Part shown: piece by piece, positions 1 through 64,000 of the stretch
Layout: each line of letters opens with the position of its first letter
Numbering within the stretch: the first letter of the stretch is position 1
Source of the DNA: Paractinoplanes ferrugineus
Lineage (GTDB): Bacteria > Actinomycetota > Actinomycetes > Mycobacteriales > Micromonosporaceae
Assembly: GCF_016862195.1 (NCBI RefSeq)
Contig: NZ_BOMM01000038.1
Location: forward strand, 1-64,000
Length of the DNA stretch: 64,000 bases
Reading direction: 5' to 3'
Made by a program: the position numbers and the translations under genes
Notes under the pieces: generated by a model
Database searches by the model: none
Told to the model about the DNA's origin: nothing
The model's input: the letters and a program-made list of their open reading frames with translations, nothing else

Positions 1-34
1 CGGCTGGGTTGGCGGACCGGCTGGGTTGGCGGAC
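1..34. repeat. 17-bp tandem repeat at window start
   Basis: Two identical 17-base units, cggctgggttggcggac, lie head to tail, and a shortened third copy (cgggggctggcggac) follows at 35-49. The array may extend left of the window. It sits downstream of the minus-strand gene ending at 135. I see no gene in 1-134. Confidence 0.7.
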
Positions 35-134
35 CGGGGGCTGGCGGACCGGCGGGGATCGGTCGGGTTTGTGGGGCAGGTGGGCGTGCGGGGAGGGCGT
101 GGCCGCCGTCGGGGGACGGCGGCCACGGAAGGGG

Positions 135-794
135 TCAGGCCGCGGTTGCCGACCACATGGCGGTGAAGGCGGCGGCTTCGCCGGCCAGCCAGCTCTCGAT
201 GTCGGCGGGCTTGGCGGCGGGGTCGATGCGGTGGGTGGTGCCGCGGCGGAGGTCGACCAGGACCGGGGTGGCGTTGGGCAGGATCTGGTCCATGTGGCGG
301 GCCATCAGGTAAAGGGTGGCGGTGACGGCCTCGGGGGTCGGCGGAGCCTCGTCGAAGTGCAGGCGGACGGCTTCGCGGCGGCCGTCTTCGTAGCGCAGGC
401 CGAAGTGCGGGTTGATTTTGACGGCCAGGGGGCCGACGGAGGCGACGGCGTCTCGGGTCTGAGCGAGGCTCACCTGGTCCGGGGCGCCCAGTGAGATGAG
501 GTAGGTCAGGGCGCCGGCGCTGACCGACTCGTAGAGGGGCTTCCAGCGGTCCTTCACCAAGGCGGGCACGCCCGAGAGGTAGCTGCCGCCGGTGCGGAAG
601 GCGATGTCGGCCTTGAGGGCCTTGACCAACTGGCCGTGCGGGTTGAAGCCGGAGCGGCGCTCCCGGGCCTTGCGCAGGCCACCCACGAAAGTGGCCTTGG
701 CGGGGCCGGTGCGGGTCACGTAGCGGGTGAAGCCGAGCATCGTCGCGTATGGCGGGATCGTGGGCACGGTTTCGGACAAAACAGGCGCGGTCAC
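135..794 (-). CDS. Conserved hypothetical protein, 219 aa
   Basis: I do not recognise the family. GTG at 794 is chosen because GAGGAG lies about six bases upstream; a longer reading to 863 has no such site. The protein begins MTAPVLSETVPTIPPYATM. It is soluble-looking, with no signal peptide or membrane segment, and has a basic stretch (KARERRSG) near residue 45 and an acidic, alternating C-terminal half. It is monocistronic, with repeats on both sides. Codon use looks normal for the window, so I think it is a real gene of unknown function. Confidence 0.7.
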   Translation of the reverse strand: MTAPVLSETVPTIPPYATMLGFTRYVTRTGPAKATFVGGLRKARERRSGFNPHGQLVKALKADIAFRTGGSYLSGVPALVKDRWKPLYESVSAGALTYLISLGAPDQVSLAQTRDAVASVGPLAVKINPHFGLRYEDGRREAVRLHFDEAPPTPEAVTATLYLMARHMDQILPNATPVLVDLRRGTTHRIDPAAKPADIESWLAGEAAAFTAMWSATAA

Positions 795-1696
795 GTTGAT
801 CTCCTCGCAGGTCACGGCCCCTTTTAGTACACACATTCTAATCGATGGGTACGACATTCCCAACCGGTCTGGACCGCCGCTCCTGTGCCGTCCGGGTGCC
901 GGTGCCGGTGCCGGTGCCGGTGCCGGTGGCGGCGGCTGCAGGGAGCAAACTGCCGTGGCATGGGCGTCGATCCCCGAGGGCGCCCGAGGTGGCGCCGCAG
1001 AGTGACGCGGCGAGTTGGCGAGGGCGCGGCGGGCGGGGTTCGCTGCGATGCGCCGTCAAAACACCTGGGCGCCGGCGCCTGATCCACTCGCGCCTGCCCA
1101 TCGCCGTCGCACCCGCTCACCGCGAGACCGTTGTGTCCTGCATCACCGGGCTCGCAACCTTGCGCGGGGCATGCCGTTCGGCGAGCTCTGGCGGCAGGGC
1201 AGCCCACCTCGCACACCGCGGGCCGGGCCCGGTTCATCGCCGCGGACCGGCTCGCCGCCGTCACCGGAACCCTCGAGACGCACCTGGCCCGCGCTCATCG
1301 AGATCCGCGGGCCGCAGCCCGACTGGCCGGCCTGCCGCCGTGAGCCTCGGCCCCGGCTGCGCCCCATGCGCCGCTCGCCATCGCGGCGGATCGGTGCGGC
1401 AACTGGTGCCGCACCACTGCTACGTCGCGTCCGGGGCCGGAGATGGATCGGGCCGCCCGGCCTGATCGACCAGCCCGGTCCGCGCCTCGACGAACTGCCC
1501 GAGATCGTCGCCGCGTCACGCGCACGCATGCGGCCCGCCACCATCAGCGGCTCGGCCGGCGTCGGCGAGGCCTTCCCCGGGGAAGCGAACCTCGAGCGGC
1601 TGCGCGACGTCGACGACCGGGTGTCGGCTTGCTCGCCGGCGTTCCCGTCCAAACCGACCGTGCTGGGGATGGCCGCCGAGTCGGTCGTCGTCGGAG
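795..1696. other. Gene-poor stretch with degraded coding traces
   Basis: About 900 bases without a convincing intact gene. Several forward frames show short protein-like patches: residues resembling RFIAADRLAAVTGTLETHL around 1225-1340, ending at a TGA at 1344, and a patch containing RLDELPEIVAASRARM around 1480-1535 in another frame. No start, ribosome site or continuous frame joins them. The look is of a decayed gene interrupted by stops and frameshifts. I could not assign the ancestor. The GGTGCC repeat is at its left end. Confidence 0.4.
895..930. repeat. Hexanucleotide GGTGCC microsatellite
   Basis: Five perfect ggtgcc units (895-924) are followed by one variant unit (ggtggc). It lies about 100 bases upstream of the gene that starts at 794. 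It sits in non-coding DNA, so unit-number change would not shift a frame of any recognised gene. Confidence 0.85.
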
Positions 1697-2014
1697 TCAG
1701 CTCGAAGAAACGATGTGCACGCCCACCCGCATGGACGAGTCGAGGCCGTCCTCCTCGGCGAGCAGTTCGAACACGCGCTGATGCGGTTCGTCGTGCACCG
1801 GGTTGGAGTAGTGGCGGTCGAAGGACTCCTGATCGCGGTAGAACTCGAATGCCCACATCACGTCGGCATTGTCGTCGTCGCGGCTGACCGCCCAGTCCAC
1901 GGGGCCATCGGGATCACCGGTGTAGTGCAGGTCGGTGATGAGTTTGAAGAGTTCGTCTGCCTTGCCGGGTTTGGCTTGGAAACGCAGTACGACTCCGGGC
2001 TGGTTCTTCTTCAT
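1697..2014 (-). CDS. ABM-domain (antibiotic biosynthesis monooxygenase-like) protein
   Basis: A 105-aa protein of the size of single ABM-domain ferredoxin-fold proteins, which include quinol and anthrone monooxygenases and heme-degrading enzymes. It opens with the typical first strand (MKKNQPGVVLRFQAKPGKAD). WAFEFYRDQESFDRHYSNP and a following helix match the family pattern of an aromatic-rich strand before a His-containing helix. ATG at 2014 has GGGAGAAGG about eight bases upstream. The gene stands alone. Two copies of a palindrome occupy its promoter, so tight control by a dimeric repressor is likely. The substrate is unknown. Confidence 0.8.
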   Translation of the reverse strand: MKKNQPGVVLRFQAKPGKADELFKLITDLHYTGDPDGPVDWAVSRDDDNADVMWAFEFYRDQESFDRHYSNPVHDEPHQRVFELLAEEDGLDSSMRVGVHIVSSS

Positions 2015-2035
2015 GCGCTACCTTCTCCCAGGTTT

Positions 2036-2086
2036 CTGGAACGTCGTTCCAGAAATGAGTCTGGAACAACGTTCCAGGAATGTCAA
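2036..2086 (-). promoter_or_regulatory. Promoter with duplicated CTGGAAC-N3-GTTCCAG operator
   Basis: Two copies of CTGGAAC-N3-GTTCCAG lie at 2036-2052 and 2061-2077, 25 bases apart start to start. The first extends to a perfect 10-base arm palindrome (2034-2054). On the minus strand a consensus -35 (TTGACA, 2086-2081) is followed after 17 bases by CAGACT (2063-2058), a weak -10. The distal palindrome therefore fills the -35/-10 spacer and the proximal one covers the start of the transcript. This is the layout of a TetR/MarR-type repression site. No repressor gene is adjacent. The rest of 2087-2366 shows nothing I can name. Confidence 0.7.
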
Positions 2087-2366
2087 GATGACCTCCCACG
2101 ATCTTTGATGCGGAGAAAGTGGCAGCCCCGACGGCGCATTTGCGCGCGCCCTGTCCACCGGCGCCGGCGCAAGCTACAACCACGTGGGAGCAAGCAGGAG
2201 GTCGGCCGCCGAGGCCGCCGCGCGGCTCGTAACCGGCTTACCTCATCGAAGCTCAACCGATGCAGCCGTCGACACTGCGTGAAATGATCTCGACCTTCTC
2301 CGCGGACGAGCCAACGCCCCGGAAATCCGCAAGGCATCTCCGGGCGCGACGGCTACGCTCCCAGTC

Positions 2367-2945
2367 GTGGTAGCGGACACGGTGGCCCGGGCGGTCGCCG
2401 AGATCGGGTTGCGGGAGCCGGTCGGCGGCATCCGGATAGTGGGGGTCGACGGCCCCAGCGGCTCCGGCAAGAGCACGTTCGCCCGGCCGCTGGCGGCGGC
2501 ACTGCGGGCGCCGATCGTGGAGATCGACGATTTCGTGTCGTGGGGTGACTTCGCCGGATGGTGGCCGCGGTTCGAGGCGCAGGTGCTCGCGCCGCTGCTG
2601 CGCGGCGACGACGCGGTCTATCAGGTGCGGGACTGGGCCGACTGGCACGGCGACACGCTCGGCGGGTTCAAGCGGCTCGCCTGGACGCCCACGGTGGTGC
2701 TGGAAGGGGTCACCTGCACGCGGCGGGAGACGGTCGGCCGGCTCGTCTACGCGGTCTGGGTCGAGGCGCCGGCGGAGCTGCGACTGGCGCGAGGGCTGGC
2801 CCGGGACAGCGGCTTCGGCGACGCCGAGCGGTTGTGGCGCCGGTGGATGGTCGAGGAGGAGCGGTTCTTCGCGGCCGACGGCACGCGCGACCGGGCCGAT
2901 CTGGTCATCGACACCGCTGGCCAGGATCGGTTCGCATGCCGCTGA
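2367..2945 (+). CDS. Uridine kinase-like P-loop protein
   Basis: A 192-aa P-loop protein. The Walker A motif is GPSGSGKST at about residues 29-37, preceded by a strand (IRIVGVD). A DD pair in IVEIDDFVSWGDF near residue 58 is where uridine kinase-like enzymes hold the phospho-acceptor aspartate. Small actinobacterial proteins of this type are annotated as uridine kinases or (d)NMP kinases; the real substrate is not shown. The start is GTG with no clear ribosome site. Its last 10 bases overlap the next gene, so the two are probably co-translated. Confidence 0.72.
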   Translation: MVADTVARAVAEIGLREPVGGIRIVGVDGPSGSGKSTFARPLAAALRAPIVEIDDFVSWGDFAGWWPRFEAQVLAPLLRGDDAVYQVRDWADWHGDTLGGFKRLAWTPTVVLEGVTCTRRETVGRLVYAVWVEAPAELRLARGLARDSGFGDAERLWRRWMVEEERFFAADGTRDRADLVIDTAGQDRFACR

Positions 2946-3448
2946 CGAACCCGTGGCTCGCCGAGCCCATGCCGGCCGGACGGATGCCGCGCGAGCGTCT
3001 CGAGGAGCGCATCCGCAATCTGCTGTCGTCGCAGAACATGTGCGTGCTGGCCACCGCCGGGCCGGACGGGCCGCTGGCCACACCGGTGCGTTACTACTCG
3101 CTCGGGTTGGCGGTCATGTTCACCGCCGCGCCCCGGTCGCCGAAGGTGCGCAACATCGCGGCCGACCCGCGCGTCTCGATCGGGATCTTCGCCCCGCTCG
3201 TCGGGCTGGCCAGCAGCCGGGGAGCACAGCTGTTCGGGTCGGCCCGGGTGCTGGCGCCGGCGGACCCGGAGCGGGTGGCCTACTGGGAGGCGTTCCGCTG
3301 GGAGAGCGAGCACGCCGAGCGGGGCCGGCCGGTCAGCGAACCGCCGCGGGACACGCTCGTGGTGCTCGACCCGGTGCGGATCGTCTACACCGAGCACTGG
3401 CTGCGGCGGGACGGCTTCGCGGCCCGGCAGTTCTGGCGGCGTGCGTAA
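2936..3448 (+). CDS. Pyridoxamine 5'-phosphate oxidase-like flavin-binding protein
   Basis: 170 aa, split-barrel FMN-binding fold. The pattern MCVLATAGPDGPLATPVRYY followed by FTAAPRSPKVRNI and DPRVSIGIF is the usual strand-turn-strand with a basic flavin/substrate-contact segment of PNPOx-like proteins. Family members include F420- or FMN-dependent reductases and proteins of unknown role. ATG at 2936 lies inside the end of the preceding kinase gene (10-base overlap), indicating an operon. I cannot tell whether it binds FMN or F420. Confidence 0.75.
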   Translation: MPLTNPWLAEPMPAGRMPRERLEERIRNLLSSQNMCVLATAGPDGPLATPVRYYSLGLAVMFTAAPRSPKVRNIAADPRVSIGIFAPLVGLASSRGAQLFGSARVLAPADPERVAYWEAFRWESEHAERGRPVSEPPRDTLVVLDPVRIVYTEHWLRRDGFAARQFWRRA

Positions 3449-3458
3449 GTTTGTGGGC

Positions 3459-4202
3459 ATGGCCGTGATCCGATGCGACTTCTTCGCCGAGACCCTCGAG
3501 CTCAGCACCTCGATGACCGTTCTGCTGCCGGACGAGGGCGCGACCCCACCGCCCGTTCTCTATCTGCTGCACGGTCTCAGCGACGACCACACCGCGTGGA
3601 CCCGATTCACTTCGATCGAGAGATACGCGTACGACAAAGGTCTCGCCGTGGTGATGCCGCAGGTGCACCGGAGTTTCTATGCCGACGAGGCGGTCGGGCT
3701 CCGGTTCTGGGACTTCCTGACGGCGGAGCTGCCGGCCGTCGTCGACCGGTTCTTCAAGGTGTCGGCGCGGCGCGAGGACACGTACGTCGCGGGGCTGTCG
3801 ATGGGGGGTTATGGCGCTTTCAAGTGGGCGTTGCGGGAACCGGCGCGGTTCACGGCCGCGGCCAGCCTGTCCGGGGCGCTGGACCTGGCGTACATCCAGG
3901 AATCTGATCTTCGGCCGCACATCCGGGAACTCGCCCCGCGGGTGTTCGGGGACCGCCGGGTCCGCGGCGGTGACGCGGACCTGCTGCACCTGATCAGGAC
4001 CGCGGAGCCGGCCGAGCTGCCGCGGCTGATGCTGCGCTGCGGCACCGAGGACCACCTGGTCGAGCAGAACGAGCGGTTCGTGGCCGCGGCCGCGGACGCC
4101 GGGGTGTCGCTCGACGCCGATTTCGGGCCGGGCGAACACGTCTGGCAGTACTGGGACGACCAGATCCGGGTGGTGCTCGACTGGATGATCCCGAAGCGCT
4201 AG
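3459..4202 (+). CDS. Alpha/beta-hydrolase, EstA / S-formylglutathione hydrolase-like esterase
   Basis: 247 aa. The nucleophile elbow is GLSMGGYG with Ser about residue 114. The oxyanion region is LLHGLSDDHTAW (about 37-47). Later CGTEDHLVEQN and GPGEHVWQYWD supply the probable catalytic Asp and His. This is the tributyrin-esterase/S-formylglutathione hydrolase group, which cleaves short acyl esters. ATG at 3459 gives the usual family N-terminus (MAVIRCDFF); an in-frame GTG lies at 3441. It starts 10 bases after the preceding stop, so it may share that transcript. Its stop overlaps the convergent PAC2-family gene by four bases. Confidence 0.85.
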   Translation: MAVIRCDFFAETLELSTSMTVLLPDEGATPPPVLYLLHGLSDDHTAWTRFTSIERYAYDKGLAVVMPQVHRSFYADEAVGLRFWDFLTAELPAVVDRFFKVSARREDTYVAGLSMGGYGAFKWALREPARFTAAASLSGALDLAYIQESDLRPHIRELAPRVFGDRRVRGGDADLLHLIRTAEPAELPRLMLRCGTEDHLVEQNERFVAAAADAGVSLDADFGPGEHVWQYWDDQIRVVLDWMIPKR

Positions 4203-5104
4203 GAGTCGTCGCGGGTCTGCTCCGCGAGGAACCGCTCCAGTTCGGCGCCCAGTTCCTCGGCCGTGGGCAGCGGCGTGTCCGACTCGGCGAGCAGGTTCTG
4301 CTCGCGGCCCCGCAGGAACGCGTCGTACTGCGCCTCCAGGGAGCTGACGAGGTGGGCTGCCTGCTCGTCGTCGGCGATCTGCTTGTCGACGTCGGCGCGC
4401 ACCAGCTCGGCCGCCTTGCGCAGCTGGCTGGTCGGCAGGGCCAGGCCGGTGGTCGCGGAGACCGAGTCGGCGAGCAGTTCGGCCGCCGCCGGGAAGCTGG
4501 TCTGGGCCAGGTAGTGCGGGACGTGGGCGGCGTATCCCATGGCGTTCTTGCCGGCCTGGCCGAGCCGGAACTCGAGCAGGTTGCCGACGCTGGCCGGCAC
4601 CTGCACGCGCTGCAGCCACGACTCCCGGTCGCCGAGCAGGCTCTGGTCGGTGGCGTGGGCGGTGACGCTCACCGGGCGGGTGTGCGGTACGGCCATCGGG
4701 ATGGCGTTGAGCCCGACCGTCAGCTTGACCCCGAAGCGTTCGATGAGCCCGGTCACGGCCGCGATGAACCGCTCCCACTGCAGGTCCGGTTCGGGACCGG
4801 CGAGCAGCAGGAACTCGGTGCCGAGCTGGTCGCGCACCAGGTGCAGGGCGAGGCTGGGCTGGTCGTACGACTCCCAGTGGTCCTCTACGAAGATCATCGG
4901 AGGGCGGCGGGAGCGGTAGTCGAGGAGCTGGTCGAGGTCGAACGTGGCGACGACCTCGTTCTCCAGGGTGTCGAGGAGATTCTCGCGGAACAGCTGGATC
5001 GCGCTGCCCGCGTCGACGAACCCGGTGAGCGCCTGAACCAGGACTGGCTCGGTCAGCGCCGGCAGGTCGTCGGCCAACTCGTACAGCTCGCGTGGGTCGA
5101 GCAT
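4199..5104 (-). CDS. PAC2-family protein
   Basis: 301 aa, full length for the actinobacterial PAC2 family, which is related to the eukaryotic proteasome assembly chaperone 2. The conserved opening VLVQALTGFVDAGSAIQLFRE is present, and the acidic helical C-terminus (about residues 245-301) is typical. Actinobacteria have 20S proteasomes, but the bacterial role is not established and no proteasome genes are in this window. ATG at 5104 has AGGAGG nine bases upstream. The untranslated leader contains a direct repeat of CGTTTTGGAAC-like sequence (about 5118-5152). Confidence 0.85.
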   Translation of the reverse strand: MLDPRELYELADDLPALTEPVLVQALTGFVDAGSAIQLFRENLLDTLENEVVATFDLDQLLDYRSRRPPMIFVEDHWESYDQPSLALHLVRDQLGTEFLLLAGPEPDLQWERFIAAVTGLIERFGVKLTVGLNAIPMAVPHTRPVSVTAHATDQSLLGDRESWLQRVQVPASVGNLLEFRLGQAGKNAMGYAAHVPHYLAQTSFPAAAELLADSVSATTGLALPTSQLRKAAELVRADVDKQIADDEQAAHLVSSLEAQYDAFLRGREQNLLAESDTPLPTAEELGAELERFLAEQTRDDS

Positions 5105-5325
5105 GTCGACGACCTCCTGTGTTCCAAAAAACGCACTGCGTTCCAAAACGGGGTAACCACGTGTAACAGCGGCCGGGGATAGTTCATTCCGGTGACCGTA
5201 CGATCATGCCAAACGTGCGGTAGATCTCAGCCTGGGCACAACTGATCTTCTTCCTCGCGTGCACGTGCATGTGCACGGCACAATGGGTGCCAGATCTTCG
5301 CTATCCCCCCCTTCGGAGCGATCTG

Positions 5326-6045
5326 GTGAGCGAATCCGCGAGTCTGCCCGCCGTCAAAGACCAAATCCCCGAGACTCTGCCCCCGGTTGAAGACCAAATC
5401 CCCGAGACCGAGGCACCCCCCGGCACTCTGTGGTCACGCATGAAAGCCGACCCGCAGTTCGCCCCGGAGCACCTCGCCCTGGAAGCTGTGCGCCGTCTCG
5501 GTCCCGAGGCGGCCCGGTGGGCCGAGCGTGCGCGCCTGGAAAACCCCGACCTCACCCCGGACGCGCTCGCCGAACTCGCGGTCAAGCGGTTCACCACCCT
5601 GGCCCGCATCTCCGGGGCCGTATCCGGGGCCACCGGCCTGCCCGGCGCCGTTCTCGACGTGGGTGTCCTGGCCTGGACCCAGGCCCGCATGACGCTGCAC
5701 ATCGCGGCGGCGTACGGTCTCGATCCGTCCGCTCCCGAGCGGGCCACCGACCTGCTGGTGTTGCAGCGGGTGCACAAGGCCGCCGAGGCCGCCCGCCTCG
5801 CGCTGGGGGTGGCCGCCGGCCGGGAGCGGGCCAGCCGCATGTTCACCGGCGCGGGCGGCCGGCCGATCACCGGCGTGATCCTCAAGCTGGGCCTGCGGCT
5901 CGCCCAGATGGCCGGCGTCCGGGCCGGTCGCCGCATGTTCGCCAAGATCATTCCGGGGGCCGCGGTCATCCTCGGCACCTGGGTCAACTCGGCCGCGACG
6001 AAGGATCTGGCCAAGCGGGCCCGCGCGCTGTTCGGGCGCGACTAA
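5326..6045 (+). CDS. EcsC-family protein
   Basis: About 239 aa. The N-terminus is short and acidic, with two copies of a DQIPET motif (DQIPETLPP, then DQIPETEAPP), which is odd for the family. A helical domain with Gly/Ala-rich amphipathic stretches (GAVSGATGLPGAVLDVGVLAWTQ) matches EcsC-type proteins, whose name comes from a Bacillus ABC-transporter locus and whose function is unclear. GTG at 5326 is chosen because GGAG precedes it. It is divergent from the PAC2 gene across 221 bases that contain an 18-base near-palindrome (5259-5276). Confidence 0.75.
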   Translation: MSESASLPAVKDQIPETLPPVEDQIPETEAPPGTLWSRMKADPQFAPEHLALEAVRRLGPEAARWAERARLENPDLTPDALAELAVKRFTTLARISGAVSGATGLPGAVLDVGVLAWTQARMTLHIAAAYGLDPSAPERATDLLVLQRVHKAAEAARLALGVAAGRERASRMFTGAGGRPITGVILKLGLRLAQMAGVRAGRRMFAKIIPGAAVILGTWVNSAATKDLAKRARALFGRD

Positions 6046-6076
6046 GCAACCCGCGCCGCCGGACGATCTGACCCAT

Positions 6077-6664
6077 GTGCGACGTGGGCTGCTGCTGGTG
6101 GGCGTTCTGCTGCTCGGCGGCTGCGGGAAGTCCGGGACGGCCACCGCCACCGCGACCCCCGTGCCGTCGTCGACCGGCAAACCCTGGGTGATCACCACCC
6201 AGGGCAGTGCCACGCCGTCCGCCGCCCGGGGTGGCGTCTGGACCGCGACGACCAGCCCGTTCCCGTCCGGGTTCCTGCCCCTGCCGTCGAACCCGCCGGC
6301 CGCCACCGCCACCCCGTCGTGGCAGTGCACGCCGAACAACGGCCGCGGCACGATCGGCGGCGCCACCGTGGTGCCGGCCGGTACGAGTGCCGCGGTGACG
6401 TTCTTCAACCCGGGTGGCGTCAACCTGCTCCAGTTCCGGGTGACCGCCATCAACGAGGATCTGGTCACCGGCGCGCAGCGGGACGTCGGCTGGACCGTGG
6501 TCACTCCGGGGAAGGCCTGTGAGTACCAGACGGTCACGATCACCGGCCTGACCCCGAAGACCCACTACGTCTTCTCGGTCGACGCGGTCTGGTCCCAGGT
6601 GGGCGGCAACGACGGCACGAACGCGGCCACGATCGCGCGCTCGGGCGTCATATCAACGACCTGA
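6077..6664 (+). CDS. Lipoprotein with fibronectin III-like domain
   Basis: 195 aa. The N-terminus MRRGLLLVGVLLLGGC is a lipoprotein signal with the lipobox LGGC, Cys about 16. A Thr/Ala/Pro-rich linker follows to about residue 80. The C-terminal about 110 residues read as a fibronectin type III-like beta sandwich (TVTITGLTPKTHYVFSVDAVW is a typical F-G region). It should be anchored on the outer face of the membrane. It begins 31 bases after the EcsC-family gene and may be co-transcribed. Its end overlaps the convergent reductase gene by 17 bases. No enzymatic motif. Confidence 0.75.
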   Translation: MRRGLLLVGVLLLGGCGKSGTATATATPVPSSTGKPWVITTQGSATPSAARGGVWTATTSPFPSGFLPLPSNPPAATATPSWQCTPNNGRGTIGGATVVPAGTSAAVTFFNPGGVNLLQFRVTAINEDLVTGAQRDVGWTVVTPGKACEYQTVTITGLTPKTHYVFSVDAVWSQVGGNDGTNAATIARSGVISTT

Positions 6665-7484
6665 CCGGCGCCCAGCCGGCTCGCCGGGCCTTGCCGATGT
6701 CCAGCACCATCCCGTCGGTGACCTGATCGATGCTGTACCGGGTGAGCCGCTGCCCGGCGACCAGCGACGCGGCCCGCGCCAGCCCGACCGGCACGTGCCG
6801 CACCGGCACCCCCAGGACCGCCTCGACGGCGGCGTCGCGCCGGTAGACCCGCTCGTCGGCGATGTTGTAGGCGCCGGCCGGCCATCCGATCGCGGCCAGG
6901 CACGCCGACCCGAGGTTCTCCACGGCGGTCAGGCTGAGCGGCACGTCCGGTCCGGGGAGCCAGGCGTGGCCGCCGCGCACGATCCGCCGCAGCCGCGGCA
7001 GCAGGTGCGGGTCACCGGCGCCGTAGACCGCGCGCGGCCGCAGCACGACCGCACCGGCCGCGAGCGCGAGCTTCTCGCCCGCCGATTTGGTACGCCCGTA
7101 GGCCGTGCGCTGCCGCTCGACCGGGTGGTCCTCGCGAACCGGGGAGGTGTACGGCCCCGGCCGGTAGACGCTCGCACTGCTGACCCAGACGACCGGCCTG
7201 CCGCCCGCGGCCGCCAGAAGCCGTTGCGTGCCGCCGACGTTCACCGCGTGAAAGGCCGCCTCGACACGCTTGCCGCCGGCCGGATCGCCGACCGCCGCGG
7301 CCAGGTGGATCACCGCGTCCACCCCGGACAGATCGGGGTGGCCCGAGCTCGCATCCCAGTAGCGGTGCCGCCGGCCGGGCCCGGCCCGGCGCCCGAGACC
7401 GACGACGTCGGCTCCGCTGTCCGCGGCGAGCCGCGCCACCACACCACCGCAGAAGCCACTGGCTCCGGTCACCGCTATCCGCAT
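6648..7484 (-). CDS. NAD-dependent epimerase/dehydratase, OleD-like 2-alkyl-3-oxoalkanoate reductase candidate
   Basis: 278 aa, extended SDR. The dinucleotide site is TGASGFCGG (6-14) and the catalytic pair is in the YGRTK motif, with SSASVYRPG supplying the Ser. It is the last gene of the minus-strand cluster that starts at 11787. In ole pathways the SDR OleD reduces the beta-keto acid made by OleA, and the neighbourhood makes that role attractive here, but the sequence alone only shows a sugar-epimerase/3-beta-HSD-like SDR. It is shorter than typical OleD (about 330 aa). It is separated from the P450 gene by 55 bases. Confidence 0.75.
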   Translation of the reverse strand: MRIAVTGASGFCGGVVARLAADSGADVVGLGRRAGPGRRHRYWDASSGHPDLSGVDAVIHLAAAVGDPAGGKRVEAAFHAVNVGGTQRLLAAAGGRPVVWVSSASVYRPGPYTSPVREDHPVERQRTAYGRTKSAGEKLALAAGAVVLRPRAVYGAGDPHLLPRLRRIVRGGHAWLPGPDVPLSLTAVENLGSACLAAIGWPAGAYNIADERVYRRDAAVEAVLGVPVRHVPVGLARAASLVAGQRLTRYSIDQVTDGMVLDIGKARRAGWAPVRSLI

Positions 7485-7539
7485 GCTTGCCCACCCGCCT
7501 TCTCGACGCCGCTCACCGGCTGTCCGGTCGTTTCGGCGG

Positions 7540-8610
7540 TCACCGGGCGCGCACGATCAGGGAGCGCCAGCCCGGCAGTGCCGAGTGGCGGTCGGCCCGG
7601 GCCCGGACGACGACCGGGCGGTGCGGGGCGAGAGCGGCGAGGAAGTCGGTCATCTGGTGGCGGGCCAGGCGGGCACCCGGGCAGGCGTGCGGGCCGGCGC
7701 CGAAGACCAGCTGGGCGGTGCGGGCGGGAGCCGGGTCGGCCGGGTCGGGAGCACGGCGGTGGGCGTCGACGGCATGCCGGGTGATCAGCAGCATGCGGTC
7801 ACCGACGTGCACCGGGCAGCCGTCGAGAGCACCGCCGGCGGCGGCCACGCGAGGCAGGAGCGGGGTGGGCGCGGTGACGCGCAGCAACTCGTCGGCGAGG
7901 GCCGGGTCTTGCGCGTACGCCCACAGGTCCGCACTTCGGCAAGCCCACGCCGCGGCCCGGGGGAGCGCGGCGACGGTGGTGTTCACCGCGGCCACGGCGA
8001 GGGTGGCAGCCAGCCCGCTCGGCGCCGGTCCGTGCTCGACGAGCGTCAGCAGGTGCCACGCCGCCCGCTCGGCCTCTCGTTCGCCGTGCCGGCGGCGGCG
8101 CGGGCCGGGCCGGTGGGACCGCACGGCCGTGGCTCCGACCTGCTGGGCGGCGGCGGCCAGGGTCAGCGGGTCGATCGTCAGATCCAGCAGGGCGGCCGCG
8201 GTGGTTCCGGCGATCTCCGCGGCGACCGGCACGAGATCCACGCTCCCGCCCCGGGCGAGTGGCGCCAGGCGCTCGTCGATCACCTCGCGCCAGAGCGGGC
8301 GCAGCCGCTCGACGCCGGCGGCGCCCAACCGCTCGGCCACGTCGCGGCGGGCCTGCCGATGGGCGTCGCCCTGCTGGTCGAACAGGCCACCGGAGCCGGC
8401 CAGCCGGTCGACGGCCCCGCCGGTGGTGCCGGTGGCGGTCCGGTCGAGCGGGATCCGGGTCAGGGCGGTGACGACCGCCTCGCGGTCGTGGACAAGCACG
8501 GTTCGCCCGATCCGGAGCACCGGCCGGCGCCGGGTGGCGGCCAGCAGACCGAACAGGATCGGGTGACTGCGCAGGTAGACCCGCCGGTCGAGGGCTCGGG
8601 AGGCGCTCAC
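7540..8610 (-). CDS. Cytochrome P450, short and atypical
   Basis: 356 aa, against about 400 for most bacterial P450s. The heme-binding loop FGAGPHACPG is intact (Cys 310) and the K-helix ExxR is ELLR (241-244). The I-helix region reads AVAAVNTT (about 205-212): the usual acid before Thr is Asn 210, so proton delivery for oxygen activation may differ. The N-terminus lacks a membrane anchor, as expected for bacteria. GTG overlaps the preceding ligase stop (GTGA), showing translational coupling within the cluster. It probably oxidises the cluster's alkyl product; the substrate is unknown. Confidence 0.82.
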   Translation of the reverse strand: MSASRALDRRVYLRSHPILFGLLAATRRRPVLRIGRTVLVHDREAVVTALTRIPLDRTATGTTGGAVDRLAGSGGLFDQQGDAHRQARRDVAERLGAAGVERLRPLWREVIDERLAPLARGGSVDLVPVAAEIAGTTAAALLDLTIDPLTLAAAAQQVGATAVRSHRPGPRRRRHGEREAERAAWHLLTLVEHGPAPSGLAATLAVAAVNTTVAALPRAAAWACRSADLWAYAQDPALADELLRVTAPTPLLPRVAAAGGALDGCPVHVGDRMLLITRHAVDAHRRAPDPADPAPARTAQLVFGAGPHACPGARLARHQMTDFLAALAPHRPVVVRARADRHSALPGWRSLIVRAR

Positions 8611-10061
8611 GCGGTGGCCGCCAGGCGGGCGGTGGCGGCGCGGTCGGGTTTGCGGGACCGGCCGGCCAGCGGGATCGGGGCGAACACGACCCGGTCCGGA
8701 CGGGCCGCCCCCATCCGGGACAGCGGCTCACGCAGGGCGGCGCGGATCTCAGGTTCGCCGGCGTTCGCGGCGGGCTGGATGACGGCCACCACGCGCTCGT
8801 CGCCGTCCCCCGCCGGGACGCCCACCAGCAGCGCCAACTCCACGCCGGGTACGTGCAGCGACGGCTCGTAGAGGCCCGGATAGATGTTCTCGGCCCCGCG
8901 CAGGATCATGTCCTTGAGGCGGCCGCCCAGGATGACCCGCCCGTTCTCGACCCGGCCCAGGTCGCCGGTTCGGACCGCGGCGAAGGGCTCCTCGCCCAGA
9001 TAGCGGTCCGCCGCCGTCGGCCCCGACAGCAGCAGCTCACCGTCCGCCCCCGCACCTTCAGCCGACGGCTCGGTGGGTGCCGGGGACACTGCCGCTGTCA
9101 CGCCGGGCAGCAGGGTGCCGATCAGGTCGCCCGCACCGGTGAAGGCGGACTTCTCGGCGTACTCGACAGCGGCGGCGGGGAAGACCTCGGTCAGGGCGTA
9201 GACGCCCCACGCCTCGTCGGCGCCGGCCGCGCGTACGGCCCGCAGCAGGCCGGCGCTCACCGGGGCGGACCCGCTGTAGACGCGGCCGGTGAAGCGGACC
9301 CCGGCGGCCAGGGCGGCGCGCAGCTGCGGGGGCGTCAGATAGGTCGCCTGCGGCGTCAGGTTCCGGATCTGCCGGGCCAGGCCGCGGCGGGCCGGCAGGG
9401 CCACCGGGGCGCCGGCGGCCAGCGACGGCAGCAGGACGAAGAAGGTGCCGCCCAGCACCGGCACGCCGGGGACCGGGCGGACCAGGTCGCGTACCGCGGT
9501 CATACCGGCCGACAGCGAGCCGCGGGTGTGCACGACGGCGCGGGGGCGGCTGGTCGTGCCCGAGGTGAAGACGATCACCGCGTCGCCGTCGCCGTCGAAG
9601 CCCGGGGGGAGCGGACCGGGCTTGGGGCGCAGCGGTGGCGGAGCGCCGGGCAGGCGGCGGCCGATCGTGCGGACCGGGGCCAGGCCGCTCAGGGCGGGCA
9701 GCGCGAGGTGGGCGCGGCGGGCCAGCGGCGCCAGCCGGCCGGCCACCGCCTGGGCGGCGGCGTCGGCCAGGATCAGCCGCGGGGCGGCCAGGGCGAGGCG
9801 GGCCGAGAGCACGTCCGGGCCGGCGGTCGGGTCGAGCACGGCGATGCGCAACCCCAGGTGGTACGCGGCGAGCAGGGTGGCCAGCGAGCGCGCTCCCGGG
9901 CGTACCGCCAGACCGATGGTGTCCCCGGCGACCAGCCCGGCCGAACGCAGCGCCACGGCGTAGCCGTGCGTGAGAGTGGCCAGCTCGCCGCGAGTCGCCC
10001 GGCCGGCCAGAGCCGGTCGGTCGTCGCCCTCGCGGAGGCCGCCGATGAGGTCGGTGAGCAT
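8607..10061 (-). CDS. Class I adenylate-forming enzyme, OleC-like / acyl-CoA synthetase-like
   Basis: 484 aa. The phosphate-binding loop is FTSGTTSRPRAVVH (about 165-178), and YALTEVFPAA is in the position of the YGxTE motif. RTGDLG and GRLKDMILRGAENI are the hinge motifs, and Lys 471 (RKPDRA) is in the catalytic-lysine position. The family activates carboxylates with ATP; in ole pathways OleC instead closes a beta-hydroxy acid to a beta-lactone. The TE-hydrophobic-Pro pattern and the neighbours favour OleC, but a plain fatty acyl-AMP/CoA ligase is possible. ATG at 10061 overlaps the glycosyltransferase stop by one base (TGATG). Confidence 0.8.
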   Translation of the reverse strand: MLTDLIGGLREGDDRPALAGRATRGELATLTHGYAVALRSAGLVAGDTIGLAVRPGARSLATLLAAYHLGLRIAVLDPTAGPDVLSARLALAAPRLILADAAAQAVAGRLAPLARRAHLALPALSGLAPVRTIGRRLPGAPPPLRPKPGPLPPGFDGDGDAVIVFTSGTTSRPRAVVHTRGSLSAGMTAVRDLVRPVPGVPVLGGTFFVLLPSLAAGAPVALPARRGLARQIRNLTPQATYLTPPQLRAALAAGVRFTGRVYSGSAPVSAGLLRAVRAAGADEAWGVYALTEVFPAAAVEYAEKSAFTGAGDLIGTLLPGVTAAVSPAPTEPSAEGAGADGELLLSGPTAADRYLGEEPFAAVRTGDLGRVENGRVILGGRLKDMILRGAENIYPGLYEPSLHVPGVELALLVGVPAGDGDERVVAVIQPAANAGEPEIRAALREPLSRMGAARPDRVVFAPIPLAGRSRKPDRAATARLAATA

Positions 10062-10795
10062 CAGCGCGGATCCGCCGAGAGAATGCCGCTGCCCTGGCCG
10101 AGGTACCACCGCGCGGTGCCGAGCACGCCGTAGGCCTTGATCCGGCGGGTGGAGTTGGCGACCACCATGCGGCGGCTGTGGACGATCGCCGGGGTGGTGC
10201 GGCGCACCCGGTTGAGGAACGTGCGGTCGGTCGGGGACGGGCGCCGGGGCATGCCGCCACAGGCCTCGTAGAGCTTCGCGGTGATCGCCATGTTGTTGCC
10301 GGCGTGCATCCGGTAGGGGGCCTTGAACTCGGGGCCGCGGTGCTCGGGCCGGAACCGGCCGAAACCGGCGGCTAGGGTCACGAGCAGGCGGAACCAGGCG
10401 CGGCCGAGCGGGCCGTGCTCGTCGCGGCGGGCCACCACGCGCCCGCATGCCAGGCCCCGGCCGTCGACCAGCGCCCGGCGGGCGGCCGCCACCCAGCCCG
10501 GGGCGGGCAGGCAGTCGGCGTCGGTGCGGGCCAGGTGCACGGCACCGTTGGCGATGGCGTGCCGGAACCCGGTGTCGACCGCGCAGCCGACCCCCTTCTC
10601 CGGCTCGATCAGCACGTGCACCGGGAACGGCGCGACGAGGCCGCGGGCGATCTCGGCGGTGGCATCGGCGGAGCCGTTGTCGACGACCAGGAGGGTGAAG
10701 TCGGTGTCGGTCTGCGCGGTCAGGGCGCGCAGCGTCTCGGTGATGCGGGCGGCCTCGTTGTAGGCCGGCACGATCACCCACAGCGGGGCGGTCAC
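10061..10795 (-). CDS. Family 2 glycosyltransferase
   Basis: 244 aa, GT-A fold. The N-terminal strand-loop VIVPAYNEAARITETL, LLVVDNGSADAT and the metal-binding TDAD (91-94) are the GT2 signatures. A following stretch (CGRVVARRDE, then MHAGNNMAI) fits the acceptor side. There is no membrane segment, so it should act in the cytoplasm. GTG at 10795 overlaps the stop of the condensing enzyme by four bases (GTGA). A glycosyltransferase inside an ole-type gene set is unusual and suggests a glycosylated lipid product. Donor and acceptor are unknown. Confidence 0.82.
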   Translation of the reverse strand: MTAPLWVIVPAYNEAARITETLRALTAQTDTDFTLLVVDNGSADATAEIARGLVAPFPVHVLIEPEKGVGCAVDTGFRHAIANGAVHLARTDADCLPAPGWVAAARRALVDGRGLACGRVVARRDEHGPLGRAWFRLLVTLAAGFGRFRPEHRGPEFKAPYRMHAGNNMAITAKLYEACGGMPRRPSPTDRTFLNRVRRTTPAIVHSRRMVVANSTRRIKAYGVLGTARWYLGQGSGILSADPR

Positions 10796-11787
10796 GAGAC
10801 CTCCCAGATCATCGTCATCAGGCTCACGCCGCCGCCCAGGCCGACCAGCAGCACCCGGTCGCCGGTCTCCAGCGTCGGCCGCACCCGGGCGAGCTGCACC
10901 CCGAGGGTCGCCGAGGCCATGTTGCCCAACTCGCCGACGGTCACCTCGAGCTTCTCCGGGGGTACGCCGGTGACCTGCACGAAGCGTTCCAGGTAGGGGA
11001 GCGACACCTGGTGGACGAGGACCTTGGCGTACGCGTCCCAGCCGTACCCGGTGCGCTTCGCCACCCGATCGAGCAGCCCGGCACCGATGGTCTCGAAGAT
11101 CCGGCGCAGCCGGTGCCCGTCGCCGGTGAAGTAGGTGTGCTCGTCGCCGCGCGGATGCCGCGAGCCGCCGCCGAAGATGCCGCCGGCCGCCCAGTGCTCG
11201 GAGTGGGTGTCGCCGTCCACGTCGAGGATGCCGCCGGTCGCGACCCTCTCGACGAGCACCGCCGCGCCGGCGTCGCCGAACGTGTAACCGGCGAACGCGC
11301 TGCGGGCCTGGGCGAGACCGTCGACCTTGGGACGCATCGCGCGGGTCGGGGTCTCGCCGGTGACCACCAGGGCGCGGGTGGCCCGGCCGGCCAGGATCAT
11401 CGAGCGGGCCAGGTCGATGCCGTTGAGGAAGCTGTTGCAGGCGTTCGTCACGTCCAGCGCGTGCGCCCGGCTGCCCAGCGCCGCCTGCACCACGTGCGCG
11501 GTGGCCGGCTCGGCCATGTCGCGGGTGGCGCTCGCGAACAGCAGCAGGTCGACGTCGAGCGGGTCGGTGCCGGTCTCCGCGAGAACTTTGGTGGCGGCGT
11601 CGACGGCCAGGTCCGACGCGTACTCGCCGGCGCTCGCCATCCGCCGCCGCCGGATGCCGGTGGCCTGTTCGAACATGCCCGGTGGCAATCTCAGTCCGCT
11701 GGCCAGCGCAACCTGGCGTTGCAGATCGGCCGTCGGCACCTCGCGGGCCGGCAGGGCGTACGCGATCCCGGTGATCCCCACATTCAT
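10792..11787 (-). CDS. KAS III / OleA-like thiolase-fold condensing enzyme
   Basis: 331 aa, the length of FabH and OleA. The nucleophile is Cys 117 in DVTNACNSFLNG, His 259 is in VLVHQVSLPYL, and Asn 289 is in ELGNMASATLG, so the Cys-His-Asn triad is complete. FabH makes the first acetoacetyl-ACP; OleA joins two fatty acyl-CoAs head to head. NAC rather than AAC at the nucleophile and the linked ligase and SDR favour a secondary-metabolism or OleA-like role over FabH. It is the first gene of the coupled minus-strand operon and is divergent from the antiporter across about 110 bases. Confidence 0.85.
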   Translation of the reverse strand: MNVGITGIAYALPAREVPTADLQRQVALASGLRLPPGMFEQATGIRRRRMASAGEYASDLAVDAATKVLAETGTDPLDVDLLLFASATRDMAEPATAHVVQAALGSRAHALDVTNACNSFLNGIDLARSMILAGRATRALVVTGETPTRAMRPKVDGLAQARSAFAGYTFGDAGAAVLVERVATGGILDVDGDTHSEHWAAGGIFGGGSRHPRGDEHTYFTGDGHRLRRIFETIGAGLLDRVAKRTGYGWDAYAKVLVHQVSLPYLERFVQVTGVPPEKLEVTVGELGNMASATLGVQLARVRPTLETGDRVLLVGLGGGVSLMTMIWEVS

Positions 11788-11896
11788 GCGCGACAGCCTT
11801 TCTCATCCGCGTACCCCCGGGCGTGAGTAGGGATGCTCAAACTGGGGTGATGCTCCGCACGCGCCGACGCATTCAGCATTCAATAAGCTCTTGGCC

Positions 11897-13468
11897 ATGG
11901 GTGGCATCGTCGACGTGGTCGTTCTTGTCGCCATCTCGGTCATCGGCGCGGCCCTGGCCCGTCGCCTCGGGTTCGTGGCACCTCTCGTCCTGCTCGTCGC
12001 GGGGCTCGGGTTGTCCTACGTCCCGGGGTTCCCGGAGGCCGAGCTGGAACCGGAGTTGGTGCTCATCGGCATCCTCCCGCCGCTGCTCTACGTGGCCGCG
12101 CTGCAGACGTCGGTGCCCGCGTTCCGCCGGGCGCTGCGGCCGATCCTGCTGCTCGCGGTGGGTCTCGTGCTGGTCTCGGCGTTCGTCGTCGGGTTCGTCG
12201 TGCACTGGTTGCTGCCGGACATCCCGCTCGCCGCGTGTGTGGCCCTCGGCGCGGTCGTCGCGCCGCCCGACGCGGTGTCGGCGACGGCGATCGCGCGCAG
12301 CGTGGGCCTGCCGCGCCGGGTGGTGACGATCCTCGAGGGGGAGAGCCTGCTCAACGACGCGACGGCGCTGGTCATGGTGCGGATCGCGGTGGCCGCGATC
12401 GGCGGCGGCGTGGTCGGGTTCGGGCCGATCGCCGGGGAGGTGGCGCTCAAGGCCGGCGGTGGGGTGCTGATCGGCCTGGTGGGCGCGGTCCTGGCGGCCA
12501 AGCTGCACCGCAAGATCGAGGACCCGCTGCTGGAGGACGCGGTCTCGCTGCTCACCCCGTTCGTGGTGGTGATCGTCGCCGAGGAGCTGCACTCGTCGAG
12601 CGTCGTGGCCGTCGTGATCGCCGGGCTCTACCTCGGCCACCGCATCCCCTACCTGCTGTCGGCGACGTCCCGGCTGCAGATGGACGCGGTCTGGCGGTTG
12701 CTCACCTTCCTGCTCGAAGGCGTCGTGTTCCTGCTGGTGGGACTGCAGCTGCGGCACATCGGCGAGAGCATCGAGACGGACGTCGGCACCACGATCGGCG
12801 TGACCGTGGCGGTCTTCGCCACGCTGGTGGCGGTGCGGTTCCTCTGGATGTACCCGGCGACCTACCTGGTGCGGCTGGTGCCGAGGATCCGGCAGCGCGA
12901 GGAACGGCCGCCACCGAGTGTGCCGACCGTGCTGGCCTGGGCGGGCATGCGCGGGGTGGTCACCCTCGCGGCTGCCCAGACGCTGCCGCAGGAGGGTGGG
13001 GACGTGCCGGAATACCACCGGGACCTGTTCATCTTCGTGGCCTTCGCGGTGATCGTGCTGACCCTGCTCATCCAGGGCACCACGCTGCCGTGGCTGGCGG
13101 TGCGGCTCGGCGTGCGGCAGGACACCAGCGCCGAGGACGCGCTGGCCGAGGCCGGGGTGCAGCATCAAGCCGGCCGTGCCGCCCTCGAAGCCCTGGAGAG
13201 CCGCGCCGGGGACGCGCCCAGCGAGGTGGTCGCCCGGCTGCGGTCGTTGGTCGGCAGCCGGTCCAACAACGCGTGGGAACGGCTCGGCAATCAGGAGCAG
13301 GAAACGCCCTCGGCGGCGTACGGTCGGCTGCGACGCGAGATGATCAGCGCGGAACGGCACGTCTTCAAGATCGCCCGCAACGAGGGGCGGATCCCCGAGG
13401 AGGTGCTGGTGCGCGCCCAGCGTGAACTTGACTTGGAAGAGTCCCAGCTGCAACGGAGTGACGATTGA
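11897..13468 (+). CDS. Na+/H+ antiporter, CPA1 (NhaP) family
   Basis: About 523 aa with roughly 12 membrane segments in the first 400 residues. The ion-binding motifs are APPDAVSATAI (Pro-Asp, about 122-132) and GESLLNDATALV (Asn-Asp, about 148-159), both intact, and GMRGVVTLAAAQ matches the conserved arginine segment near residue 350. It exchanges cytoplasmic Na+ or K+ for H+ at the membrane. The C-terminal about 120 residues are cytoplasmic, charged and helical. ATG at 11897 is chosen; TTG six bases earlier is an alternative. The last codon overlaps the zinc-finger gene (TTGA). Confidence 0.9.
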   Translation: MGGIVDVVVLVAISVIGAALARRLGFVAPLVLLVAGLGLSYVPGFPEAELEPELVLIGILPPLLYVAALQTSVPAFRRALRPILLLAVGLVLVSAFVVGFVVHWLLPDIPLAACVALGAVVAPPDAVSATAIARSVGLPRRVVTILEGESLLNDATALVMVRIAVAAIGGGVVGFGPIAGEVALKAGGGVLIGLVGAVLAAKLHRKIEDPLLEDAVSLLTPFVVVIVAEELHSSSVVAVVIAGLYLGHRIPYLLSATSRLQMDAVWRLLTFLLEGVVFLLVGLQLRHIGESIETDVGTTIGVTVAVFATLVAVRFLWMYPATYLVRLVPRIRQREERPPPSVPTVLAWAGMRGVVTLAAAQTLPQEGGDVPEYHRDLFIFVAFAVIVLTLLIQGTTLPWLAVRLGVRQDTSAEDALAEAGVQHQAGRAALEALESRAGDAPSEVVARLRSLVGSRSNNAWERLGNQEQETPSAAYGRLRREMISAERHVFKIARNEGRIPEEVLVRAQRELDLEESQLQRSDD

Positions 13469-13728
13469 ACTGCACGCACCTGACGGAGGCCGGGAGACCG
13501 GAGCCGCAGACGGCGTACGAGGATGGCTGCCCCCAGTGCGTGGCCGCGGGTTTCACCGGATGGGTGCACCTGCGCACGTGCCTGACCTGCGGACTGGTCG
13601 CCTGCTGCGACTCGTCGCCGCGCCGGCACATGTCGGCGCATTACGAACAGACTGAACACCCGGTGATGCGGTCGTACGAACCGGGGGAGAAATGGCGTTG
13701 GTGCTTCGCGGACGAACTTCTGGGATAG
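13465..13728 (+). CDS. UBP-type zinc finger protein
   Basis: 87 aa, almost wholly one ZnF-UBP domain. Probable zinc ligands are Cys3, His5, Cys22, Cys25, Cys39, Cys42, Cys47, His55, His59 and His65, in the family order CxH...CxxC...CxxC...C...H...HxxxxxH. In eukaryotes the domain binds the ubiquitin C-terminus; bacterial versions often occur next to or fused with CPA1 antiporters, and here the TTG start overlaps the antiporter stop. That coupling suggests a regulatory or accessory subunit of the transporter, which is inference. Confidence 0.82.
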   Translation: MNCTHLTEAGRPEPQTAYEDGCPQCVAAGFTGWVHLRTCLTCGLVACCDSSPRRHMSAHYEQTEHPVMRSYEPGEKWRWCFADELLG

Positions 13729-13746
13729 CGCTCCTAGGCTGCTTCC

Positions 13747-14661
13747 ATGAGGACTCTTCTGGTGGGGGCCGGGGCGACCGGCGGCTACTTCGGCGGACGG
13801 CTGGCCCAGGCCGGCAAGGACGTCACGTTCCTGGTGCGCCCGGGGCGGCAGGAGACGCTGAGACGACGGGGGCTGCGCCTCAAGGGCCCCGACGGCGAGA
13901 CCGTGGTGCAGCCGCACACGGTCACCGCCGACACCCTGGACGGCCACTTCGACCTGGTCGTCCTGGCGGTCAAGAGTTACGGCCTGGAGCAGGCGCTGCT
14001 CGACATGGCGCCGGCGGTCGGACCGCGGACGGTGGTGGTGCCGCTGCTCAACGGCATGCGGCACGTCGACGAGCTGGAGGGCGCGTTCGGCCCGGAGCGG
14101 GCGTGGGGCGGCGTGTGCCTGATCTCGGCGACGCTCGACGACGACGGTGACGTGGTGCAGATGAGCGGGTTGCACCGGCTGGGCTACGGACCGCTCGACG
14201 GGGCCGAGGACGAGCGGCTGCCCGAGGTGACCTACGCGCTGAGCGGCACGGAGTTCGACTCGAACCCGTCGCTCACGATCGTCCAGGACATGTGGGAGAA
14301 GTGGATGTTCCTGGCCACCCTGGGCGCGGCCACCACGCTCATGCGCGGCTCGGTCGGGGAGATCAACGCGGCGCCGGGCGGGCTCGACCTCGGGGCGCGG
14401 ATCGCGGCCGAGGCGATGGCCGTGCTCACCGCGGCCGGCCACCCGGCCCGGCCCGGTGCGGTGTCCCTGCTGCGGACCGGTCTGTCCGGCACCGGCGTGT
14501 CCACCTCGTCGATGTACCGGGACCTGGTGCGGGGCGCTCCGGTCGAGGCCGACGCCATCCTTGGCGACTTCGTTGCCGAAGCCGCCAAGCATGACGTGCC
14601 GGCCCCGATGCTGTCGGCGGCGTACACCGCCCTCAGCATCTATTCCGCCAGGCGGGCCTGA
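13747..14661 (+). CDS. Ketopantoate reductase-family (ApbA/PanE) protein
   Basis: 304 aa. The Rossmann site is VGAGATGGYFGG (6-17), and VKSYGLEQAL plus PLLNGMRHVDEL are the conserved core of the family. The C-terminal helical domain carries EKWMFLATLGAATTLMRG, the segment with the catalytic Lys. The family reduces 2-dehydropantoate to pantoate with NADPH for CoA synthesis, but many actinobacterial paralogues have other 2-oxo acid substrates and no pantothenate genes are nearby. ATG at 13747 follows the zinc-finger stop by 18 bases. Confidence 0.82.
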   Translation: MRTLLVGAGATGGYFGGRLAQAGKDVTFLVRPGRQETLRRRGLRLKGPDGETVVQPHTVTADTLDGHFDLVVLAVKSYGLEQALLDMAPAVGPRTVVVPLLNGMRHVDELEGAFGPERAWGGVCLISATLDDDGDVVQMSGLHRLGYGPLDGAEDERLPEVTYALSGTEFDSNPSLTIVQDMWEKWMFLATLGAATTLMRGSVGEINAAPGGLDLGARIAAEAMAVLTAAGHPARPGAVSLLRTGLSGTGVSTSSMYRDLVRGAPVEADAILGDFVAEAAKHDVPAPMLSAAYTALSIYSARRA

Positions 14662-14662
14662 C

Positions 14663-15301
14663 TCAGCACTTCTTCCACGCGAGGTGGTAGATCGTGGCGA
14701 GGTTGGTGTCGGTCGAGTCCATCGTGATCATGCTGAGGTTCGCGCCGCTCGCCGAGCCGTTGCCGATGCGCAGTTCGGTGTTGATGTTCAGGTAGCGCTT
14801 CTCGCCGCACGGGGCCCACGCGTACGAGGCGAGTTCGACCATGTCGGTGCTCTGCCAGTCGCCGTCGCGGGGGCCGCCGAAGTCGTGCCGCGAGCGCACC
14901 GTCTGCGAGTAGCCCTGGAAGTAGTAGTTCGCCTGCTCGTAGGCCCACGCGCCGGGGTCGAGGCGCATGTAACCCCGGTAGTCGGTCTTGGCGATCGCGT
15001 AGGTGTACCCGGTCGGCACGTGCACGTTGAGCGCGAGCTGGCAGTTGCGCCGGAACTCGTCGGGCTTGGCGCCGTTGCCGACCTTGGCGATGTACTCGCT
15101 GTAGAGCACGGTGAACGCGGTGTTGTCGAGGGCGGGGAGCACCTGGGCCGAGCCGAGCGGACAGCCGGTGCCGTTGACCCCCGCCACCTCGATGACCATC
15201 TTGTCCGGCGGCGGCGGCGTGAATTTGGCCGGCGAACTCACCGGCGAACCGGCGAGCGTGGACAGGAAAAGGGCTCCGGCGGCGGCCAATGCATTCAGCA
15301 T
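14663..15301 (-). CDS. Secreted DUF4360-family protein
   Basis: 212 aa. The signal peptide is about residues 1-25 (MLNALAAAGALFLSTLAG), with cleavage near SSPA. The mature part matches DUF4360: GTGCPLGSAQV, FTVLYSEYIAKVG, NCQLALNVHVPTGYTYAI. Conserved Cys pairs fit an extracellular beta-rich domain. The family is common in fungi and actinomycetes, function unknown. ATG at 15301 has AGGAGGA eight bases upstream, one of the strongest ribosome sites in the window. It is convergent with the reductase gene, one base apart. Confidence 0.8.
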   Translation of the reverse strand: MLNALAAAGALFLSTLAGSPVSSPAKFTPPPPDKMVIEVAGVNGTGCPLGSAQVLPALDNTAFTVLYSEYIAKVGNGAKPDEFRRNCQLALNVHVPTGYTYAIAKTDYRGYMRLDPGAWAYEQANYYFQGYSQTVRSRHDFGGPRDGDWQSTDMVELASYAWAPCGEKRYLNINTELRIGNGSASGANLSMITMDSTDTNLATIYHLAWKKC

Positions 15302-15822
15302 TTAGTATTCCTCCTACGAAAAAGTGCGAATCGTGTCAAAACGCTGGAGGTAACATACTTTTTGCGAGGGGTACAAGCCTGGCAATAGGCTTGTAATCGT
15401 ATTGTGTCGGCATATCGCGGCCGTCTGTCCGGAGTTCGTTCCGACGACCGGACAAATTTCGCCGATCTGCCGTAAGAGCGGCCGACGTCCGGTCAAGGGT
15501 GACGAGACCCACATGGGCGGCGACGGAGCGGGGCGGATGCCGCCGGGGAATGCGAGGATCGGCGCCGGGCCCGCTCGCGTAACCGCTCGGAACGGCCGTC
15601 ACCAGCCATTGGTGCTCGGTGGGAGCGGTTGCCCCGGGGTCCGAAAACGATCGGCGGAGTTCCCCTGCACGGGGGTGGATCTGCGGGTAACCGGACAGTC
15701 GCGCCACCGTCGCCCGCGCGATCGGCGAGAATGACCGCGGACGCGGCCGCACAGGATTAGACCGGCGGAGCGGCGGGCATGACCCCGCTCGCCCGTGCGC
15801 CGGTGGAGGGGTGGAACAAGAA
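15302..15822. other. Intergenic region upstream of DUF4360 gene and glgX
   Basis: 520 bases without a gene. The left 150 bases are markedly less GC-rich than the surroundings and should hold the promoter of the DUF4360 gene. A palindrome lies at 15372-15395, and a second inverted repeat TGTCCGG/CCGGACA at 15426-15454. The right part must hold the glgX promoter; I see no clear -35/-10 pair there. Confidence 0.5.
15372..15395. promoter_or_regulatory. 9-bp inverted repeat, possible operator or hairpin
   Basis: TACAAGCCT, six-base spacer GGCAAT, then AGGCTTGTA: a perfect 9-base inverted repeat 71 bases upstream of the DUF4360 start codon. It could be a repressor or activator site. No run of T follows on either strand, so a terminator is less likely. 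Confidence 0.45.
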
Positions 15823-17933
<2,111 letters not shown>

Positions 17934-17934
<1 letters not shown>

Positions 17935-20204
17935 TGTCCCCTTCGGGAACCTATCGAGTTCAGGTCCGACCCGAATTCCCGCTGTCCGCCACCGCCGAGA
18001 TAACCGACTACCTGGCCGATCTGGGGGTGTCGCACCTCTACACGGCACCGATCCTGACCGCGACGCCGGGCTCCGAGCACGGTTACGACGTCGTCGACCA
18101 TCGAGCGGTGAACCCCGAGCTCGGTGGCCCGCAAGCGCTGCGGGCCCTGTCCGACGCGCTCAAGCAGGCGGGTCTGGGCTTCGTCGTCGACATCGTCCCC
18201 AACCACGCGGGCGTCGGTGACGCCTCGGTGAACCCGACCTGGTGGGACGTCCTCGCCAAGGGGCAGAAGTCGGAATTCGCGGCCTTCTACGACATCGACT
18301 GGTCGCGGGGCCGGGTACTGCTGCCGGTGCTGGGCAGCGGGGCCGACGAACTGGACCAGCTCCGCGTCGAGGACGGCGAGCTGCGCTACTACGACAAGCG
18401 CTACCCGATCGCCGAGGGAACCGGCGAGGGCACCCCGCGGGAGGTCCACGACCGGCAGCACTACGAGCTGGTCGACTGGACCCGCGGCGACACCGAGCTC
18501 AACTACCGCCGCTTCTTCTCCATCACCGACCTGGCCGGCCTGCGGGTGGAGGACCCGGCCGTCTTCGACGCCACCCACGCCGAGATCCTGCGCTGGGTCC
18601 GCGAGGGCATCGTCGACGGCATCCGGGTCGACCACCCGGACGGCCTGCGCGACCCCGGTGCCTACTTCGACCGGCTGCGCGCGGCCGCCCCGGACGCCTG
18701 GCTGGTGGTCGAGAAGATCCTCGAACCGGGCGAGGACATGCCCGCCTGGCCGATCGCCGGCACCACCGGTTACGACGCGCTCGCCGAGGTCTGCGGCGTC
18801 TTCGTCGACCCCGGCACGGAGGCGTTCTTCGACACCCTCCAGCAGCACCTCACCGGGGCCTCGACCTCTTTCCAGGACCAGGTGCACGAGGCCAAGCTGG
18901 GGGCCGCGAGCAACCTTCTCGCCGCCGAGCTGGCGCGCCTGGCCCGGCTCGTACCGGAGTTGGACGCCGCCCCCAAGGCCCTCGCCGAACTCGCCGCCTG
19001 CTTCCCGGTCTACCGCTCCTACCTGCCGTTCGGTGCCCGGCACCTGGCCAAGGCGCGGGCCGAGGCGGGCCGCCGCCGGCCGCAGCTGATCGGCGTGCTC
19101 GACCAGCTCACCGGCCGGCTGCGGGACCCCGCCGACGAGCTCGCCCGGCGCTTCCAGCAGTACACCGGCGCGGTGATGGCCAAGGGCGTCGAGGACACCG
19201 CGTTCTACCGCTGGACCCGCTTCACCGCGCGCAACGAGGTCGGCAACGACCCGGCCAAGTTCGGGGTCACCCCGGACGAGTTCCACGAGTGCGCCGGCCA
19301 GCGCGGACGGGCGTGGCCCGAGTCGATGACCGCGCTTTCCACCCATGACACCAAGCGCAGCGAGGACGTCCGGGCCCGGCTCGCGGTGCTGGCCGAGGTG
19401 CCGGGCGACTGGACCGAGGTGGTGCGCCGGTGGGTCCGGATCGCTCCGCTCCCGGACCCGGCGCTGGCCCATCTGATCTGGCAGGCCGCGGTGGGTGCGT
19501 GGCCGATCTCGCGGGAGAGACTGCTCGCGTACGCGGTGAAGAGCGCCCGGGAGGCCGCCACCGCGACCTCGTGGTACCACCCGGACGAGCGCTTCGAGAA
19601 CCTGCTCCGCGAGATGGTCGACAAGATCTACGACGACCCGGCCCTCAACCGGGAGGTCGCCGATTTCGCCGCCTCGATCACCCGGCCCGGCTGGTCCAAC
19701 GCGCTCGGCCAGAAGGCCGTGCAGCTGACCATGCCCGGCGTGCCCGACGTCTACCAGGGCACCGAACTGTGGGACCTCTCCCTGGTCGACCCGGACAACC
19801 GCCGCCCGGTCGACTTCGCCGAGCGCCGGGCGCTGCTCGGCCGCATCGACGACGGCTGGCAGCCCGAGATCGACGAGAGCGGCGCCGCCAAACTGCTCGT
19901 CACCAGCCGCGCCCTGCGGCTGCGCCGGCAGCGGCCGGAACTGTTCACCGAGTACCGCCCGGTCTACGCCGGCGGCCACTGCGGTGAGCACGTGCTGGCC
20001 TTCGACCGGGGCGGAGCGGTGACCGTGGCCACCCGTCTGCCGGTCGGATTGTCACGTCACGGCGGCTGGGGCGACACCACCCTGTCACTCGACGGCCACA
20101 GCTGGACGGAAGTGTTCACGAACACGAGCTACGGCGGGAACCGCCTGGCGGTGGCCGAACTGCTCCGCACCTATCCCGTCGCTCTGCTGGTGAAAGAACA
20201 ATGA
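17934..20204 (+). CDS. treY: Maltooligosyl trehalose synthase TreY
   Basis: 756 aa, GH13. It converts the reducing-end alpha-1,4 bond of malto-oligosaccharides to alpha,alpha-1,1, making maltooligosyl trehalose in the cytoplasm. Family marks: YRVQVRPEFPLSATAE at the N-terminus, HLYTAPILTATPGSEHGYD, LGFVVDIVPNHAGV, nucleophile Asp in GIRVDHPDGL, acid Glu in VVEKILEPGE, and STHDTKRSEDVRAR. ATG at 17934 overlaps the glgX stop by one base, and the treY stop overlaps treZ by four (ATGA), so the three enzymes are translated as one coupled unit. Confidence 0.95.
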
Positions 20205-21934
20205 CACTCTTCGAAGTCTGGGCCCCGGAGAAGACCGTCCGCCTGGTGGTGGCGGGCGAGAACCACGAGATGGAACGCGGCGACGACGGGTGGTGGCGGT
20301 GCGACGTGCCGTCCGCCGGGCCGGGGTCGGATTACGCGTACGTGCTGCCGGAGGCCAAGACGCCCCTGCCCGACCCGCGCTCGCGGTGGCAGCCGGACGG
20401 CGTGCACGGCGCCAGCCGGGTCTACGACCAGTCGGCGTTCGCCTGGACCGACCAGTCGTGGACCGGCCGGCAGCTTCCCGGCGCGGTGCTCTACGAGATG
20501 CACATCGGCACGTTCACCCCGGACGGCACGTTCGACGCGGCCATCGCCCGGCTGGACTACCTCGTCGAGCTCGGCGTGGACCTGGTCGAGCTGCTGCCGG
20601 TCAACGCCTTCAACGGCGAGTACAACTGGGGTTACGACGGCGTCTGCTGGTATGCCCCGCACGAGGCGTACGGCGGCCCCGACGGCCTGAAGCGGTTCGT
20701 CGACGCCTGCCACGCGCGCGGCCTCGGGGTCGTGCTCGACGTCGTCTACAACCACTTCGGGCCGAGCGGCGCCTACGCCCCGATGTTCGCGCCCTACCTG
20801 TCGTCGCACGGCTCCAACCCCTGGGGCGACTCGGTGAACCTCGACGGGCCGTACGCCGGTGAGGTGCGCCGTTACATCGCCGACAGCGTGCTGATGTGGC
20901 TGCGCGACTACCACCTGGACGCGCTGCGGCTCGACGCCGTGCACGCCCTCGTCGACCACTCCGCGGTCAACCTGCTCGAACAGCTCGCGGTCGAGGTCGA
21001 GTCGCTCTCCGCGCACCTGGGCCGGCCGCTGTCGCTGATCGCCGAGTCCGACCTCAACGACCCCAAGCTGATCACCCCGCGCGAGGCCGGTGGCTACGGC
21101 CTGCACGCCCAGTGGGACGACGACATCCACCACGCGCTGCACACCCTGCTCACCGGCGAGCGGCAGGGCTACTACGGCGACTTCGGCTCGCTCGACTGCC
21201 TGCAGACCGTGCTGGAAGGGGCGTTCTTCCACGCCGGCACCTGGTCGAGCTTCCGTCAGCGGATCCACGGGCGGCCGGTCAACCGGCAACTCACCCCGGG
21301 CCACCGGTTCGTCGCGTTCCTGCAGAACCACGACCAGATCGGCAACCGGGCGGTCGGCGACCGGCTCTCCGCGCTGCTGTCGCCCGGTCTGCTCAAGGTC
21401 GGCGCCACCCTGCTGCTCACCGGCCCGTTCACCCCGATGCTGTTCATGGGCGAGGAGTGGGCGGCCAGCAGCCCCTGGCAGTTCTTCACCAGCCACCCCG
21501 AGCCGGAACTGGCCGACGCGGTGCGCAACGGTCGCCGGCGCGAGTTCGCGGCGCACGGCTGGGCCGAGATGGAGGTGCCCGACCCGCAGGACCGGGCCAC
21601 CTTCGAACGCTCCAAACTCGACTGGGCGGAGCTGGGCAAAGCGGGCCACGCCGAGATCCTCGATCTTTACCAGCGGCTCATCGCCCTGCGCCGCAGCCGT
21701 ACCGAGCTCTCCGACCCGTGGCTGTCCAAGGTCGAGGTCTGGCACGGCGATCAGTACGTCGTGATCAAGCGCGGCAACTGCGTCGTCGCGGCCAACCTGG
21801 CCGCCTCGCCGCAGACCGTCAGCCTGCGTTCGGTGCCCACCAAGGTGCTGCTCGCCACCGAGCCGGGCGTCATTCTGCAACGCGATCGGGTGGAGCTGCC
21901 CGCCGAGAGTGCGGTGGTGGTCGCCGCCCGCTAG
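20201..21934 (+). CDS. treZ: Maltooligosyl trehalose trehalohydrolase TreZ
   Basis: 577 aa. The N-terminal beta domain is about 1-90, then the GH13 barrel with YEMHIGTFTPDGTFDAAI. The nucleophile Asp is in LDALRLDAVHAL, the acid Glu in LIAESDLNDP, and the second Asp in LQNHDQIGNRA. It cleaves free trehalose from maltooligosyl trehalose, the final step of the TreX-TreY-TreZ route from glycogen. Its first codon overlaps treY (ATGA). It is the end of the operon; the next gene begins 33 bases on. Confidence 0.95.
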   Translation: MTLFEVWAPEKTVRLVVAGENHEMERGDDGWWRCDVPSAGPGSDYAYVLPEAKTPLPDPRSRWQPDGVHGASRVYDQSAFAWTDQSWTGRQLPGAVLYEMHIGTFTPDGTFDAAIARLDYLVELGVDLVELLPVNAFNGEYNWGYDGVCWYAPHEAYGGPDGLKRFVDACHARGLGVVLDVVYNHFGPSGAYAPMFAPYLSSHGSNPWGDSVNLDGPYAGEVRRYIADSVLMWLRDYHLDALRLDAVHALVDHSAVNLLEQLAVEVESLSAHLGRPLSLIAESDLNDPKLITPREAGGYGLHAQWDDDIHHALHTLLTGERQGYYGDFGSLDCLQTVLEGAFFHAGTWSSFRQRIHGRPVNRQLTPGHRFVAFLQNHDQIGNRAVGDRLSALLSPGLLKVGATLLLTGPFTPMLFMGEEWAASSPWQFFTSHPEPELADAVRNGRRREFAAHGWAEMEVPDPQDRATFERSKLDWAELGKAGHAEILDLYQRLIALRRSRTELSDPWLSKVEVWHGDQYVVIKRGNCVVAANLAASPQTVSLRSVPTKVLLATEPGVILQRDRVELPAESAVVVAAR

Positions 21935-21967
21935 TGCGGGCTTTCCGCGGTGCGGCACGATGGGCCG

Positions 21968-23068
21968 ATGAGCGAGCGCTTCGCGTGGCCGTTGCGACGG
22001 CGGACGCCCGGCCCGGACGGCACCGCGGAAGACATCGCGGTGCAGGACATCGCCGAGCGGGAGGCCGCCGACCGGCGGCTTCCCCCACCCGACCCGGAAC
22101 CGCTCGCCGATCCGCCGCCCCGGTTCAACCTGGCCGCGTTCCGGCTGGCCGGGCTCGGGCTCGCCCTCGTGCTCGCGCTGGCCCTGGCCATGGTGCGGGT
22201 CTTCGTCGGCGGGCCGCCGTCGGTGGCTCAGCTGCGGGCCGAGTCCGGCGTGGACGGCTGGACGGAGCTGCTCGTCGGGGTCAAGGACGACCAGCCCGGG
22301 ATCGCCTACTACGACTCCGTCAAGAAGATGTGGAGCGGCTTCGACGTCGACACCGCCTACATGATCGGCGAGGACCTCGGCTTCCGGCGCGACGAGGTCA
22401 AGTTCTTCGGGATGGAGAGCGAGGACCGGGCCCGCATGCAGGCGTACGACGTCGTCGATCGCAACAAGCGGGTGGCGGTCAACCTGGTGATCGCCAGCTA
22501 CAGCATCACCAAGGAGCGGATGGAAGCGGGCGTGGTCTTCGCCGGCCCGTACCTCTACACCGAGCAGTCGGTGCTGACGCTCACCGACCACCCGGCCGTC
22601 GCCACCTTCGAGGACCTGGCCAAGAAGGAAGTGTGCTCGCTGTCCACCGCGACCAGCCTGACCGGTCTGGAGAAGGCCGGCGCGCACGTGCACCGCAAGA
22701 ACCGGATCAGCGAGTGCATCACCGACATGCGCGAGCACCGGGTCGAGGCGGTCAGCACCGACGCCGCCATCCTGGCCGGCTACAAGGCGCGCTATCCCAA
22801 CGAGTTCAAGCACTGGGACCTCGGCTACGACGCCACCGAGAAGTGGGGTGTCAACGTCGGCGAGAACCAGGCGCTGAAGAAGCTGGTGAACCTCACCCTC
22901 TACCGCTCGCTGAAGGATCCCAAGGACGATCGCTGGGAGAAGGCCTTCCAGAGCAACCTCCAGGTCGAGGTCGAGCAGAACAAGGACACCCCGATCGCGG
23001 TCGCCAACCAGCCCCCGGTGACCAAGCCGGACGTACGCGACCTGCCGTGGGAGGACGTCTTCCCATGA
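21968..23068 (+). CDS. Membrane-tethered family 3 solute-binding protein
   Basis: 366 aa. A charged cytoplasmic N-terminus (about 1-53) precedes one membrane segment (about 55-80, FNLAAFRLAGLGLALVLALAL). The outside part is a periplasmic-binding-protein family 3 domain: LLVGVKDDQPGIAYYD, WSGFDVDTAYMIGEDL, VNLVIASYSIT, and VEAVSTDAAILAGY. These bind glutamate, glutamine or other polar amino acids in related proteins. The lack of a lipobox and the N-terminal tether are unusual for an ABC importer, and no permease or ATPase gene follows. It is coupled to the next membrane-protein gene by ATGA. Compare mycobacterial GlnH, which signals through GlnX and PknG. Confidence 0.82.
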   Translation: MSERFAWPLRRRTPGPDGTAEDIAVQDIAEREAADRRLPPPDPEPLADPPPRFNLAAFRLAGLGLALVLALALAMVRVFVGGPPSVAQLRAESGVDGWTELLVGVKDDQPGIAYYDSVKKMWSGFDVDTAYMIGEDLGFRRDEVKFFGMESEDRARMQAYDVVDRNKRVAVNLVIASYSITKERMEAGVVFAGPYLYTEQSVLTLTDHPAVATFEDLAKKEVCSLSTATSLTGLEKAGAHVHRKNRISECITDMREHRVEAVSTDAAILAGYKARYPNEFKHWDLGYDATEKWGVNVGENQALKKLVNLTLYRSLKDPKDDRWEKAFQSNLQVEVEQNKDTPIAVANQPPVTKPDVRDLPWEDVFP

Positions 23069-24087
23069 CCGACATCTTCGTCAAGGGCGGGGCGATCCCG
23101 CCCCGCCGCCGGCGCGCCCAACTCAACTGGCTGCTCACCGTACTGCCGGCGTTCCCGCTGGTGCTGCTCGTGCTGCGGTTGTGGTACCTGAGCCAGCAGG
23201 ACCTGCCCACGATGCTGCTGCTGGTGCAGTACATCAGCCCGCTCGGCATGATCAGTGCGCTGTTCATCACGCTGATCTGGACCGTGCCGGCCGCGATCCT
23301 GGTGCTGCGGGCACTCGGCGGGGTGCTGCTCGTCAGCGCTCCCGACGACGCCGGCCGCTCGCTGCTCGCGGTCACCGCGCTGCGCATGCCCGACTGGGTG
23401 GTGCTGCTCGCCACCATGATGGCCGCCTTCACGTGGCAGCTCCGCCTGCTGCCCGCCCTCGGCATGCTGATCGTCTCGATCCTCGGTGTCACCGGCACCC
23501 TGCGGTTCCGCACCGAGCGCTGGCTGATGCTCTGGATCACGGTGGGCGTGCCGGTGCTCACCGGAGCGATCGTGCTGATCTTCGTGTGGCCCGGCATCGT
23601 CGCCGCGCTGCGCACCGGGGAGATCACCACGGCGCTGCTGCTCGGCGTGCCGCCGCTGCTCGGGCCGTTGCTCACCGGCCCGGTGCCGGCCTGGTCGGCG
23701 CGGCTCGTCACGCACTGGCCGGCCGTCGCGGCCGCGCTCGTCGCCCCTCTCGCCGTCGGCGTCATCTTCCTGAGCGCCCCGGTGCTGCCGGACAGCGCCG
23801 TCGAGGTGGGCCCGGCCGGCGGCCCGCTCGAGGTGATGCGCGGTCAGCTGATCGCGGTCGACGACACCTCCACCACCGTCCTGCAGAGCGACGGCGACGT
23901 GCTCTTCATCCCGAACGATCAGGTGCGCTCCAAGACGCTGTGCCCGCGGCCGGTGGAACCACCGGACACCGTCGTCGCGATCCGCGGATGGCAGGCCTCG
24001 GAGAGTGCGCTGTCGTGGATCGCCCCCACGCACCGTGACAACTCGGTCGATCCGCGATGCCTCGGGCGGCCACTGAACCCCAGCTGA
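23065..24087 (+). CDS. Polytopic membrane protein with exposed C-terminal domain
   Basis: 340 aa. I count six or seven membrane segments between about residues 20 and 250 (for example WLLTVLPAFPLVLLVLRLW, WVVLLATMMAAFTWQ, LMLWITVGVPVLTGAIVLIF). The last about 90 residues are a soluble small beta-rich domain (GQLIAVDDTSTTVLQSDGD). I recognise no transporter signature. The 4-base overlap with the solute-binding protein gene argues that the two act together, the binding protein being the sensor and this the membrane partner. That is inference. Confidence 0.65.
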   Translation: MTDIFVKGGAIPPRRRRAQLNWLLTVLPAFPLVLLVLRLWYLSQQDLPTMLLLVQYISPLGMISALFITLIWTVPAAILVLRALGGVLLVSAPDDAGRSLLAVTALRMPDWVVLLATMMAAFTWQLRLLPALGMLIVSILGVTGTLRFRTERWLMLWITVGVPVLTGAIVLIFVWPGIVAALRTGEITTALLLGVPPLLGPLLTGPVPAWSARLVTHWPAVAAALVAPLAVGVIFLSAPVLPDSAVEVGPAGGPLEVMRGQLIAVDDTSTTVLQSDGDVLFIPNDQVRSKTLCPRPVEPPDTVVAIRGWQASESALSWIAPTHRDNSVDPRCLGRPLNPS

Positions 24088-24179
24088 AGCGCGTTCTGAA
24101 CGTGGTTGCCCTCGTTTTTCGGCGACACTCCGCCGCCCGCGTGCAGACAGGCTCGCGCCGATCTGGGAAGCTACCCGCC

Positions 24180-24902
24180 ATGACCTTGCACCTGCGGTGG
24201 GCGGCAGTCACCGACCAAGGACATGTCCGCAGCAACAACGAGGACTGTTACTACGCCGGTGACCATCTGCTCGTCGTTGCCGATGGCATGGGCGGCATGG
24301 CCGCCGGTGACCTGGCCAGCCGCCTCGCGATCGAGGCGGTCAGCGGCCTCGACGTGCCCATCGAGAACGACAATCAGATGGACGCGTTGCACAAGGCGCT
24401 CGAGGCGGCCAACGTGAAGATCGCCGAGCAGGTCGTCGCCGAGCCGGAGCTGCAGGGCATGGGCACGACGCTGACCGCGGTCATCTTCTCGGGCACCCGG
24501 GCCGCGATGGCGCACGTCGGTGACTCCCGGGCCTACCTGGTGCGCGAGGGCCGGCTCAACCAGCTCACCAAGGACGACACGTACGTCCAGATGCTTGTCG
24601 ACCAGGGTCTGATCAAGCCCGAGGAGGCGGCCGGTCACCCGCGCCGCTCGGTCGTCACCCGGGTGCTGCAGGGCGAACCGGTCAGCCCGGCCTACGTGAT
24701 CGTCGAGCCCGAGCCGGGCGACCGCTGGCTGCTGTGCAGCGACGGCCTCACCGCGGTGGTCAGCAACGAGACCATCGAGCAGGAGATGCTCGCCGCCACC
24801 GACCCGAAATCCTGCGCCGAGCGCCTCATCGACCTCGCGCTGCGCGGTGGCGGGCCGGACAACATCACGGTGATTGTCGCCGATCTGACAGCCGCCGACT
24901 GA
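24180..24902 (+). CDS. PP2C-family serine/threonine protein phosphatase
   Basis: 240 aa, catalytic domain only, with no membrane anchor, unlike PstP. Metal ligands and motifs are all present: SNNEDCYY, VADGMGGMAAGD, GMGTTLTAV, HVGDSRAYLV, LCSDGL and GGPDNITVIV. It removes phosphate from Ser/Thr of proteins in the cytoplasm. ATG at 24180 begins MTLHLRWAAVTDQGHV, the normal family start. It lies 92 bases after the membrane-protein gene. No Ser/Thr kinase gene is visible in the window. Confidence 0.9.
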   Translation: MTLHLRWAAVTDQGHVRSNNEDCYYAGDHLLVVADGMGGMAAGDLASRLAIEAVSGLDVPIENDNQMDALHKALEAANVKIAEQVVAEPELQGMGTTLTAVIFSGTRAAMAHVGDSRAYLVREGRLNQLTKDDTYVQMLVDQGLIKPEEAAGHPRRSVVTRVLQGEPVSPAYVIVEPEPGDRWLLCSDGLTAVVSNETIEQEMLAATDPKSCAERLIDLALRGGGPDNITVIVADLTAAD

Positions 24903-24963
24903 GGTTCGGCATTCTCCCTGAGCTGGGGTACTTTACTCCGGTCGTGGATCAGGGGGCTGACAG

Positions 24964-27273
24964 ATGACGGCGCGACTCTTCGTCACGCTGGCGCTCGTCC
25001 TGGGTTCGGTCGCGTTCAGCGAACTTGTGGGGCCGCGGGGGTCGTGGCTCTACGACGACGTGGCGCAGACAGTGGCGGGGGCGGCGGCCGCGTGGATCTG
25101 CATCGCGGCCGCGAACAGGCGCTCGGGCGTGCAGCGCAGATGGCGGCTGCTCGCCGCCGCCGGGCTGGGTGGCTGGGCGCTCATGCGCGTCTACTGGCTG
25201 ATCCTCGACCTGCTGGACCCCGGCCGGGCGATGACCTCGGCCGCCGACGTCGGCTTCCTGATCCTCCCGCTGTGCCTGCTGCTCGGCCTGCTCAACGCGC
25301 CCTACAGTCAACCCCGCCCGGTGCCCACGTCGGCCCGGCGCCACCAGATCGCGCTGCTCCTCGACAGCGTCCTGATCTCCGGCTCACTGCTGGCCCTCGC
25401 CTGGTCGGCGATCCCCGCCGGAGTCCTCAACCGGCCCGGTCAGACATCCGGGGCGATCGGCACGGCGGCCGCGTACGTCATCGGTGACCTTTTTCTGTTG
25501 ACCATGGTGGTGCTCCTGCTCGCCACGCGACCCGGCTCGACGGCCGCCCGGCAGCCGCTGCAGCTGGGCGGGACGGCGCTGCTCGCCTTCGGGGTCAGCG
25601 ACACGTTCCGCCTGATCAACCTCGGCCACGGCCCACTGAGCCCGTGGCAGGCGTCGGGTTACCTGTTCGGTTGCGGTTTCCTCGCGCTGGCCGCCGTCTC
25701 CCGCCCCCCGCCCGAGACCGGGGCGCCGCCGGCCGGGCTCTACCGCGACTGGCTGCACCTGGTGCTGCCGTACGTGCCGGTCACCGCCACCGGCGTGGTC
25801 ATCGCGCTCAGCACCGGCCCCGGCAACCCGCTGTCGCCGTTCGAGGCGTACCTCGGCTGGATGGGTCTCGGCCTGGTGGTGGCCCGGCAGATGTTCACCA
25901 TCGTCGACAACACGGTGCTGCTCGAGCGGATCTCCGAAGGCCGCCAGCAGCTGCACCACCAGGCCTACCACGACCCGCTGACCGGCCTCGCCAACCGGGC
26001 GCTGTTCCGCGAACGCCTGGTGCGGGCCCTCGACGAGCACCGCCACCGCGACCGGCCGCTCGCCCTGCTCTTCGCCGACCTCGACGACTTCAAGCTCATC
26101 AACGACAGCTTCGGGCACGCCATGGGCGACCGGGTGCTGCGCGCGATCGCCGACCGGCTCCAGGCGTGCGTGGCCGACGACGACCTGGTGGCCCGTCTCG
26201 GCGGCGACGAGTTCGCGGTGGTGCTCGACCGCCACCCCGCCGACGCCGAACCGACGGGCCACCGCATCCTGGCCGCCCTCCGCGAGCCGTTCCTCATCGA
26301 CGGCCACCGCATCCGGGTCGGCGCCAGCATCGGCCTCGTGGTCCCCGACCCGGGCGAGCCGCTGACCGCCGACACGCTGCTGCGCCGCGCCGACGCCGCG
26401 ATGTACTCCAGCAAGCGACGCGGCAAAGGAGCCCTCGCCCGGTACGCCGGCGGCGGCCCCGACGCCGACCTGCCCCACCTGCTCGCCCAGGCACTGGCCG
26501 ACGGCGGTCGCCCGGCCGCGTCCGGTTTCGAGGTCTACTACCAGCCGATCGTCCGCCTCGACGACGGCACGACGGTGGCGGTCGAAGCCCTGGCCCGCTG
26601 GACCGCCCCGGGCGGCCCGGTCCATCCCGAAGTCTTCGTGACGGTCGCCGAACGAACCGGCCAGGTCGCCGCGATCGACGACTTCGTGCTCGACCAGGCG
26701 TGTGCCGACGCGGCGGCGCTGGCCATCATCTACGGGCGCCCGATCGACGTACACGTCAACGTCTCCGCCGGCCGCCTAGGCCAACCCGGCCTCGAGGAGG
26801 CGGTGCGGGCGGCCCTGAAGCGCCACGCCCTGCCCCCGTCCCGCCTGATCATCGAGATCACCGAGACCTACCGCATCGGCGACCTGCCCGCCGCCGCGGC
26901 CGCCGCCGCCCGGCTGCGCGCCCTCGGCCCGCGGATCGCCCTCGACGACTTCGGCAGCGGCTTCAACGCCCTCGCCCAACTGCACTCGCTGCCCGTCGAC
27001 ATCGTCAAACTGGACTCCACCCTGACCGACGTCGACGCCGCCCCGGAGCGGGCCGGCGCCCTGTGCCGCTCCATCGTCGCCATCTGCGACTCCCTGAACG
27101 TCCTCGTCGTCGCCGAAGGCATCGAGACACCCTCCCGCTCAGCCGCCCTGGCCGCCCTCGGCTGCCCACTCGGGCAGGGCTACCTTTACGGCCAGCCGGC
27201 CCCTCTGCACCGCCTCACCTCCCCGGCGATCCCCGCCCAGCCGGGCCCGTCCTCGTTGCCCCAGCTTTCTTGA
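24964..27273 (+). CDS. Membrane GGDEF-EAL cyclic-di-GMP protein
   Basis: 769 aa. About eight to ten membrane segments fill residues 1-310. The GGDEF domain runs about 330-465, with the catalytic motif intact at 413-417 (LGGDEF). The EAL domain runs about 480-750: VEALARW (EAL 541-543), VNVSA, IEITET, DDFGSGF, KLD, AEGIET and GQGY are all there, so both diguanylate cyclase and phosphodiesterase active sites look competent. Which activity dominates cannot be read from sequence. The membrane half resembles the helical sensor regions of actinobacterial GGDEF-EAL proteins. It follows the phosphatase by 61 bases and may be separately transcribed. Confidence 0.93.
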   Translation: MTARLFVTLALVLGSVAFSELVGPRGSWLYDDVAQTVAGAAAAWICIAAANRRSGVQRRWRLLAAAGLGGWALMRVYWLILDLLDPGRAMTSAADVGFLILPLCLLLGLLNAPYSQPRPVPTSARRHQIALLLDSVLISGSLLALAWSAIPAGVLNRPGQTSGAIGTAAAYVIGDLFLLTMVVLLLATRPGSTAARQPLQLGGTALLAFGVSDTFRLINLGHGPLSPWQASGYLFGCGFLALAAVSRPPPETGAPPAGLYRDWLHLVLPYVPVTATGVVIALSTGPGNPLSPFEAYLGWMGLGLVVARQMFTIVDNTVLLERISEGRQQLHHQAYHDPLTGLANRALFRERLVRALDEHRHRDRPLALLFADLDDFKLINDSFGHAMGDRVLRAIADRLQACVADDDLVARLGGDEFAVVLDRHPADAEPTGHRILAALREPFLIDGHRIRVGASIGLVVPDPGEPLTADTLLRRADAAMYSSKRRGKGALARYAGGGPDADLPHLLAQALADGGRPAASGFEVYYQPIVRLDDGTTVAVEALARWTAPGGPVHPEVFVTVAERTGQVAAIDDFVLDQACADAAALAIIYGRPIDVHVNVSAGRLGQPGLEEAVRAALKRHALPPSRLIIEITETYRIGDLPAAAAAAARLRALGPRIALDDFGSGFNALAQLHSLPVDIVKLDSTLTDVDAAPERAGALCRSIVAICDSLNVLVVAEGIETPSRSAALAALGCPLGQGYLYGQPAPLHRLTSPAIPAQPGPSSLPQLS

Positions 27274-27328
27274 CGCCTTCGCTACGTCTGTTCCGCCGGC
27301 GCCCGGTGCTCCGGATCTGCTCTCTTGC

Positions 27329-27407
27329 GTGATCACGTGACTCGGTGTCCGGCCTTCGCCGTGATCAAGTCCGCTGGGCGGGAGGCGTGGTCAGAATGCG
27401 GGACACC
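27329..27407. repeat. Intergenic repeat: GTGATCA direct copies within an inverted repeat
   Basis: CGTGATCACGT at 27329 and CGTGATCAAGT at 27360 are near-direct copies 31 bases apart, and GGTGTCC (27344-27350) is inverted as GGACACC (27401-27407). The segment between the GGDEF-EAL gene and hrpB is otherwise empty. It may be a dispersed intergenic element. Confidence 0.35.
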
Positions 27408-27466
27408 GGCACGATACGCGTGGTCATTTAGGGGCATTTGTTCCTTCCTGTTGCGCAACGTCATGG

Positions 27467-27503
27467 AAAGAGGGGTCTCCGGCGCGGCTGAGGCCCCTTC
27501 TCA
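27467..27503 (-). terminator. Possible rho-independent terminator of hrpB
   Basis: Read on the minus strand, an imperfect GC-rich stem (AGAAGGGGCCTC against GGAGACCCCTCT, one bulge) encloses a nine-base loop and is followed by TTTCC. It starts 32 bases after the hrpB stop. Confidence 0.4.
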
Positions 27504-27534
27504 AGGAAGATGCGGCGACCGGTGGGCGATGTGG

Positions 27535-30069
27535 TCAGCGCGAACGGGGATTGGTGCGGCGGGTGGGCTCGGCGGTGGTCGGGTCCTCGGGCCACGGGTG
27601 ACGTGGGTAGCGGCCGCGCAACTCGGCCCGGACCTGTGGATAGCCCTGGGCCCAGAAAGATGCCAGATCCCGGGTGACCGCAACCGGCCGGCCGGCCGGG
27701 GACAGCAGATGCAGCAGCACCGGCACCCGGCCGTCGGCCAGTCGCGGCGCGTCCGTCCAGCCGAACGCCTCCTGCACCTTCACCGCGAGCACCGGGGCCT
27801 GGGCGTCCGAATAGTCCACTCGGACCCGCGAACCGCTCGGCACCGGCAACCGCTCCGGTGCCACCTCGTCCAGCCGGCCCGCCACCGACCAGGGGAGCAG
27901 GCGTCGCAGGCCCGCGGCGACGTCGAGTTTGGCCAGGTCGGCGCGGCGCCGTGCGGTTCCCAGGTCCAGCCACTGTTCGGCCCGTTCGGCGAGGGCCTGG
28001 TCGGCGACGTCCGGCCACGGGGCGCCCAGGGCGGCGTACGCGAAAGCCAGCCGCTCGCGCAACTCGACCGCTCCGCGTGACCAGGTCAGCAGCCCGACCC
28101 CGTCCCGGCGTAGGCCCTCCAGCAGGGCCGGTTGCAGGAGCGCCGGGTCGGTGATCCGACGTTCGGTGAGCGTGATCGCGCCCAGCCGCTGGACCTGGCG
28201 GCCCACCACGTCACCGTCCGCCCAGCCGATCTCGGTGGCTTCGTGCCGGAGGGTCGCGGCGGCTTCCCGCGCGGTCGCCTCGTCGAGCGGCGCCGCGGTC
28301 CGGATGCGCGCCGTCCGGGCGCCCGCTGTGCGGTCGGCGGAGGCGATCGCCAGCCAGGTGACGCCGCCCAGAGCACTGCCCGGGCCAAGGTCGGCGGCGG
28401 TGCCGCCGGCCATCAGATAGGACCGCCCACCAGCTTCCCGTACGCGAGCGACCCGCTCCGGATAAGCCAACCCGACAACAAGCCCAGCCGCCAGATCATC
28501 GGGCACCCCGTCCCGCGAAGGCACCCCGTCCCGCGAAGGCGCCTCTGAGAGATCCACTTCGGACATTTCCGAAGAGTCGGAGTCGGAGTCGGGGGAGCGG
28601 TCGAGGGCGGCGGTCAAGCGGCGTACTTCGGACCGCCAAGCCGGGTCGCCGGCCGAGCGGGCCCGCCGCCACGCCGCCACCAGGTCGTCGCCGGTGGCGC
28701 GGTCGTCGTCCAGCAGGGCGATGATCTCGGCCGCCCGGCGGGGGCCGACCAGGTGGGCGCCGTCCAGCAGGGCCCGGCCCAGGCGGGGGTGCAGGCCGGC
28801 GTCGGCCAGGGCTCGGCCGCGCGGCGTGATGCGTCCCTGGTCGTCGACCGCGCCCAGGTCGCGCAGGGTGGCCACGGCGGTCTGCAGCGCACCGCCGGGG
28901 GGTGGGTCGGGCAGGGCCAGGCCGCTGCCGTCGGGGTGGCCCCACAGTGCCAGGTCGAGGGCGAAACCGGTGAGGTCGGCGGCGGCTATCTCGGGTTCGG
29001 GCTGGGCCGGGAGCCGGTCGTGCTGAGCTTGCGACCAGCACCGGTAGACGCGTCCCGGGGCTTCCCGGCCGGCCCGGCCGGCTCGCTGGACGGCGGCCGC
29101 GCGGGACACCGGTACGGTCACGAGGGCCCCCAGTCCGCGGGCGTGATCCATCCGGGGCACTCGGGACAGGCCGGCGTCGACCACGGCTCGTACCCCGGGA
29201 ACGGTCAGGCTGCTCTCCGCCACGGCGGTGGCCAGGACGACCCGGCGGCGGACCGCCGGCCGGAGTGCGGCGTCCTGAACGGAGCCGGGCTGGCGGCCGT
29301 GGAGCGCGATCACGTCGGCGTCGACACCGCCCAGCCGGCCGGCCACGGTGTCGATCTCGCGGGCGCCGGGCAGGAAGACGAGTACGTCGCCGTCGCCGTC
29401 GGCGAGCGCGCGCCGGGTTGTCGCGACCACGTGGTCGAGCAGTCGGGGGTCCACGCGCAGGCCGAGCGGCGGGGTGATCGGGCCGGTCGGCGGGGTCCAC
29501 CGCACGTCGACCGGGAAGAGGCGGGATGCGGCGGCCACCGTCGGCGCGCCGCCGAGCACCGCGGACAGTCGCTGTGAGTCGGCGGTGGCCGAGGTGGCCA
29601 GCAGGCGCAGATCGGGGCGCAGCGCGGCCCGGACCTCGATCAGGAACGCGAGCGCGAGATCGGTGTCGAGGTGCCGTTCGTGGCACTCGTCGAGGACGAC
29701 CACGCTCGTACCGGCCAGTTCCGCGTCCCGTTGCAGGCGGCGGACCAGGACCCCGGTCGTGACGACCTCGACCCGGGTCCGGCGGGAGACGCGGCGCTCA
29801 CCCCGTACCGTAAATCCGATCTGGCCGCCGACCGGCTCGCCCAGCAGGGAGGCCATCCGCCGGGCGGCGGCTCGCGCAGCGAGACGGCGCGGCTCCGCGA
29901 CCACCACCCGGCCCGGCCCGTCGGCCAGGGCGAGCGGGACCAGCGTGGTTTTGCCGGTGCCGGGCGGTGCGACCAGGACCGATGCCCCGTGGCCGGCAAG
30001 CGCCGCGCGAATTTCCGGCAGAAGTGCCCGGATCGGCAGATCGGGTAAAGCCTCGTCGGAAATGAGCAC
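27535..30069 (-). CDS. hrpB: ATP-dependent helicase HrpB
   Basis: 844 aa, the family length. DEAH-type superfamily 2: Walker A APPGTGKTT (34-42), DECH box in VVLDECHERHLD (127-130), SATAD motif III (LLATSATAD), and later QRAGRAGREAPG for motif VI. The C-terminus carries the HrpB-specific domain (TRDLASFWAQGYPQVRAELRGRYPRHPWPEDP). The role in bacteria is unclear; it is a predicted RNA or DNA helicase. GTG at 30069 has AGGAT upstream. About residues 490-525 hold an acidic Ser-rich insert and a doubled SRDGVP coded by an 18-base tandem repeat (28502-28537). Confidence 0.92.
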   Translation of the reverse strand: MLISDEALPDLPIRALLPEIRAALAGHGASVLVAPPGTGKTTLVPLALADGPGRVVVAEPRRLAARAAARRMASLLGEPVGGQIGFTVRGERRVSRRTRVEVVTTGVLVRRLQRDAELAGTSVVVLDECHERHLDTDLALAFLIEVRAALRPDLRLLATSATADSQRLSAVLGGAPTVAAASRLFPVDVRWTPPTGPITPPLGLRVDPRLLDHVVATTRRALADGDGDVLVFLPGAREIDTVAGRLGGVDADVIALHGRQPGSVQDAALRPAVRRRVVLATAVAESSLTVPGVRAVVDAGLSRVPRMDHARGLGALVTVPVSRAAAVQRAGRAGREAPGRVYRCWSQAQHDRLPAQPEPEIAAADLTGFALDLALWGHPDGSGLALPDPPPGGALQTAVATLRDLGAVDDQGRITPRGRALADAGLHPRLGRALLDGAHLVGPRRAAEIIALLDDDRATGDDLVAAWRRARSAGDPAWRSEVRRLTAALDRSPDSDSDSSEMSEVDLSEAPSRDGVPSRDGVPDDLAAGLVVGLAYPERVARVREAGGRSYLMAGGTAADLGPGSALGGVTWLAIASADRTAGARTARIRTAAPLDEATAREAAATLRHEATEIGWADGDVVGRQVQRLGAITLTERRITDPALLQPALLEGLRRDGVGLLTWSRGAVELRERLAFAYAALGAPWPDVADQALAERAEQWLDLGTARRRADLAKLDVAAGLRRLLPWSVAGRLDEVAPERLPVPSGSRVRVDYSDAQAPVLAVKVQEAFGWTDAPRLADGRVPVLLHLLSPAGRPVAVTRDLASFWAQGYPQVRAELRGRYPRHPWPEDPTTAEPTRRTNPRSR

Positions 30070-30217
30070 GGGACCATCCTGACTCAGGCCCGGAAACTGT
30101 CGGACCCCCGTGGCAGGGTGTGTTGCAACGAAGGACGCGTTTGTGAATTCCTGCGCAAAGGTCTGCACCCGCGTGATCCGGCCTGCTTGACTGATCGACA
30201 CCAGGAGGGGGTTGCCG

Positions 30218-30715
30218 ATGGATGCTTTCAACTCGCTCCTGGCCGTTCGCCTCGAGGAGGAACTCCTCGCCTGCTGCGCGGCACCCGCCTGGGGTGCCAC
30301 CGTGGTCGCCAAACGTCCCTATCGGGAGCGATCGGAGATCCTCGCGGTGGCTGACGCGGCCGCTCGTGAGCTGGCCTGGCCCGACGTGCTGGTGGGCCTG
30401 TCGGCCCATCCGCGCATCGGTGAGCGGGCGGCCGGCGATTCGAAAGAGGCCGCCTGGTCGCGGCGTGAGCAGGCGGCAGCGGGGCGCAGTGCCGACGAGT
30501 CCACCAAGGCGGCGCTGGTCGAGGCCAACCGGGCTTACGAGAAACGCTTCGGCCACGTCTTCCTGATCTTCGCGAGCGGGCGCAGCCAGGAGGAGATCCT
30601 GGCCGCGGCGCGTCAACGGCTGGCCAACGACGAGGAGACCGAGCGGATGGTCGTGCGGGACGAGTTGCGCAAGATCGCGCTGCTGCGACTGGAGCGGGTG
30701 CTCGATGCCCTCTGA
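30218..30715 (+). CDS. uraD: OHCU decarboxylase UraD
   Basis: 165 aa. It decarboxylates 2-oxo-4-hydroxy-4-carboxy-5-ureidoimidazoline to S-allantoin, the third step of urate breakdown. The active-site His is in SAHPRIGE, followed by SRREQAA and FLIFASGRS, all typical. ATG at 30218 follows AGGAGGGGG by about seven bases; a TTG lies two codons earlier. It is the first gene of a four-gene operon (uraD, uraH, uricase, 8-oxoguanine deaminase) with short gaps or overlaps, divergent from hrpB. Confidence 0.92.
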   Translation: MDAFNSLLAVRLEEELLACCAAPAWGATVVAKRPYRERSEILAVADAAARELAWPDVLVGLSAHPRIGERAAGDSKEAAWSRREQAAAGRSADESTKAALVEANRAYEKRFGHVFLIFASGRSQEEILAAARQRLANDEETERMVVRDELRKIALLRLERVLDAL

Positions 30716-31067
30716 CGACGGCACCGAGCCGGAATTCCACGCGAAGATCTCGACGCACATCCTCGACACGGCCACCGGCGACCCGGCGCGTGACGTCTAT
30801 GTCCGGCTGGAGCGCCGGGATTCCGAGGGCTGGCGCATGATCGCGGAGGGTCGCACCGACGAGGACGGCCGCCTGCGATACCGCGTTCCGATGCACGAGT
30901 GGCAGGCCGGCGGTTACCGCCTGTTCTTCTACGTCGAGCCCTTCCTCGGTGACGACGGCTTCTTCCCGGAGGTCACCGTGGCGTTCCATGTCCGCGACCC
31001 GGAGCGGAACTATCACGTTCCGCTGCTGCTCAGCCGTTATGGCTACACCACCTACCGAGGGAGCTGA
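30705..31067 (+). CDS. uraH: 5-hydroxyisourate hydrolase UraH
   Basis: 120 aa, transthyretin-like. It hydrolyses 5-hydroxyisourate from uricase to OHCU, the substrate of UraD. STHILDTATGDPA at the N-terminus holds the catalytic His, and the C-terminus ends with the family tetrapeptide YRGS. The enzyme is normally a cytoplasmic tetramer. ATG lies inside the end of uraD (11-base overlap), so the two are made together. Confidence 0.93.
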   Translation: MPSDDGTEPEFHAKISTHILDTATGDPARDVYVRLERRDSEGWRMIAEGRTDEDGRLRYRVPMHEWQAGGYRLFFYVEPFLGDDGFFPEVTVAFHVRDPERNYHVPLLLSRYGYTTYRGS

Positions 31068-31071
31068 CGCC

Positions 31072-31932
31072 GTGGCGATCGTTCTTGGACCCAATCGTTA
31101 CGGCAAGGCCGAGACGCGGCTCGTGCGCGTGTCCCGCGACGGCGACACCCACTCCCTGGCCGACTTCAACGTCGGCATCGCGCTTTCCGGTGACCTGGCC
31201 GCGACTCACCTGACCGGCGACAACTCGGGTGTTCTGCCGACCGACACGATGAAGAACACGGTCTACGCGTTCGCCAAGAAACACGGCGTCGGCGAGCCCG
31301 AGGAGTTCGCCCTGCTGCTGGCCCGGCACTTCGTGGCCACCAACGGCCAGATCGAGTCGGCCCGGGTGAGCATCGAATCGTTCGGCTGGGAGCGGCTCGG
31401 TCCGCACTCGTTCCAGCGCAAAGGTGACTGCACCCGGCTGGCCTCGGTGGTGGTGACCGCCGAGCAGACGCAGGTGGTCTCCGGTCTCACCGGCCTGGTG
31501 CTGCTCAATTCGACGGCGTCGGAGTTCCACGGCTTCCCGCGCGACCGTTACACGACGCTGCCCGAGACCACCGACCGCATTCTGGCCACGGCGGTCGACG
31601 CGAAGTGGCGGCACATGTCGCCGACCGCCGACTTCGCGAAGTCCTTCGCGGGCGTGCTCGAGGCCGTCACCACCGCGTTCGTCAACACCTACAGCTATTC
31701 ATTGCAGCAGACGCTGTTCTCGATGGGCAGCCATGCCCTGCACCAGCGGCCCGAGATCGCCGAGATCCGGCTGGAGCTGCCCAACAAGCACCACTACCTG
31801 GTTGATCTGTCGCTGTTCGACATGGCGAACGACAACGAGGTGTTCATCGCCGGCGACCGCCCTTACGGCCTGATCGAGGGCACCGTCGTCCGCGACGACG
31901 CGCCCCCCGCTCTCGCGGAGTGGTATTTGTGA
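31072..31932 (+). CDS. pucL: Urate oxidase (uricase)
   Basis: 286 aa, cofactor-free uricase of two tunnelling-fold repeats. The catalytic Lys is near the N-terminus in LGPNRYGKAETRL and the Thr is in GVLPTDTMKNTVY. SFGWERLGPHSF and the C-terminal NKHHYLVDL supply other active-site residues. It oxidises urate with O2 to 5-hydroxyisourate and H2O2. GTG at 31072 is preceded by GAGGGAG at about ten bases. It starts four bases after the uraH stop. Confidence 0.94.
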   Translation: MAIVLGPNRYGKAETRLVRVSRDGDTHSLADFNVGIALSGDLAATHLTGDNSGVLPTDTMKNTVYAFAKKHGVGEPEEFALLLARHFVATNGQIESARVSIESFGWERLGPHSFQRKGDCTRLASVVVTAEQTQVVSGLTGLVLLNSTASEFHGFPRDRYTTLPETTDRILATAVDAKWRHMSPTADFAKSFAGVLEAVTTAFVNTYSYSLQQTLFSMGSHALHQRPEIAEIRLELPNKHHYLVDLSLFDMANDNEVFIAGDRPYGLIEGTVVRDDAPPALAEWYL

Positions 31933-33278
31933 TCATCATCGAGAACGTCGCGGTCGCGACCGTCGACACGAGCGACACCTACCACCCCGACGGCCACGTG
32001 GTGGTCGGCGACGACGGGCGGATCGTCGCGGTCGGCGCCGGTCACGCCGGCCGGTTCCACCGCTCGGTGCGGCGGGTCGACGGCACCGGGTGCCTCGTCA
32101 CGCCCGGCCTGGTCAACACCCATCATCATCTCTACCAGTGGGCGACCCGCGGGCTCGCCCTCGACGAGACGCTGTTCGGTTGGCTGACCACTCTCTACCC
32201 GATCTGGGGCCGGCTCGACGCCGAGATCGTCGGGGCCGCCGCGGGCGCCGGGCTCGGCTGGCTCGCCCTGTCCGGCTGCACGACGAGCATGGACCACCAC
32301 TACGTCTTCCCGCGCGGCGGCGGTGACGTGCTCGAGGCCGAGATCGAGGCGGCGCGCCGGATCGGCGTCCGCTTCCACCCGACCCGCGGTTCGATGGACC
32401 TCAGCCAGAAGGACGGCGGCCTGCCGCCCGACAACGTCGTCGAGGACACCGACGAGGCGCTCGCCGCCACCGAGAAGGCGATCGACCGGTGGCACGACCC
32501 GTCGCCCGACGCGATGCTGCAGATCGCGGTCGCTCCCTGTTCGCCGTTCTCGGTGACGGAACGGTTGATGAGCGAGGCCGCCGTGCTGGCCCGCCGCAAG
32601 GGCGTCCGCCTGCACACCCACCTGGCCGAGACCGACGACGAGGAGGACTTCTGCCGCGAGCGGTTCGGCTGCACCCCGGTCGAATACGCGGAACGGCTCG
32701 GCTGGCTTGGCGACGACGTGTGGCTCGCCCACGGCGTGCACCTCGACGATTCGGCGATCGCCAAGCTCGGCGCGACCGGCACCGGCGTGGCGCACTGCCC
32801 GAGTTCCAACGCCCGCCTCGGCGCCGGCATGGCCCGGGTGCGCGAGCTGATCGACCATCGCGTCCCGGTCGGTCTCGGTGTCGACGGTGCCGCCTCGCAG
32901 GAGGTCAGCCATCTCGGGTCGGAGTTGCGGCAGGCGCTCTACACCGCCCGTCAGCGCGGCGGGCCGAAGGCGATGACCGCGGCCGAGGCGCTGCGGCTCG
33001 GCACGATCGGCGGCGCGCGCTGTCTGGGCCGCGACGGCGACCTCGGCTCCCTGGAGAGCGGTAAGCTTGCCGACCTCGTGATGTGGCGCCTCGACGGGCT
33101 GGGTCATGAAGGCATCGACGACAAGCGGGCGGCCCTGGTCTTCGGCCCGCCGGCCACTGTCGAGCTCTCGCTGGTCGGCGGCAAGCCGGTGGTCGAGCGC
33201 GGCGCACTGGTCAACGCCGACGAGGAAGCCCTCACCCGGCAGGCCAGGCGAGCCCACCGCCGCCTGCTCAAGACTTAA
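31929..33278 (+). CDS. 8-oxoguanine deaminase (amidohydrolase)
   Basis: 449 aa, TrzN/AtzB-like amidohydrolase. Metal ligands are in NTHHHLYQW (the HxH pair), RLHTHLAETDDE, and GLGVDGAAS (Asp). HPTRGSMDLSQKDGGLPPD matches the 8-oxoguanine deaminase subgroup. It turns 8-oxoguanine into urate plus ammonia, feeding the uricase just upstream. GTG at 31929 overlaps the uricase stop (GTGA). Earlier GTG codons extend it by three residues. Confidence 0.88.
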   Translation: MIIIENVAVATVDTSDTYHPDGHVVVGDDGRIVAVGAGHAGRFHRSVRRVDGTGCLVTPGLVNTHHHLYQWATRGLALDETLFGWLTTLYPIWGRLDAEIVGAAAGAGLGWLALSGCTTSMDHHYVFPRGGGDVLEAEIEAARRIGVRFHPTRGSMDLSQKDGGLPPDNVVEDTDEALAATEKAIDRWHDPSPDAMLQIAVAPCSPFSVTERLMSEAAVLARRKGVRLHTHLAETDDEEDFCRERFGCTPVEYAERLGWLGDDVWLAHGVHLDDSAIAKLGATGTGVAHCPSSNARLGAGMARVRELIDHRVPVGLGVDGAASQEVSHLGSELRQALYTARQRGGPKAMTAAEALRLGTIGGARCLGRDGDLGSLESGKLADLVMWRLDGLGHEGIDDKRAALVFGPPATVELSLVGGKPVVERGALVNADEEALTRQARRAHRRLLKT

Positions 33279-33452
33279 CGAAGATTTAAGGCGGGGAGCC
33301 CGGAAAAGCGTTATTCAACGTCGATGTCGCGGCCACCAGCGGCATCGGAAAGAGCAATTCATAAGTCTTTCTCCACGCATTGAAAGAAGGTCTCCACCTC
33401 GGCATACTGCCTTTGAATCGAGCCCCCTCGGTCATTGAAAAGGTAGCGATTT

Positions 33453-34907
33453 ATGCCTCTGCATGTTCTCCCTGAGCCCCGCCGTGGGCGCAGCCGTGTC
33501 ATTGCCGCTTCCGCAGTCGTGGCGGTCCTCGGTGCCAGTGGCGTCTACATCGCCACCGCCGACGCCGCCGAGACCGTCGTTCCCGGCCGCCTCCAGGCCG
33601 AGGCCTACTCCGCCCAGTCGGGTGCGCAGCCCGAGAAGACCGGCGACGCCGACGGCGGCCGCAACGTCGGCTGGCTGGCGAGCGGCGACTGGCTGCGTTA
33701 CGACAACGTGCGGGTCGGCACCACGATCCAGGCCCGCATCGCCTCGGACAACACCGCGGGCGGCACGATCGAGCTGCGCGCCGGCTCGGCGACCGGCGCC
33801 CTGCTGGCCTCGATCCCGGTGACGAAGACCGGCGGCTGGCAGAAGTGGACCACCGCGTCAGCCACCGTCAAGCAACCGCCCGCCGACGCCCAGTCGCTGG
33901 TGGCAGTGATGAAAAGCGGCCAGAAGTCGGACTTCGTGAACATCAACTGGTTCACGCTGGGAGCCGCGCCGACGTCGACCCCCGCAACTTCGGCCTCAGC
34001 CTCGGCCACGCCGGTCGTCCCGGCCACGGCCGCGCCGACGACCGCGACGGGCGCCGGCTGGGTCGATGTGGACCAGGCGAAATGGCAGGCGCAGCTGGCC
34101 GAGTTCAAGGCGATGACCCCGCGCCCGATCACCAACGACCCGGTCCGGGTGGCGGAGTTCAACGCCTCCTGCACGGTGAGCCACTCGAAGACCGACGACC
34201 CGATCGTCTTCCCCAACCTGCCCGGCGCGTCCCACATGCACTCGTTCCTCGGTAACGACAGCACCGACGCGAGCACCACCACCGAGACCCTGCTGAAGAA
34301 CGCGGGCTCCAGCTGCAAGCCGTCGGCGGACCAATCCGCCTACTGGATCCCCACGCTCTACGAGAACGGCAAGGCCATCGAGCCCCACGGCGTGACCGTC
34401 TACTACGGCTCGCGCCTCGCCGACACCACCAAGACGGTCCCGTTCCCGCAGGGCTTCCGCATGATCGTCGGTGACGCCAAGCGTCAGGTCGACACCCCCA
34501 AGGGCGCCCCCGGGCAGTTCTGGTGCGGCGGCGTGGGCGGCGAAACCGGCCGCAGCTCCGACGGCAACTGGCCGATCTGCGCCAAGACCGCCGAGCTGAC
34601 CTTCCAGCTGACCTTCCCCGACTGCTGGGACGGCGTGCACCTGGACAGCCCCGACCACAAGTCCCACGTGGGCCCGGCCGACTCCAAGGGCGTCTGCAGC
34701 GGCAAATACCCGGTGGCGATCCCGTCCCTGTCCTTCGTGATCGGCTACCCCACCTCAGGCTCAGCCGCCGGCTTCGAACTGGCCTCCGGCAACGCCAGCT
34801 CCATGCACGGCGACGCCTTCTTCGCCTGGGACAACGCCGCCCTCGGCCACCGGGTGCGCGACTGCATCGTGCAAAAGGCGAAGTGCAACACCAACGGAAC
34901 CTTCTGA
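33453..34907 (+). CDS. Secreted CBM6-DUF1996 protein
   Basis: 484 aa. The signal peptide is about 1-38 (RRGRSRVIAASAVVAVLGASG, cut near ADAAE). A carbohydrate-binding CBM6-type domain follows (about 42-168; RLQAEAYS, NVGWLASGDWLRYDNV, WQKWTT), then a Ser/Thr/Ala/Pro linker (to about 200), then DUF1996 (about 225-480; HMHSFLGN, AYWIPTLYENG, WDGVHLDSPDHKSH). DUF1996 has many His, Cys and Asp residues and is common in fungal and actinomycete secretomes; its activity is unknown to me. The AT-richer 174 bases upstream probably hold its promoter. It is not part of the purine operon by spacing. Confidence 0.85.
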   Translation: MPLHVLPEPRRGRSRVIAASAVVAVLGASGVYIATADAAETVVPGRLQAEAYSAQSGAQPEKTGDADGGRNVGWLASGDWLRYDNVRVGTTIQARIASDNTAGGTIELRAGSATGALLASIPVTKTGGWQKWTTASATVKQPPADAQSLVAVMKSGQKSDFVNINWFTLGAAPTSTPATSASASATPVVPATAAPTTATGAGWVDVDQAKWQAQLAEFKAMTPRPITNDPVRVAEFNASCTVSHSKTDDPIVFPNLPGASHMHSFLGNDSTDASTTTETLLKNAGSSCKPSADQSAYWIPTLYENGKAIEPHGVTVYYGSRLADTTKTVPFPQGFRMIVGDAKRQVDTPKGAPGQFWCGGVGGETGRSSDGNWPICAKTAELTFQLTFPDCWDGVHLDSPDHKSHVGPADSKGVCSGKYPVAIPSLSFVIGYPTSGSAAGFELASGNASSMHGDAFFAWDNAALGHRVRDCIVQKAKCNTNGTF

Positions 34908-34959
34908 CCGTACGCATCCAGGGGCCCCCGACCGCACCAGCCGGCCCCCCGCCTACGGC

Positions 34960-34992
34960 GGCTGCCGCCCGCGACCCGAGCGGGCGGCAGCC
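34960..34992 (+). terminator. GC-rich hairpin, probable terminator without U tract
   Basis: A perfect 13-base stem (GGCTGCCGCCCGC against its complement) encloses a seven-base loop, 53 bases after the DUF1996 gene stop. No T run follows. Stems of this kind often end transcripts in high-GC actinobacteria. Confidence 0.6.
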
Positions 34993-35173
34993 CATAGCGC
35001 GCCTTTCGCGCCGGCACCCACCCACTCGGCCAACCCCCCAAGGCCAAACTCCTTGAGGTGCGGGCGCGGCCAGACGTCCCCACCGCGCCCGCACCTCCCA
35101 CCCCCAGCCGACTCGGCCTAGTACCTCTGGCCACCGCCGGCCCGCCGTCGCGGTGCTGGTCTCCGCCCTCGGT

Positions 35174-35543
35174 TCACCGAGCTGGGCCTCCGGTCCGCCC
35201 GCAGCCCGTCAGCGTGATGGAAGCGCTTCCCGGCCAATCGGGGCTTGCGAGGGTAGCGACCAGGCGGCCGCCGACGAGCCCCGCACTGACGTCTCGGTCG
35301 GCGGAGGCGTCGGCGAAGGTGCTCCGGCCAGTCATGCGGACAATCCGCGAGCGCGTCCCAGTTGTGGCCGGAACAACCGGGGAACGACAGGTCACGCGCG
35401 AAGGCCGGGAAAAGCGATGCCGGGCTGTGCAACTCCCGGCCGCCGAGCCGTACGACCAACCCGCCCCGCTCCTGCAGCCTGGTCACTTCGGTAGTCACCC
35501 ACGGGTCGTCGGTCCGGGTGACGATGCCCACGGCGGCCGGCAT
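35174..35543 (-). pseudogene. Barstar-like gene, frameshifted and deleted
   Basis: The first about 76 codons from 35543 read as a barstar-family (ribonuclease inhibitor) N-terminus: VTRLQERGGLVVRLGGREL, SLFPAFARDLSFPGC, then SGHNWDALADC, the family hallmark. After DWPEHL the frame loses similarity. In the next frame, from about 35300 to 35228, residues VGGRLVATLASPDWPG look like the C-terminal end of such proteins. So a middle part of roughly 50-60 residues is missing and the frame is broken. No matching ribonuclease gene is adjacent. It is probably an immunity or inhibitor relic. Confidence 0.6.
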
Positions 35544-35691
35544 TCGGAAAGAGTGGAGCCCATCCCGCGATCCTTGCCGATCGGAAGACGGCGGACGGGA
35601 CGGGCGGGCTGTGATCTAGTTCGGCGCTGCCGGTGGGGGCCGGCTCCACTACGGTACGAAGGGGGTAGTCGCACCGAGGGGAGTCGAGGCC

Positions 35692-37239
35692 ATGACCGAA
35701 ATTCTGTCCGACGAGGCCCGAGCGTTCGTGGTGGAGTTGAACAGGCGTTTCCGGCCTCGCCGTGACGAGCTGCTGGCGGCGCGGGCGGCGCGGCGGGCGG
35801 AGATCGCGGCTGGGAAGTCGTTGGGGTTCCTGGCCGAGACCGCGGACATCCGAGCGGCTGAGTGGCAGGCTCCGGCGGCGCCGGCGGACCTGACCGATCG
35901 GCGGGTGGAGATCACCGGGCCCACCGAGCGCAAGATGACGATCAACGCGCTCAACTCCGGGGCCAAAGTATGGCTGGCCGACCTCGAGGACGCGAACACG
36001 CCGCATTGGCAGAACGTGATTGACGGGCAGCAGAACCTCTATGCGGCGATCCGGCGCACCATCAGTCTGGCGACCCCGCGGAAGAAGTACGAGCTGAACG
36101 GTGGGCCCTATCCGACGATTGTGATGCGGCCGCGGGGGTGGCACCTCGACGAGCGACACCTTGACGTCGACGGGGAACCGGCGGTGGGGGCGCTCGTCGA
36201 CTTCGGGCTCTATTTCTTCCACAACGCCAAGGAGCTTCTCGAACGGGGCAGCGGACCCTACTTCTATCTGCCGAAAATGGAGTCGCACAGGGAAGCGGCC
36301 CTGTGGAACGACGTCTTCACGTACGCGCAGGAGGCCCTTGGCATTCCGCACGGCACCGTCCGGGCAACCGTTCTCATCGAGACGATCCCGGCGGCGTTCG
36401 AGATGGAGGAGATCCTCTATGCGTTGCGTGACCACATCTCGGGGTTGAACGCCGGGCGCTGGGATTATCTGTTCAGCATCATCAAGTACTTCCGCGACAA
36501 CCCGAACATGATTCTGCCGGACCGGGCGTCGGTCACGATGACCGCTCCGTTCATGCGGGCCTACACGGAACTGCTCGTGTCGACCTGTCACCGCCGTGGC
36601 GCGTTCGCTATGGGCGGTATGGCGGCGTTCATCCCGAGCCGGCGTGACCCGCAGGTCAACGAGGTGGCGCTGGGCAAGGTCCGGGAGGACAAGGAGCGTG
36701 AGGCCGGCGACGGCTTCGACGGCTCGTGGGTGGCGCACCCCGACCTCGTACCGGTCTGCCAGGAGATCTTCGATCGGGTCCTCGGGGACCGGCCGAACCA
36801 GCTGGACCGGCAGCGTCCCGAGGTCCGCGTGGACGCCGCTCAGCTGCTGGCGGTGGCGTCGACCGGGGCCGAGGTGACCGAGGCCGGCCTGCGGGGCAAC
36901 GTGTCGGTGGCGTTGCAGTATCTGGAGGCGTGGCTGCGCGGCAACGGTGCGGTGGCGATCAACAACCTGATGGAGGACGCCGCGACCGCGGAGATCTCCC
37001 GCTCGCAGGTGTGGCAGTGGATCCACAACGAGGTGCGGTTGCCGGACGGCACCGAGATCTCCGCCGAGCTGGTGGGCCGGATCGAGGACGAGGAACTCGT
37101 CAAGATCCGCAAGGCGATCGGGGACGAGGCGTGGGCGGCGAGCCGGTTCGACGACGCCCGCAAGCTTTTCGAGCGGGTGGCGCTGTCCGACGATTTCGCC
37201 GACTTCCTGACGACGGCCGCCTACGACTCGATCGACTGA
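35692..37239 (+). CDS. aceB: Malate synthase A
   Basis: 515 aa, short-form malate synthase. It condenses glyoxylate with acetyl-CoA to malate. [24 protein letters not shown], the catalytic Arg in [25 protein letters not shown] and [22 protein letters not shown] (catalytic Asp) are all present. No isocitrate lyase is near; the surrounding uricase and allantoin genes suggest it serves glyoxylate from purines. ATG at 35692 has GAGGGGA upstream. It is followed after one base by the DUF6986-like gene. Confidence 0.95.
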
Positions 37240-37240
37240 G

Positions 37241-38371
37241 ATGCGACTGTCCGACGAGGACCACGCCGAGCTGGATGCCCGGCTGGCCGGTCACGACGCG
37301 TTCCTGAGATCCCGTTACCCGGGGGAGCGGCCGGGCCGCCAGCCGATCCACACCGTCTACATCCCGGCCGACCGGCTCGACGATTTCCGCGAGTGGGGCT
37401 CCCTCGCGATCGAGGCGATGCGCGATTTCCCGTGGGACGCCGACGACATCCGGGCCAAGCTGGCCCGGGAACCGATCGAGGATCTGCGTGTCGATTTCGA
37501 GGACGGTTACGGCGTACGCCCGGACGATCAGGAGGACGAGGCGGTCCGCCGGGCCGCGAAAATTCTCCGCGCCGGCCCGCTGCCGCCGTTCCTCGGCATC
37601 CGGATGAAATCGCTGGAAGCGGCCACTCGCCGCCGGGCGTTGCGCACGCTCGACCTGTTCCTGGATTCCTATCAGGACACTTTCCAAATCACCTTACCCA
37701 AGGTGAGCGGCCCCGATCAGGTCAGCGCGATGGTCGCGCTCTGCGAAAAGCTCGAGCGGGTGTACGGGCTACCGAACGGCACCCTGACCTTCGAGATCCA
37801 GGTCGAACTCCCGTCCGCGGTCCTGTCCGCGAACGGCACCGCCACGGTCGCCGCGCTGATCACCGCGGCGGACGGTCGTTGCACCGGATTGCATTACGGC
37901 ACGTACGACTACAGTGCCGCGGCCGGGGTGGCGGCCGCGTACCAGTCGATGGAGCATCCGGTGGCCGACTACGCCAAAGCGGTGATGCAGGCCGCCGCCG
38001 CCCAGACCGGGGTGCGGCTGTCCGACGGCTCGACGAACATCCTGCCGGTGGGAGCGCCGGCGGAGGTGCAGAGCGCGTGGGCGCTGCATCACCGGCTGGT
38101 TCGCCGTTCCCTGGAACGCGGCTTCTACCAGGGCTGGGACCTGCACCCGGCACAGCTGCCGACACGTTACGCGGCCACCTACACGTTTTTTCGGGACGGC
38201 CGGGACGCGGCGGTGGACCGCCTGCGGCGTTACCTTTCCCGCCAGGAGAGCGGCATAGCCGACGAGCCGGCCACCGCGCGGGCCCTGGCCGGCTATCTGC
38301 TGCGCGGGCTGGACTGCGGCGCCTTGACCGACGCCGGCCTGCCCCGCTCCGACCTGCTGACGCTGCTGTAG
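37241..38371 (+). CDS. HpcH/HpaI aldolase-like protein (DUF6986 type)
   Basis: 376 aa. The TIM-barrel aldolase/citrate-lyase fold is suggested by LRVDFEDGYGVRPDDQEDEA (acidic metal-site segment), LPPFLGIRMKSLE, ITLPKVSGPDQV, LTFEIQVELPSAV and LHYGTYDYSAAAGV. I recall such proteins as the DUF6986 family found beside aceB and allantoin genes. Its reaction is unknown to me. It begins one base after aceB, so it must be co-expressed with malate synthase, and a lyase that gives glyoxylate would fit. It ends 26 bases before a G-rich tract. Confidence 0.8.
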   Translation: MRLSDEDHAELDARLAGHDAFLRSRYPGERPGRQPIHTVYIPADRLDDFREWGSLAIEAMRDFPWDADDIRAKLAREPIEDLRVDFEDGYGVRPDDQEDEAVRRAAKILRAGPLPPFLGIRMKSLEAATRRRALRTLDLFLDSYQDTFQITLPKVSGPDQVSAMVALCEKLERVYGLPNGTLTFEIQVELPSAVLSANGTATVAALITAADGRCTGLHYGTYDYSAAAGVAAAYQSMEHPVADYAKAVMQAAAAQTGVRLSDGSTNILPVGAPAEVQSAWALHHRLVRRSLERGFYQGWDLHPAQLPTRYAATYTFFRDGRDAAVDRLRRYLSRQESGIADEPATARALAGYLLRGLDCGALTDAGLPRSDLLTLL

Positions 38372-38397
38372 ACCCGCGCCACGGCCCGGCCAGGATC

Positions 38398-38455
38398 GGG
38401 CGGGGCGGGGCGGGGCGGGGCGGGACCGGGCGGGGCGGGACCGGGCGGGCGGCGG
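38398..38455 (+). repeat. G-rich GGGGC tandem tract
   Basis: Runs of cggggc repeat four or five times, then twice more after cgggaccggg. The plus strand has at least ten runs of three or more G, enough for a G-quadruplex. It sits in the 98-base gap between the aldolase-like gene and the small membrane-protein gene and may act as a terminator or stall site. Confidence 0.75.
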
Positions 38456-38469
38456 AGTAGGTTCGGGGC

Positions 38470-38787
38470 ATGCGCATACCTACGGCGGCGATCACGGCGG
38501 GTTCCCTGATCGGCGGCTGGCAACTGGCCCGGCGCACCGGCAACCGGCCGCTCGGCGGGCTGGTCCTGGCGGCGGGTGGGGCGCTGGCCGGTCGCGACTG
38601 GGCGCGCCGGACCAGTCCCGTGGTCACCGGCGCGCTCGTCACGACGTACCTCGGCGCGTTTGCTCTGTCCCACCCGCTCGCCCGCCGCATCGGCGCCTGG
38701 CCGGCTGTCCTCGCGGTTTCGGCGGTTACCGCGGCGGCCGCTTACGCGGCCGCGGACCGCAGGTCAGTCACCCAGTCGATGCGGTAA
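38470..38787 (+). CDS. Small membrane protein, 105 aa
   Basis: Unknown family. Three hydrophobic segments: about 5-20 (AAITAGSLIGGW), 28-42 (LGGLVLAAGGALAG) and a longer one from about 50 to 95 (VVTGALVTTYLGAFAL, WPAVLAVSAVTAAAAYAAA). Arg-rich loops (QLARRTGNR, DWARR, ARRIG) set the cytoplasmic sides. Its last 46 bases overlap the convergent FAD monooxygenase gene. Confidence 0.6.
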   Translation: MRIPTAAITAGSLIGGWQLARRTGNRPLGGLVLAAGGALAGRDWARRTSPVVTGALVTTYLGAFALSHPLARRIGAWPAVLAVSAVTAAAAYAAADRRSVTQSMR

Positions 38788-39914
38788 CGCTGTTCCGGGC
38801 CGAGCACCCGTTCCGGGTTCATCGCGATCCTCATGAAGATCGGCATGAGAATCGGCAGCAGTGCCTTCCCGACCGGACCGGGCGCCTTGACGCCGTTGGT
38901 CCTCGCGGCCCGCGACGCCACCTTCTCGACCCGGCGCCGGCGCAGCCCTTCGTAGTGGGTGAACGCCTCACCGACGTCGGTGAAGTCGCGCAGGCACTGG
39001 GCCAGCTCGACGGCGCTCTCGATGGACAGCGACGCGCCCTGGCCGGAGCTGTTCGACGGGGCGTGCACGGCGTCACCGACCAAAACCATGCGGCCCCGAT
39101 GCCAGTGCGGGACCGGCGGCATGAGGTGCAGGGCACCGTTGACCGTCAGTTCGCCGGCCGGCAGCCGCCGGATCAGGTCGCCGCCGGGGCTGTCCTCGCC
39201 GTACGTCTCGAGCAGGGTTTCCGTCCACTTCGCCGGGGGGACGGCGCGAGCTGAAGTGATCGTCAGCGGCGGATGCGGCAGGTTGATGCCGAAGGTGGTG
39301 CCGCCACCGGGCGTCGGGCCGTAGAGGTAGTAGCCGCGCTTGCCGAACGCGAAGATCATCGTGCCCGGTTCCTCGGGCACCTCCAGCGGTGACCGGCCCT
39401 CGAAGGCCAGCATGCCGGTGTAGCGCGGACCCGGTGCGGCCGGGTCGATCAGCCGGCGCACGGTGGAGTGCACGCCGTCGGCGCCGATCAGCACGTCGGC
39501 CCGGATCTCGTCGCCGTCGGCGAAGACCGCGGTGACGCCACCGCGCCCCGGCACGGCGTCGACCAGGCGCTTGCCGTAGTTGATCTCGACTGAGGACGCC
39601 AGCGACTGGTGGAGGTCGCGGCGGTGGATCATCTGGAGCGGGCCGACGCCGGCCAGGGCGGGCAGCTGAACCCGTTTGTGGCCGATCGACATGACCTGCC
39701 GGTGGATCGGCCACGCTCGCGGCAGGTCCACCCCGACGATGTCCAGGGCCGCCACCCCGTTCGGGGCGACCGCGATGGCGCCACCCACGCCGTCGGTGGG
39801 GGCCGGGTAACTCTCGTAGACGGTGGCCTCGATGCCGGCCTTGCGCAGGGCAAGGGCGGTGACCGGGCCGGCGATGCCGCCGCCGATGACGGCGACGGTG
39901 CGTACTCGTGCCAT
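38742..39914 (-). CDS. FAD-dependent monooxygenase (aromatic hydroxylase type)
   Basis: 390 aa, class A flavoprotein hydroxylase. The FAD site is GGGIAGPVTALAL (11-23), the DG motif is LIGADGVHSTVRRL, and the GD motif is GRMVLVGDAVHAPSNSSGQGAS. It uses NAD(P)H and O2 to hydroxylate an aromatic or similar substrate. The PadR gene 75 bases upstream on the same strand is its likely regulator, a pairing often seen with drug-inactivating or phenolic-acid oxygenases. HpxO-type urate hydroxylase was considered because of the purine genes, but a uricase is already present. ATG has AGGAGG at seven bases. Confidence 0.87.
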   Translation of the reverse strand: MARVRTVAVIGGGIAGPVTALALRKAGIEATVYESYPAPTDGVGGAIAVAPNGVAALDIVGVDLPRAWPIHRQVMSIGHKRVQLPALAGVGPLQMIHRRDLHQSLASSVEINYGKRLVDAVPGRGGVTAVFADGDEIRADVLIGADGVHSTVRRLIDPAAPGPRYTGMLAFEGRSPLEVPEEPGTMIFAFGKRGYYLYGPTPGGGTTFGINLPHPPLTITSARAVPPAKWTETLLETYGEDSPGGDLIRRLPAGELTVNGALHLMPPVPHWHRGRMVLVGDAVHAPSNSSGQGASLSIESAVELAQCLRDFTDVGEAFTHYEGLRRRRVEKVASRAARTNGVKAPGPVGKALLPILMPIFMRIAMNPERVLGPEQRYRIDWVTDLRSAAA

Positions 39915-39989
39915 GTGGTCCTCCTCGGGGAGAACCGCGACCTCGGTATCCTGGGTTTGCCGCCGCCGGGCCGGATCGCGGTTCGGTGG

Positions 39990-40646
39990 TCAGGTCCCGG
40001 CGTCCTGTTGCAGCAGGTCGCCGGGACCGGTTTCCTCCGCCAGCCGCCGGATCTCCTCCGGTGGCCGGCCGGTCTCGTGATAGACGCGCCACTCCTCAAG
40101 GCCGGCGAACGTGCCGGCTCGCAGTTCGGTGATCAGCGAGCGCATCCAGGTGGCTTCGGCGGTGCGCATCGCCCGGTCGTACTCCACCTCGATGAGGAAG
40201 AGCCGGGGAACGTTCTCGTCGGAGTAGGTCGCCTCGATCTCCCGCTCGACCGCCTTGAGACGCTGTTGCAGCAGCGTCACGACCTCGTCAGGGGACAGCA
40301 CCGACATCACCGACAATCCGCCCCGGAAGAGTGGTGCCTCCGGCTCGGCCGTGGACAGCAGCTCGCGCGTCCAGTCGAGCAGTTCCGCCCGGCCGGCGGC
40401 GGTCAGCCGGTAGATCGTGCGCTCCGGCCGCCGTCCCGCCCGAACGCTCTCCACCTCGGCGATCAAGTCGTGCTTGGCCAGGTTGCCGACCACGGTGTAG
40501 AGCGAACCCCACTTGATCTTCAGGTCGCGGTCCTTGCCCCAGCCCTTCAGCGCCGAGGCGATCTCGTAGGGGTGCATCTGGCGAAAGGCGAGTGCCGACA
40601 ACACCCCGAGCGCCAGCGGGTTGCCGACCTTGCGCCGCTTTCCCAT
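39990..40646 (-). CDS. PadR-family transcriptional regulator
   Basis: 218 aa. The N-terminal winged helix is about 5-85: LALGVLSALAFRQMHPYEIASALK, then KIKWGSLYTVVGNLAKHDLI and RTIYRLTAAGRAEL are the PadR core. A C-terminal Vir-like helical domain (about 100-215) mediates dimers. PadR repressors release DNA on binding phenolics or drugs. The gene precedes the FAD monooxygenase and probably controls it and itself. An imperfect palindrome overlaps its -10 region. Confidence 0.9.
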   Translation of the reverse strand: MGKRRKVGNPLALGVLSALAFRQMHPYEIASALKGWGKDRDLKIKWGSLYTVVGNLAKHDLIAEVESVRAGRRPERTIYRLTAAGRAELLDWTRELLSTAEPEAPLFRGGLSVMSVLSPDEVVTLLQQRLKAVEREIEATYSDENVPRLFLIEVEYDRAMRTAEATWMRSLITELRAGTFAGLEEWRVYHETGRPPEEIRRLAEETGPGDLLQQDAGT

Positions 40647-40666
40647 CCCACGCTCCTCGTCCACGA

Positions 40667-40684
40667 ATGCTCGTAGGCGAGTAT
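40667..40684 (-). promoter_or_regulatory. Palindrome over the padR -10 box
   Basis: ATGCTCG-N4-CGAGTAT is an 18-base imperfect palindrome 21 bases upstream of the PadR start codon. On the minus strand its edge reads TATACT (40684-40679), a good -10 hexamer, so a bound protein would block the promoter. I infer an autoregulatory PadR site. Confidence 0.55.
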
Positions 40685-40837
40685 AAGACCCAAGGCAAAA
40701 TCTATCCAGCGGTACGGGCGAGGGGCCCCCAACCGCAGCAGCCGCGAACCCGCGCCACGCGCCCAGCCGGCTGGTGCGCCGGGGCAGGTCCAGGACGAGC
40801 CGGCGGTCGCGCCACATTCGTCGGTGACCGGTGCGGG

Positions 40838-41827
40838 TCAGCGGGTTCCGACGTGGCGGCGGAACTTCTCCTCGAGGACGGTCCGGTCGGGGCGGCCGAT
40901 CACGCGGAGCCGGGCCATCCCGCCGTCGGGGTAGATGTCCAGCCGGACGCGGTCCACCGGGCCGGCCGGGTGCACCGGGAAACGGTGCGGGGTGTCCGGG
41001 GTCAGCGGGACCGCGGGCAGGATGTCGAACCACGGTCCGTTCGCCAGGGAGCCGCGCAGTGCCGCCGAACCGGGGGCGTTGCCCTTGAAGTGGGTGGTGT
41101 CCAGGTCGACGAACTCGACCGCGGTCGGGGCGGCCAGCGCGATCTCGGCCCACTCGTTGCCGTCCGTCCGGCGGCGGGCGGTTTCCCAGCCGTCGCCCAT
41201 GTGGCGGGCCAGGCCGGGGGCGAGCATCTGGTGCGGGCGGCCGTAGAACATGTTGCTGCAACCCGTCACGTGGCCGCCGCTGGTCAGGGCGGCCACGTCG
41301 AACACCGCGGGCAGCAGCGCCGGATCGGGCACCACGTCGCCGTGCACCCGTAGCCGGGCCACGCCGCCGTCGGGGTAGATGGTCAGGCGTACGTGGGTGA
41401 AGCGGCGGCTGTCCCGTACCGGGAAAAGGTTGCGGGTGTCGCCGTCGAGCGGGGACTTCGGCAGGATCGGGCTCCAGTCGGCCGCCTGCAACTCGGCCGG
41501 GCTGGGGTAACCGTCGACGGCGAGGGCTTCGACCGAGGCGTACGGCGGGTAGTTGCCGGTGAAGAACGAGGTGTCGATGTCGACGCCGTGGATGACGCCG
41601 GGGACGCCCAGCCGCACGATCGCGACGTCCTGGCCGGGGCTGCGCCGGCGGCGGGTCTCCCACCCGTCGTACACCTGGCCCTTGTGCGCGAAGGTCCGCG
41701 GCGAGAACGTCGGCGGGTCGGGCATGACCAGGTGGTCGGCGACCGCGAAGAACTCGTCGTTGGCGAAGACGACACCGCCGCCCAGGGCCCGGGAAGCCAG
41801 GTCGGGCCGGATGCTGAAGTCCTCCAT
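40838..41827 (-). CDS. alc: Allantoicase
   Basis: 329 aa, two repeats of the allantoicase jelly-roll domain. Each repeat carries the pattern DGWETxRRR (KGQVYDGWETRRRRSPG and MGDGWETARRRTDGNEW) and a later VRLxIYPDGGxARLRV (about 147-162 and 300-317). It hydrolyses allantoate to ureidoglycolate and urea. ATG lies three bases after the allB stop with AGGAC upstream, so it is translated from the same minus-strand transcript. The 191 bases downstream to padR show no gene. Confidence 0.94.
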   Translation of the reverse strand: MEDFSIRPDLASRALGGGVVFANDEFFAVADHLVMPDPPTFSPRTFAHKGQVYDGWETRRRRSPGQDVAIVRLGVPGVIHGVDIDTSFFTGNYPPYASVEALAVDGYPSPAELQAADWSPILPKSPLDGDTRNLFPVRDSRRFTHVRLTIYPDGGVARLRVHGDVVPDPALLPAVFDVAALTSGGHVTGCSNMFYGRPHQMLAPGLARHMGDGWETARRRTDGNEWAEIALAAPTAVEFVDLDTTHFKGNAPGSAALRGSLANGPWFDILPAVPLTPDTPHRFPVHPAGPVDRVRLDIYPDGGMARLRVIGRPDRTVLEEKFRRHVGTR

Positions 41828-41830
41828 CGG

Positions 41831-43117
41831 TCAGTCCTCTCGGGTCAGGAAACGGCCGTCGTTCCCGGGCACGCCGCGCAGCCAGGTCCGGCGGACCACA
41901 CCGTGCAGGACCTTTCCGGCGTACGGCGTGACCGGGTTCTTGTGGTGCAACGAGTGCGGATCGACCGTGAACGTGTCCTCCGGGTCGAACGCCACCAGGT
42001 CGGCGTCGGCGCCCACCTCGATGCGGCCCTTGCCGGTCAGGCCGACCAGATCGGCGGGGCGCCGCGCCATCCAGTCCACCACGTCGGCGAGCGAATAGCC
42101 GCGTTCCCGGGCCGCTGTCCAGATCACCGGCAGGCCGAGCTGCACCGAGGCGATGCCACCCCAGGCCGCCGCGAAGTCGCCGGTGTCCTGCCGTTTCAGC
42201 TCCGGGGTGCAGGGCGAGTGGTCGCTGACGACGCAGGTGATCAGCCCGTCGGCGAGCGCCTGCCACAACTGGTCGGCGTTCGCCGCGTCCCGGATCGGCG
42301 GGCAGCACTTGAACTCGGTGGCGCCGTCCGGGATCGAGTCGGCGTCCAGGGTCAGGTAGTGCGGGCAGGTCTCGGCGCTCACCCGTACCCCGTCCGCTTT
42401 GGCCGCCGCGATCAGCGGAAGCGCGCCCGCCGCCGAGAGATGCAGGATGTGCACGCGCCGGCCGGCGGCGCGGGCGGCGGAGATCGCGGTGGCGATCGCC
42501 GCGTGCTCGGCCTCGGCCGGGCGGGAGGCGAGGAAGTCGGTGTACGCGGCGGACGGCACCGCGTCGTGCAGGTGATCCGGGTCCTCGGCGTGCACGACGA
42601 ACAGCGCGTCCACCGTCGCCAGCGCGGTGGCCAGCTCGGCCGGGGACAGCGGCGGGAATTCCGGCACCCCGGAGTCGGCGAGGAACGCCTTGAATCCGAA
42701 GACACCCGCCGCGTGCAGGGCGGGCAGCTCGCCGGCGTTCCCGGGCACGGCGCCGCCCCAGAAACCGACGTCGACCTGGATCTGGCCGCGCGCCGCCTCC
42801 TGCTTGATCTTCAGCGCGGCCGGGGAGACGGTCGGCGGCAGGCTGTTCAGCGGCATGTCGATGATCGTGGTGACGCCGCCGGCGGCGGCGGCCCGGGTCG
42901 CGGTGGCGAACCCCTCCCACTCGGTGCGGCCCGGTTCGTTGACGTGCACGTGCGTGTCGACCAGTCCGGGCAGCAGGGCGGTGTCGCCAAGATCGACATC
43001 CGCCGCGACGTCGATCGGCCCGACCGCGACGATCTTTCCGCCGGCGACCGAGACGGTGGCCGGGACGACACCGGCGGGAGTGACGACACGGCGGGAACGC
43101 AGAACCAGATCGGCCAT
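41831..43117 (-). CDS. allB: Allantoinase
   Basis: 428 aa, cyclic amidohydrolase. The metal-site HxH is in [14 protein letters not shown]. The carboxylated-lysine candidate is in [13 protein letters not shown]. Further ligands are in [15 protein letters not shown] and VSDHSPC. It opens the hydantoin ring of S-allantoin to allantoate. First gene of the allB-alc pair, 42 bases from the divergent TfoX-domain gene. ATG at 43117 is chosen; GTG one codon earlier is also possible. Confidence 0.95.
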
Positions 43118-43159
43118 CACCCGACCCTAGACGCCGTAGGTTTCCGCCAGAATGACTCC

Positions 43160-43501
43160 ATGGCCTATGACGAGGTGCTGGCCCAGCGGCTGCGGGACAG
43201 GTTCGCCGACGACCCGGCGGTGCGCGGGAAGAAGATGTTCGGCGGTCTGGCGTTCCTCACCCACGGAAACATGACGGTCGGGGTGCACTCCGACGAACTG
43301 ATCGTGCGGCTCGACCCGGCCGAGATCCCGGCCGCGCTCGACCGACCGGGGGTGCGCCCGTTCGTGGTGGGCGGCCGCGGGATGAAGGGCTGGATCCTGG
43401 TCGCCGGCGAGATGCTCGACGACCCCGACCTGGACGGGTGGCTGGCCCAGGCGTCCGACTACGTCGCGACGCTGCCGCCCAAGGACACCAGCTCGAAGTG
43501 A
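43160..43501 (+). CDS. TfoX N-terminal domain protein
   Basis: 113 aa, the length of single TfoX-N domain proteins. KKMFGGLAFLTHGNMTVGVHSDELIVRLDP is the conserved core, and GRGMKGWILVAGEML closes the domain. TfoX/Sxy proteins regulate competence in gamma-proteobacteria; the small actinobacterial versions are not linked to that and have unknown roles. It begins MAYDEVLAQRLRDRF. Its end overlaps the convergent transglutaminase-like gene by 43 bases. Confidence 0.82.
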   Translation: MAYDEVLAQRLRDRFADDPAVRGKKMFGGLAFLTHGNMTVGVHSDELIVRLDPAEIPAALDRPGVRPFVVGGRGMKGWILVAGEMLDDPDLDGWLAQASDYVATLPPKDTSSK

Positions 43502-44229
43502 TCGTCGATCGGTAGATCGCCGTCGGTGACCGCGAAGACCATCAGCTCCGGCATCGTCAGCGCGCCGGAAAGGGTGGTGGCGAAGGCGGTGTCGGCGGCG
43601 TCCCGGCCGGTCGCGATGCGGATCAGCGACTGGCGCGGGGCGAGCCGGGTCGCGTCCCACACCCGCCACTCGTCGTCCAGGGCGGTCTCGACGACCAGGT
43701 GGAAGTCCATCGGGGACAGGCCCGGGGCATAGACGGCGACGACCCGGGCCGGGATGCCGACGGCCCGGCAGAGGGTGGCGGTCAGGTGCGCGTAGTCGCG
43801 GCAGACCCCCGAGCCGGACAGCAGCGTGTCGATCGCGTCGGTGCTCGGGCCGCTGCTGCCGAGCGTGTACGTCAGATGGGTGTGCACCCAGGCGACGATC
43901 GCCCGGACCGTGTCGGTCGGGTCGCCGGCCCCGCCGAACTGCTGGAAGGCGAAACCGAGCAGGCGGTCGGAAGGGCAGTACCGGCTGGGGCGCAGGGCCA
44001 CGACCCGGTCGTACGGGGTGACCGGTTGCGACCCGGTCACCCGGTCGACGGTGGCCTGATATTCCACGGTCAGCCGGCCCGGCCCGGCGCGAAGGTAGTG
44101 CTGGCGGCCGGGCAGTTCGACCGCCTCGACCGACAGGCTCTCGGACCGGGGTGACACGGCGGCTATCCGCAGCACCAGCTCGGCCGGCTCGGTCACGTCG
44201 AACACCAGCGTGCAGGCCATTTCACTCAC
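43459..44229 (-). CDS. Transglutaminase-like protein
   Basis: About 256 aa. An N-terminal beta domain (about 1-125) precedes a transglutaminase-like cysteine-protease fold: Cys in LLSGSGVCRDYAHL, His in GLSPMDFHLVVETA, Asp in WRVWDATRL. These give a full Cys-His-Asp triad. Such proteins are predicted amidases or peptidases; many sit next to circularly permuted ATP-grasp genes, which are absent here. The start is uncertain: GTG 44229 is used, ATG 44220 is nine bases inside. Confidence 0.82.
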   Translation of the reverse strand: MSEMACTLVFDVTEPAELVLRIAAVSPRSESLSVEAVELPGRQHYLRAGPGRLTVEYQATVDRVTGSQPVTPYDRVVALRPSRYCPSDRLLGFAFQQFGGAGDPTDTVRAIVAWVHTHLTYTLGSSGPSTDAIDTLLSGSGVCRDYAHLTATLCRAVGIPARVVAVYAPGLSPMDFHLVVETALDDEWRVWDATRLAPRQSLIRIATGRDAADTAFATTLSGALTMPELMVFAVTDGDLPIDDHFELVSLGGSVAT

Positions 44230-44293
44230 GGGGCGCAGACTATCCGCCACACGTTACGGTCTCGGTCGTGCGCCGCCGCCCTATCGTGGGGGG

Positions 44294-45370
44294 ATGGACC
44301 GGCGGCGGGAGTTCGTGGAGCAGATCCGGCAGGGCGGTGTCACGCTCTCGCCGGAGCTGGCCGCCGCGTTCGAGAGCGTGCCGCGGGAAGCGTTCGTGCC
44401 CGACGGTTTCCAGCGCCGCGACGGCAGCCGGGTGCTTCCGGCCGACCCCGATTTCCTGTCCGAGGTCTACCGCGACGACGTGCTCGTGACCAAGATGGAC
44501 GGTCCCGTGCCGACCAGTTCGTCCAGTCAGCCGTCGCTGATGGCGGTGATGATCGAGGCCCTGGAGGTGCGCCCGGGGCAGCGCATTCTCGAGGTGGGTG
44601 CGGGCACCGGCTACAACGCCGCCCTTCTCGCTTCGCTCGGGGCGTCGGTGACGAGCATCGACGTGCAGGAGGACGTGGCGGTCCGGGCGCGCTCGGCGCT
44701 GGCCCGGGCCGGCGTCGGTGGGGTACGGGTGGAACGCGCCGACGGCTACGCGGGCCGGCCCGGGGAGCGTTTCGACCGGGTCGTCGTCACGGTCGGGATC
44801 GCCGGGGTGTCGCCGCACTGGCTCGACCAGCTCGAGCCGGACGGCTTCGTGCTCGCCCCGGTCGTGCACGCCGGCACCCATCCGGTGCTGCGGGTGAGCG
44901 GCTCGCCGGGGTCCGGCCGGGCGTTGTGCTGGTCCGGTTTCATGGCCGCGGCCGGCCCGCTGAACGCCCCATTCCCCGACGCGTTCCCGCTGCCGGCGCC
45001 CGGGATGGCCGAGATGACCCCGCACCGGCCGGCCCGTTACGAGCCACCGTTGTCCGAGACCACCTATCGAGACCTCTGGTACGCGGCCGGCGTCTGGAAC
45101 CGGCGCGCCTCGCACGCCCCCGTCCCGGGCCGGCAGTACGGCGGCCTTGCCCTGCTCGACAGCACGCGTGCTGGGGGAGCGGTGATCCCGCCCGACGGCA
45201 GCGTGTGGGCGGGCGGTGCCGAAGCGGCTGCCTCGGCCGCCATGGCCGCCGAGGTCGTCGACCGCTGGGAGGCCGCCGGACGACCGCCGATGGGCGCCTG
45301 GCGCATCGGGCTCGAGCCGGCCGGTGACCCGCACGCGCCGATCCGGGTGCCGCGCCGCTGGGCGCTTTGA
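44294..45370 (+). CDS. Protein-L-isoaspartate O-methyltransferase-like protein
   Basis: 358 aa, longer than the usual 210-230 of PCMT. The N-terminal two thirds matches: VPREAFVPDGF, then QPSLMAVMIEALEVRPGQRILEVGAGTGYNAALLASLG, the PIMT-type SAM site. The last about 130 residues (from LNAPFPDAFPLP) are an extra domain of unknown role, as in actinobacterial PCMT-like proteins that may act in peptide modification. ATG at 44294 is directly preceded by GGGGGG. No lanthipeptide-like precursor is visible nearby. Confidence 0.82.
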   Translation: MDRRREFVEQIRQGGVTLSPELAAAFESVPREAFVPDGFQRRDGSRVLPADPDFLSEVYRDDVLVTKMDGPVPTSSSSQPSLMAVMIEALEVRPGQRILEVGAGTGYNAALLASLGASVTSIDVQEDVAVRARSALARAGVGGVRVERADGYAGRPGERFDRVVVTVGIAGVSPHWLDQLEPDGFVLAPVVHAGTHPVLRVSGSPGSGRALCWSGFMAAAGPLNAPFPDAFPLPAPGMAEMTPHRPARYEPPLSETTYRDLWYAAGVWNRRASHAPVPGRQYGGLALLDSTRAGGAVIPPDGSVWAGGAEAAASAAMAAEVVDRWEAAGRPPMGAWRIGLEPAGDPHAPIRVPRRWAL

Positions 45371-45371
45371 G

Positions 45372-46925
45372 CTACCAGGTTCCCTTGCGGCGGTCGCGCA
45401 ACGGGCGGCCGTCCGGGTCGTAGGCCAGGCGGTAGACGGGCAGCGCCCACAGCCTCTGGTACCACGGCATCTTGCCGGTGCGGTGCGGGAAGATCCGGCC
45501 GGGCGGGCGGGGGCCGTGCCGGCCTTCGTCGCTCCACTTCCGCAGGCGCTCGGCGGTCGCGTCCATCTCGCGTACCACCGAACGCGGATCGATCAGGCCC
45601 TCGTCGTCGTCCCGGTCGAGGTGCTCGCGCGTCAGCGCGAGCCGCAGGTCGCGCGCGAAGCGGCGCGGGCCGAGGTCGGTGGGCGCCCGCTCGTCCCGCG
45701 TCTCGTCGAGGATCGCGCAGGACAGTTCGCTGTCGTGGGTCCAGGAGCGGCGGTTGAAGTTGTCGCTGCCGACGCTGCACCACACGTCGTCGATCACGCA
45801 GACCTTCGCGTGCACGTAGACCGGGGTGCCGGCGTGATTTTCCAGGTCGAAGACGTGCACCCGGTCGGGCGCGGCGCGGCGGCACCGGGCGATCGCCTGC
45901 TCGCGGCCGATCTCGTTGGGCGGCAGCGCGAAGCGGCCGTCGACGTCGGGGTGCCGCGGCACGACGGCGACGAGGTGGAGCTCGGGGTTGGCCTTGAGGG
46001 CCTCCGCGAACAGTTCGGCCACCTCGTTCGACCAGAGGTACTGATCCTCGATGTAGATGAGGCGCTGAGCCAGGCGGATCGCCTTGGTGTAGCCGCGGGC
46101 CACGGTCCGCTCGCCGTGCGGCGCAAAACCGTACGGCGGGCGCATAGCCGGATATGTCCGTAGAACTTGGACGTTCAGTGAACCGGCCTCGGGCGGATCC
46201 GGTGGCTGCGGCGGAAGCGTGTCGGCGTGTTCGTCGGCGTGCTTGAGGTGGTCGACCACGGTGGCGATCGGGCCGTGCTGGTCCAGCGGCACCGGGTCGG
46301 TCCAGCGTTCGCGGAAGCACAGGTCGAGGGCGCCGACGACCGGGCCGCGCAGGGCGAGCTGCACGTCGTGCCACGGCGGATTCTTCCCGTACGCGGCGGC
46401 CATCTGCACCGCCTGCGGGTCGCCGTCGTGGTCGTGGTCGTCCCGGCGGCTGTGGCACAGGTCGATGCCGCCGGCGAAGGCGACGTCGAGCTCGGGCCGC
46501 CCGGGGTGCCGCAGCACGACCAGCTTCTGATGGTGCGAACCGCCGCGGCGTACGCGCTGATCGAGCAGCACCTCGCCGCCCGCCGCCCGGATCTCGTCGC
46601 CGAGGTTGCGGTTCTCCTCCTCGCTGTAGGCGAGGGTGTCCAGATGAGACCGCCAGAGTAGGCCTTTGACTATTACGCCCCGTTTTGCCGCAGATGCGAA
46701 GAGTTCGGCCACGGTCGGGCCGTCCTCCCGCATACGTTCATCCGGGTCGCCCCGCCAGTCCGTGAACAGGAGGTGGTCACCCTCGCGGAGGCTTTCCACC
46801 TCGGACACCAGCCGGTCAAAATACGTTATTCCGTGAATAAGCGGATCGGCCGTGTTGCCCGCGCACCACGTGGGTATGGAGGAGTTCGGGTTGCCGCGCT
46901 CCTTCTCATCAAGGAACCACTCCAC
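45372..46925 (-). CDS. Phospholipase D-family protein
   Basis: About 517 aa with two HKD regions. The second is canonical (VHAKVCVIDD, H-x-K-x4-D). The first reads HHQKLVVLRHPG, with Arg where the Asp normally sits. GSDNFNRRSWTHDSEL after the second is typical of the family. It should cleave or transfer phosphodiester head groups of phospholipids. GTG at 46925 has GGGAAGGG upstream and gives the usual short N-terminus (VEWFLDEKERGNP); a GTG 66 bases earlier is an alternative. No signal peptide is seen. Confidence 0.85.
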   Translation of the reverse strand: MEWFLDEKERGNPNSSIPTWCAGNTADPLIHGITYFDRLVSEVESLREGDHLLFTDWRGDPDERMREDGPTVAELFASAAKRGVIVKGLLWRSHLDTLAYSEEENRNLGDEIRAAGGEVLLDQRVRRGGSHHQKLVVLRHPGRPELDVAFAGGIDLCHSRRDDHDHDGDPQAVQMAAAYGKNPPWHDVQLALRGPVVGALDLCFRERWTDPVPLDQHGPIATVVDHLKHADEHADTLPPQPPDPPEAGSLNVQVLRTYPAMRPPYGFAPHGERTVARGYTKAIRLAQRLIYIEDQYLWSNEVAELFAEALKANPELHLVAVVPRHPDVDGRFALPPNEIGREQAIARCRRAAPDRVHVFDLENHAGTPVYVHAKVCVIDDVWCSVGSDNFNRRSWTHDSELSCAILDETRDERAPTDLGPRRFARDLRLALTREHLDRDDDEGLIDPRSVVREMDATAERLRKWSDEGRHGPRPPGRIFPHRTGKMPWYQRLWALPVYRLAYDPDGRPLRDRRKGTW

Positions 46926-47029
46926 TGAGACGAAGCCCTTCCCTGAGGTCGACGAGGTCCTCACGTTAAGCCGCTTGATCGGCCGCCGCACCCTGGAAGT
47001 GACGGCCGTAACCCCGGAGGGATCATTCC

Positions 47030-47155
47030 ATGAGCAGCGAGCCGCTCGCCACGACCACTGACGTCACCGACGCTGCCTCCGCCGAAAAGGGCCTACTGAT
47101 CACGCTCCTGCTCATGGTTCTCATGGGTGTTTCGGCAATGCTCTTCATGTTCTGA
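47030..47155 (+). CDS. 41-aa single-span membrane protein
   Basis: A short gene with a strong ribosome site: GGAGGGA ends eight bases before the ATG. The 20-residue acidic/Thr-rich N-terminus (MSSEPLATTTDVTDAASAEK) is followed by one hydrophobic helix (GLLITLLLMVLMGVSAMLFMF) that reaches the C-terminus, so it should be a tail-anchored protein. The codon choice fits the neighbours. It is divergent from the phospholipase D gene by about 100 bases and overlaps the convergent methyltransferase stop by 11 bases. Function unknown. Confidence 0.65.
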   Translation: MSSEPLATTTDVTDAASAEKGLLITLLLMVLMGVSAMLFMF

Positions 47156-47831
47156 CCGCCCGTCTCCGGACCGCCTTCATCGACAGGGTGGTGGGCACCG
47201 GGCCGCCACCCTCGGCGAAGCCGGCCAACTCCAGGCCGGCTTCAAGAAACGCCTGCAACAGCGCCGGCAGCGGCAGGTGACTCGCGCCGACCCGGTTACG
47301 CACCCCTTCGGTGGTCCAGGACTGCTTGGTCCAGTGGCCGTCGAGATAACCGGGCCGGATGATCACGGCGGCCGGGTCGGTGCGGTCGGCGAAACCTCCG
47401 CAGAACGCCGGATGCACCCCCACGTGCACGAACGTACCGCCGGGTCGCAGCACCCGGGCGACCTCCCGCAGCACCGCCGGGTAGTCCGGCATATCGGTGT
47501 GCACCATCATCGCGATCACCGCGCCGAGCACGGCGTCGCCGATCGGCAGGCGGGTCGCGTCACCCTGGGCGATCGGCAGGCGCCCGTTCGCGTACGCCAG
47601 CATCCGTCCCGACAGGTCGACGCCCATCGGGCTCCAGCCGAGCTCGCGCAACTGGGCGGCGTGCACCCCGGTCCCGCAGCCGACCTCCAGGACCGGTTCC
47701 GCGCCGGTCCCGAGCAGACGCGCCAGCGACGCCCGGATCCCGATCGGATCGCCGGGCGTCGACGTCGGCAGGAACTGGTTCTCGTACCAGTCGGCGATCT
47801 CGTCGTAGGCGGCGATGGTCAGAGCACCCAC
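47145..47831 (-). CDS. Class I SAM-dependent methyltransferase
   Basis: 228 aa. Motif I is VLEVGCGTGVHAAQL, motif II GVDLSGRMLAYA, and VLREVARVLRPGGTFVHVG is the post-II/III segment. It is of the UbiE/COQ5-like small-molecule type. The GTG start lies within the end of the aminopeptidase gene (13-base overlap), so the two are probably co-translated. The substrate cannot be inferred. Confidence 0.85.
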   Translation of the reverse strand: MGALTIAAYDEIADWYENQFLPTSTPGDPIGIRASLARLLGTGAEPVLEVGCGTGVHAAQLRELGWSPMGVDLSGRMLAYANGRLPIAQGDATRLPIGDAVLGAVIAMMVHTDMPDYPAVLREVARVLRPGGTFVHVGVHPAFCGGFADRTDPAAVIIRPGYLDGHWTKQSWTTEGVRNRVGASHLPLPALLQAFLEAGLELAGFAEGGGPVPTTLSMKAVRRRAVRT

Positions 47832-49018
47832 TCGTCGTCGCGGATGATGTCGACGGTGCCACCCGGCCCGGTGCCGCGCACCGTCATGCCGTCACCCCCG
47901 ATCACCACGTCGGTGTGCACCCCCGACGAGTTCAGGCCCACCGCGGCACGCTGTTCCGGGGTCATCGCGAGGCCACCCTCGACCGACCACGGGAAGCTCT
48001 GCCCCCACGCCACGTGGCAGCCGGCGTTCTCGTCGTAGAGCGTGTTGTGGAAGACGATGCCCGCCTCGGCGATCCGGCTGTCCCGGTCGACGAGCGAGAC
48101 CTCGCCCAGGTGGCGGGCGCCCTCGTCGGTCTCGATCTGCGCCCGGATCACGTCGGCGCCCTCGTCCGCGTCGACCTCGTCGATCCGGCCGTCCTTGAAC
48201 GTCACCCGCAGCCCTTTGATCAGCTGACCGGCGATCACCATCGGCCGGGTCACCCGGATCGTGCCCTCGGCCCGGTTGAGGTCGGGGCTGGTGAAGACCT
48301 CCTCGGTGGGGAGGTTCGGCAGGTAGGGAATGCCGGCGTGGTCGACCAGACCGCCACCGGTCCAGCGGGCCCTCGGCGGCAGGCCGACCACGAGGTCGGT
48401 GCCCTCGCCGAGGTAACGCACCTCGTCCAGATCGAGTTCGTCGAGCTGCTTCGCGCGCGCGGTCAGGGTCGCCGAGCGGGTCTGCCACTCCGCCGCCGGG
48501 TCGGCCGAGTCGAGCCGCATCGCGGTGCTGACCGCCGCCCACAGCCGGTCCATGTCGGGCTCGCCGAAGATCTGCTCGGCCCAGCCCGGGTTCGGCGCGG
48601 CCACCAGCGACCAGCGCATGTCGCCGGCGAACAGGGCGTCCCGGCGGGCGCGCACCTCGTCGTGCCGGCGGGCCGCCAGCCGGACCGGGTCGGCGCCGTC
48701 GAACAGATGCGGATCGGGGTCACCGACCAGGCCGATCGACGCGACCCCGGCCGCTCGCCACTGATCGATGCGGGCCAGCGCCCACGGCCGGCTGGCGGAG
48801 AGGGCCTCGACCGTCGCCCGGTCGACCCCGGATCGCTGGATCGGCCCGTCCTGGAAGTTGACCTCGACCCAGCCGGCCCCGGCGCGATAGGCGGCCGCCA
48901 CGACAGCTCGGGCGATCTCCAGGTGCGCCGTGTCGCTGTCGACCACGACGCCCTGACCGGGCTGAACATTGACCCCGGCCCGGACTACCAGGTCCGCGAA
49001 ACGCTCGATCTGTCCCAT
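47819..49018 (-). CDS. M29-family aminopeptidase
   Basis: 399 aa, the usual length of thermophilic-type aminopeptidases (AmpS/AmpT). NLPTEEVFTSPDLNRAEGTI holds conserved metal-site glutamates, and further conserved segments are AGIVFHNTLYDENAGCHVAWGQSF and GVHTDVVIGG. The enzyme binds two metal ions (Co, Zn or Mg) and trims N-terminal residues in the cytoplasm. ATG at 49018 is chosen (MGQIERFADLVVRAGV); a GTG three codons earlier exists. Confidence 0.92.
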   Translation of the reverse strand: MGQIERFADLVVRAGVNVQPGQGVVVDSDTAHLEIARAVVAAAYRAGAGWVEVNFQDGPIQRSGVDRATVEALSASRPWALARIDQWRAAGVASIGLVGDPDPHLFDGADPVRLAARRHDEVRARRDALFAGDMRWSLVAAPNPGWAEQIFGEPDMDRLWAAVSTAMRLDSADPAAEWQTRSATLTARAKQLDELDLDEVRYLGEGTDLVVGLPPRARWTGGGLVDHAGIPYLPNLPTEEVFTSPDLNRAEGTIRVTRPMVIAGQLIKGLRVTFKDGRIDEVDADEGADVIRAQIETDEGARHLGEVSLVDRDSRIAEAGIVFHNTLYDENAGCHVAWGQSFPWSVEGGLAMTPEQRAAVGLNSSGVHTDVVIGGDGMTVRGTGPGGTVDIIRDDEWVL

Positions 49019-49098
49019 GCCGGACACACTAGATCAGCGACGGCGCGCGAATCGCCCCTCGCCGACCGGTCGGCGGCATCTCAATCAGGCCATCAGTG

Positions 49099-49566
49099 TC
49101 ATGCGATGGGCAACCGCAGACGCATCGCCGGATCGGGGGTGCGCACGAACCCGAGCGACTCGTAGAGGGGTTCGCCGTCGCGCGACGCTTTCAGCTCGAC
49201 CTTGCCGACGCCCCGCTCGGCGAACCAGTCGAGCAGCGCCGTCATGCACTGCTGGCTGAAGCCGCGCCGGCGCATGCCGGGATCGGTGGCGACGTTGAAG
49301 ACGTAGCCGGACCGGCCGTGCGGATCACCCGGGGTGCCGAGCCGGGTCTCGATCGTGCCGACCGCGCAGGCGGCCAGCCCGGCGCCGGCGGGGCGGTCGA
49401 CCACGAACGCGGCCATCGTCTCGTCGGCCAACCGCGTGCGGAACGTCTGCCGGGCCGCTGACTGCCAGTCGTCGGCCCAGCCGGGCGTGCGCATGCTGCG
49501 CAACATCACTTCTCGCAGGCGGACCAACTCGTCGGCGTCCCGGGGTTCGGCTCGGCGCGCAGTCAT
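49099..49566 (-). CDS. GNAT-family N-acetyltransferase
   Basis: 155 aa. The acetyl-CoA loop is RRRGFSQQCM (Q/R-x-x-G-x-G/A type), preceded by YVFNVATDPGM and followed by ELKASRDGEPLYESLGFVRT, the normal motif A and B. ATG at 49566 (MTARRAEPRDADEL) is the family-like start, while the reading frame stays open further upstream. The acceptor is unknown. It lies 80 bases upstream of the aminopeptidase gene on the same strand. Confidence 0.88.
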   Translation of the reverse strand: MTARRAEPRDADELVRLREVMLRSMRTPGWADDWQSAARQTFRTRLADETMAAFVVDRPAGAGLAACAVGTIETRLGTPGDPHGRSGYVFNVATDPGMRRRGFSQQCMTALLDWFAERGVGKVELKASRDGEPLYESLGFVRTPDPAMRLRLPIA

Positions 49567-49731
49567 GGCAGGCAAACTAATCGGTCCGGGCCGGCGCGGC
49601 GCGGCGATTTCCACAGGCGTACCGGGCGCGCTCAGTGTCGGCTTCCGGACACAGCCGCCATCGTTCGCCGTACCGGTCTATTTTGTTGCCGGAGGACAAT
49701 AGGCTCCGTCGCTCGTGATCCATGGCACTGT

Positions 49732-49749
49732 TCTTTCAGATTTGAAAGA
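49732..49749. promoter_or_regulatory. Palindrome upstream of the MarR-pirin operon
   Basis: TCTTTCA-GATT-TGAAAGA is a perfect 7-base inverted repeat with a four-base spacer, centred 23 bases upstream of the marR start codon. It is AT-rich against a GC-rich background. Size, symmetry and place fit a MarR dimer site and autoregulation. Confidence 0.65.
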
Positions 49750-49763
49750 GTTAGCGTGTGGGC

Positions 49764-50204
49764 ATGGCCGAACCGCTGAGCGACACGGAACAGCAAGCGT
49801 GGCGCACCTTCATCGAGAGTTCGTGGGCGTTGCACACCCACCTCGAGGACGAACTGCGCGCCACCACCGGCCTGAGCATGAATGATTACCACGTGCTCGT
49901 GGTGCTGTCCGAGGCGCCCGGACGCCGGCTGCGCATGGGTGAGCTGGCCGGCCGGCTGGTCTTCTCGCCGAGCCGGATCACCTATCAGATCAACTCCATG
50001 GTCAAGCGTGGCCTCGTGCGCAAACAGCCCTGTCCCGAGGACGGCCGTGGCCAGGAGGCGGTGCTCACCGACTTCGGGATGCGCTCCCTCGAAGAAGCCG
50101 CGCCGTTGCACCTGATCACCGTTCGCGACCGCTTCATCGACCGGCTCGCTCCCGACGAGCTCGAGGTCATCGCCCGGGTTTTCGAAAAAGTAAGGAAGGC
50201 CTGA
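49764..50204 (+). CDS. MarR-family transcriptional regulator
   Basis: 146 aa. The winged-helix core: LSMNDYHVLVVLSEAPGRRLRMGELAGRL (helices 2-3), FSPSRITYQINSMVKRGLVRKQ (recognition helix), then the wing EDGRGQEAVLTDFGM. It has no Cys switch that I can see. The stop is one base before the pirin ATG, so the two are one operon. The palindrome at 49732-49749 is the probable operator. MarR-pirin pairs respond to small phenolics or oxidative stress in other bacteria; the ligand here is unknown. Confidence 0.9.
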   Translation: MAEPLSDTEQQAWRTFIESSWALHTHLEDELRATTGLSMNDYHVLVVLSEAPGRRLRMGELAGRLVFSPSRITYQINSMVKRGLVRKQPCPEDGRGQEAVLTDFGMRSLEEAAPLHLITVRDRFIDRLAPDELEVIARVFEKVRKA

Positions 50205-50205
50205 G

Positions 50206-51174
50206 ATGCCTGCCATCACCGTCGACGACGTGCTGGTCCTGCCGCGGCTGCCGCGCGTCGAGGAGGCCGCCCGGTTCCGCCCGGTCCGGCGCCTCACCAC
50301 GGCGCCCTCCGGTTACGAGGGCGAGGGTTTCCCGGTGCGCCGGGCCTTCGCCGGGGTGCCGCTCAACGAGCTCGACCCGTTCATCCACCTCGACCAGATG
50401 GGCGAGGTCGACTACGCCCCGGGCGAGCCCAAGGGCACGCCGTGGCACCCGCACCGAGGCTTCGAGACGGTGACCTACATGATCGACGGGATCATGGACC
50501 ACCAGGACTCGCTCGGTGGCGGCGGCACCATCACCGACGGCGACACCCAGTGGATGACCGCCGGCCAGGGCATCCTGCACATCGAGGCCCCGCCGGAGCA
50601 CCTGGTCACCAGCGGCGGCCTGTTCCACGGCCTGCAGCTCTGGGTCAACCTGCCCCGGGCCGCCAAGATGATCACCCCGAAGTACCAGGACATCCGGGGC
50701 CGGGAGTCGGCCCTGCTGACGTCCGCCGACGGCGGCAGCCTGATCCGGGTCATCGCCGGCGAGGTGGGCGGCCACGCCGGTCCGGGCTCCACGTTCACCC
50801 CGATCAACCTGGCCCACGTGACCCTGCAGCCGGGCGCCCAGCTCGACCTGCCGTGGCAGCCCGACTACAACGCGCTGGTCTATGTCCTGGCCGGCCGCGG
50901 GACGGCCGGAGCCGAGAAGCGCCCGATCCAGATCGGCCAACTGGCCGCCTACGGCCCGGGCGACGTCATCCGGGTGGCGGCCGACGCGGCCCAGGACTCG
51001 AACATCCCCGCGATGGAACTGTTCATCATGGGTGGGCGCCCGATCCGGGAGCCGGTGGCCCACTACGGCCCCTTCGTCATGAACACGAAGGAGGAGCTGG
51101 CCCAGGCGTTCGAGGACTTCCAGAAGGGCCGGCTCGGCGTGGTTCCGGCGGGCCGGCTTCCGCACACGGACTGA
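50206..51174 (+). CDS. Pirin-family bicupin protein
   Basis: 322 aa, two cupin domains. The N-terminal metal site is WHPHRGFETVTYMIDG (His-x-His) with QGILHIE (His, Glu). The C-terminal cupin (about 190-290) lacks the His pair, as usual. Bacterial pirins can be quercetin 2,3-dioxygenases or regulators of enzymes; the substrate is not shown. It is second in the operon with marR. Its last 98 bases are antisense to the end of the convergent SDR gene. Confidence 0.9.
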   Translation: MPAITVDDVLVLPRLPRVEEAARFRPVRRLTTAPSGYEGEGFPVRRAFAGVPLNELDPFIHLDQMGEVDYAPGEPKGTPWHPHRGFETVTYMIDGIMDHQDSLGGGGTITDGDTQWMTAGQGILHIEAPPEHLVTSGGLFHGLQLWVNLPRAAKMITPKYQDIRGRESALLTSADGGSLIRVIAGEVGGHAGPGSTFTPINLAHVTLQPGAQLDLPWQPDYNALVYVLAGRGTAGAEKRPIQIGQLAAYGPGDVIRVAADAAQDSNIPAMELFIMGGRPIREPVAHYGPFVMNTKEELAQAFEDFQKGRLGVVPAGRLPHTD

Positions 51175-52021
51175 CCGAACTCCGCACCGGGAACGGGAAC
51201 GCCGCCTCGAAGCCGAGCAGGTCCCGCGCCGGGGCCAGGTCGATCGGGACCGTGCGGCCGGTGAACGACGGGCGTGGTACCCCGGGATGGAACCTGTCGA
51301 GCAGCCACTGCGTGGGCTGCGGCGCCAGGGTCTCGGGGGCCGCGGCGTACACCACGTGGAAACCGGGCCGGGCCGGTCGCAGCGCCGCGAACAGGGCGCG
51401 GGCCGCGTCGCGTACGTCCAGGTAGCTCCACACGTCGGCGGCACCGGTGGCGGGATCGGTGGCGAACCGGGCGGCCGCGGTGGCCAGCCGGCCGTCGGCG
51501 GCGCCGATGAAGGGCAGGCGCAGGGCCACCACGGTCATGCCGTACGCCCGGTTGATCATCTCGGCGGTGGCCTCGTCGGCCTGCTTGCTCAGCGCGTACG
51601 GGTCGGTGATCTGCAGCGGCAGCCGGGCGTCGATCGGCAGGTAGGGCAGGCGCAACGGCGTTCGCGCGAACGGCAGCCCGCAGATCGCGTAGCTGCTGGC
51701 GATCGCCGCCCGCTCGACGCCCCGCCGCCCGGCCCGATCGAGGACGGCGAAGGTGGCGAGCGTGTTGCGGCCGAAGACGACCTCGGCCGGGTCGCGTATC
51801 GGGTCGGGGATGGCGGCCAGGTGGATCACGTCGGTGACATCGGCGAGTGCGTCGTCGACCACCGCGGGGTCGGCGGCGTCACCGACGACTGTGCGGTCGG
51901 CCCCGACCGAGGCCGGCTCCAGGATCAGGGCGGTGGCCGGGACGCCGTGGGCGGCGAGCAGCTCGAGGACCGCGGTGCCGACCAGCCCGGCGGCGCCGGT
52001 CACCAGGACTCGCTGCGACAT
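51077..52021 (-). CDS. NAD-dependent epimerase/dehydratase with overlong tail
   Basis: 314 aa. The Rossmann site is TGAAGLVGTAVLELL. The catalytic motif has YALSK (Tyr-x-x-x-Lys), preceded by AIASSYAIC. It is an extended SDR acting on a nucleotide sugar or a similar substrate. The family core ends near residue 278 (LLGFEAAFPFP). The last about 35 residues (Pro, Ser, Arg-rich) are read from sequence antisense to the pirin gene and look like run-on after loss of a stop. ATG at 52021 follows CGGAG. Three direct repeats lie upstream. Confidence 0.85.
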   Translation of the reverse strand: MSQRVLVTGAAGLVGTAVLELLAAHGVPATALILEPASVGADRTVVGDAADPAVVDDALADVTDVIHLAAIPDPIRDPAEVVFGRNTLATFAVLDRAGRRGVERAAIASSYAICGLPFARTPLRLPYLPIDARLPLQITDPYALSKQADEATAEMINRAYGMTVVALRLPFIGAADGRLATAAARFATDPATGAADVWSYLDVRDAARALFAALRPARPGFHVVYAAAPETLAPQPTQWLLDRFHPGVPRPSFTGRTVPIDLAPARDLLGFEAAFPFPVRSSVSPCAEAGPPEPRRAGPSGSPRTPGPAPPSCS

Positions 52022-52036
52022 GTCGGCTCCGGCAGT

Positions 52037-52074
52037 GTCTTGATCAACAGGTCTTGATCAACAGGGTCTTGATC
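52037..52074 (-). promoter_or_regulatory. Tandem GTCTTGATCAACAG repeats
   Basis: Two perfect 14-base units (52037-52050, 52051-52064) and a nine-base third copy (52066-52074), each with the palindromic core TTGATCAA or part of it, lie 16-53 bases upstream of the SDR start codon. The spacing places the same face of the helix every 14-15 bases. They may be protein-binding iterons or a slipped-strand duplication. Confidence 0.55.
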
Positions 52075-52143
52075 GTCACGGGCGACGAACGTCCGCGTCT
52101 CCATTATCATCGGGCGAGGTCGAGCTGGCTGGCTGGGAGCGGC

Positions 52144-52542
52144 ATGGCGTACCGGGTGGAATACGACGGCGAGGGCATCGAGCTCGGCACCCTGGATGCC
52201 GCCCTGGACTGTGCCCGGACCGCGATCGCCAACGACGTGGACCGCTTCGACGGGTGGGCCGTCGAGCACGACGAGGACGTCGACGACTGGTTCGTGCAGG
52301 CGGTGCGCAACGGCCGCCGGGTCGGGCCGCTCGCGGTGGTCACCAACCTCGGCAAGGCCCTGGTCCCGCCGGTCGTCGAGGAGTGGGAACGGCGGGTGTC
52401 GTTCGTGGGCAGGACACCGGCGGACGCGTTCGCGATGGCCGCCGACTGGCTGGAGCGCCGCCCCGACGTCGAGACCATCGGGGACGTCGGGTGGCACCAC
52501 ACCGCCAGCGGCCATCAGCTGCGCATCTATTACCGCGGGTAG
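52144..52542 (+). CDS. Conserved hypothetical protein, 132 aa
   Basis: Not recognised. Begins MAYRVEYDGEGIELGTLDAAL and is acidic throughout, with a DEDVDDWF stretch near residue 42. Trp-rich (GWAVEH, DWLERRPD, VGWHHT). No membrane segment or signal peptide. It stands alone between the divergent SDR gene and the convergent ClpR-domain gene, one base from the latter. Normal codon use suggests that it is real. Confidence 0.65.
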   Translation: MAYRVEYDGEGIELGTLDAALDCARTAIANDVDRFDGWAVEHDEDVDDWFVQAVRNGRRVGPLAVVTNLGKALVPPVVEEWERRVSFVGRTPADAFAMAADWLERRPDVETIGDVGWHHTASGHQLRIYYRG

Positions 52543-52543
52543 G

Positions 52544-53152
52544 TCAGGCGGCCTGGTCGGTCAGGGAGCGCTCCAATTCCGTACGCAAATCGTCGAACTT
52601 GATTCGGTGTTCGGTCAGAACACGGGCCGCCAGGCCCTCGCCCTCGCGCAGCAGGCCCAGCATGATGTGCTCGGGGCCGATGAAATTCTGGTGCAGCCGG
52701 ACCGCCTCGCGCAGGGCTAGTTCGAGCAGTTTCTTGGCCCGCGGGGTAAGCGGGAGGTGGCCGCCCGAGGCATAGAGCCGGCCGAAGAACCCGCGCTTCC
52801 TCGGCAGCGCTTGCGGCAGCTGGAGCGCACCGGCACCGAAATTCTCCTCGATCGCGGCGCGCACCTTGTCGAGGTCGATGCCGATGGCCTTGAGGGCGGC
52901 CGCGTCCTCGGCCTCGGTCTCGGCGCGTGACGGCCCCGGCTCGGTCCCGCCGGCCAGGCGTCGCACGTCGTCGCGGGCCGTCGCGGCGTCGAGGCCGCGC
53001 TCCCGCAGCAGGCGAGCGACCGTGCCGTTCTCGTCGCGCAGCATCGAGATGAGCACGTGCTCCGTGCCGATGTGCTGGTTGCCCAGGTCGCGAGCCGCCT
53101 GGTGGGCGCCCGTCACGACCTCGCGGGCCCCGGTGGTGAACCTCTCGAACAT
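52544..53152 (-). CDS. Clp N-terminal (ClpR) domain protein
   Basis: 202 aa with two Clp-N repeats: MFERFTTGAREVVTGAHQAARDLGNQHIGTEHVLISML at the start, and LTPRAKKLLELALREAV with NFIGPEHIMLGLLREG in the second half (about 130-185). It has no AAA+ ATPase module, so it is an orphan adaptor-like domain as in ClpC/ClpS-type substrate handling. It lies one base downstream of the HTH gene and is coupled to it. It probably responds to protein-folding stress, which is inference from family and promoter. Confidence 0.87.
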   Translation of the reverse strand: MFERFTTGAREVVTGAHQAARDLGNQHIGTEHVLISMLRDENGTVARLLRERGLDAATARDDVRRLAGGTEPGPSRAETEAEDAAALKAIGIDLDKVRAAIEENFGAGALQLPQALPRKRGFFGRLYASGGHLPLTPRAKKLLELALREAVRLHQNFIGPEHIMLGLLREGEGLAARVLTEHRIKFDDLRTELERSLTDQAA

Positions 53153-53153
53153 G

Positions 53154-53390
53154 TCAGCCCTCCCGTGGGTCGCGCGCCACCATGTGGAGCGCGTGCTTCT
53201 TGTGAACGCCCTGGCGGGTCACCTCGAGCGCGTCGGCGATCTCCTGCCAGGACCAGCCCTTGCGGCGGGCGTTGGCCACCTGGAGGTGCTCCAGCCCCTC
53301 GAGCAGGCGGCGCAGCGCCACCACCGCGCGCAGGCCGACCCGTGGATCGGCGCTGCCGGCGGCGGCGGCGAGGTCGGTTGCTTCAGTCAT
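53154..53390 (-). CDS. Small HTH protein linked to ClpR-domain gene
   Basis: 78 aa. The helix-turn-helix is in the second half: GWSWQEIADALEVTRQGVHKKH, with a Lys/His-rich recognition helix. The N-terminal half is one long helix (LRAVVALRRLLEGLEHLQVANA) for dimerising. It is like the small regulators that precede clpN-type genes in actinobacteria. Two GTCAAC-N4-GTTGAC palindromes overlap its promoter, so autorepression is likely. The ATG is 6 bases after the -10 box, so its mRNA may be leaderless. Confidence 0.85.
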   Translation of the reverse strand: MTEATDLAAAAGSADPRVGLRAVVALRRLLEGLEHLQVANARRKGWSWQEIADALEVTRQGVHKKHALHMVARDPREG

Positions 53391-53392
53391 GC

Positions 53393-53436
53393 TGTCAACT
53401 TACGTTGACAGCAGCGGTTCGTCAACCTTGGTTGAC
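53393..53436 (-). promoter_or_regulatory. Promoter within two GTCAAC-N4-GTTGAC palindromes
   Basis: TGTCAAC-TTAC-GTTGACA at 53393-53410 and GTCAAC-CTTG-GTTGAC at 53421-53436, centres 27 bases apart. On the minus strand TTGACG (53425-53420) and TAAGTT (53402-53397) form a -35/-10 pair with 17-base spacing, each inside one palindrome. Six bases separate the -10 from the ATG at 53390. Confidence 0.75.
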
Positions 53437-53447
53437 ACGGAGGGCAC

Positions 53448-53472
53448 AAAAAAGAGGGCCCGACGGGCCCTC
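53448..53472 (-). terminator. Rho-independent terminator of VOC gene
   Basis: On the minus strand an 8-base perfect stem GAGGGCCC/GGGCCCTC with a three-base loop is followed by TTTTTT. It lies 17 bases after the VOC-gene stop and insulates the HTH-clpN promoter downstream. Confidence 0.88.
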
Positions 53473-53488
53473 CTTCTTGATGAGCTGG

Positions 53489-54259
53489 TCAGCCGCCGTA
53501 CGTCAGCTCCAGGCCGATGATGTCGTTGTACGCCACCGCGAGCTCCACCGGGCGCGGCAGTGGCGCGGTGATCGCGAACTGGGTGCCGGCCGGGTCGATG
53601 ATCTCGGCATAGCGACCCAATCCCATCTCGACCGGGCCCGCCGTCACCCGGCCGCCGAGCCGGGCCACGTGCGCGACCAGCTCCGGGCAGTCGGCCACCT
53701 GGAACGACGGCTGCCAGCGGACGTCGTAGCGCCCGGGGATCAGTCCGGCCACCGAGTCGCGAGCCTCGGTCAGCCATTCGCCGCTGCCGAACTCGTGGGT
53801 CAGCGACCAGCCGAACACCGAGCCGTAGAACGCGGTCGCCCGGCTCGCGTTGTCGGTCAGCAGGTCGGACCAGGCCATCGTGCCCGGTTCGCCGCGCAGC
53901 TGGGCACCGGCGAAACCGGCCGCCTGCCACAGGCCGAAGATCGCGCCGGACGAGTCGGCGACGACCGCCCGGCGGCCGCCCGGGCGCTCCTCGGGGCGGA
54001 TCAGCACATGGCCGTACGCGGCCTCGACGCACCTGATCGTGTAGTCCAGGTCGGGTGCCGCGAGGTAGGTCAACCAGCCCGTGGGCTGGTCGGGCCGGCT
54101 CGGCACGATGCCGGCGACGGCACGGCCCTCCAGTCGGAACTGGTCACCGTCGATCGCCCAGCCGAACAGGTCCGCATAGAACCCCGCCGTGCGCGAGGGG
54201 TCCGGTGTGGACAACTCCGCCCAGCAAGGGGTGGATGGCGCAAAGCCTCGAATCCGCAT
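53489..54259 (-). CDS. Two-domain VOC (glyoxalase-like) protein
   Basis: 256 aa with two VOC modules: PCWAELSTPDPSRTAGFYADLFGW (first) and MAWSDLLTDNASRATAFYGSVFGW (second), each with a later DP or DS-Gly-phenyl pattern (DSSGAIFGLW, DPAGTQFAI). The His/Glu metal ligands of glyoxalase I are not all present, so it may be a hydroxylase-like or binding protein. ATG at 54259 is chosen after AGCGGAC; GTG is four codons earlier. It ends 17 bases before a strong terminator. Confidence 0.88.
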   Translation of the reverse strand: MRIRGFAPSTPCWAELSTPDPSRTAGFYADLFGWAIDGDQFRLEGRAVAGIVPSRPDQPTGWLTYLAAPDLDYTIRCVEAAYGHVLIRPEERPGGRRAVVADSSGAIFGLWQAAGFAGAQLRGEPGTMAWSDLLTDNASRATAFYGSVFGWSLTHEFGSGEWLTEARDSVAGLIPGRYDVRWQPSFQVADCPELVAHVARLGGRVTAGPVEMGLGRYAEIIDPAGTQFAITAPLPRPVELAVAYNDIIGLELTYGG

Positions 54260-54406
54260 GTCCGCTCCCACGTGGATGCCCCGGTTTGAATGACGACCTT
54301 ACGGCACCCAATACGCTTCGTCACTACCTCGGGGTTCAATGCCCGATTTGGAGAGGCTTTCAGTCACTCTAGGTAGTTGGTCGGGAGTGAGGTTGTAACG
54401 CGACCG

Positions 54407-56569
54407 TTAACTTGCTGGTGAGTCCGAAGTGGACCGGATCAGCAACTCGAACCACACCGTCGAGCCCCGGACCGACGGATCGGTGCCCCACGAGTCGCTC
54501 AACTCCTCGATCAGGCTCAGGCCCCGGCCCCGGCTGCTCATCGCGTCGGTGTGCGCCCGGATCACGCTGCCCCGGGTGCCGGTGTCGGCCACCGAGACCA
54601 GCAGTCGCTCGGCGTTCAGGTCGATGTGGACCTGGGCCGGGGTGCCGGCGTGCAGCAGGGCGTTGGTGGTGAGCTCGCTCGTGCAGAGGATGGCCGAGCC
54701 GATCACCTGCTCGGGCACCGACCACTCGCGCAGGCGGGTGCCCATCCACTGGCGTACGCGGCTGGGGCCGGTCGGTTCCGCGGCCACCAGCATGGTGTCC
54801 GATCGACTCAGCGCCACCGCGCGTTCCACCGCGAGCACCGCCACGTCGTCGTCGGTCGGGCCCGGCACCGCCGCCGTCGCGATCGCACACAGATTTCGTG
54901 GATCACCACTGGGCGCCCCCGCCGCCACCGCGACGAGCGCGTCGAGACCGTCGTTGAGCGCCCGGCCGCGCCGCTCCACCACACCGTCGCTGAACAGCAG
55001 GATCGAGTCGCCCGGCTCCAGCCGCACCACGCCCGTCTGCCACCGGCCGCCGAGGCCCAGCGGCGCCCCCGGCGGAATCTTCACCAGCTCGGCCGTCGGT
55101 GCCTCGCCACCCTGGCCGGCTCGGCGCAGCACCGGCGGCGGGTGGCCCGCGCTGGCCAGCGTGATCGTGCCGTCGTGCGGGTCGAGCACCCCGTAGACGA
55201 CGGTCACGAAGATCTCCTCGTTGCGGGACTCGGCGCCCAGCGAACCGACCAGCCGGTCGAGGCCCGCGAGCACGCCCGGCGGGTCGGCGTCGGTGAGCGC
55301 CAGCGCCCGCAGCGCGGCCCGCACCTGACCCATCACCGCGGCCGCGCGTACGTCGTGCCCGGCCACGTCGCCCAGCACCATCGCCAGCCGGCCGTCGGCC
55401 AGCCGGAACGCGTCGTAGAAGTCGCCCCCCGCCGCGTTGCCGTCCACCCCCACGTCGTAGCGGGCCGCGATGCGGAACCGCTCCAGCTCGGGCAGGTGCT
55501 CGGGCAGCATGCTCCGCTGCAGCAGCTGGGCCGTGCCGTGCTGGGCCTCGAACCGGCGGGCCCGCTCGGCCGCCTGCGCCACCTGCTGGGCGGCCGCGTT
55601 GAGCAGCGCCTGCTCGGCCGGCAACCAGTTGTGCTCGGTCCGGTAACCGATGCTCAGGGCGCCACTCAACGACGCCGTGCGCAACGGAAGCACCGCCAGC
55701 GCCCGGATGCGCCGCTCGTGCCGGTCGCTCGCCACCTCACGCAGCGGCTCGCCGTCCGCCACGAACGACGCGCGGCCCGATCGGGCCGCCGCGACCAGCG
55801 GGGCCTGCGGGTTGTCGGGCAGTCTCTTCCACACGGGGGGCAGCCGTTCGTCGGCCTCGTCGAGCATCTCGCCCCGGATGCGGCGCACCGACCGGAACAT
55901 GTTGCCGTCGTCCACCGCGAACACGCAGTGGTCGACGTCGAAGGAGGTCAGCGCATAACCCAGGACGACCCGCGCGACGTCGTCGACGGTGAGCGCGACC
56001 GCCAACCGCGAGGTCAGCTCACCGAGATTCTGCAGGCGGCGGGTCACCTGGGTGGTCTCGGCGGCCACCGTGAGCACCCCCGCCGCGCGCCCGCGCCGAT
56101 CGCTGACGATCGAGTGGCCCCGGGTGAAGAAGGCCTGCTCCGGGCGGGCGCCGTCGGCGCGCACCACGGTCAGCTGGGTCTCCGGCTCGAGGAACGGCCG
56201 GCCGCTGCGGTAGACCTCCTCGATCACCCCGCCGAGGCCCGGCGACAGCCAGCTCTCCCCGAACGCCTCGGCCGCCGGCCGGCCCATCGCCGCCGGGTGC
56301 AGGGTGCCGATCAGATCGGCGTAGGCGTCGTTGTAGATCAGCACGAAGCTGTCACCGAAGCTGAACGCCATCGGCATCGGCGAGGACAGCACCAGATCGA
56401 CGGTCGCGGTGACGACCGGATCCCATCTCTCGCGCGGCCCGAGCGGGGTGTCGTCCCAAGGGAGATCGCGGACGATCTCGGCGGCCGCCGGTCGCGCAGG
56501 GAAGGTCGCACCCAGCTGCGAGGGCAGCGTGGGAGAGTGTGAAGGGCGCACCCCTCCCGTCCCGGCCAT
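54407..56569 (-). CDS. PAS-GAF-SpoIIE phosphatase-HATPase regulator
   Basis: 720 aa, four modules: a PAS domain (about 40-170; FSFGDSFVLIYNDAYADLIG), a GAF domain (about 190-340), a PP2C/SpoIIE phosphatase (about 370-575; GGDFYDAF, GDVAGHDVRAAA, LFSDGVVERR) and a C-terminal HATPase_c of the RsbW type (about 590-715; ELTTNALLHA and VADTGTRG). It can plausibly dephosphorylate an anti-anti-sigma factor and phosphorylate it or bind sigma through the kinase-like end. It is soluble. No sigma factor or antagonist gene is adjacent. ATG at 56569 begins MAGTGGVRPSHS; the frame extends upstream without a better start. Confidence 0.9.
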   Translation of the reverse strand: MAGTGGVRPSHSPTLPSQLGATFPARPAAAEIVRDLPWDDTPLGPRERWDPVVTATVDLVLSSPMPMAFSFGDSFVLIYNDAYADLIGTLHPAAMGRPAAEAFGESWLSPGLGGVIEEVYRSGRPFLEPETQLTVVRADGARPEQAFFTRGHSIVSDRRGRAAGVLTVAAETTQVTRRLQNLGELTSRLAVALTVDDVARVVLGYALTSFDVDHCVFAVDDGNMFRSVRRIRGEMLDEADERLPPVWKRLPDNPQAPLVAAARSGRASFVADGEPLREVASDRHERRIRALAVLPLRTASLSGALSIGYRTEHNWLPAEQALLNAAAQQVAQAAERARRFEAQHGTAQLLQRSMLPEHLPELERFRIAARYDVGVDGNAAGGDFYDAFRLADGRLAMVLGDVAGHDVRAAAVMGQVRAALRALALTDADPPGVLAGLDRLVGSLGAESRNEEIFVTVVYGVLDPHDGTITLASAGHPPPVLRRAGQGGEAPTAELVKIPPGAPLGLGGRWQTGVVRLEPGDSILLFSDGVVERRGRALNDGLDALVAVAAGAPSGDPRNLCAIATAAVPGPTDDDVAVLAVERAVALSRSDTMLVAAEPTGPSRVRQWMGTRLREWSVPEQVIGSAILCTSELTTNALLHAGTPAQVHIDLNAERLLVSVADTGTRGSVIRAHTDAMSSRGRGLSLIEELSDSWGTDPSVRGSTVWFELLIRSTSDSPAS

Positions 56570-56715
56570 GCTCGAAAGCGTAGCCCGACTCGGCCGTTCG
56601 GACGATGCCCAGCTGTCCGACCGTCCGATTCCTGACGGCACGAGCCGGTGCGGTTTGTCCTTTGACACAGGATGAGCTTGGCAAAGGCGTGTTTCGCTCA
56701 CGTAAGGTCCCCGCC

Positions 56716-57012
56716 GTGAAAGACGCGGAGCCCTTGATCGACCTGTCCGCACCGCGCCACTACGAGCAAGTCACCCCGCGCGGCCGTCGTCGTCGCCGGT
56801 TCGCGATCGCCGGCCTGGCCGCGATCGCCGCGGTCCTCGCCGGCGGGGTGGGCTACGCGGCGCTGCACCGCCCGGCCGCCGTTCCGGTCGTTCCGGCGGT
56901 CACTCCCACGTCCGCCGCCCCGGTCGACGCCGCCCGCCCGCCGGACGACTTCCGGCCCGGCGCCCTCCCGGCGGCCGGCCTGGACCGGGTCAAGGCCGCA
57001 CCCACCCGCTGA
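56716..57012 (+). CDS. Small single-span membrane protein
   Basis: 98 aa, unknown. A 25-residue N-terminal part ends in a strongly basic cluster (TPRGRRRRRF), then comes one membrane helix (about 31-51, AIAGLAAIAAVLAGGVGYAAL), then a Pro/Ala/Val-rich outside tail. The charge order suggests N-in, C-out. GTG at 56716 is divergent from the SpoIIE-type gene by 146 bases. Confidence 0.65.
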   Translation: MKDAEPLIDLSAPRHYEQVTPRGRRRRRFAIAGLAAIAAVLAGGVGYAALHRPAAVPVVPAVTPTSAAPVDAARPPDDFRPGALPAAGLDRVKAAPTR

Positions 57013-57115
57013 GCCCGGCCGGGCCGGGAGCCTTTCCGAGGGGCGGTATTTGTCGTTTCGTCCTATGGTCGCAGTGTCGGTGTGGTACCGGCCTGGTGGG
57101 ATCTGGGAGCGTGCG

Positions 57116-58369
57116 ATGACCGGAAACGGGCTGGGTCAAGGACTCAGCGATATGTGGCGATCGGTGCTGTTGTTCCTGCCCAAGGCGCTGATCTTCGTCG
57201 TGGTCCTGGTGGTCGGCTACGTCGTGGCGCGGGTCTTGCGCACCGTGGTCGGCAAGGCACTGCACAAGGCCGGCTTCGACCGGGCGGTGTCCCGGGGTGC
57301 GCTGGGCCGGGCGCTGCGGAATGCCAAGATCAGCGCCGCCGACCTGGGCGCGAAGATCGTGTTCTACGGGGTCATGCTGTTCGCTCTGCAGCTCGCCTTC
57401 GGCCTCTGGGGGCCCAACCCGGTGAGCGAACTGCTCACCGACCTGATCGCGTGGCTGCCCCGGGCGTTCGTGGCGATCGTGATCGTGGTGGTGGCGGCGG
57501 CGATCGCCGGGGCGGTGCACGATCTGCTCAGCGGGGCACTGGGTGGGCTCGGGTACGGGCGGGTGCTCGCCCGGGCGGTGGCCATCGTGATCGTGGTGCT
57601 CGGCGTGATCGCGGCCCTCGACCAGGTGCGGATCGCCACCTCGGTCACCCGGCCGCTGCTCATCGCGGTCCTCGCCACGGTGGCCGGCGTGGTGATCGTC
57701 GGGGTCGGTGGCGGGCTGATCCGGCCCATGCAATACCGGTGGGAGACGTGGCTGGAACGGGCCGGCACCGAGTCGACGGTGATTCGGGAGCACGCGAAGG
57801 CGTACGCGCAGGAGCGCCGGCAAGCGGAGGCGGCCCGCAGAGCGCAGGAGGCGCGGGTCGAGGCGGCGCGCCGGGCCGAGGAGGCCGCCCAGGCCGAGGG
57901 CACCCGCCGGGCCGAGGAGGCACGCCTGGCCCAGGAAGCCTGGCAGGCCGAGGAGTCGCAGCTGGCGGCGGAATCGCAGCTGGCGGCGGAGCGGCGCCGT
58001 GCGGACGAGGCCCGGCAGGCCGAGCAGGCCCGCCAGGAGTCCAGCCGGCCGGAGCTCAACCGGCCGGAGTCCAGCCGGCCGGACGCCACGACCCGGACGC
58101 TGAGCATCGTCGAGGTGGCCGAGACCCAGCCGATCACCGAGGCGGATCGAGCCGCCGCCCAGGCCGAAGCGGCGAAGCACGTGCCGCCGCCCCGGAGCGT
58201 CCCGGACGTTGAGGAAACCGGCGAATCGGCCGGGCCCGGCTCCGACACCGCACCCACGGCGATCATCAACCCGGGCCCGAACGACACCCAGGTGATCGGG
58301 GGCATCGAGGCGACCCAGGTGATCCCGCCCGGCGAGGAACCCCGAAGCGCCCGGCCCGAGCCCGAGTAG
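57116..58369 (+). CDS. Mechanosensitive-channel-like protein with charged C-terminal tail
   Basis: 417 aa. Five or six membrane segments in residues 1-210 with the TM-helix repeats of CmpX/MscS-related proteins: LPKALIFVVVLVVGYVVARVL, then IVFYGVMLFALQLAF, FVAIVIVVVAAAIAGAVHDLL. From about 215 the protein is a cytoplasmic Ala/Glu/Arg/Gln-rich segment, probably a long helix or coiled coil (EAARRAQEARVEAARR), then a Pro/Thr/Glu-rich disordered end. The segment has imperfect repeats (QLAAES, SSRPE). ATG at 57116 has GGGAG upstream. A strong hairpin follows the stop. Confidence 0.85.
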   Translation: MTGNGLGQGLSDMWRSVLLFLPKALIFVVVLVVGYVVARVLRTVVGKALHKAGFDRAVSRGALGRALRNAKISAADLGAKIVFYGVMLFALQLAFGLWGPNPVSELLTDLIAWLPRAFVAIVIVVVAAAIAGAVHDLLSGALGGLGYGRVLARAVAIVIVVLGVIAALDQVRIATSVTRPLLIAVLATVAGVVIVGVGGGLIRPMQYRWETWLERAGTESTVIREHAKAYAQERRQAEAARRAQEARVEAARRAEEAAQAEGTRRAEEARLAQEAWQAEESQLAAESQLAAERRRADEARQAEQARQESSRPELNRPESSRPDATTRTLSIVEVAETQPITEADRAAAQAEAAKHVPPPRSVPDVEETGESAGPGSDTAPTAIINPGPNDTQVIGGIEATQVIPPGEEPRSARPEPE

Positions 58370-58432
58370 CGCCCGCGGCGCCCGGCCCGAGCCGGAGTGA
58401 GCCCACCGCGCAAGAAGCGCAGGCACAGGAGA

Positions 58433-58468
58433 GGGGCCGGCGCCGGGGAGAACCCCGGCACCGGCCCC
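58433..58468. terminator. Long GC hairpin between convergent genes
   Basis: GGGGCCGG-C-GCCGGGG pairs with CCCCGGC-A-CCGGCCCC, a 15-base stem with one mismatch and an AGAA loop. It lies 63 bases after the channel gene and 30 bases after the end of the convergent DUF6401-like gene. It has no T run, but its place suggests a two-way terminator. Confidence 0.7.
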
Positions 58469-58498
58469 GGTGTGACGGATGGCCTGTCGCGGTTCAGG

Positions 58499-58858
58499 TC
58501 AGTTTGCGGTGGGCAGGCTGCGAGCCAGGGAACACACCGCCAGCAGGCGGGTCATCACCCAGTCGTTGGCGGACCAGTCGATGATCGGGCCGACCGGTGG
58601 ACGCCAGCCGTGGGTGAAGGCGGCGTCGCGGACGCCCTCGGCGTAGGCGGCGAGCAGAACCGCGGTCAGCGGGCGCGTGTCAGCCGAGAGGCTGTCGCGA
58701 ACCCCGGCGGCGTGCTGGTCGACGACGGCCATCAGACCCGGGTTGGTGCCGGCGGCGTCGAGGCCGCTGACTCCCACCGTGTCGTGCAGCTCGGCGAGGC
58801 AGGCGTTGGCGGAACGGAGGGCAGCACGGGCGGCAGCGCCGCTGAACAGGCCATTCAT
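58499..58858 (-). CDS. DUF6401-like small protein
   Basis: 119 aa from ATG at 58858. NACLAELHDTVGVSGLDAAG, VDQHAAGVRDSLSADTRPLTAVLLAAYAEGVRDAA and DWVMTRLLAVCSLA form the conserved pattern, which I recall as DUF6401, found beside natural-product genes in actinomycetes; that name is a recollection, not shown here. It is all helical and has no membrane segment. No biosynthetic neighbour is adjacent. No clear ribosome site precedes the ATG. Confidence 0.65.
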   Translation of the reverse strand: MNGLFSGAAARAALRSANACLAELHDTVGVSGLDAAGTNPGLMAVVDQHAAGVRDSLSADTRPLTAVLLAAYAEGVRDAAFTHGWRPPVGPIIDWSANDWVMTRLLAVCSLARSLPTAN

Positions 58859-58938
58859 GAGGAGAAAGTTACGGAGCCCGGGGTATGGAACGGTTCTCCG
58901 TAACGGTGCAGAACGGTTGAGAAGAAAAGAGGGCGGCG

Positions 58939-59358
58939 ATGAAGCCGGATGAGGCACACCAGCGGCCGGCCGGGCTCGACGATCTGACGGTGCTCGCCCT
59001 GGGCAAGCTGAGCGAGGCCCTCGAGACGACCGAGCGGGTGCGCGGCCACCTGTACTCGATGCACCAGCTCACCGGCACCGCCGACTTCCAGCTCGACGAG
59101 GCGGTGTCGCTGTTCCGGGAGGCCGGCCACGAACAGTGGGCGGCGCGGATCCAGAACGAGCTCATCGGGCGGAACGTCACGCCCGGCCACTGGACGTTCC
59201 AGTTGGTCGAGGAATACGACGACGGTTACTGGTCGGATCTTCGCCGGGTGGAGAAGGCGGCCCGGGACGAACTCGCCGAGGGCCGCCGTCATCTTTACGA
59301 AGCGGAGCTGAAGGAACGCCGGCGCACCCACGGCCGGCCGGGCCACGAGGCTCGCTGA
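58939..59358 (+). CDS. Conserved actinobacterial hypothetical protein
   Basis: 139 aa. Two helical parts: KLSEALETTERVRGHLYSMHQLTGTADFQLDEAV and then a charged C-terminal helix (VEKAARDELAEGRRHLYEAELKERRRTHGR). WAARIQNELIGRNVTPGHWTFQLVEEYDDGYW is distinctive and aromatic-rich. I know similar proteins only as hypothetical. AGAGGG precedes the ATG at 58939. It is divergent from the DUF6401-like gene (80 bases) and convergent with the next small gene. Confidence 0.75.
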   Translation: MKPDEAHQRPAGLDDLTVLALGKLSEALETTERVRGHLYSMHQLTGTADFQLDEAVSLFREAGHEQWAARIQNELIGRNVTPGHWTFQLVEEYDDGYWSDLRRVEKAARDELAEGRRHLYEAELKERRRTHGRPGHEAR

Positions 59359-59361
59359 GGC

Positions 59362-59565
59362 CTACTCCTCGATCGGCGCCGGGCGGCGGCGCTGGGTGTC
59401 GTCGGCGAGGATGACGGTGGCCACCACGAGGGCGACCACGACGGCGAACAACCAGGAAGCGTCGTCCACGAACTTGGCGGCCAGCGGGGCCTGGAAAGCG
59501 GCAAGCATGAAGCCGACCCAGGCGAGACGACGCTGCCGTTCGGAGAGGAAACCAGCAGATTGCAT
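59362..59565 (-). CDS. Small two-span membrane protein
   Basis: 67 aa from ATG at 59565. After MQSAGFLSERQRRLAW two hydrophobic stretches follow (VGFMLAAFQAPLAAKF, WLFAVVVALVVATVILA), and a charged C-terminal tail (DDTQRRRPAPIEE). The two are joined by VDDAS. Unknown function. It ends three bases after the stop of the convergent gene and is divergent from the lipoprotein gene. Confidence 0.6.
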   Translation of the reverse strand: MQSAGFLSERQRRLAWVGFMLAAFQAPLAAKFVDDASWLFAVVVALVVATVILADDTQRRRPAPIEE

Positions 59566-59644
59566 TCGGACAGTCTTGCTCGATCGGGACGGATCGCCGT
59601 CACCCGTTCGGCCGATTCTCCGTTGTCCGATAGTGCCCCTTGCA

Positions 59645-60370
59645 TTGCGTCCACGCGGCTCAACGGCTCGGCTCATGGTCGCATTATTGCTGCTCACCGC
59701 TTTGGTCGGGTGCTCTTCCAGAACTGCGCAACCGACCCCGGGAAAAGCGCCGGAAGAGGAGCGGGTAGCGGTCGCCGCGCTGCGGGGCCGCAGTGGCAGC
59801 TCCCTGACTGTGCGTGACGCCGCCTCCCGGATCCGGGTCGAGCTGGCGACGCTTCCGGGCCTGCTCTACCGGATCAGCACACCTGCCGGTTCCGGTCTGG
59901 CGCCGCGGGTCACCGGCGCGAACGGGCGCCTGGTCGCGTCCCTGCTGCCGACCGGTGGCGACGGGCCGGACGAGGTGCGGATCGTGCTCAACCGGGACGT
60001 CCGCTGGCAGCTCGACCTGCCGGCCGGCGCCGGGGAGCAGCAGCTGGACCTGCGCCGGGGCCGGGTCTCCCGGCTCGACCTGGGGGCGTCCGGCCTGGTC
60101 GAGCTGCGGCTGCCGAAGCCGGACACGATCGTTCCGATCACGCTGCGCGGGGGAGTGGGCGGCGTCTTGATCACCGCTGAGCCGGGCACTCCGCTGCGGG
60201 TCCGGCTGGACCGGGGCGCCGGCTCCTGGCTGGGCGGGGCTCCCGCTGCACCGGGAACAGTCCGGCAGGTGGGGGCACGGCCCGGGACGCTTGCGGGGTA
60301 CGGGATAAGAGCGCGCTCGTCGGTAGGCAGCTTCGCGGTCCGGACCGCCCCACCGCGCCCGGCCGACTGA
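59645..60370 (+). CDS. Predicted lipoprotein
   Basis: About 241 aa. An Arg-containing n-region (LRPRGSTARL) precedes MVALLLLTALVGC, with a lipobox LVGC. TTG at 59645 is chosen since the ATG at 59675 would leave the signal with no positive charge. The mature protein is beta-rich (RIRVELATLPGLLYRISTP, VRIVLNRDVRWQLDLPAGAGEQQLDLR, GGVGGVLITAEPGTPLRVRLDRG) and resembles putative actinobacterial auto-transported or adhesin-like beta-helix regions, with no motif. Outside the membrane; role unknown. Confidence 0.65.
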   Translation: MRPRGSTARLMVALLLLTALVGCSSRTAQPTPGKAPEEERVAVAALRGRSGSSLTVRDAASRIRVELATLPGLLYRISTPAGSGLAPRVTGANGRLVASLLPTGGDGPDEVRIVLNRDVRWQLDLPAGAGEQQLDLRRGRVSRLDLGASGLVELRLPKPDTIVPITLRGGVGGVLITAEPGTPLRVRLDRGAGSWLGGAPAAPGTVRQVGARPGTLAGYGIRARSSVGSFAVRTAPPRPAD

Positions 60371-60391
60371 ACGCGTCCGGCCGGTCCAGCG

Positions 60392-60423
60392 CGACCGGCC
60401 GACCGAAGCCGACCGGCCGACCG
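60392..60423. repeat. 14-bp direct repeat CGACCGGCCGACCG
   Basis: Two perfect copies (60392-60405, 60410-60423) separated by four bases, each palindromic in its centre (CCGGCC). They lie 22 bases after the lipoprotein stop, between it and a convergent gene. Could help end transcription. Confidence 0.6.
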
Positions 60424-60510
60424 CCGGGCCGGAAGCTCGGTGATCGGCCGGTGCTGACGCTGAGGTCCCGCTGTGCCAGCGGAACACGTCGGTCGCCCGT
60501 ACTGAAAAAA

Positions 60511-60693
60511 TCAGTGCGGCCCGGTGTGGCCCGTCGTGCTCGGGGGCCCGTCGTCGGTGACCTCGATGCCGGAATCGTTGTCCGACGGGTCGTTCTGGCC
60601 GTCGGTGTCCCAGGTGGCCATGGCCTTGTCGAGCTCGCTGAGCGGGAGCTTTTCCTCGTCGCGCCACACGCCGTCGTCTGTCGGATGCGTCAT
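60511..60693 (-). CDS. 60-aa acidic hypothetical protein
   Basis: Starts MTHPTDDGVWRDEEKLPLSEL, then KAMATWDTDGQNDPSDNDSG. Net acidic, disordered-looking, with the Asp-rich end GIEVTDDGPPSTTGHTGPH. No domain. ATG at 60693; no strong ribosome site. It follows the SRPBCC gene on the same strand by 38 bases and may be co-transcribed. The codon pattern fits a real gene but it is short. Confidence 0.55.
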   Translation of the reverse strand: MTHPTDDGVWRDEEKLPLSELDKAMATWDTDGQNDPSDNDSGIEVTDDGPPSTTGHTGPH

Positions 60694-60731
60694 GGCGTCA
60701 AGCTACCCCCGTTCCGGGCCGATCAACCCGG

Positions 60732-61196
60732 TCAGACGCCGGGCCGGTCGACCTCGCCACGCCAGGCACCGGTCTCGGCGCCGCCGCGGCTCTCGATGAA
60801 CTCCTTGAAGCGGCCCAGGTCGCCCTTGACCCGGTGGTCGACGACGCCCAGCACGGCACCCGCCTTCTCGACGATGCCGTCCGGCTCGAAGTCCATCTGG
60901 ACGGTGACCCGGGTCTTGGTGTCGTCGAGCCGGTGGAACGTGACCACGCCGGCCTGCTTCTCGCCGTCGGTGGACTTCCAGGCGACCCGCTCGTCGGGGA
61001 GCTGCTCGGTGACCTCGGCGTCGAACTCGCGCTTGACGCCGCCGATCTCCGTCTTCCAGTGCATGTGGGTCTCGTCGATCTGGCGGATCTCGGTGACTCC
61101 ATCCATGAACCGGGGGAACTCCTCGAACTGGGTCCACTGGTTGTACGCGGTGCGCACGGGTACGTCGACGTCAACGAACTCGGTCACGGTACTCAC
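60732..61196 (-). CDS. SRPBCC-fold protein (polyketide cyclase/dehydrase-like)
   Basis: 154 aa. TEFVDVDVPVRTAYNQWTQFEEFPRFMDGVTEI is the START-like opening (strand then two helices), and DTKTRVTVQMDFEPDG with a long C-terminal helix (VDHRVKGDLGRFKEFIESRG) completes it. The Gly-rich cavity could bind a hydrophobic ligand. The family covers cyclases, lipid-transfer and stress proteins; no ligand can be named. GTG at 61196 has GGGAG six bases upstream. Confidence 0.85.
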   Translation of the reverse strand: MSTVTEFVDVDVPVRTAYNQWTQFEEFPRFMDGVTEIRQIDETHMHWKTEIGGVKREFDAEVTEQLPDERVAWKSTDGEKQAGVVTFHRLDDTKTRVTVQMDFEPDGIVEKAGAVLGVVDHRVKGDLGRFKEFIESRGGAETGAWRGEVDRPGV

Positions 61197-61282
61197 GGTG
61201 ACTCCCTATCTGTTGTGTTTCCCCGCCGTGGTGTTATTCAGGACGTGCCCGGGTGATCGAGTGCTAAACGAGACGAGGGCTG

Positions 61283-62863
61283 ATGGAAATCACAGACGCG
61301 ATCGTGGTTGGAGCCGGACACAACGGTCTGGTGGCCGCGAACCTGCTGGCCGACGCCGGTTGGTCGGTGACGGTCGTGGAGGCGACGCCGCGGCCGGGTG
61401 GTGCGGTTCGCTCCGGGTTCGTCACCGCTCCCGGCTATCTCAGCGATCTCTTCAGCTCGTTCTACCCGCTCGGCATCGCCTCGCCGGTGCTGCGCGATCT
61501 CGACCTCGAGCTGAACTGGCGGCACGCCCCCGACGTGCTCACCCACCTGCTGCCGGACGGCCGGGCGGCCACCATCAGTCGCGACATCTCGGTCACCATG
61601 GCGTCGATGGAGCAGTTCGCGCCGGGTGACGGTGAGCGCTGGCGCGGTGCTTTCGAGGAGTGGCGCACCATCTCGGAACCGCTCGTCGAGGCGGTCCTGC
61701 GGCCGTTCCCGCCGGTGCGCGCCGGGGTGGACCTGCTGACGCGGCTGCGGGCGCCGGGGGCGCTGCGGATGGCGCGCCGGCTGTTGCTGCCGGTGCGGCA
61801 GCTGGGCAGTGAGCTCTTCCGCGGCGAGGGCGCGACCCTGGCGCTGGCCGGGTGCGCGTTGCACACCGACCTGTCGCCGGACGACGCCGGCGGCGGGATC
61901 TACGGCTGGTTGCTGGCGATGCTCGGCCAGGAGGTCGGCTGGCCGGTCCCGGAGGGCGGGGCGCAGCGGATCACCGACGCGCTGGTGGACCGGCTCACGT
62001 CGCGCGGCGGCGAGATCGTCTACGACTCGCCGGTCGAGCGGGTACTGATCGCCCGGGGGCGGGCGATGGGCGTACGCACCGCGGGCGGCCGGGATCTGCG
62101 GGCGCGTCGGGCGGTGCTCGCCGACGTACCGGCGCCCGCGTTGTTCCTGGACCTGGTCGGGGAGCGGTGGCTGCCGCCGCGCGTGGTGGACGACCTCCAG
62201 CACTTCCGCTGGGACGGGGCGACCGTGAAGCTCGACTGGGCGGTACGCGGCAAGATCCCCTGGCGTAACCCGGCCGCGGCCGGGGCCGGCACCGTGCACC
62301 TGGGCGCCGACCTGAACGGGCTGACCCGCTACTCCGCCGAGCTCGCCACCGGGGCGATTCCGGGCAAGCCGTTCCTGCTGTTCGGGCAGATGACCACGGC
62401 CGACCCGCGGCACTCGCCGCCCGGCACCGAGTCGGCGTGGGCGTATACGCATTTGCCGCACCGCAAGCATTGGGCGGCCGGCGAGATCGAGGAGCACGTG
62501 GCGCGGGTGGAGGCGGTCGTCGAGGAGCACGCTCCCGGCTTCGGCGCCCTGGTCGCCGGGCGCAACGTCTTCTCCCCGGCCGACCTGGAGCAGGAGAACC
62601 CGTCGCTGGTGGGCGGCGCGCTCGGGGGCGGCACCGCGGCCGTCTATCAGCAGCTGTTCCTGCGTCCGATCCCCGGTCTGGGCCGTGCCGACACCCCCGT
62701 CGACCGGCTCTTCCTGGCCAGTTCGTCGGCCCATCCGGGAGGTGGCGTGCACGGGGCGCCGGGCGCGAACGCGGCGCGGGCCGCCCTCGCCCGGGACCGG
62801 AAGATCACCGGCGAGCTGTACCACAAAGTGATCACCACGGCACACCGCGTCATCAACGGCTGA
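61283..62863 (+). CDS. Phytoene desaturase-like FAD/NAD(P) oxidoreductase
   Basis: 526 aa. The FAD Rossmann motif VGAGHNGLVAANLLADAGWSVTVVEA (9-34) is followed by GGAVRSGF. The middle has the CrtI-type fold, and the C-terminal SSSAHPGGGVHGAPGANAA is the usual second flavin-contact segment. It is close to the PYROXD2/CrtI-like group; no carotenoid synthase is next to it, so carotenoid desaturation is not supported. ATG at 61283 with GAGGG upstream. The 419-aa middle part has no membrane span. Confidence 0.85.
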   Translation: MEITDAIVVGAGHNGLVAANLLADAGWSVTVVEATPRPGGAVRSGFVTAPGYLSDLFSSFYPLGIASPVLRDLDLELNWRHAPDVLTHLLPDGRAATISRDISVTMASMEQFAPGDGERWRGAFEEWRTISEPLVEAVLRPFPPVRAGVDLLTRLRAPGALRMARRLLLPVRQLGSELFRGEGATLALAGCALHTDLSPDDAGGGIYGWLLAMLGQEVGWPVPEGGAQRITDALVDRLTSRGGEIVYDSPVERVLIARGRAMGVRTAGGRDLRARRAVLADVPAPALFLDLVGERWLPPRVVDDLQHFRWDGATVKLDWAVRGKIPWRNPAAAGAGTVHLGADLNGLTRYSAELATGAIPGKPFLLFGQMTTADPRHSPPGTESAWAYTHLPHRKHWAAGEIEEHVARVEAVVEEHAPGFGALVAGRNVFSPADLEQENPSLVGGALGGGTAAVYQQLFLRPIPGLGRADTPVDRLFLASSSAHPGGGVHGAPGANAARAALARDRKITGELYHKVITTAHRVING

Positions 62864-62958
62864 CCGGAGCGGCTACGCTGCATAACGGCCCGTGATGTTT
62901 ACCAATTGGGGCTAGGGGCAACTGCACCGCGAACCGCAGCCCGGACCGGAGGGACCAC

Positions 62959-64000
62959 GTGCGCATCGCGATGATTTCGGAGCACGCCAGCCCCCTGGGC
63001 GCCGGCGGGCAGCAGACCCACGTCGCCGACCTGTCGGCGGCCCTCGCCGAATCCGGCCACGAGGTGCGGGTCTACACCCGCCGCGACGACCCGGCGGTGG
63101 CCGGCGAGGTGACCACGAGCAGCGGGGTACGAGTCGTGCACGTGCCCGCCGGCCCGGCCCACGTCGTGCCGCCCGACCTGCTCCTGCCCTACATGGGGGA
63201 GTTCGCCCGGTGGCTCGAGGAGCAGTGGCGCGGCACCTGGGTGCCGGACGTCGTGCACGCCCACTTCTGGACCAGCGGCCTCGCCGCCGTGACCGCCGCC
63301 CGTCAGGTCGGCATCCCGGTGGTGCAGTCCTTCCACGAACTCGGTGAGATCGAGGCGGCCGGCACCGGCAAGCCGTCGCGCTCGGGTTACGAGCGGGCGC
63401 TCGGCCGGGCCGTCGACCGGGTGGTCGCCCAGTCCCAGGACGAGGCGCGCGGGCTCGTCCGCATCGGCGTCCCGCGGACCCAGCTCACGATCGTTCCGGC
63501 CGGGGTCGACAGCGACCGGTTCACGCCCGAGGGCCCGGCCGCCGAGCGCGACCCGGACCGCCTGCGCATCCTCTCGGTCGGCCGGCTCGTCGAGCGCAAG
63601 GGTTTCGGTGACGTCATCGAGGCGATGCGCTGGGTGCCGGACGTCGAGGTGGTGGTCGTCGGTGGCCCGGCCGCCGACGCGCTGCCGGCCGACCCGGGTG
63701 CCCGCAAGCTGCGCGCGCTCGCCGAGAAGCTCCAGGTCGCCGACCGGTTCAAGCTCGTCGGCCGGGTGCCGTTCGGGGACATGCCGAAGTGGTACAGGTC
63801 GGCCGACGTCCTGGTGGCCGCGCCGTGGCAGGAGGACCTGGAGTCGTCCGCGCTCGAGGCGATGGCCTGCGGCGTGCCGATCGTCGGCACCGCGGTGGGC
63901 GGGCTGACCGAGGCGGTCGTCGACGGGCTCACCGGTGACCTGGTGCCGGCCCACGACCCGCGGGCCCTCGGCGGAGCGTTGCGGCGGCTGGTCAACGACA
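62959..64000 (+). CDS. Family 4 glycosyltransferase, cut by window end
   Basis: At least 347 residues are visible; the gene runs off the window. GT-B fold: GAGGQQTHVADLSAALAESGHEVRVYTRR (about 15-43) is the N-terminal domain, ILSVGRLVERKGFGDVIEAM and ESSALEAMACGVPIVGTAVGGLTE the C-terminal nucleotide-sugar domain with the E-x7-E motif. It is MshA-like in type (transfer to inositol phosphate or another acceptor) but acceptor and donor are not shown. GTG at 62959 has GGAGGGA upstream. Confidence 0.9.
   Translation, partial: MRIAMISEHASPLGAGGQQTHVADLSAALAESGHEVRVYTRRDDPAVAGEVTTSSGVRVVHVPAGPAHVVPPDLLLPYMGEFARWLEEQWRGTWVPDVVHAHFWTSGLAAVTAARQVGIPVVQSFHELGEIEAAGTGKPSRSGYERALGRAVDRVVAQSQDEARGLVRIGVPRTQLTIVPAGVDSDRFTPEGPAAERDPDRLRILSVGRLVERKGFGDVIEAMRWVPDVEVVVVGGPAADALPADPGARKLRALAEKLQVADRFKLVGRVPFGDMPKWYRSADVLVAAPWQEDLESSALEAMACGVPIVGTAVGGLTEAVVDGLTGDLVPAHDPRALGGALRRLVND

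Follow-up and report, generated by a model that had tools for sequence, protein, structure and literature searches.

A conserved five-gene operon

The window, the whole 64,000-nucleotide stretch of Paractinoplanes ferrugineus DNA that was analysed, carries a cluster of five genes on its minus strand (6648-11787, about 5.1 kb):

10792..11787, minus strand: KSIII, OleA-type, operon gene 1, 331 aa
10061..10795, minus strand: GT2, small glycosyltransferase, 244 aa (PF00535, E 6e-24, 85 bits)
8607..10061, minus strand: AMP-ligase, ANL type, non-OleC, 484 aa (PF00501, E 4e-32)
7540..8610, minus strand: P450, short cytochrome P450, 356 aa (PF00067, 25.5 bits, cut-off 22.8)
6648..7484, minus strand: SDR, extended SDR reductase, 278 aa (best NCBIfam model OleD NF042422)

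The sequence-only reading had described five minus-strand genes, four of them joined by overlaps of 1-4 bases, and all of these open reading frames and overlaps are present. KSIII and GT2 share 4 bases (GTGA), GT2 and the ligase 1 base (TGATG), and the ligase and the P450 4 bases (GTGA), and a gap of 55 bases separates the P450 from the SDR. KSIII was detected in 60/67 genomes of the genus (E <= 1e-60), and the operon is thus not a chance grouping. Genes were called in 100 loci, of which 4 duplicates and 3 with KSIII uncalled (L085, L089, L090) were dropped and 93 distinct loci kept. GT2 immediately follows KSIII in 86 of the 93, and the order KSIII-GT2-ligase-(GT2b)-P450-SDR is common to 61, two of which have a split ligase call; the remaining 32 loci are rearranged, fused, incomplete, cut by a contig end or of another type. 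The order occurs across several actinobacterial families, and the earlier proposal of a single unit is supported in that the genes form one conserved operon. In alignments length-filtered for residue conservation (91 KSIII, 84 GT2, 79 ligase, 77 P450 and 65 SDR members), the catalytic residues are kept among the aligned members of all five families.

The cluster itself is not new. In Smith et al. 2020 (PMC7064751), a cluster of Actinoplanes atraurantiacus is given as OleA-GT-OleC-P450-OleD with no oleB, and a glycosylated beta-lactone is predicted for it on the basis of gene context and oleB absence. According to the same text, the A. atraurantiacus OleA was active in vivo on p-nitrophenyl esters, and the purified enzyme, of which little protein was available, gave no reaction with any acyl-CoA tried (PMC7064751). 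The published cluster has the same five genes in the same order as the window. Its OleA is presumably the KSIII of the A. atraurantiacus locus L085, whose proteins show identities of 82, 78, 77, 58 and 71% to the window's KSIII, GT2, ligase, P450 and SDR, respectively (KSIII about 82-83%). Beyond PMC7064751, the operon is described nowhere among the open-licence literature matches listed. The sequence-only reading could match it to no characterised pathway; a published description exists for A. atraurantiacus, with a product that is predicted only (PMC7064751).

The condensing enzyme is of the OleA type

Residues Cys117, His259 and Asn289 of KSIII align with the catalytic Cys-His-Asn of 3fk5, its best PDB match (E 9e-29). 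This structure was deposited as '3-oxoacyl-synthase III', and we take it to be X. campestris OleA; the PQS enzyme 3h76 is a near-equal second match (E 7e-28). The Glu117-Pro of OleA, a base given by the other subunit, corresponds to Glu93-Pro94 of the window KSIII, and all five residues are found in 91/91 relatives. The hallmark Glu is present in 12/12 reference KSIIIs from ole-type clusters and in 0/5 KSIII paralogues of the own genome, and PMC7064751 gives Glu-Pro as the signature of OleA.

The top NCBIfam model of KSIII, PRK09258, gave 172 bits, under its cut-off of 285, and the FabH models PRK09352 and TIGR00747 gave 146 and 107 bits, neither reaching its cut-off. With a custom model of eight OleA-type proteins the window KSIII scored 262 bits versus 75-133 for five own-genome KSIII paralogues, and the margin was small (102 versus 39-94) when the model contained only two oleABCD OleAs. 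On a model of the own-genome paralogues, the cassette KSIIIs (129-172) scored above the OleA references (99-127). In the KSIII tree those paralogues form a separate clade (100/100), and the cassette KSIIIs, which lie apart from the oleABCD and lipstatin-type KSIIIs, join PKS-linked OleAs found beside OleC-family genes (L188-L191, L194, L195; support 92/91, under the 95 mark). OleC-family clusters of Micromonospora use KSIIIs nested inside the cassette clade, which argues for an OleA-type product.

The catalytic residues with Glu-Pro, the tree position and the custom OleA profile agree with the earlier assignment of the condensing enzyme as OleA-type rather than FabH-like. Residues, tree and profiles all led to rejection of a FabH or housekeeping reading; the weak points are the 92/91 support, the oleABCD-only margin and the cassette scores on the paralogue model. 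By its sequence, the protein is an OleA-type ketosynthase III with predicted condensation activity. That ordinary FabH-like and acyl-CoA ligase genes were merely assembled here without a joint pathway is scarcely credible: the sub-cut-off FabH matches could be read in this way, but the idea is contradicted by the order kept in 61/93 loci, by gene fusions (see below) and by the OleA-type residues and tree position of KSIII.

The ligase lies outside the OleC family

The printed product prediction depends on the ligase being OleC, the label given to it by Smith et al. (PMC7064751), with which the profile and tree tests of this study disagree. On the OleC model PRK09274 the window ligase reached 62 bits versus a cut-off of 478, and the L112 ligase, the positive control, 557.6 bits. 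The curated beta-lactone synthetase models NF045786 and NF045785 have cut-offs of 900 and 850, below which even the L112 control falls (485 and 389). A custom OleC model gave 64 bits for the window ligase, 49-158 for 79 cassette-type ligases, 435-593 for seven held-out OleC-family proteins and 96-175 for eight other ligases of the own genome; since these eight were picked as the genome's best PRK09274 matches, the comparison is strict. Searching 296 genomes of the class with PRK09274 (E <= 1e-120) supplied the 14 reference OleCs; 12 of these exceed the model's cut-off, and L194 and L195 stay below it. The ligase tree is a three-way split into OleC-family, cassette and other ligases, the cassette ligases forming their own clade outside all 18 OleC-family rows. 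For 34/79 cassette ligases the OleC model outscored a generic one made from six own-genome ligases, and the Actinomadura-type ligase of L139 matched PRK06187 first (159 bits) and PRK09274 second (121 bits).

PRK09274, the tree, the custom model and the own-genome ligases, which score no lower, rule out an OleC identity, and a genome-wide search found no OleC elsewhere in the own genome. The label 'OleC-like' in the sequence-only reading is not supported, for the same reasons: the OleC-family clade does not include the ligase, and its OleC-model scores are no better than those of other adenylating enzymes of the genome. It is an adenylate-forming (ANL) enzyme with intact core motifs (Lys471 in 79/79), and not OleC. 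The refuting conditions that the sequence-only reading had named give a divided result: KSIII does not fall with the FabH-like paralogues of the genome and the gene order is kept, but the ligase is not an OleC.

OleB, reported as lacking in the window, was not found in the rest of the genome either. PRK03592, which has a cut-off of 241, gave 156-157 bits for two OleB-position proteins and 76 for the own genome's best match; this cut-off is too strict, and an OleB-position protein was used as the query instead. With that of L182, from an oleABCD-type cluster, the search for OleB in the own genome gave a best match of 47 bits.

In a route to a glycosylated beta-lactone, OleA would condense the chains, the SDR would reduce and the P450 hydroxylate the product, a sugar would be attached, and the AMP-ligase would close the ring. 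Such a lactone is the product predicted for the A. atraurantiacus cluster (PMC7064751), and it would suit a genome in which OleB was not found. In Micromonospora, moreover, the same KSIII-P450 pair adjoins an OleC-family ligase, an OleD-like SDR and an NRPS-like protein. The position of the ligase outside the OleC-family clade, the gap between cassette and held-out OleC-family scores and the failure to find another OleC in the genome nevertheless make this product rather doubtful, even if a non-OleC adenylating enzyme may, from its sequence, close a beta-lactone.

The ligase could also act at the front end, supplying KSIII with acyl-CoA made from a free fatty acid, with a glycosylated keto or hydroxy compound as the product. 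Its best NCBIfam models, PRK06187 and PRK05852, are acyl-CoA ligases, and its profile matches include MatB and FadD13 structures. Fusion of GT2 to the ligase in two genomes, however, links the enzyme with sugar transfer and not with KSIII, and a front-end role is considered unlikely.

A third activity, that of an amide- or ester-bond synthetase transferring the acyl-AMP directly onto an amino group or a hydroxyl of a sugar to give an amide lipid or acylated sugar, is suggested by the predicted structure (pLDDT 87.9). Two amide bond synthetases, McbA and the S. hindustanus enzyme, head its PDB matches; the nearest structures include McbA, CahJ and MenE, and in the profile comparison McbA (6sq8) ranks with the best. 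Identity is about 25%, the match rank may reflect the domain conformation in the model, and MatB and CahJ or MenE score about equally, which leaves this activity very improbable.

Reductase, cytochrome P450 and glycosyltransferase

The description of the SDR as OleD-like holds only insofar as OleD is its best NCBIfam model; NF042422 gives 55 bits versus a cut-off of 580, and the protein ranks third of 29 own-genome matches. On a custom OleD model it scored 97 bits, the cassette SDRs 81-201, held-out OleDs 388-435 and five other own-genome SDRs 58-96 (eight were tried, and three were dropped because the motif search missed their start). On OleD models the window SDR and the highest-scoring other SDR of its genome are about equal. 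Cassette and Actinomadura-type SDRs form one clade (100/98) outside the OleD references, in a tree with long outgroup branches. The protein has the SDR cofactor motif and the catalytic S/T-YxxxK motif, with Ser103, Tyr129 and Lys133 as catalytic residues; Tyr129 and Lys133 are found in 65/65 members, and position 103 is Ser in 53/65 and Thr in the other 12. The SDR and OleD are distantly related at most.

The P450 carries the heme ligand Cys310, the ExxR pair Glu241-Arg244 and Thr211, with Asn210 at the usual I-helix acid position. Among 77 members, Cys310 is conserved in 75 (two gaps), Glu241 in 74, Arg244 in 75 and Thr211 in all. The structural matches of its AF2 model (pLDDT 93.4) are P450s, e.g. 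EryK and P450BioI. A P450-derived GT activator (TIGR04515, cut-off 343) gave weak matches only, 45 and 51 bits for the P450s of L112 and L139, and this reading was rejected because the heme Cys is conserved.

GT2 satisfies the profile and DxD criteria of a GT2 glycosyltransferase, and both Asp residues of its DAD motif are found in 84/84 members. Its fusion partner is the ligase in L136 of Thermomonospora catenispora (777 aa) and in L237 (801 aa), whereas in L231 (652 aa) it is the P450, which suggests that sugar transfer is part of the core pathway; no P450 or SDR was found beside the GT2-ligase fusion at the L136 and L237 loci. The earlier inclusion of the P450 and GT2 in the operon is supported. 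At 25/93 loci there is a second GT2; its six long copies all have a BrkB-type membrane domain, consistent with an enzyme that handles a lipid at the membrane.

Proposed pathway and relation to known systems

The reactions, their order, the sugar and the end product are what we infer from these genes. KSIII would join two acyl thioesters head to head to give a 2-alkyl-3-keto acid, and the SDR would reduce the keto group to yield a 2-alkyl-3-hydroxy acid. The P450 would oxidize the acyl chain and GT2 attach a sugar, and the ligase would adenylate the carboxylate for acyl transfer to an acceptor or for acyl-CoA supply, with no OleC-like beta-lactone closure. We give an even chance to this overall scheme, in which a stand-alone OleA-initiated operon makes a glycosylated, alpha-branched beta-hydroxy acyl lipid. 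As most genomes of the genus have the operon, its product may be a lipid with a structural or developmental role there, and its size makes direct testing feasible.

Should the OleC label be wrong, OleA chemistry may gain a third outcome besides olefins and beta-lactones. More tentatively, the OleA-made beta-hydroxy acid would here be neither lactonised nor converted to an olefin, and a non-OleC ligase and a glycosyltransferase would turn it into a mycolate-like glycosylated lipid, near-universal in Actinoplanes. As part of the same tentative proposal, KSIII-P450 would be an exchangeable front module, which here receives a sugar (GT2) and in Micromonospora an amino acid (NRPS) together with lactone closure by OleC.

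The operon resembles the oleABCD systems of Xanthomonas and Micrococcus in its OleA-type enzyme with Glu-Pro and Cys-His-Asn, its SDR reductase and its adenylating enzyme. It differs in having neither OleB nor OleC, an SDR outside the OleD references, a KSIII outside the oleABCD branch of the tree, and an added P450 and GT2. The loci L184 and L187, which we take from their lst gene content to be lipstatin-type clusters, contain two KSIIIs, OleC and an NRPS; their KSIIIs come from other branches, and the window carries instead GT2 and a ligase that is not OleC. In three Micromonospora loci and in L061, one genome of the window's genus, a window-type KSIII-P450 pair is joined to an OleC-family ligase from the branch that also holds those of L184 and L187. 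The predicted 2-alkyl-3-hydroxy acid intermediate is of the same chemical class as the products of the corynomycolate/mycolic acid pathway. Mycolates are made by Pks13, FadD32 and CmrA, and the five genes of the window belong to other families.

The operon and its distribution

The five adjoining genes that the sequence-only reading had described, with their overlaps, were confirmed in the window:

6648-11787, minus strand: operon (hereafter the cassette) for a condensing enzyme (KSIII), a GT2 glycosyltransferase, a ligase, a P450 and an SDR
7540-8610, minus strand: the P450 gene of this operon

The KSIII and GT2 genes overlap in GTGA, the GT2 and ligase genes in TGATG and the ligase and P450 genes in GTGA; the SDR gene follows 55 bases beyond the P450 gene, separated by a gap. 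The corresponding Pfam domains are ACP_syn_III, Glycos_transf_2, AMP-binding, p450 (weakly) and Epimerase, and no regulator or exporter gene was found inside the cassette. Neighbouring genes on either side are carried by the plus strand. Window flank genes surround the cassette again in a subset of Actinoplanes genomes, and some of them lie near it in Micromonospora pattaloongensis (L094) and in locus L062. Elsewhere it has different neighbours and therefore behaves as its own unit.

The KSIII of the 9.4 Mb window genome was detected in 60 of 67 genomes of the genus (E <= 1e-60). An even draw gave 7/298 genomes of the order and 26/394 of the class at E <= 1e-50, both counts including the window genome; in four of the 26 (G378, G445, G494, G512) the KSIII is of the OleA type that adjoins a ~2260 aa protein. 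The best 80 of 204 loci were retained from the named-genome scan, and 100 gene-called loci gave 93 distinct ones. The order KSIII-GT2-ligase-(GT2b)-P450-SDR, GT2b being a second GT2, was found in 61 of these, and tblastn located the full order in Actinoplanes and its kin, Micromonospora, Kitasatospora, Streptomyces, Virgisporangium, Planosporangium and Nocardioides. A rearranged order, KSIII-GT2-P450-ligase-SDR, occurs in nine loci, and four loci are of the OleC type without GT2; tblastn showed the rearranged order chiefly in Actinomadura but also in Spirillospora and Pseudonocardia. The remaining 19 comprise five with KSIII-GT2-unlabelled gene-ligase-SDR and others that contain fusions, are incomplete or run off a contig end. 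The operon is real and conserved.

In 25 of the 93 loci, though not in the window cassette, the second GT2 gene lies between those for the ligase and the P450, and its product is ~53% identical to the first GT2. Six of the 25 proteins are long (480-590 aa), all with an N-terminal BrkB-type membrane domain; such BrkB-GT2 proteins were noted in L101, L115, L122, L125, L131 and L132. Thermomonospora catenispora (L136, 777 aa) and L237 (801 aa) encode GT2-ligase fusions, and L231 (652 aa) a GT2-P450 fusion.

The condensing enzyme

The solved structure nearest to the window KSIII is 3fk5, which we take to be OleA of Xanthomonas campestris, with the PQS enzyme 3h76 almost equally near. Cys117, His259, Asn289 and Glu93-Pro94 of the window KSIII match 3fk5 in the alignment and are kept in 91/91 relatives. 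According to Smith et al. 2020 (PMC7064751), Glu117 followed by Pro occurs in all but two of the OleA proteins of that study, and condensation by X. campestris OleA needed this Glu117. The hallmark Glu is present in 12/12 reference KSIIIs of ole-type clusters and 24/24 cassette-type rows, and in none of five window-genome paralogues. Two lipstatin-type reference KSIIIs lack the Cys or the His, and thus the Glu alone is no proof of KSIII activity.

In the KSIII tree the cassette enzymes group with KSIIIs adjoining OleC-family genes (support 92/91, slightly below the 95 mark), separate from the window-genome paralogues (100/100) and also from oleABCD and lipstatin-type KSIIIs. The window KSIII scored 262 bits on a model built from eight OleA-type proteins (paralogues 75-133) and 102 on one built from just the two oleABCD OleAs (paralogues 39-94). 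With a paralogue model, cassette KSIIIs scored 129-172, higher than OleA references (99-127). The window KSIII is of OleA type, as the sequence-only reading had it; residues and tree position decide this, the profiles alone being insufficient.

The ligase

The same reading had called the ligase OleC-like, and here the tests point the other way. On PRK09274, the NCBIfam model used for OleC, the window ligase reached 62 bits (cut-off 478) and was outscored by 19 of the 53 matches in its own genome. The positive control, a ligase from a Micromonospora cluster that has this KSIII and P450 too, reached 557.6 there; on the model for the Xanthomonas olefin beta-lactone synthetase, whose cut-off is 900, its score was 485. 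In a tree of 50 rows, 18/18 OleC-family ligases formed one clade (100/100) and 23/23 cassette-type ligases another (100/100), the OleC-family label being a prediction from PRK09274 and gene neighbours for every member. A custom OleC model made from 10 sequences gave 435-593 for seven held-out OleC-family proteins, 644 for the L061 ligase, 49-158 for 79 cassette-type ligases and 96-175 for eight other window-genome ligases, its best on PRK09274. A search of the window genome for an OleC elsewhere, with the Micromonospora OleC-family protein as query, found nothing above 87 bits. Profile scores and the separate clade rule out the OleC identity given in that reading and in the published description. 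With its adenylation motifs intact and Lys471 in 79/79, the cassette ligase appears to be active in adenylation and of a non-OleC kind. McbA is the nearest match to its predicted model (pLDDT 87.9) and CahJ, MenE and others follow closely, a ranking that does not settle the function of the ligase.

The SDR and the P450

The OleD-like label of the SDR stood in part. OleD is its best NCBIfam model (55 bits), but two other SDRs of the window genome equal or exceed it there; the L139 SDR reached 135 bits on that model, clearly ahead of the next models. On an OleD model, cassette SDRs scored 81-201 (median 127; window 97), far below held-out OleDs (388-435), with five other window-genome SDRs at 58-96, and in the tree cassette and Actinomadura-type SDRs form their own clade. 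The window SDR may at most be termed OleD-related.

The window P450 is short and divergent, and its high-confidence predicted model has the P450 fold. The heme Cys and ExxR are conserved. An I-helix position of P450s is usually acidic; at this position (residue 210), 0/62 cassette P450s have an acid (Asn in 51, Thr in 8, Ser in 2, Ala in 1), and 11/11 Actinomadura-type P450s have Glu.

The published cluster and the product

The cluster is already published, with a predicted product: PMC7064751 lists the same five domains in Actinoplanes atraurantiacus, oleB absent, and proposes a glycosylated beta-lactone. That account names the ligase OleC, with which the present tests disagree. The A. atraurantiacus OleA was active in an in vivo p-nitrophenyl ester screen; the purified protein precipitated and no reaction with acyl-CoAs was seen (PMC7064751). 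Over 303 aligned columns the KSIII of L085, taken as this OleA, shares 32% identity with 3fk5; the published figure is 29%. No later work on the cluster was found in the open-licence literature, among the matches listed.

Since the ligase is no OleC, the chief argument for a beta-lactone falls away. What stands of the original interpretation is a conserved operon with an OleA-type KSIII, which probably yields an OleA-derived glycolipid; the corrected ligase raises the testable question of a third outcome of OleA chemistry.

The KSIII-P450 pair in other clusters

An OleC-family ligase adjoins the KSIII-P450 pair in Micromonospora loci L111, L112 (same as L065) and L126 (same as L064), and also in L061, from the window's genus; the KSIIIs of all four sit within the cassette KSIII clade. 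From about 10000 onward, the three Micromonospora loci encode KSIII, P450, OleC-family ligase and OleD-like SDR, then an NRPS-like protein of ~1000 aa and, after it, a different protein of 871 aa. The ~1000 aa protein of L112, the one scanned for domains, has adenylation and carrier domains and no condensation domain by Pfam; a condensation-like HxxxDxxG was spotted by eye in the sequence. These three loci may represent a single-KSIII lipstatin-type cluster whose first genes are common to the window operon. On the simplest reading, KSIII and P450 would give an oxidised OleA-type product that one enzyme set glycosylates and another aminoacylates and lactonises.

In L188-L191 the genes for an OleA-type KSIII, an OleC-family ligase and an OleD come after one for a ~2260 aa protein, a putative PKS by its size. 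Another family, at L230:3660-10240, comprises a P450, a GT21 and an EryCIII-like glycosyltransferase, a KSIII that matches the Actinomadura-type form at 51%, and an epimerase-type SDR that matches L112 OleD at 36%.
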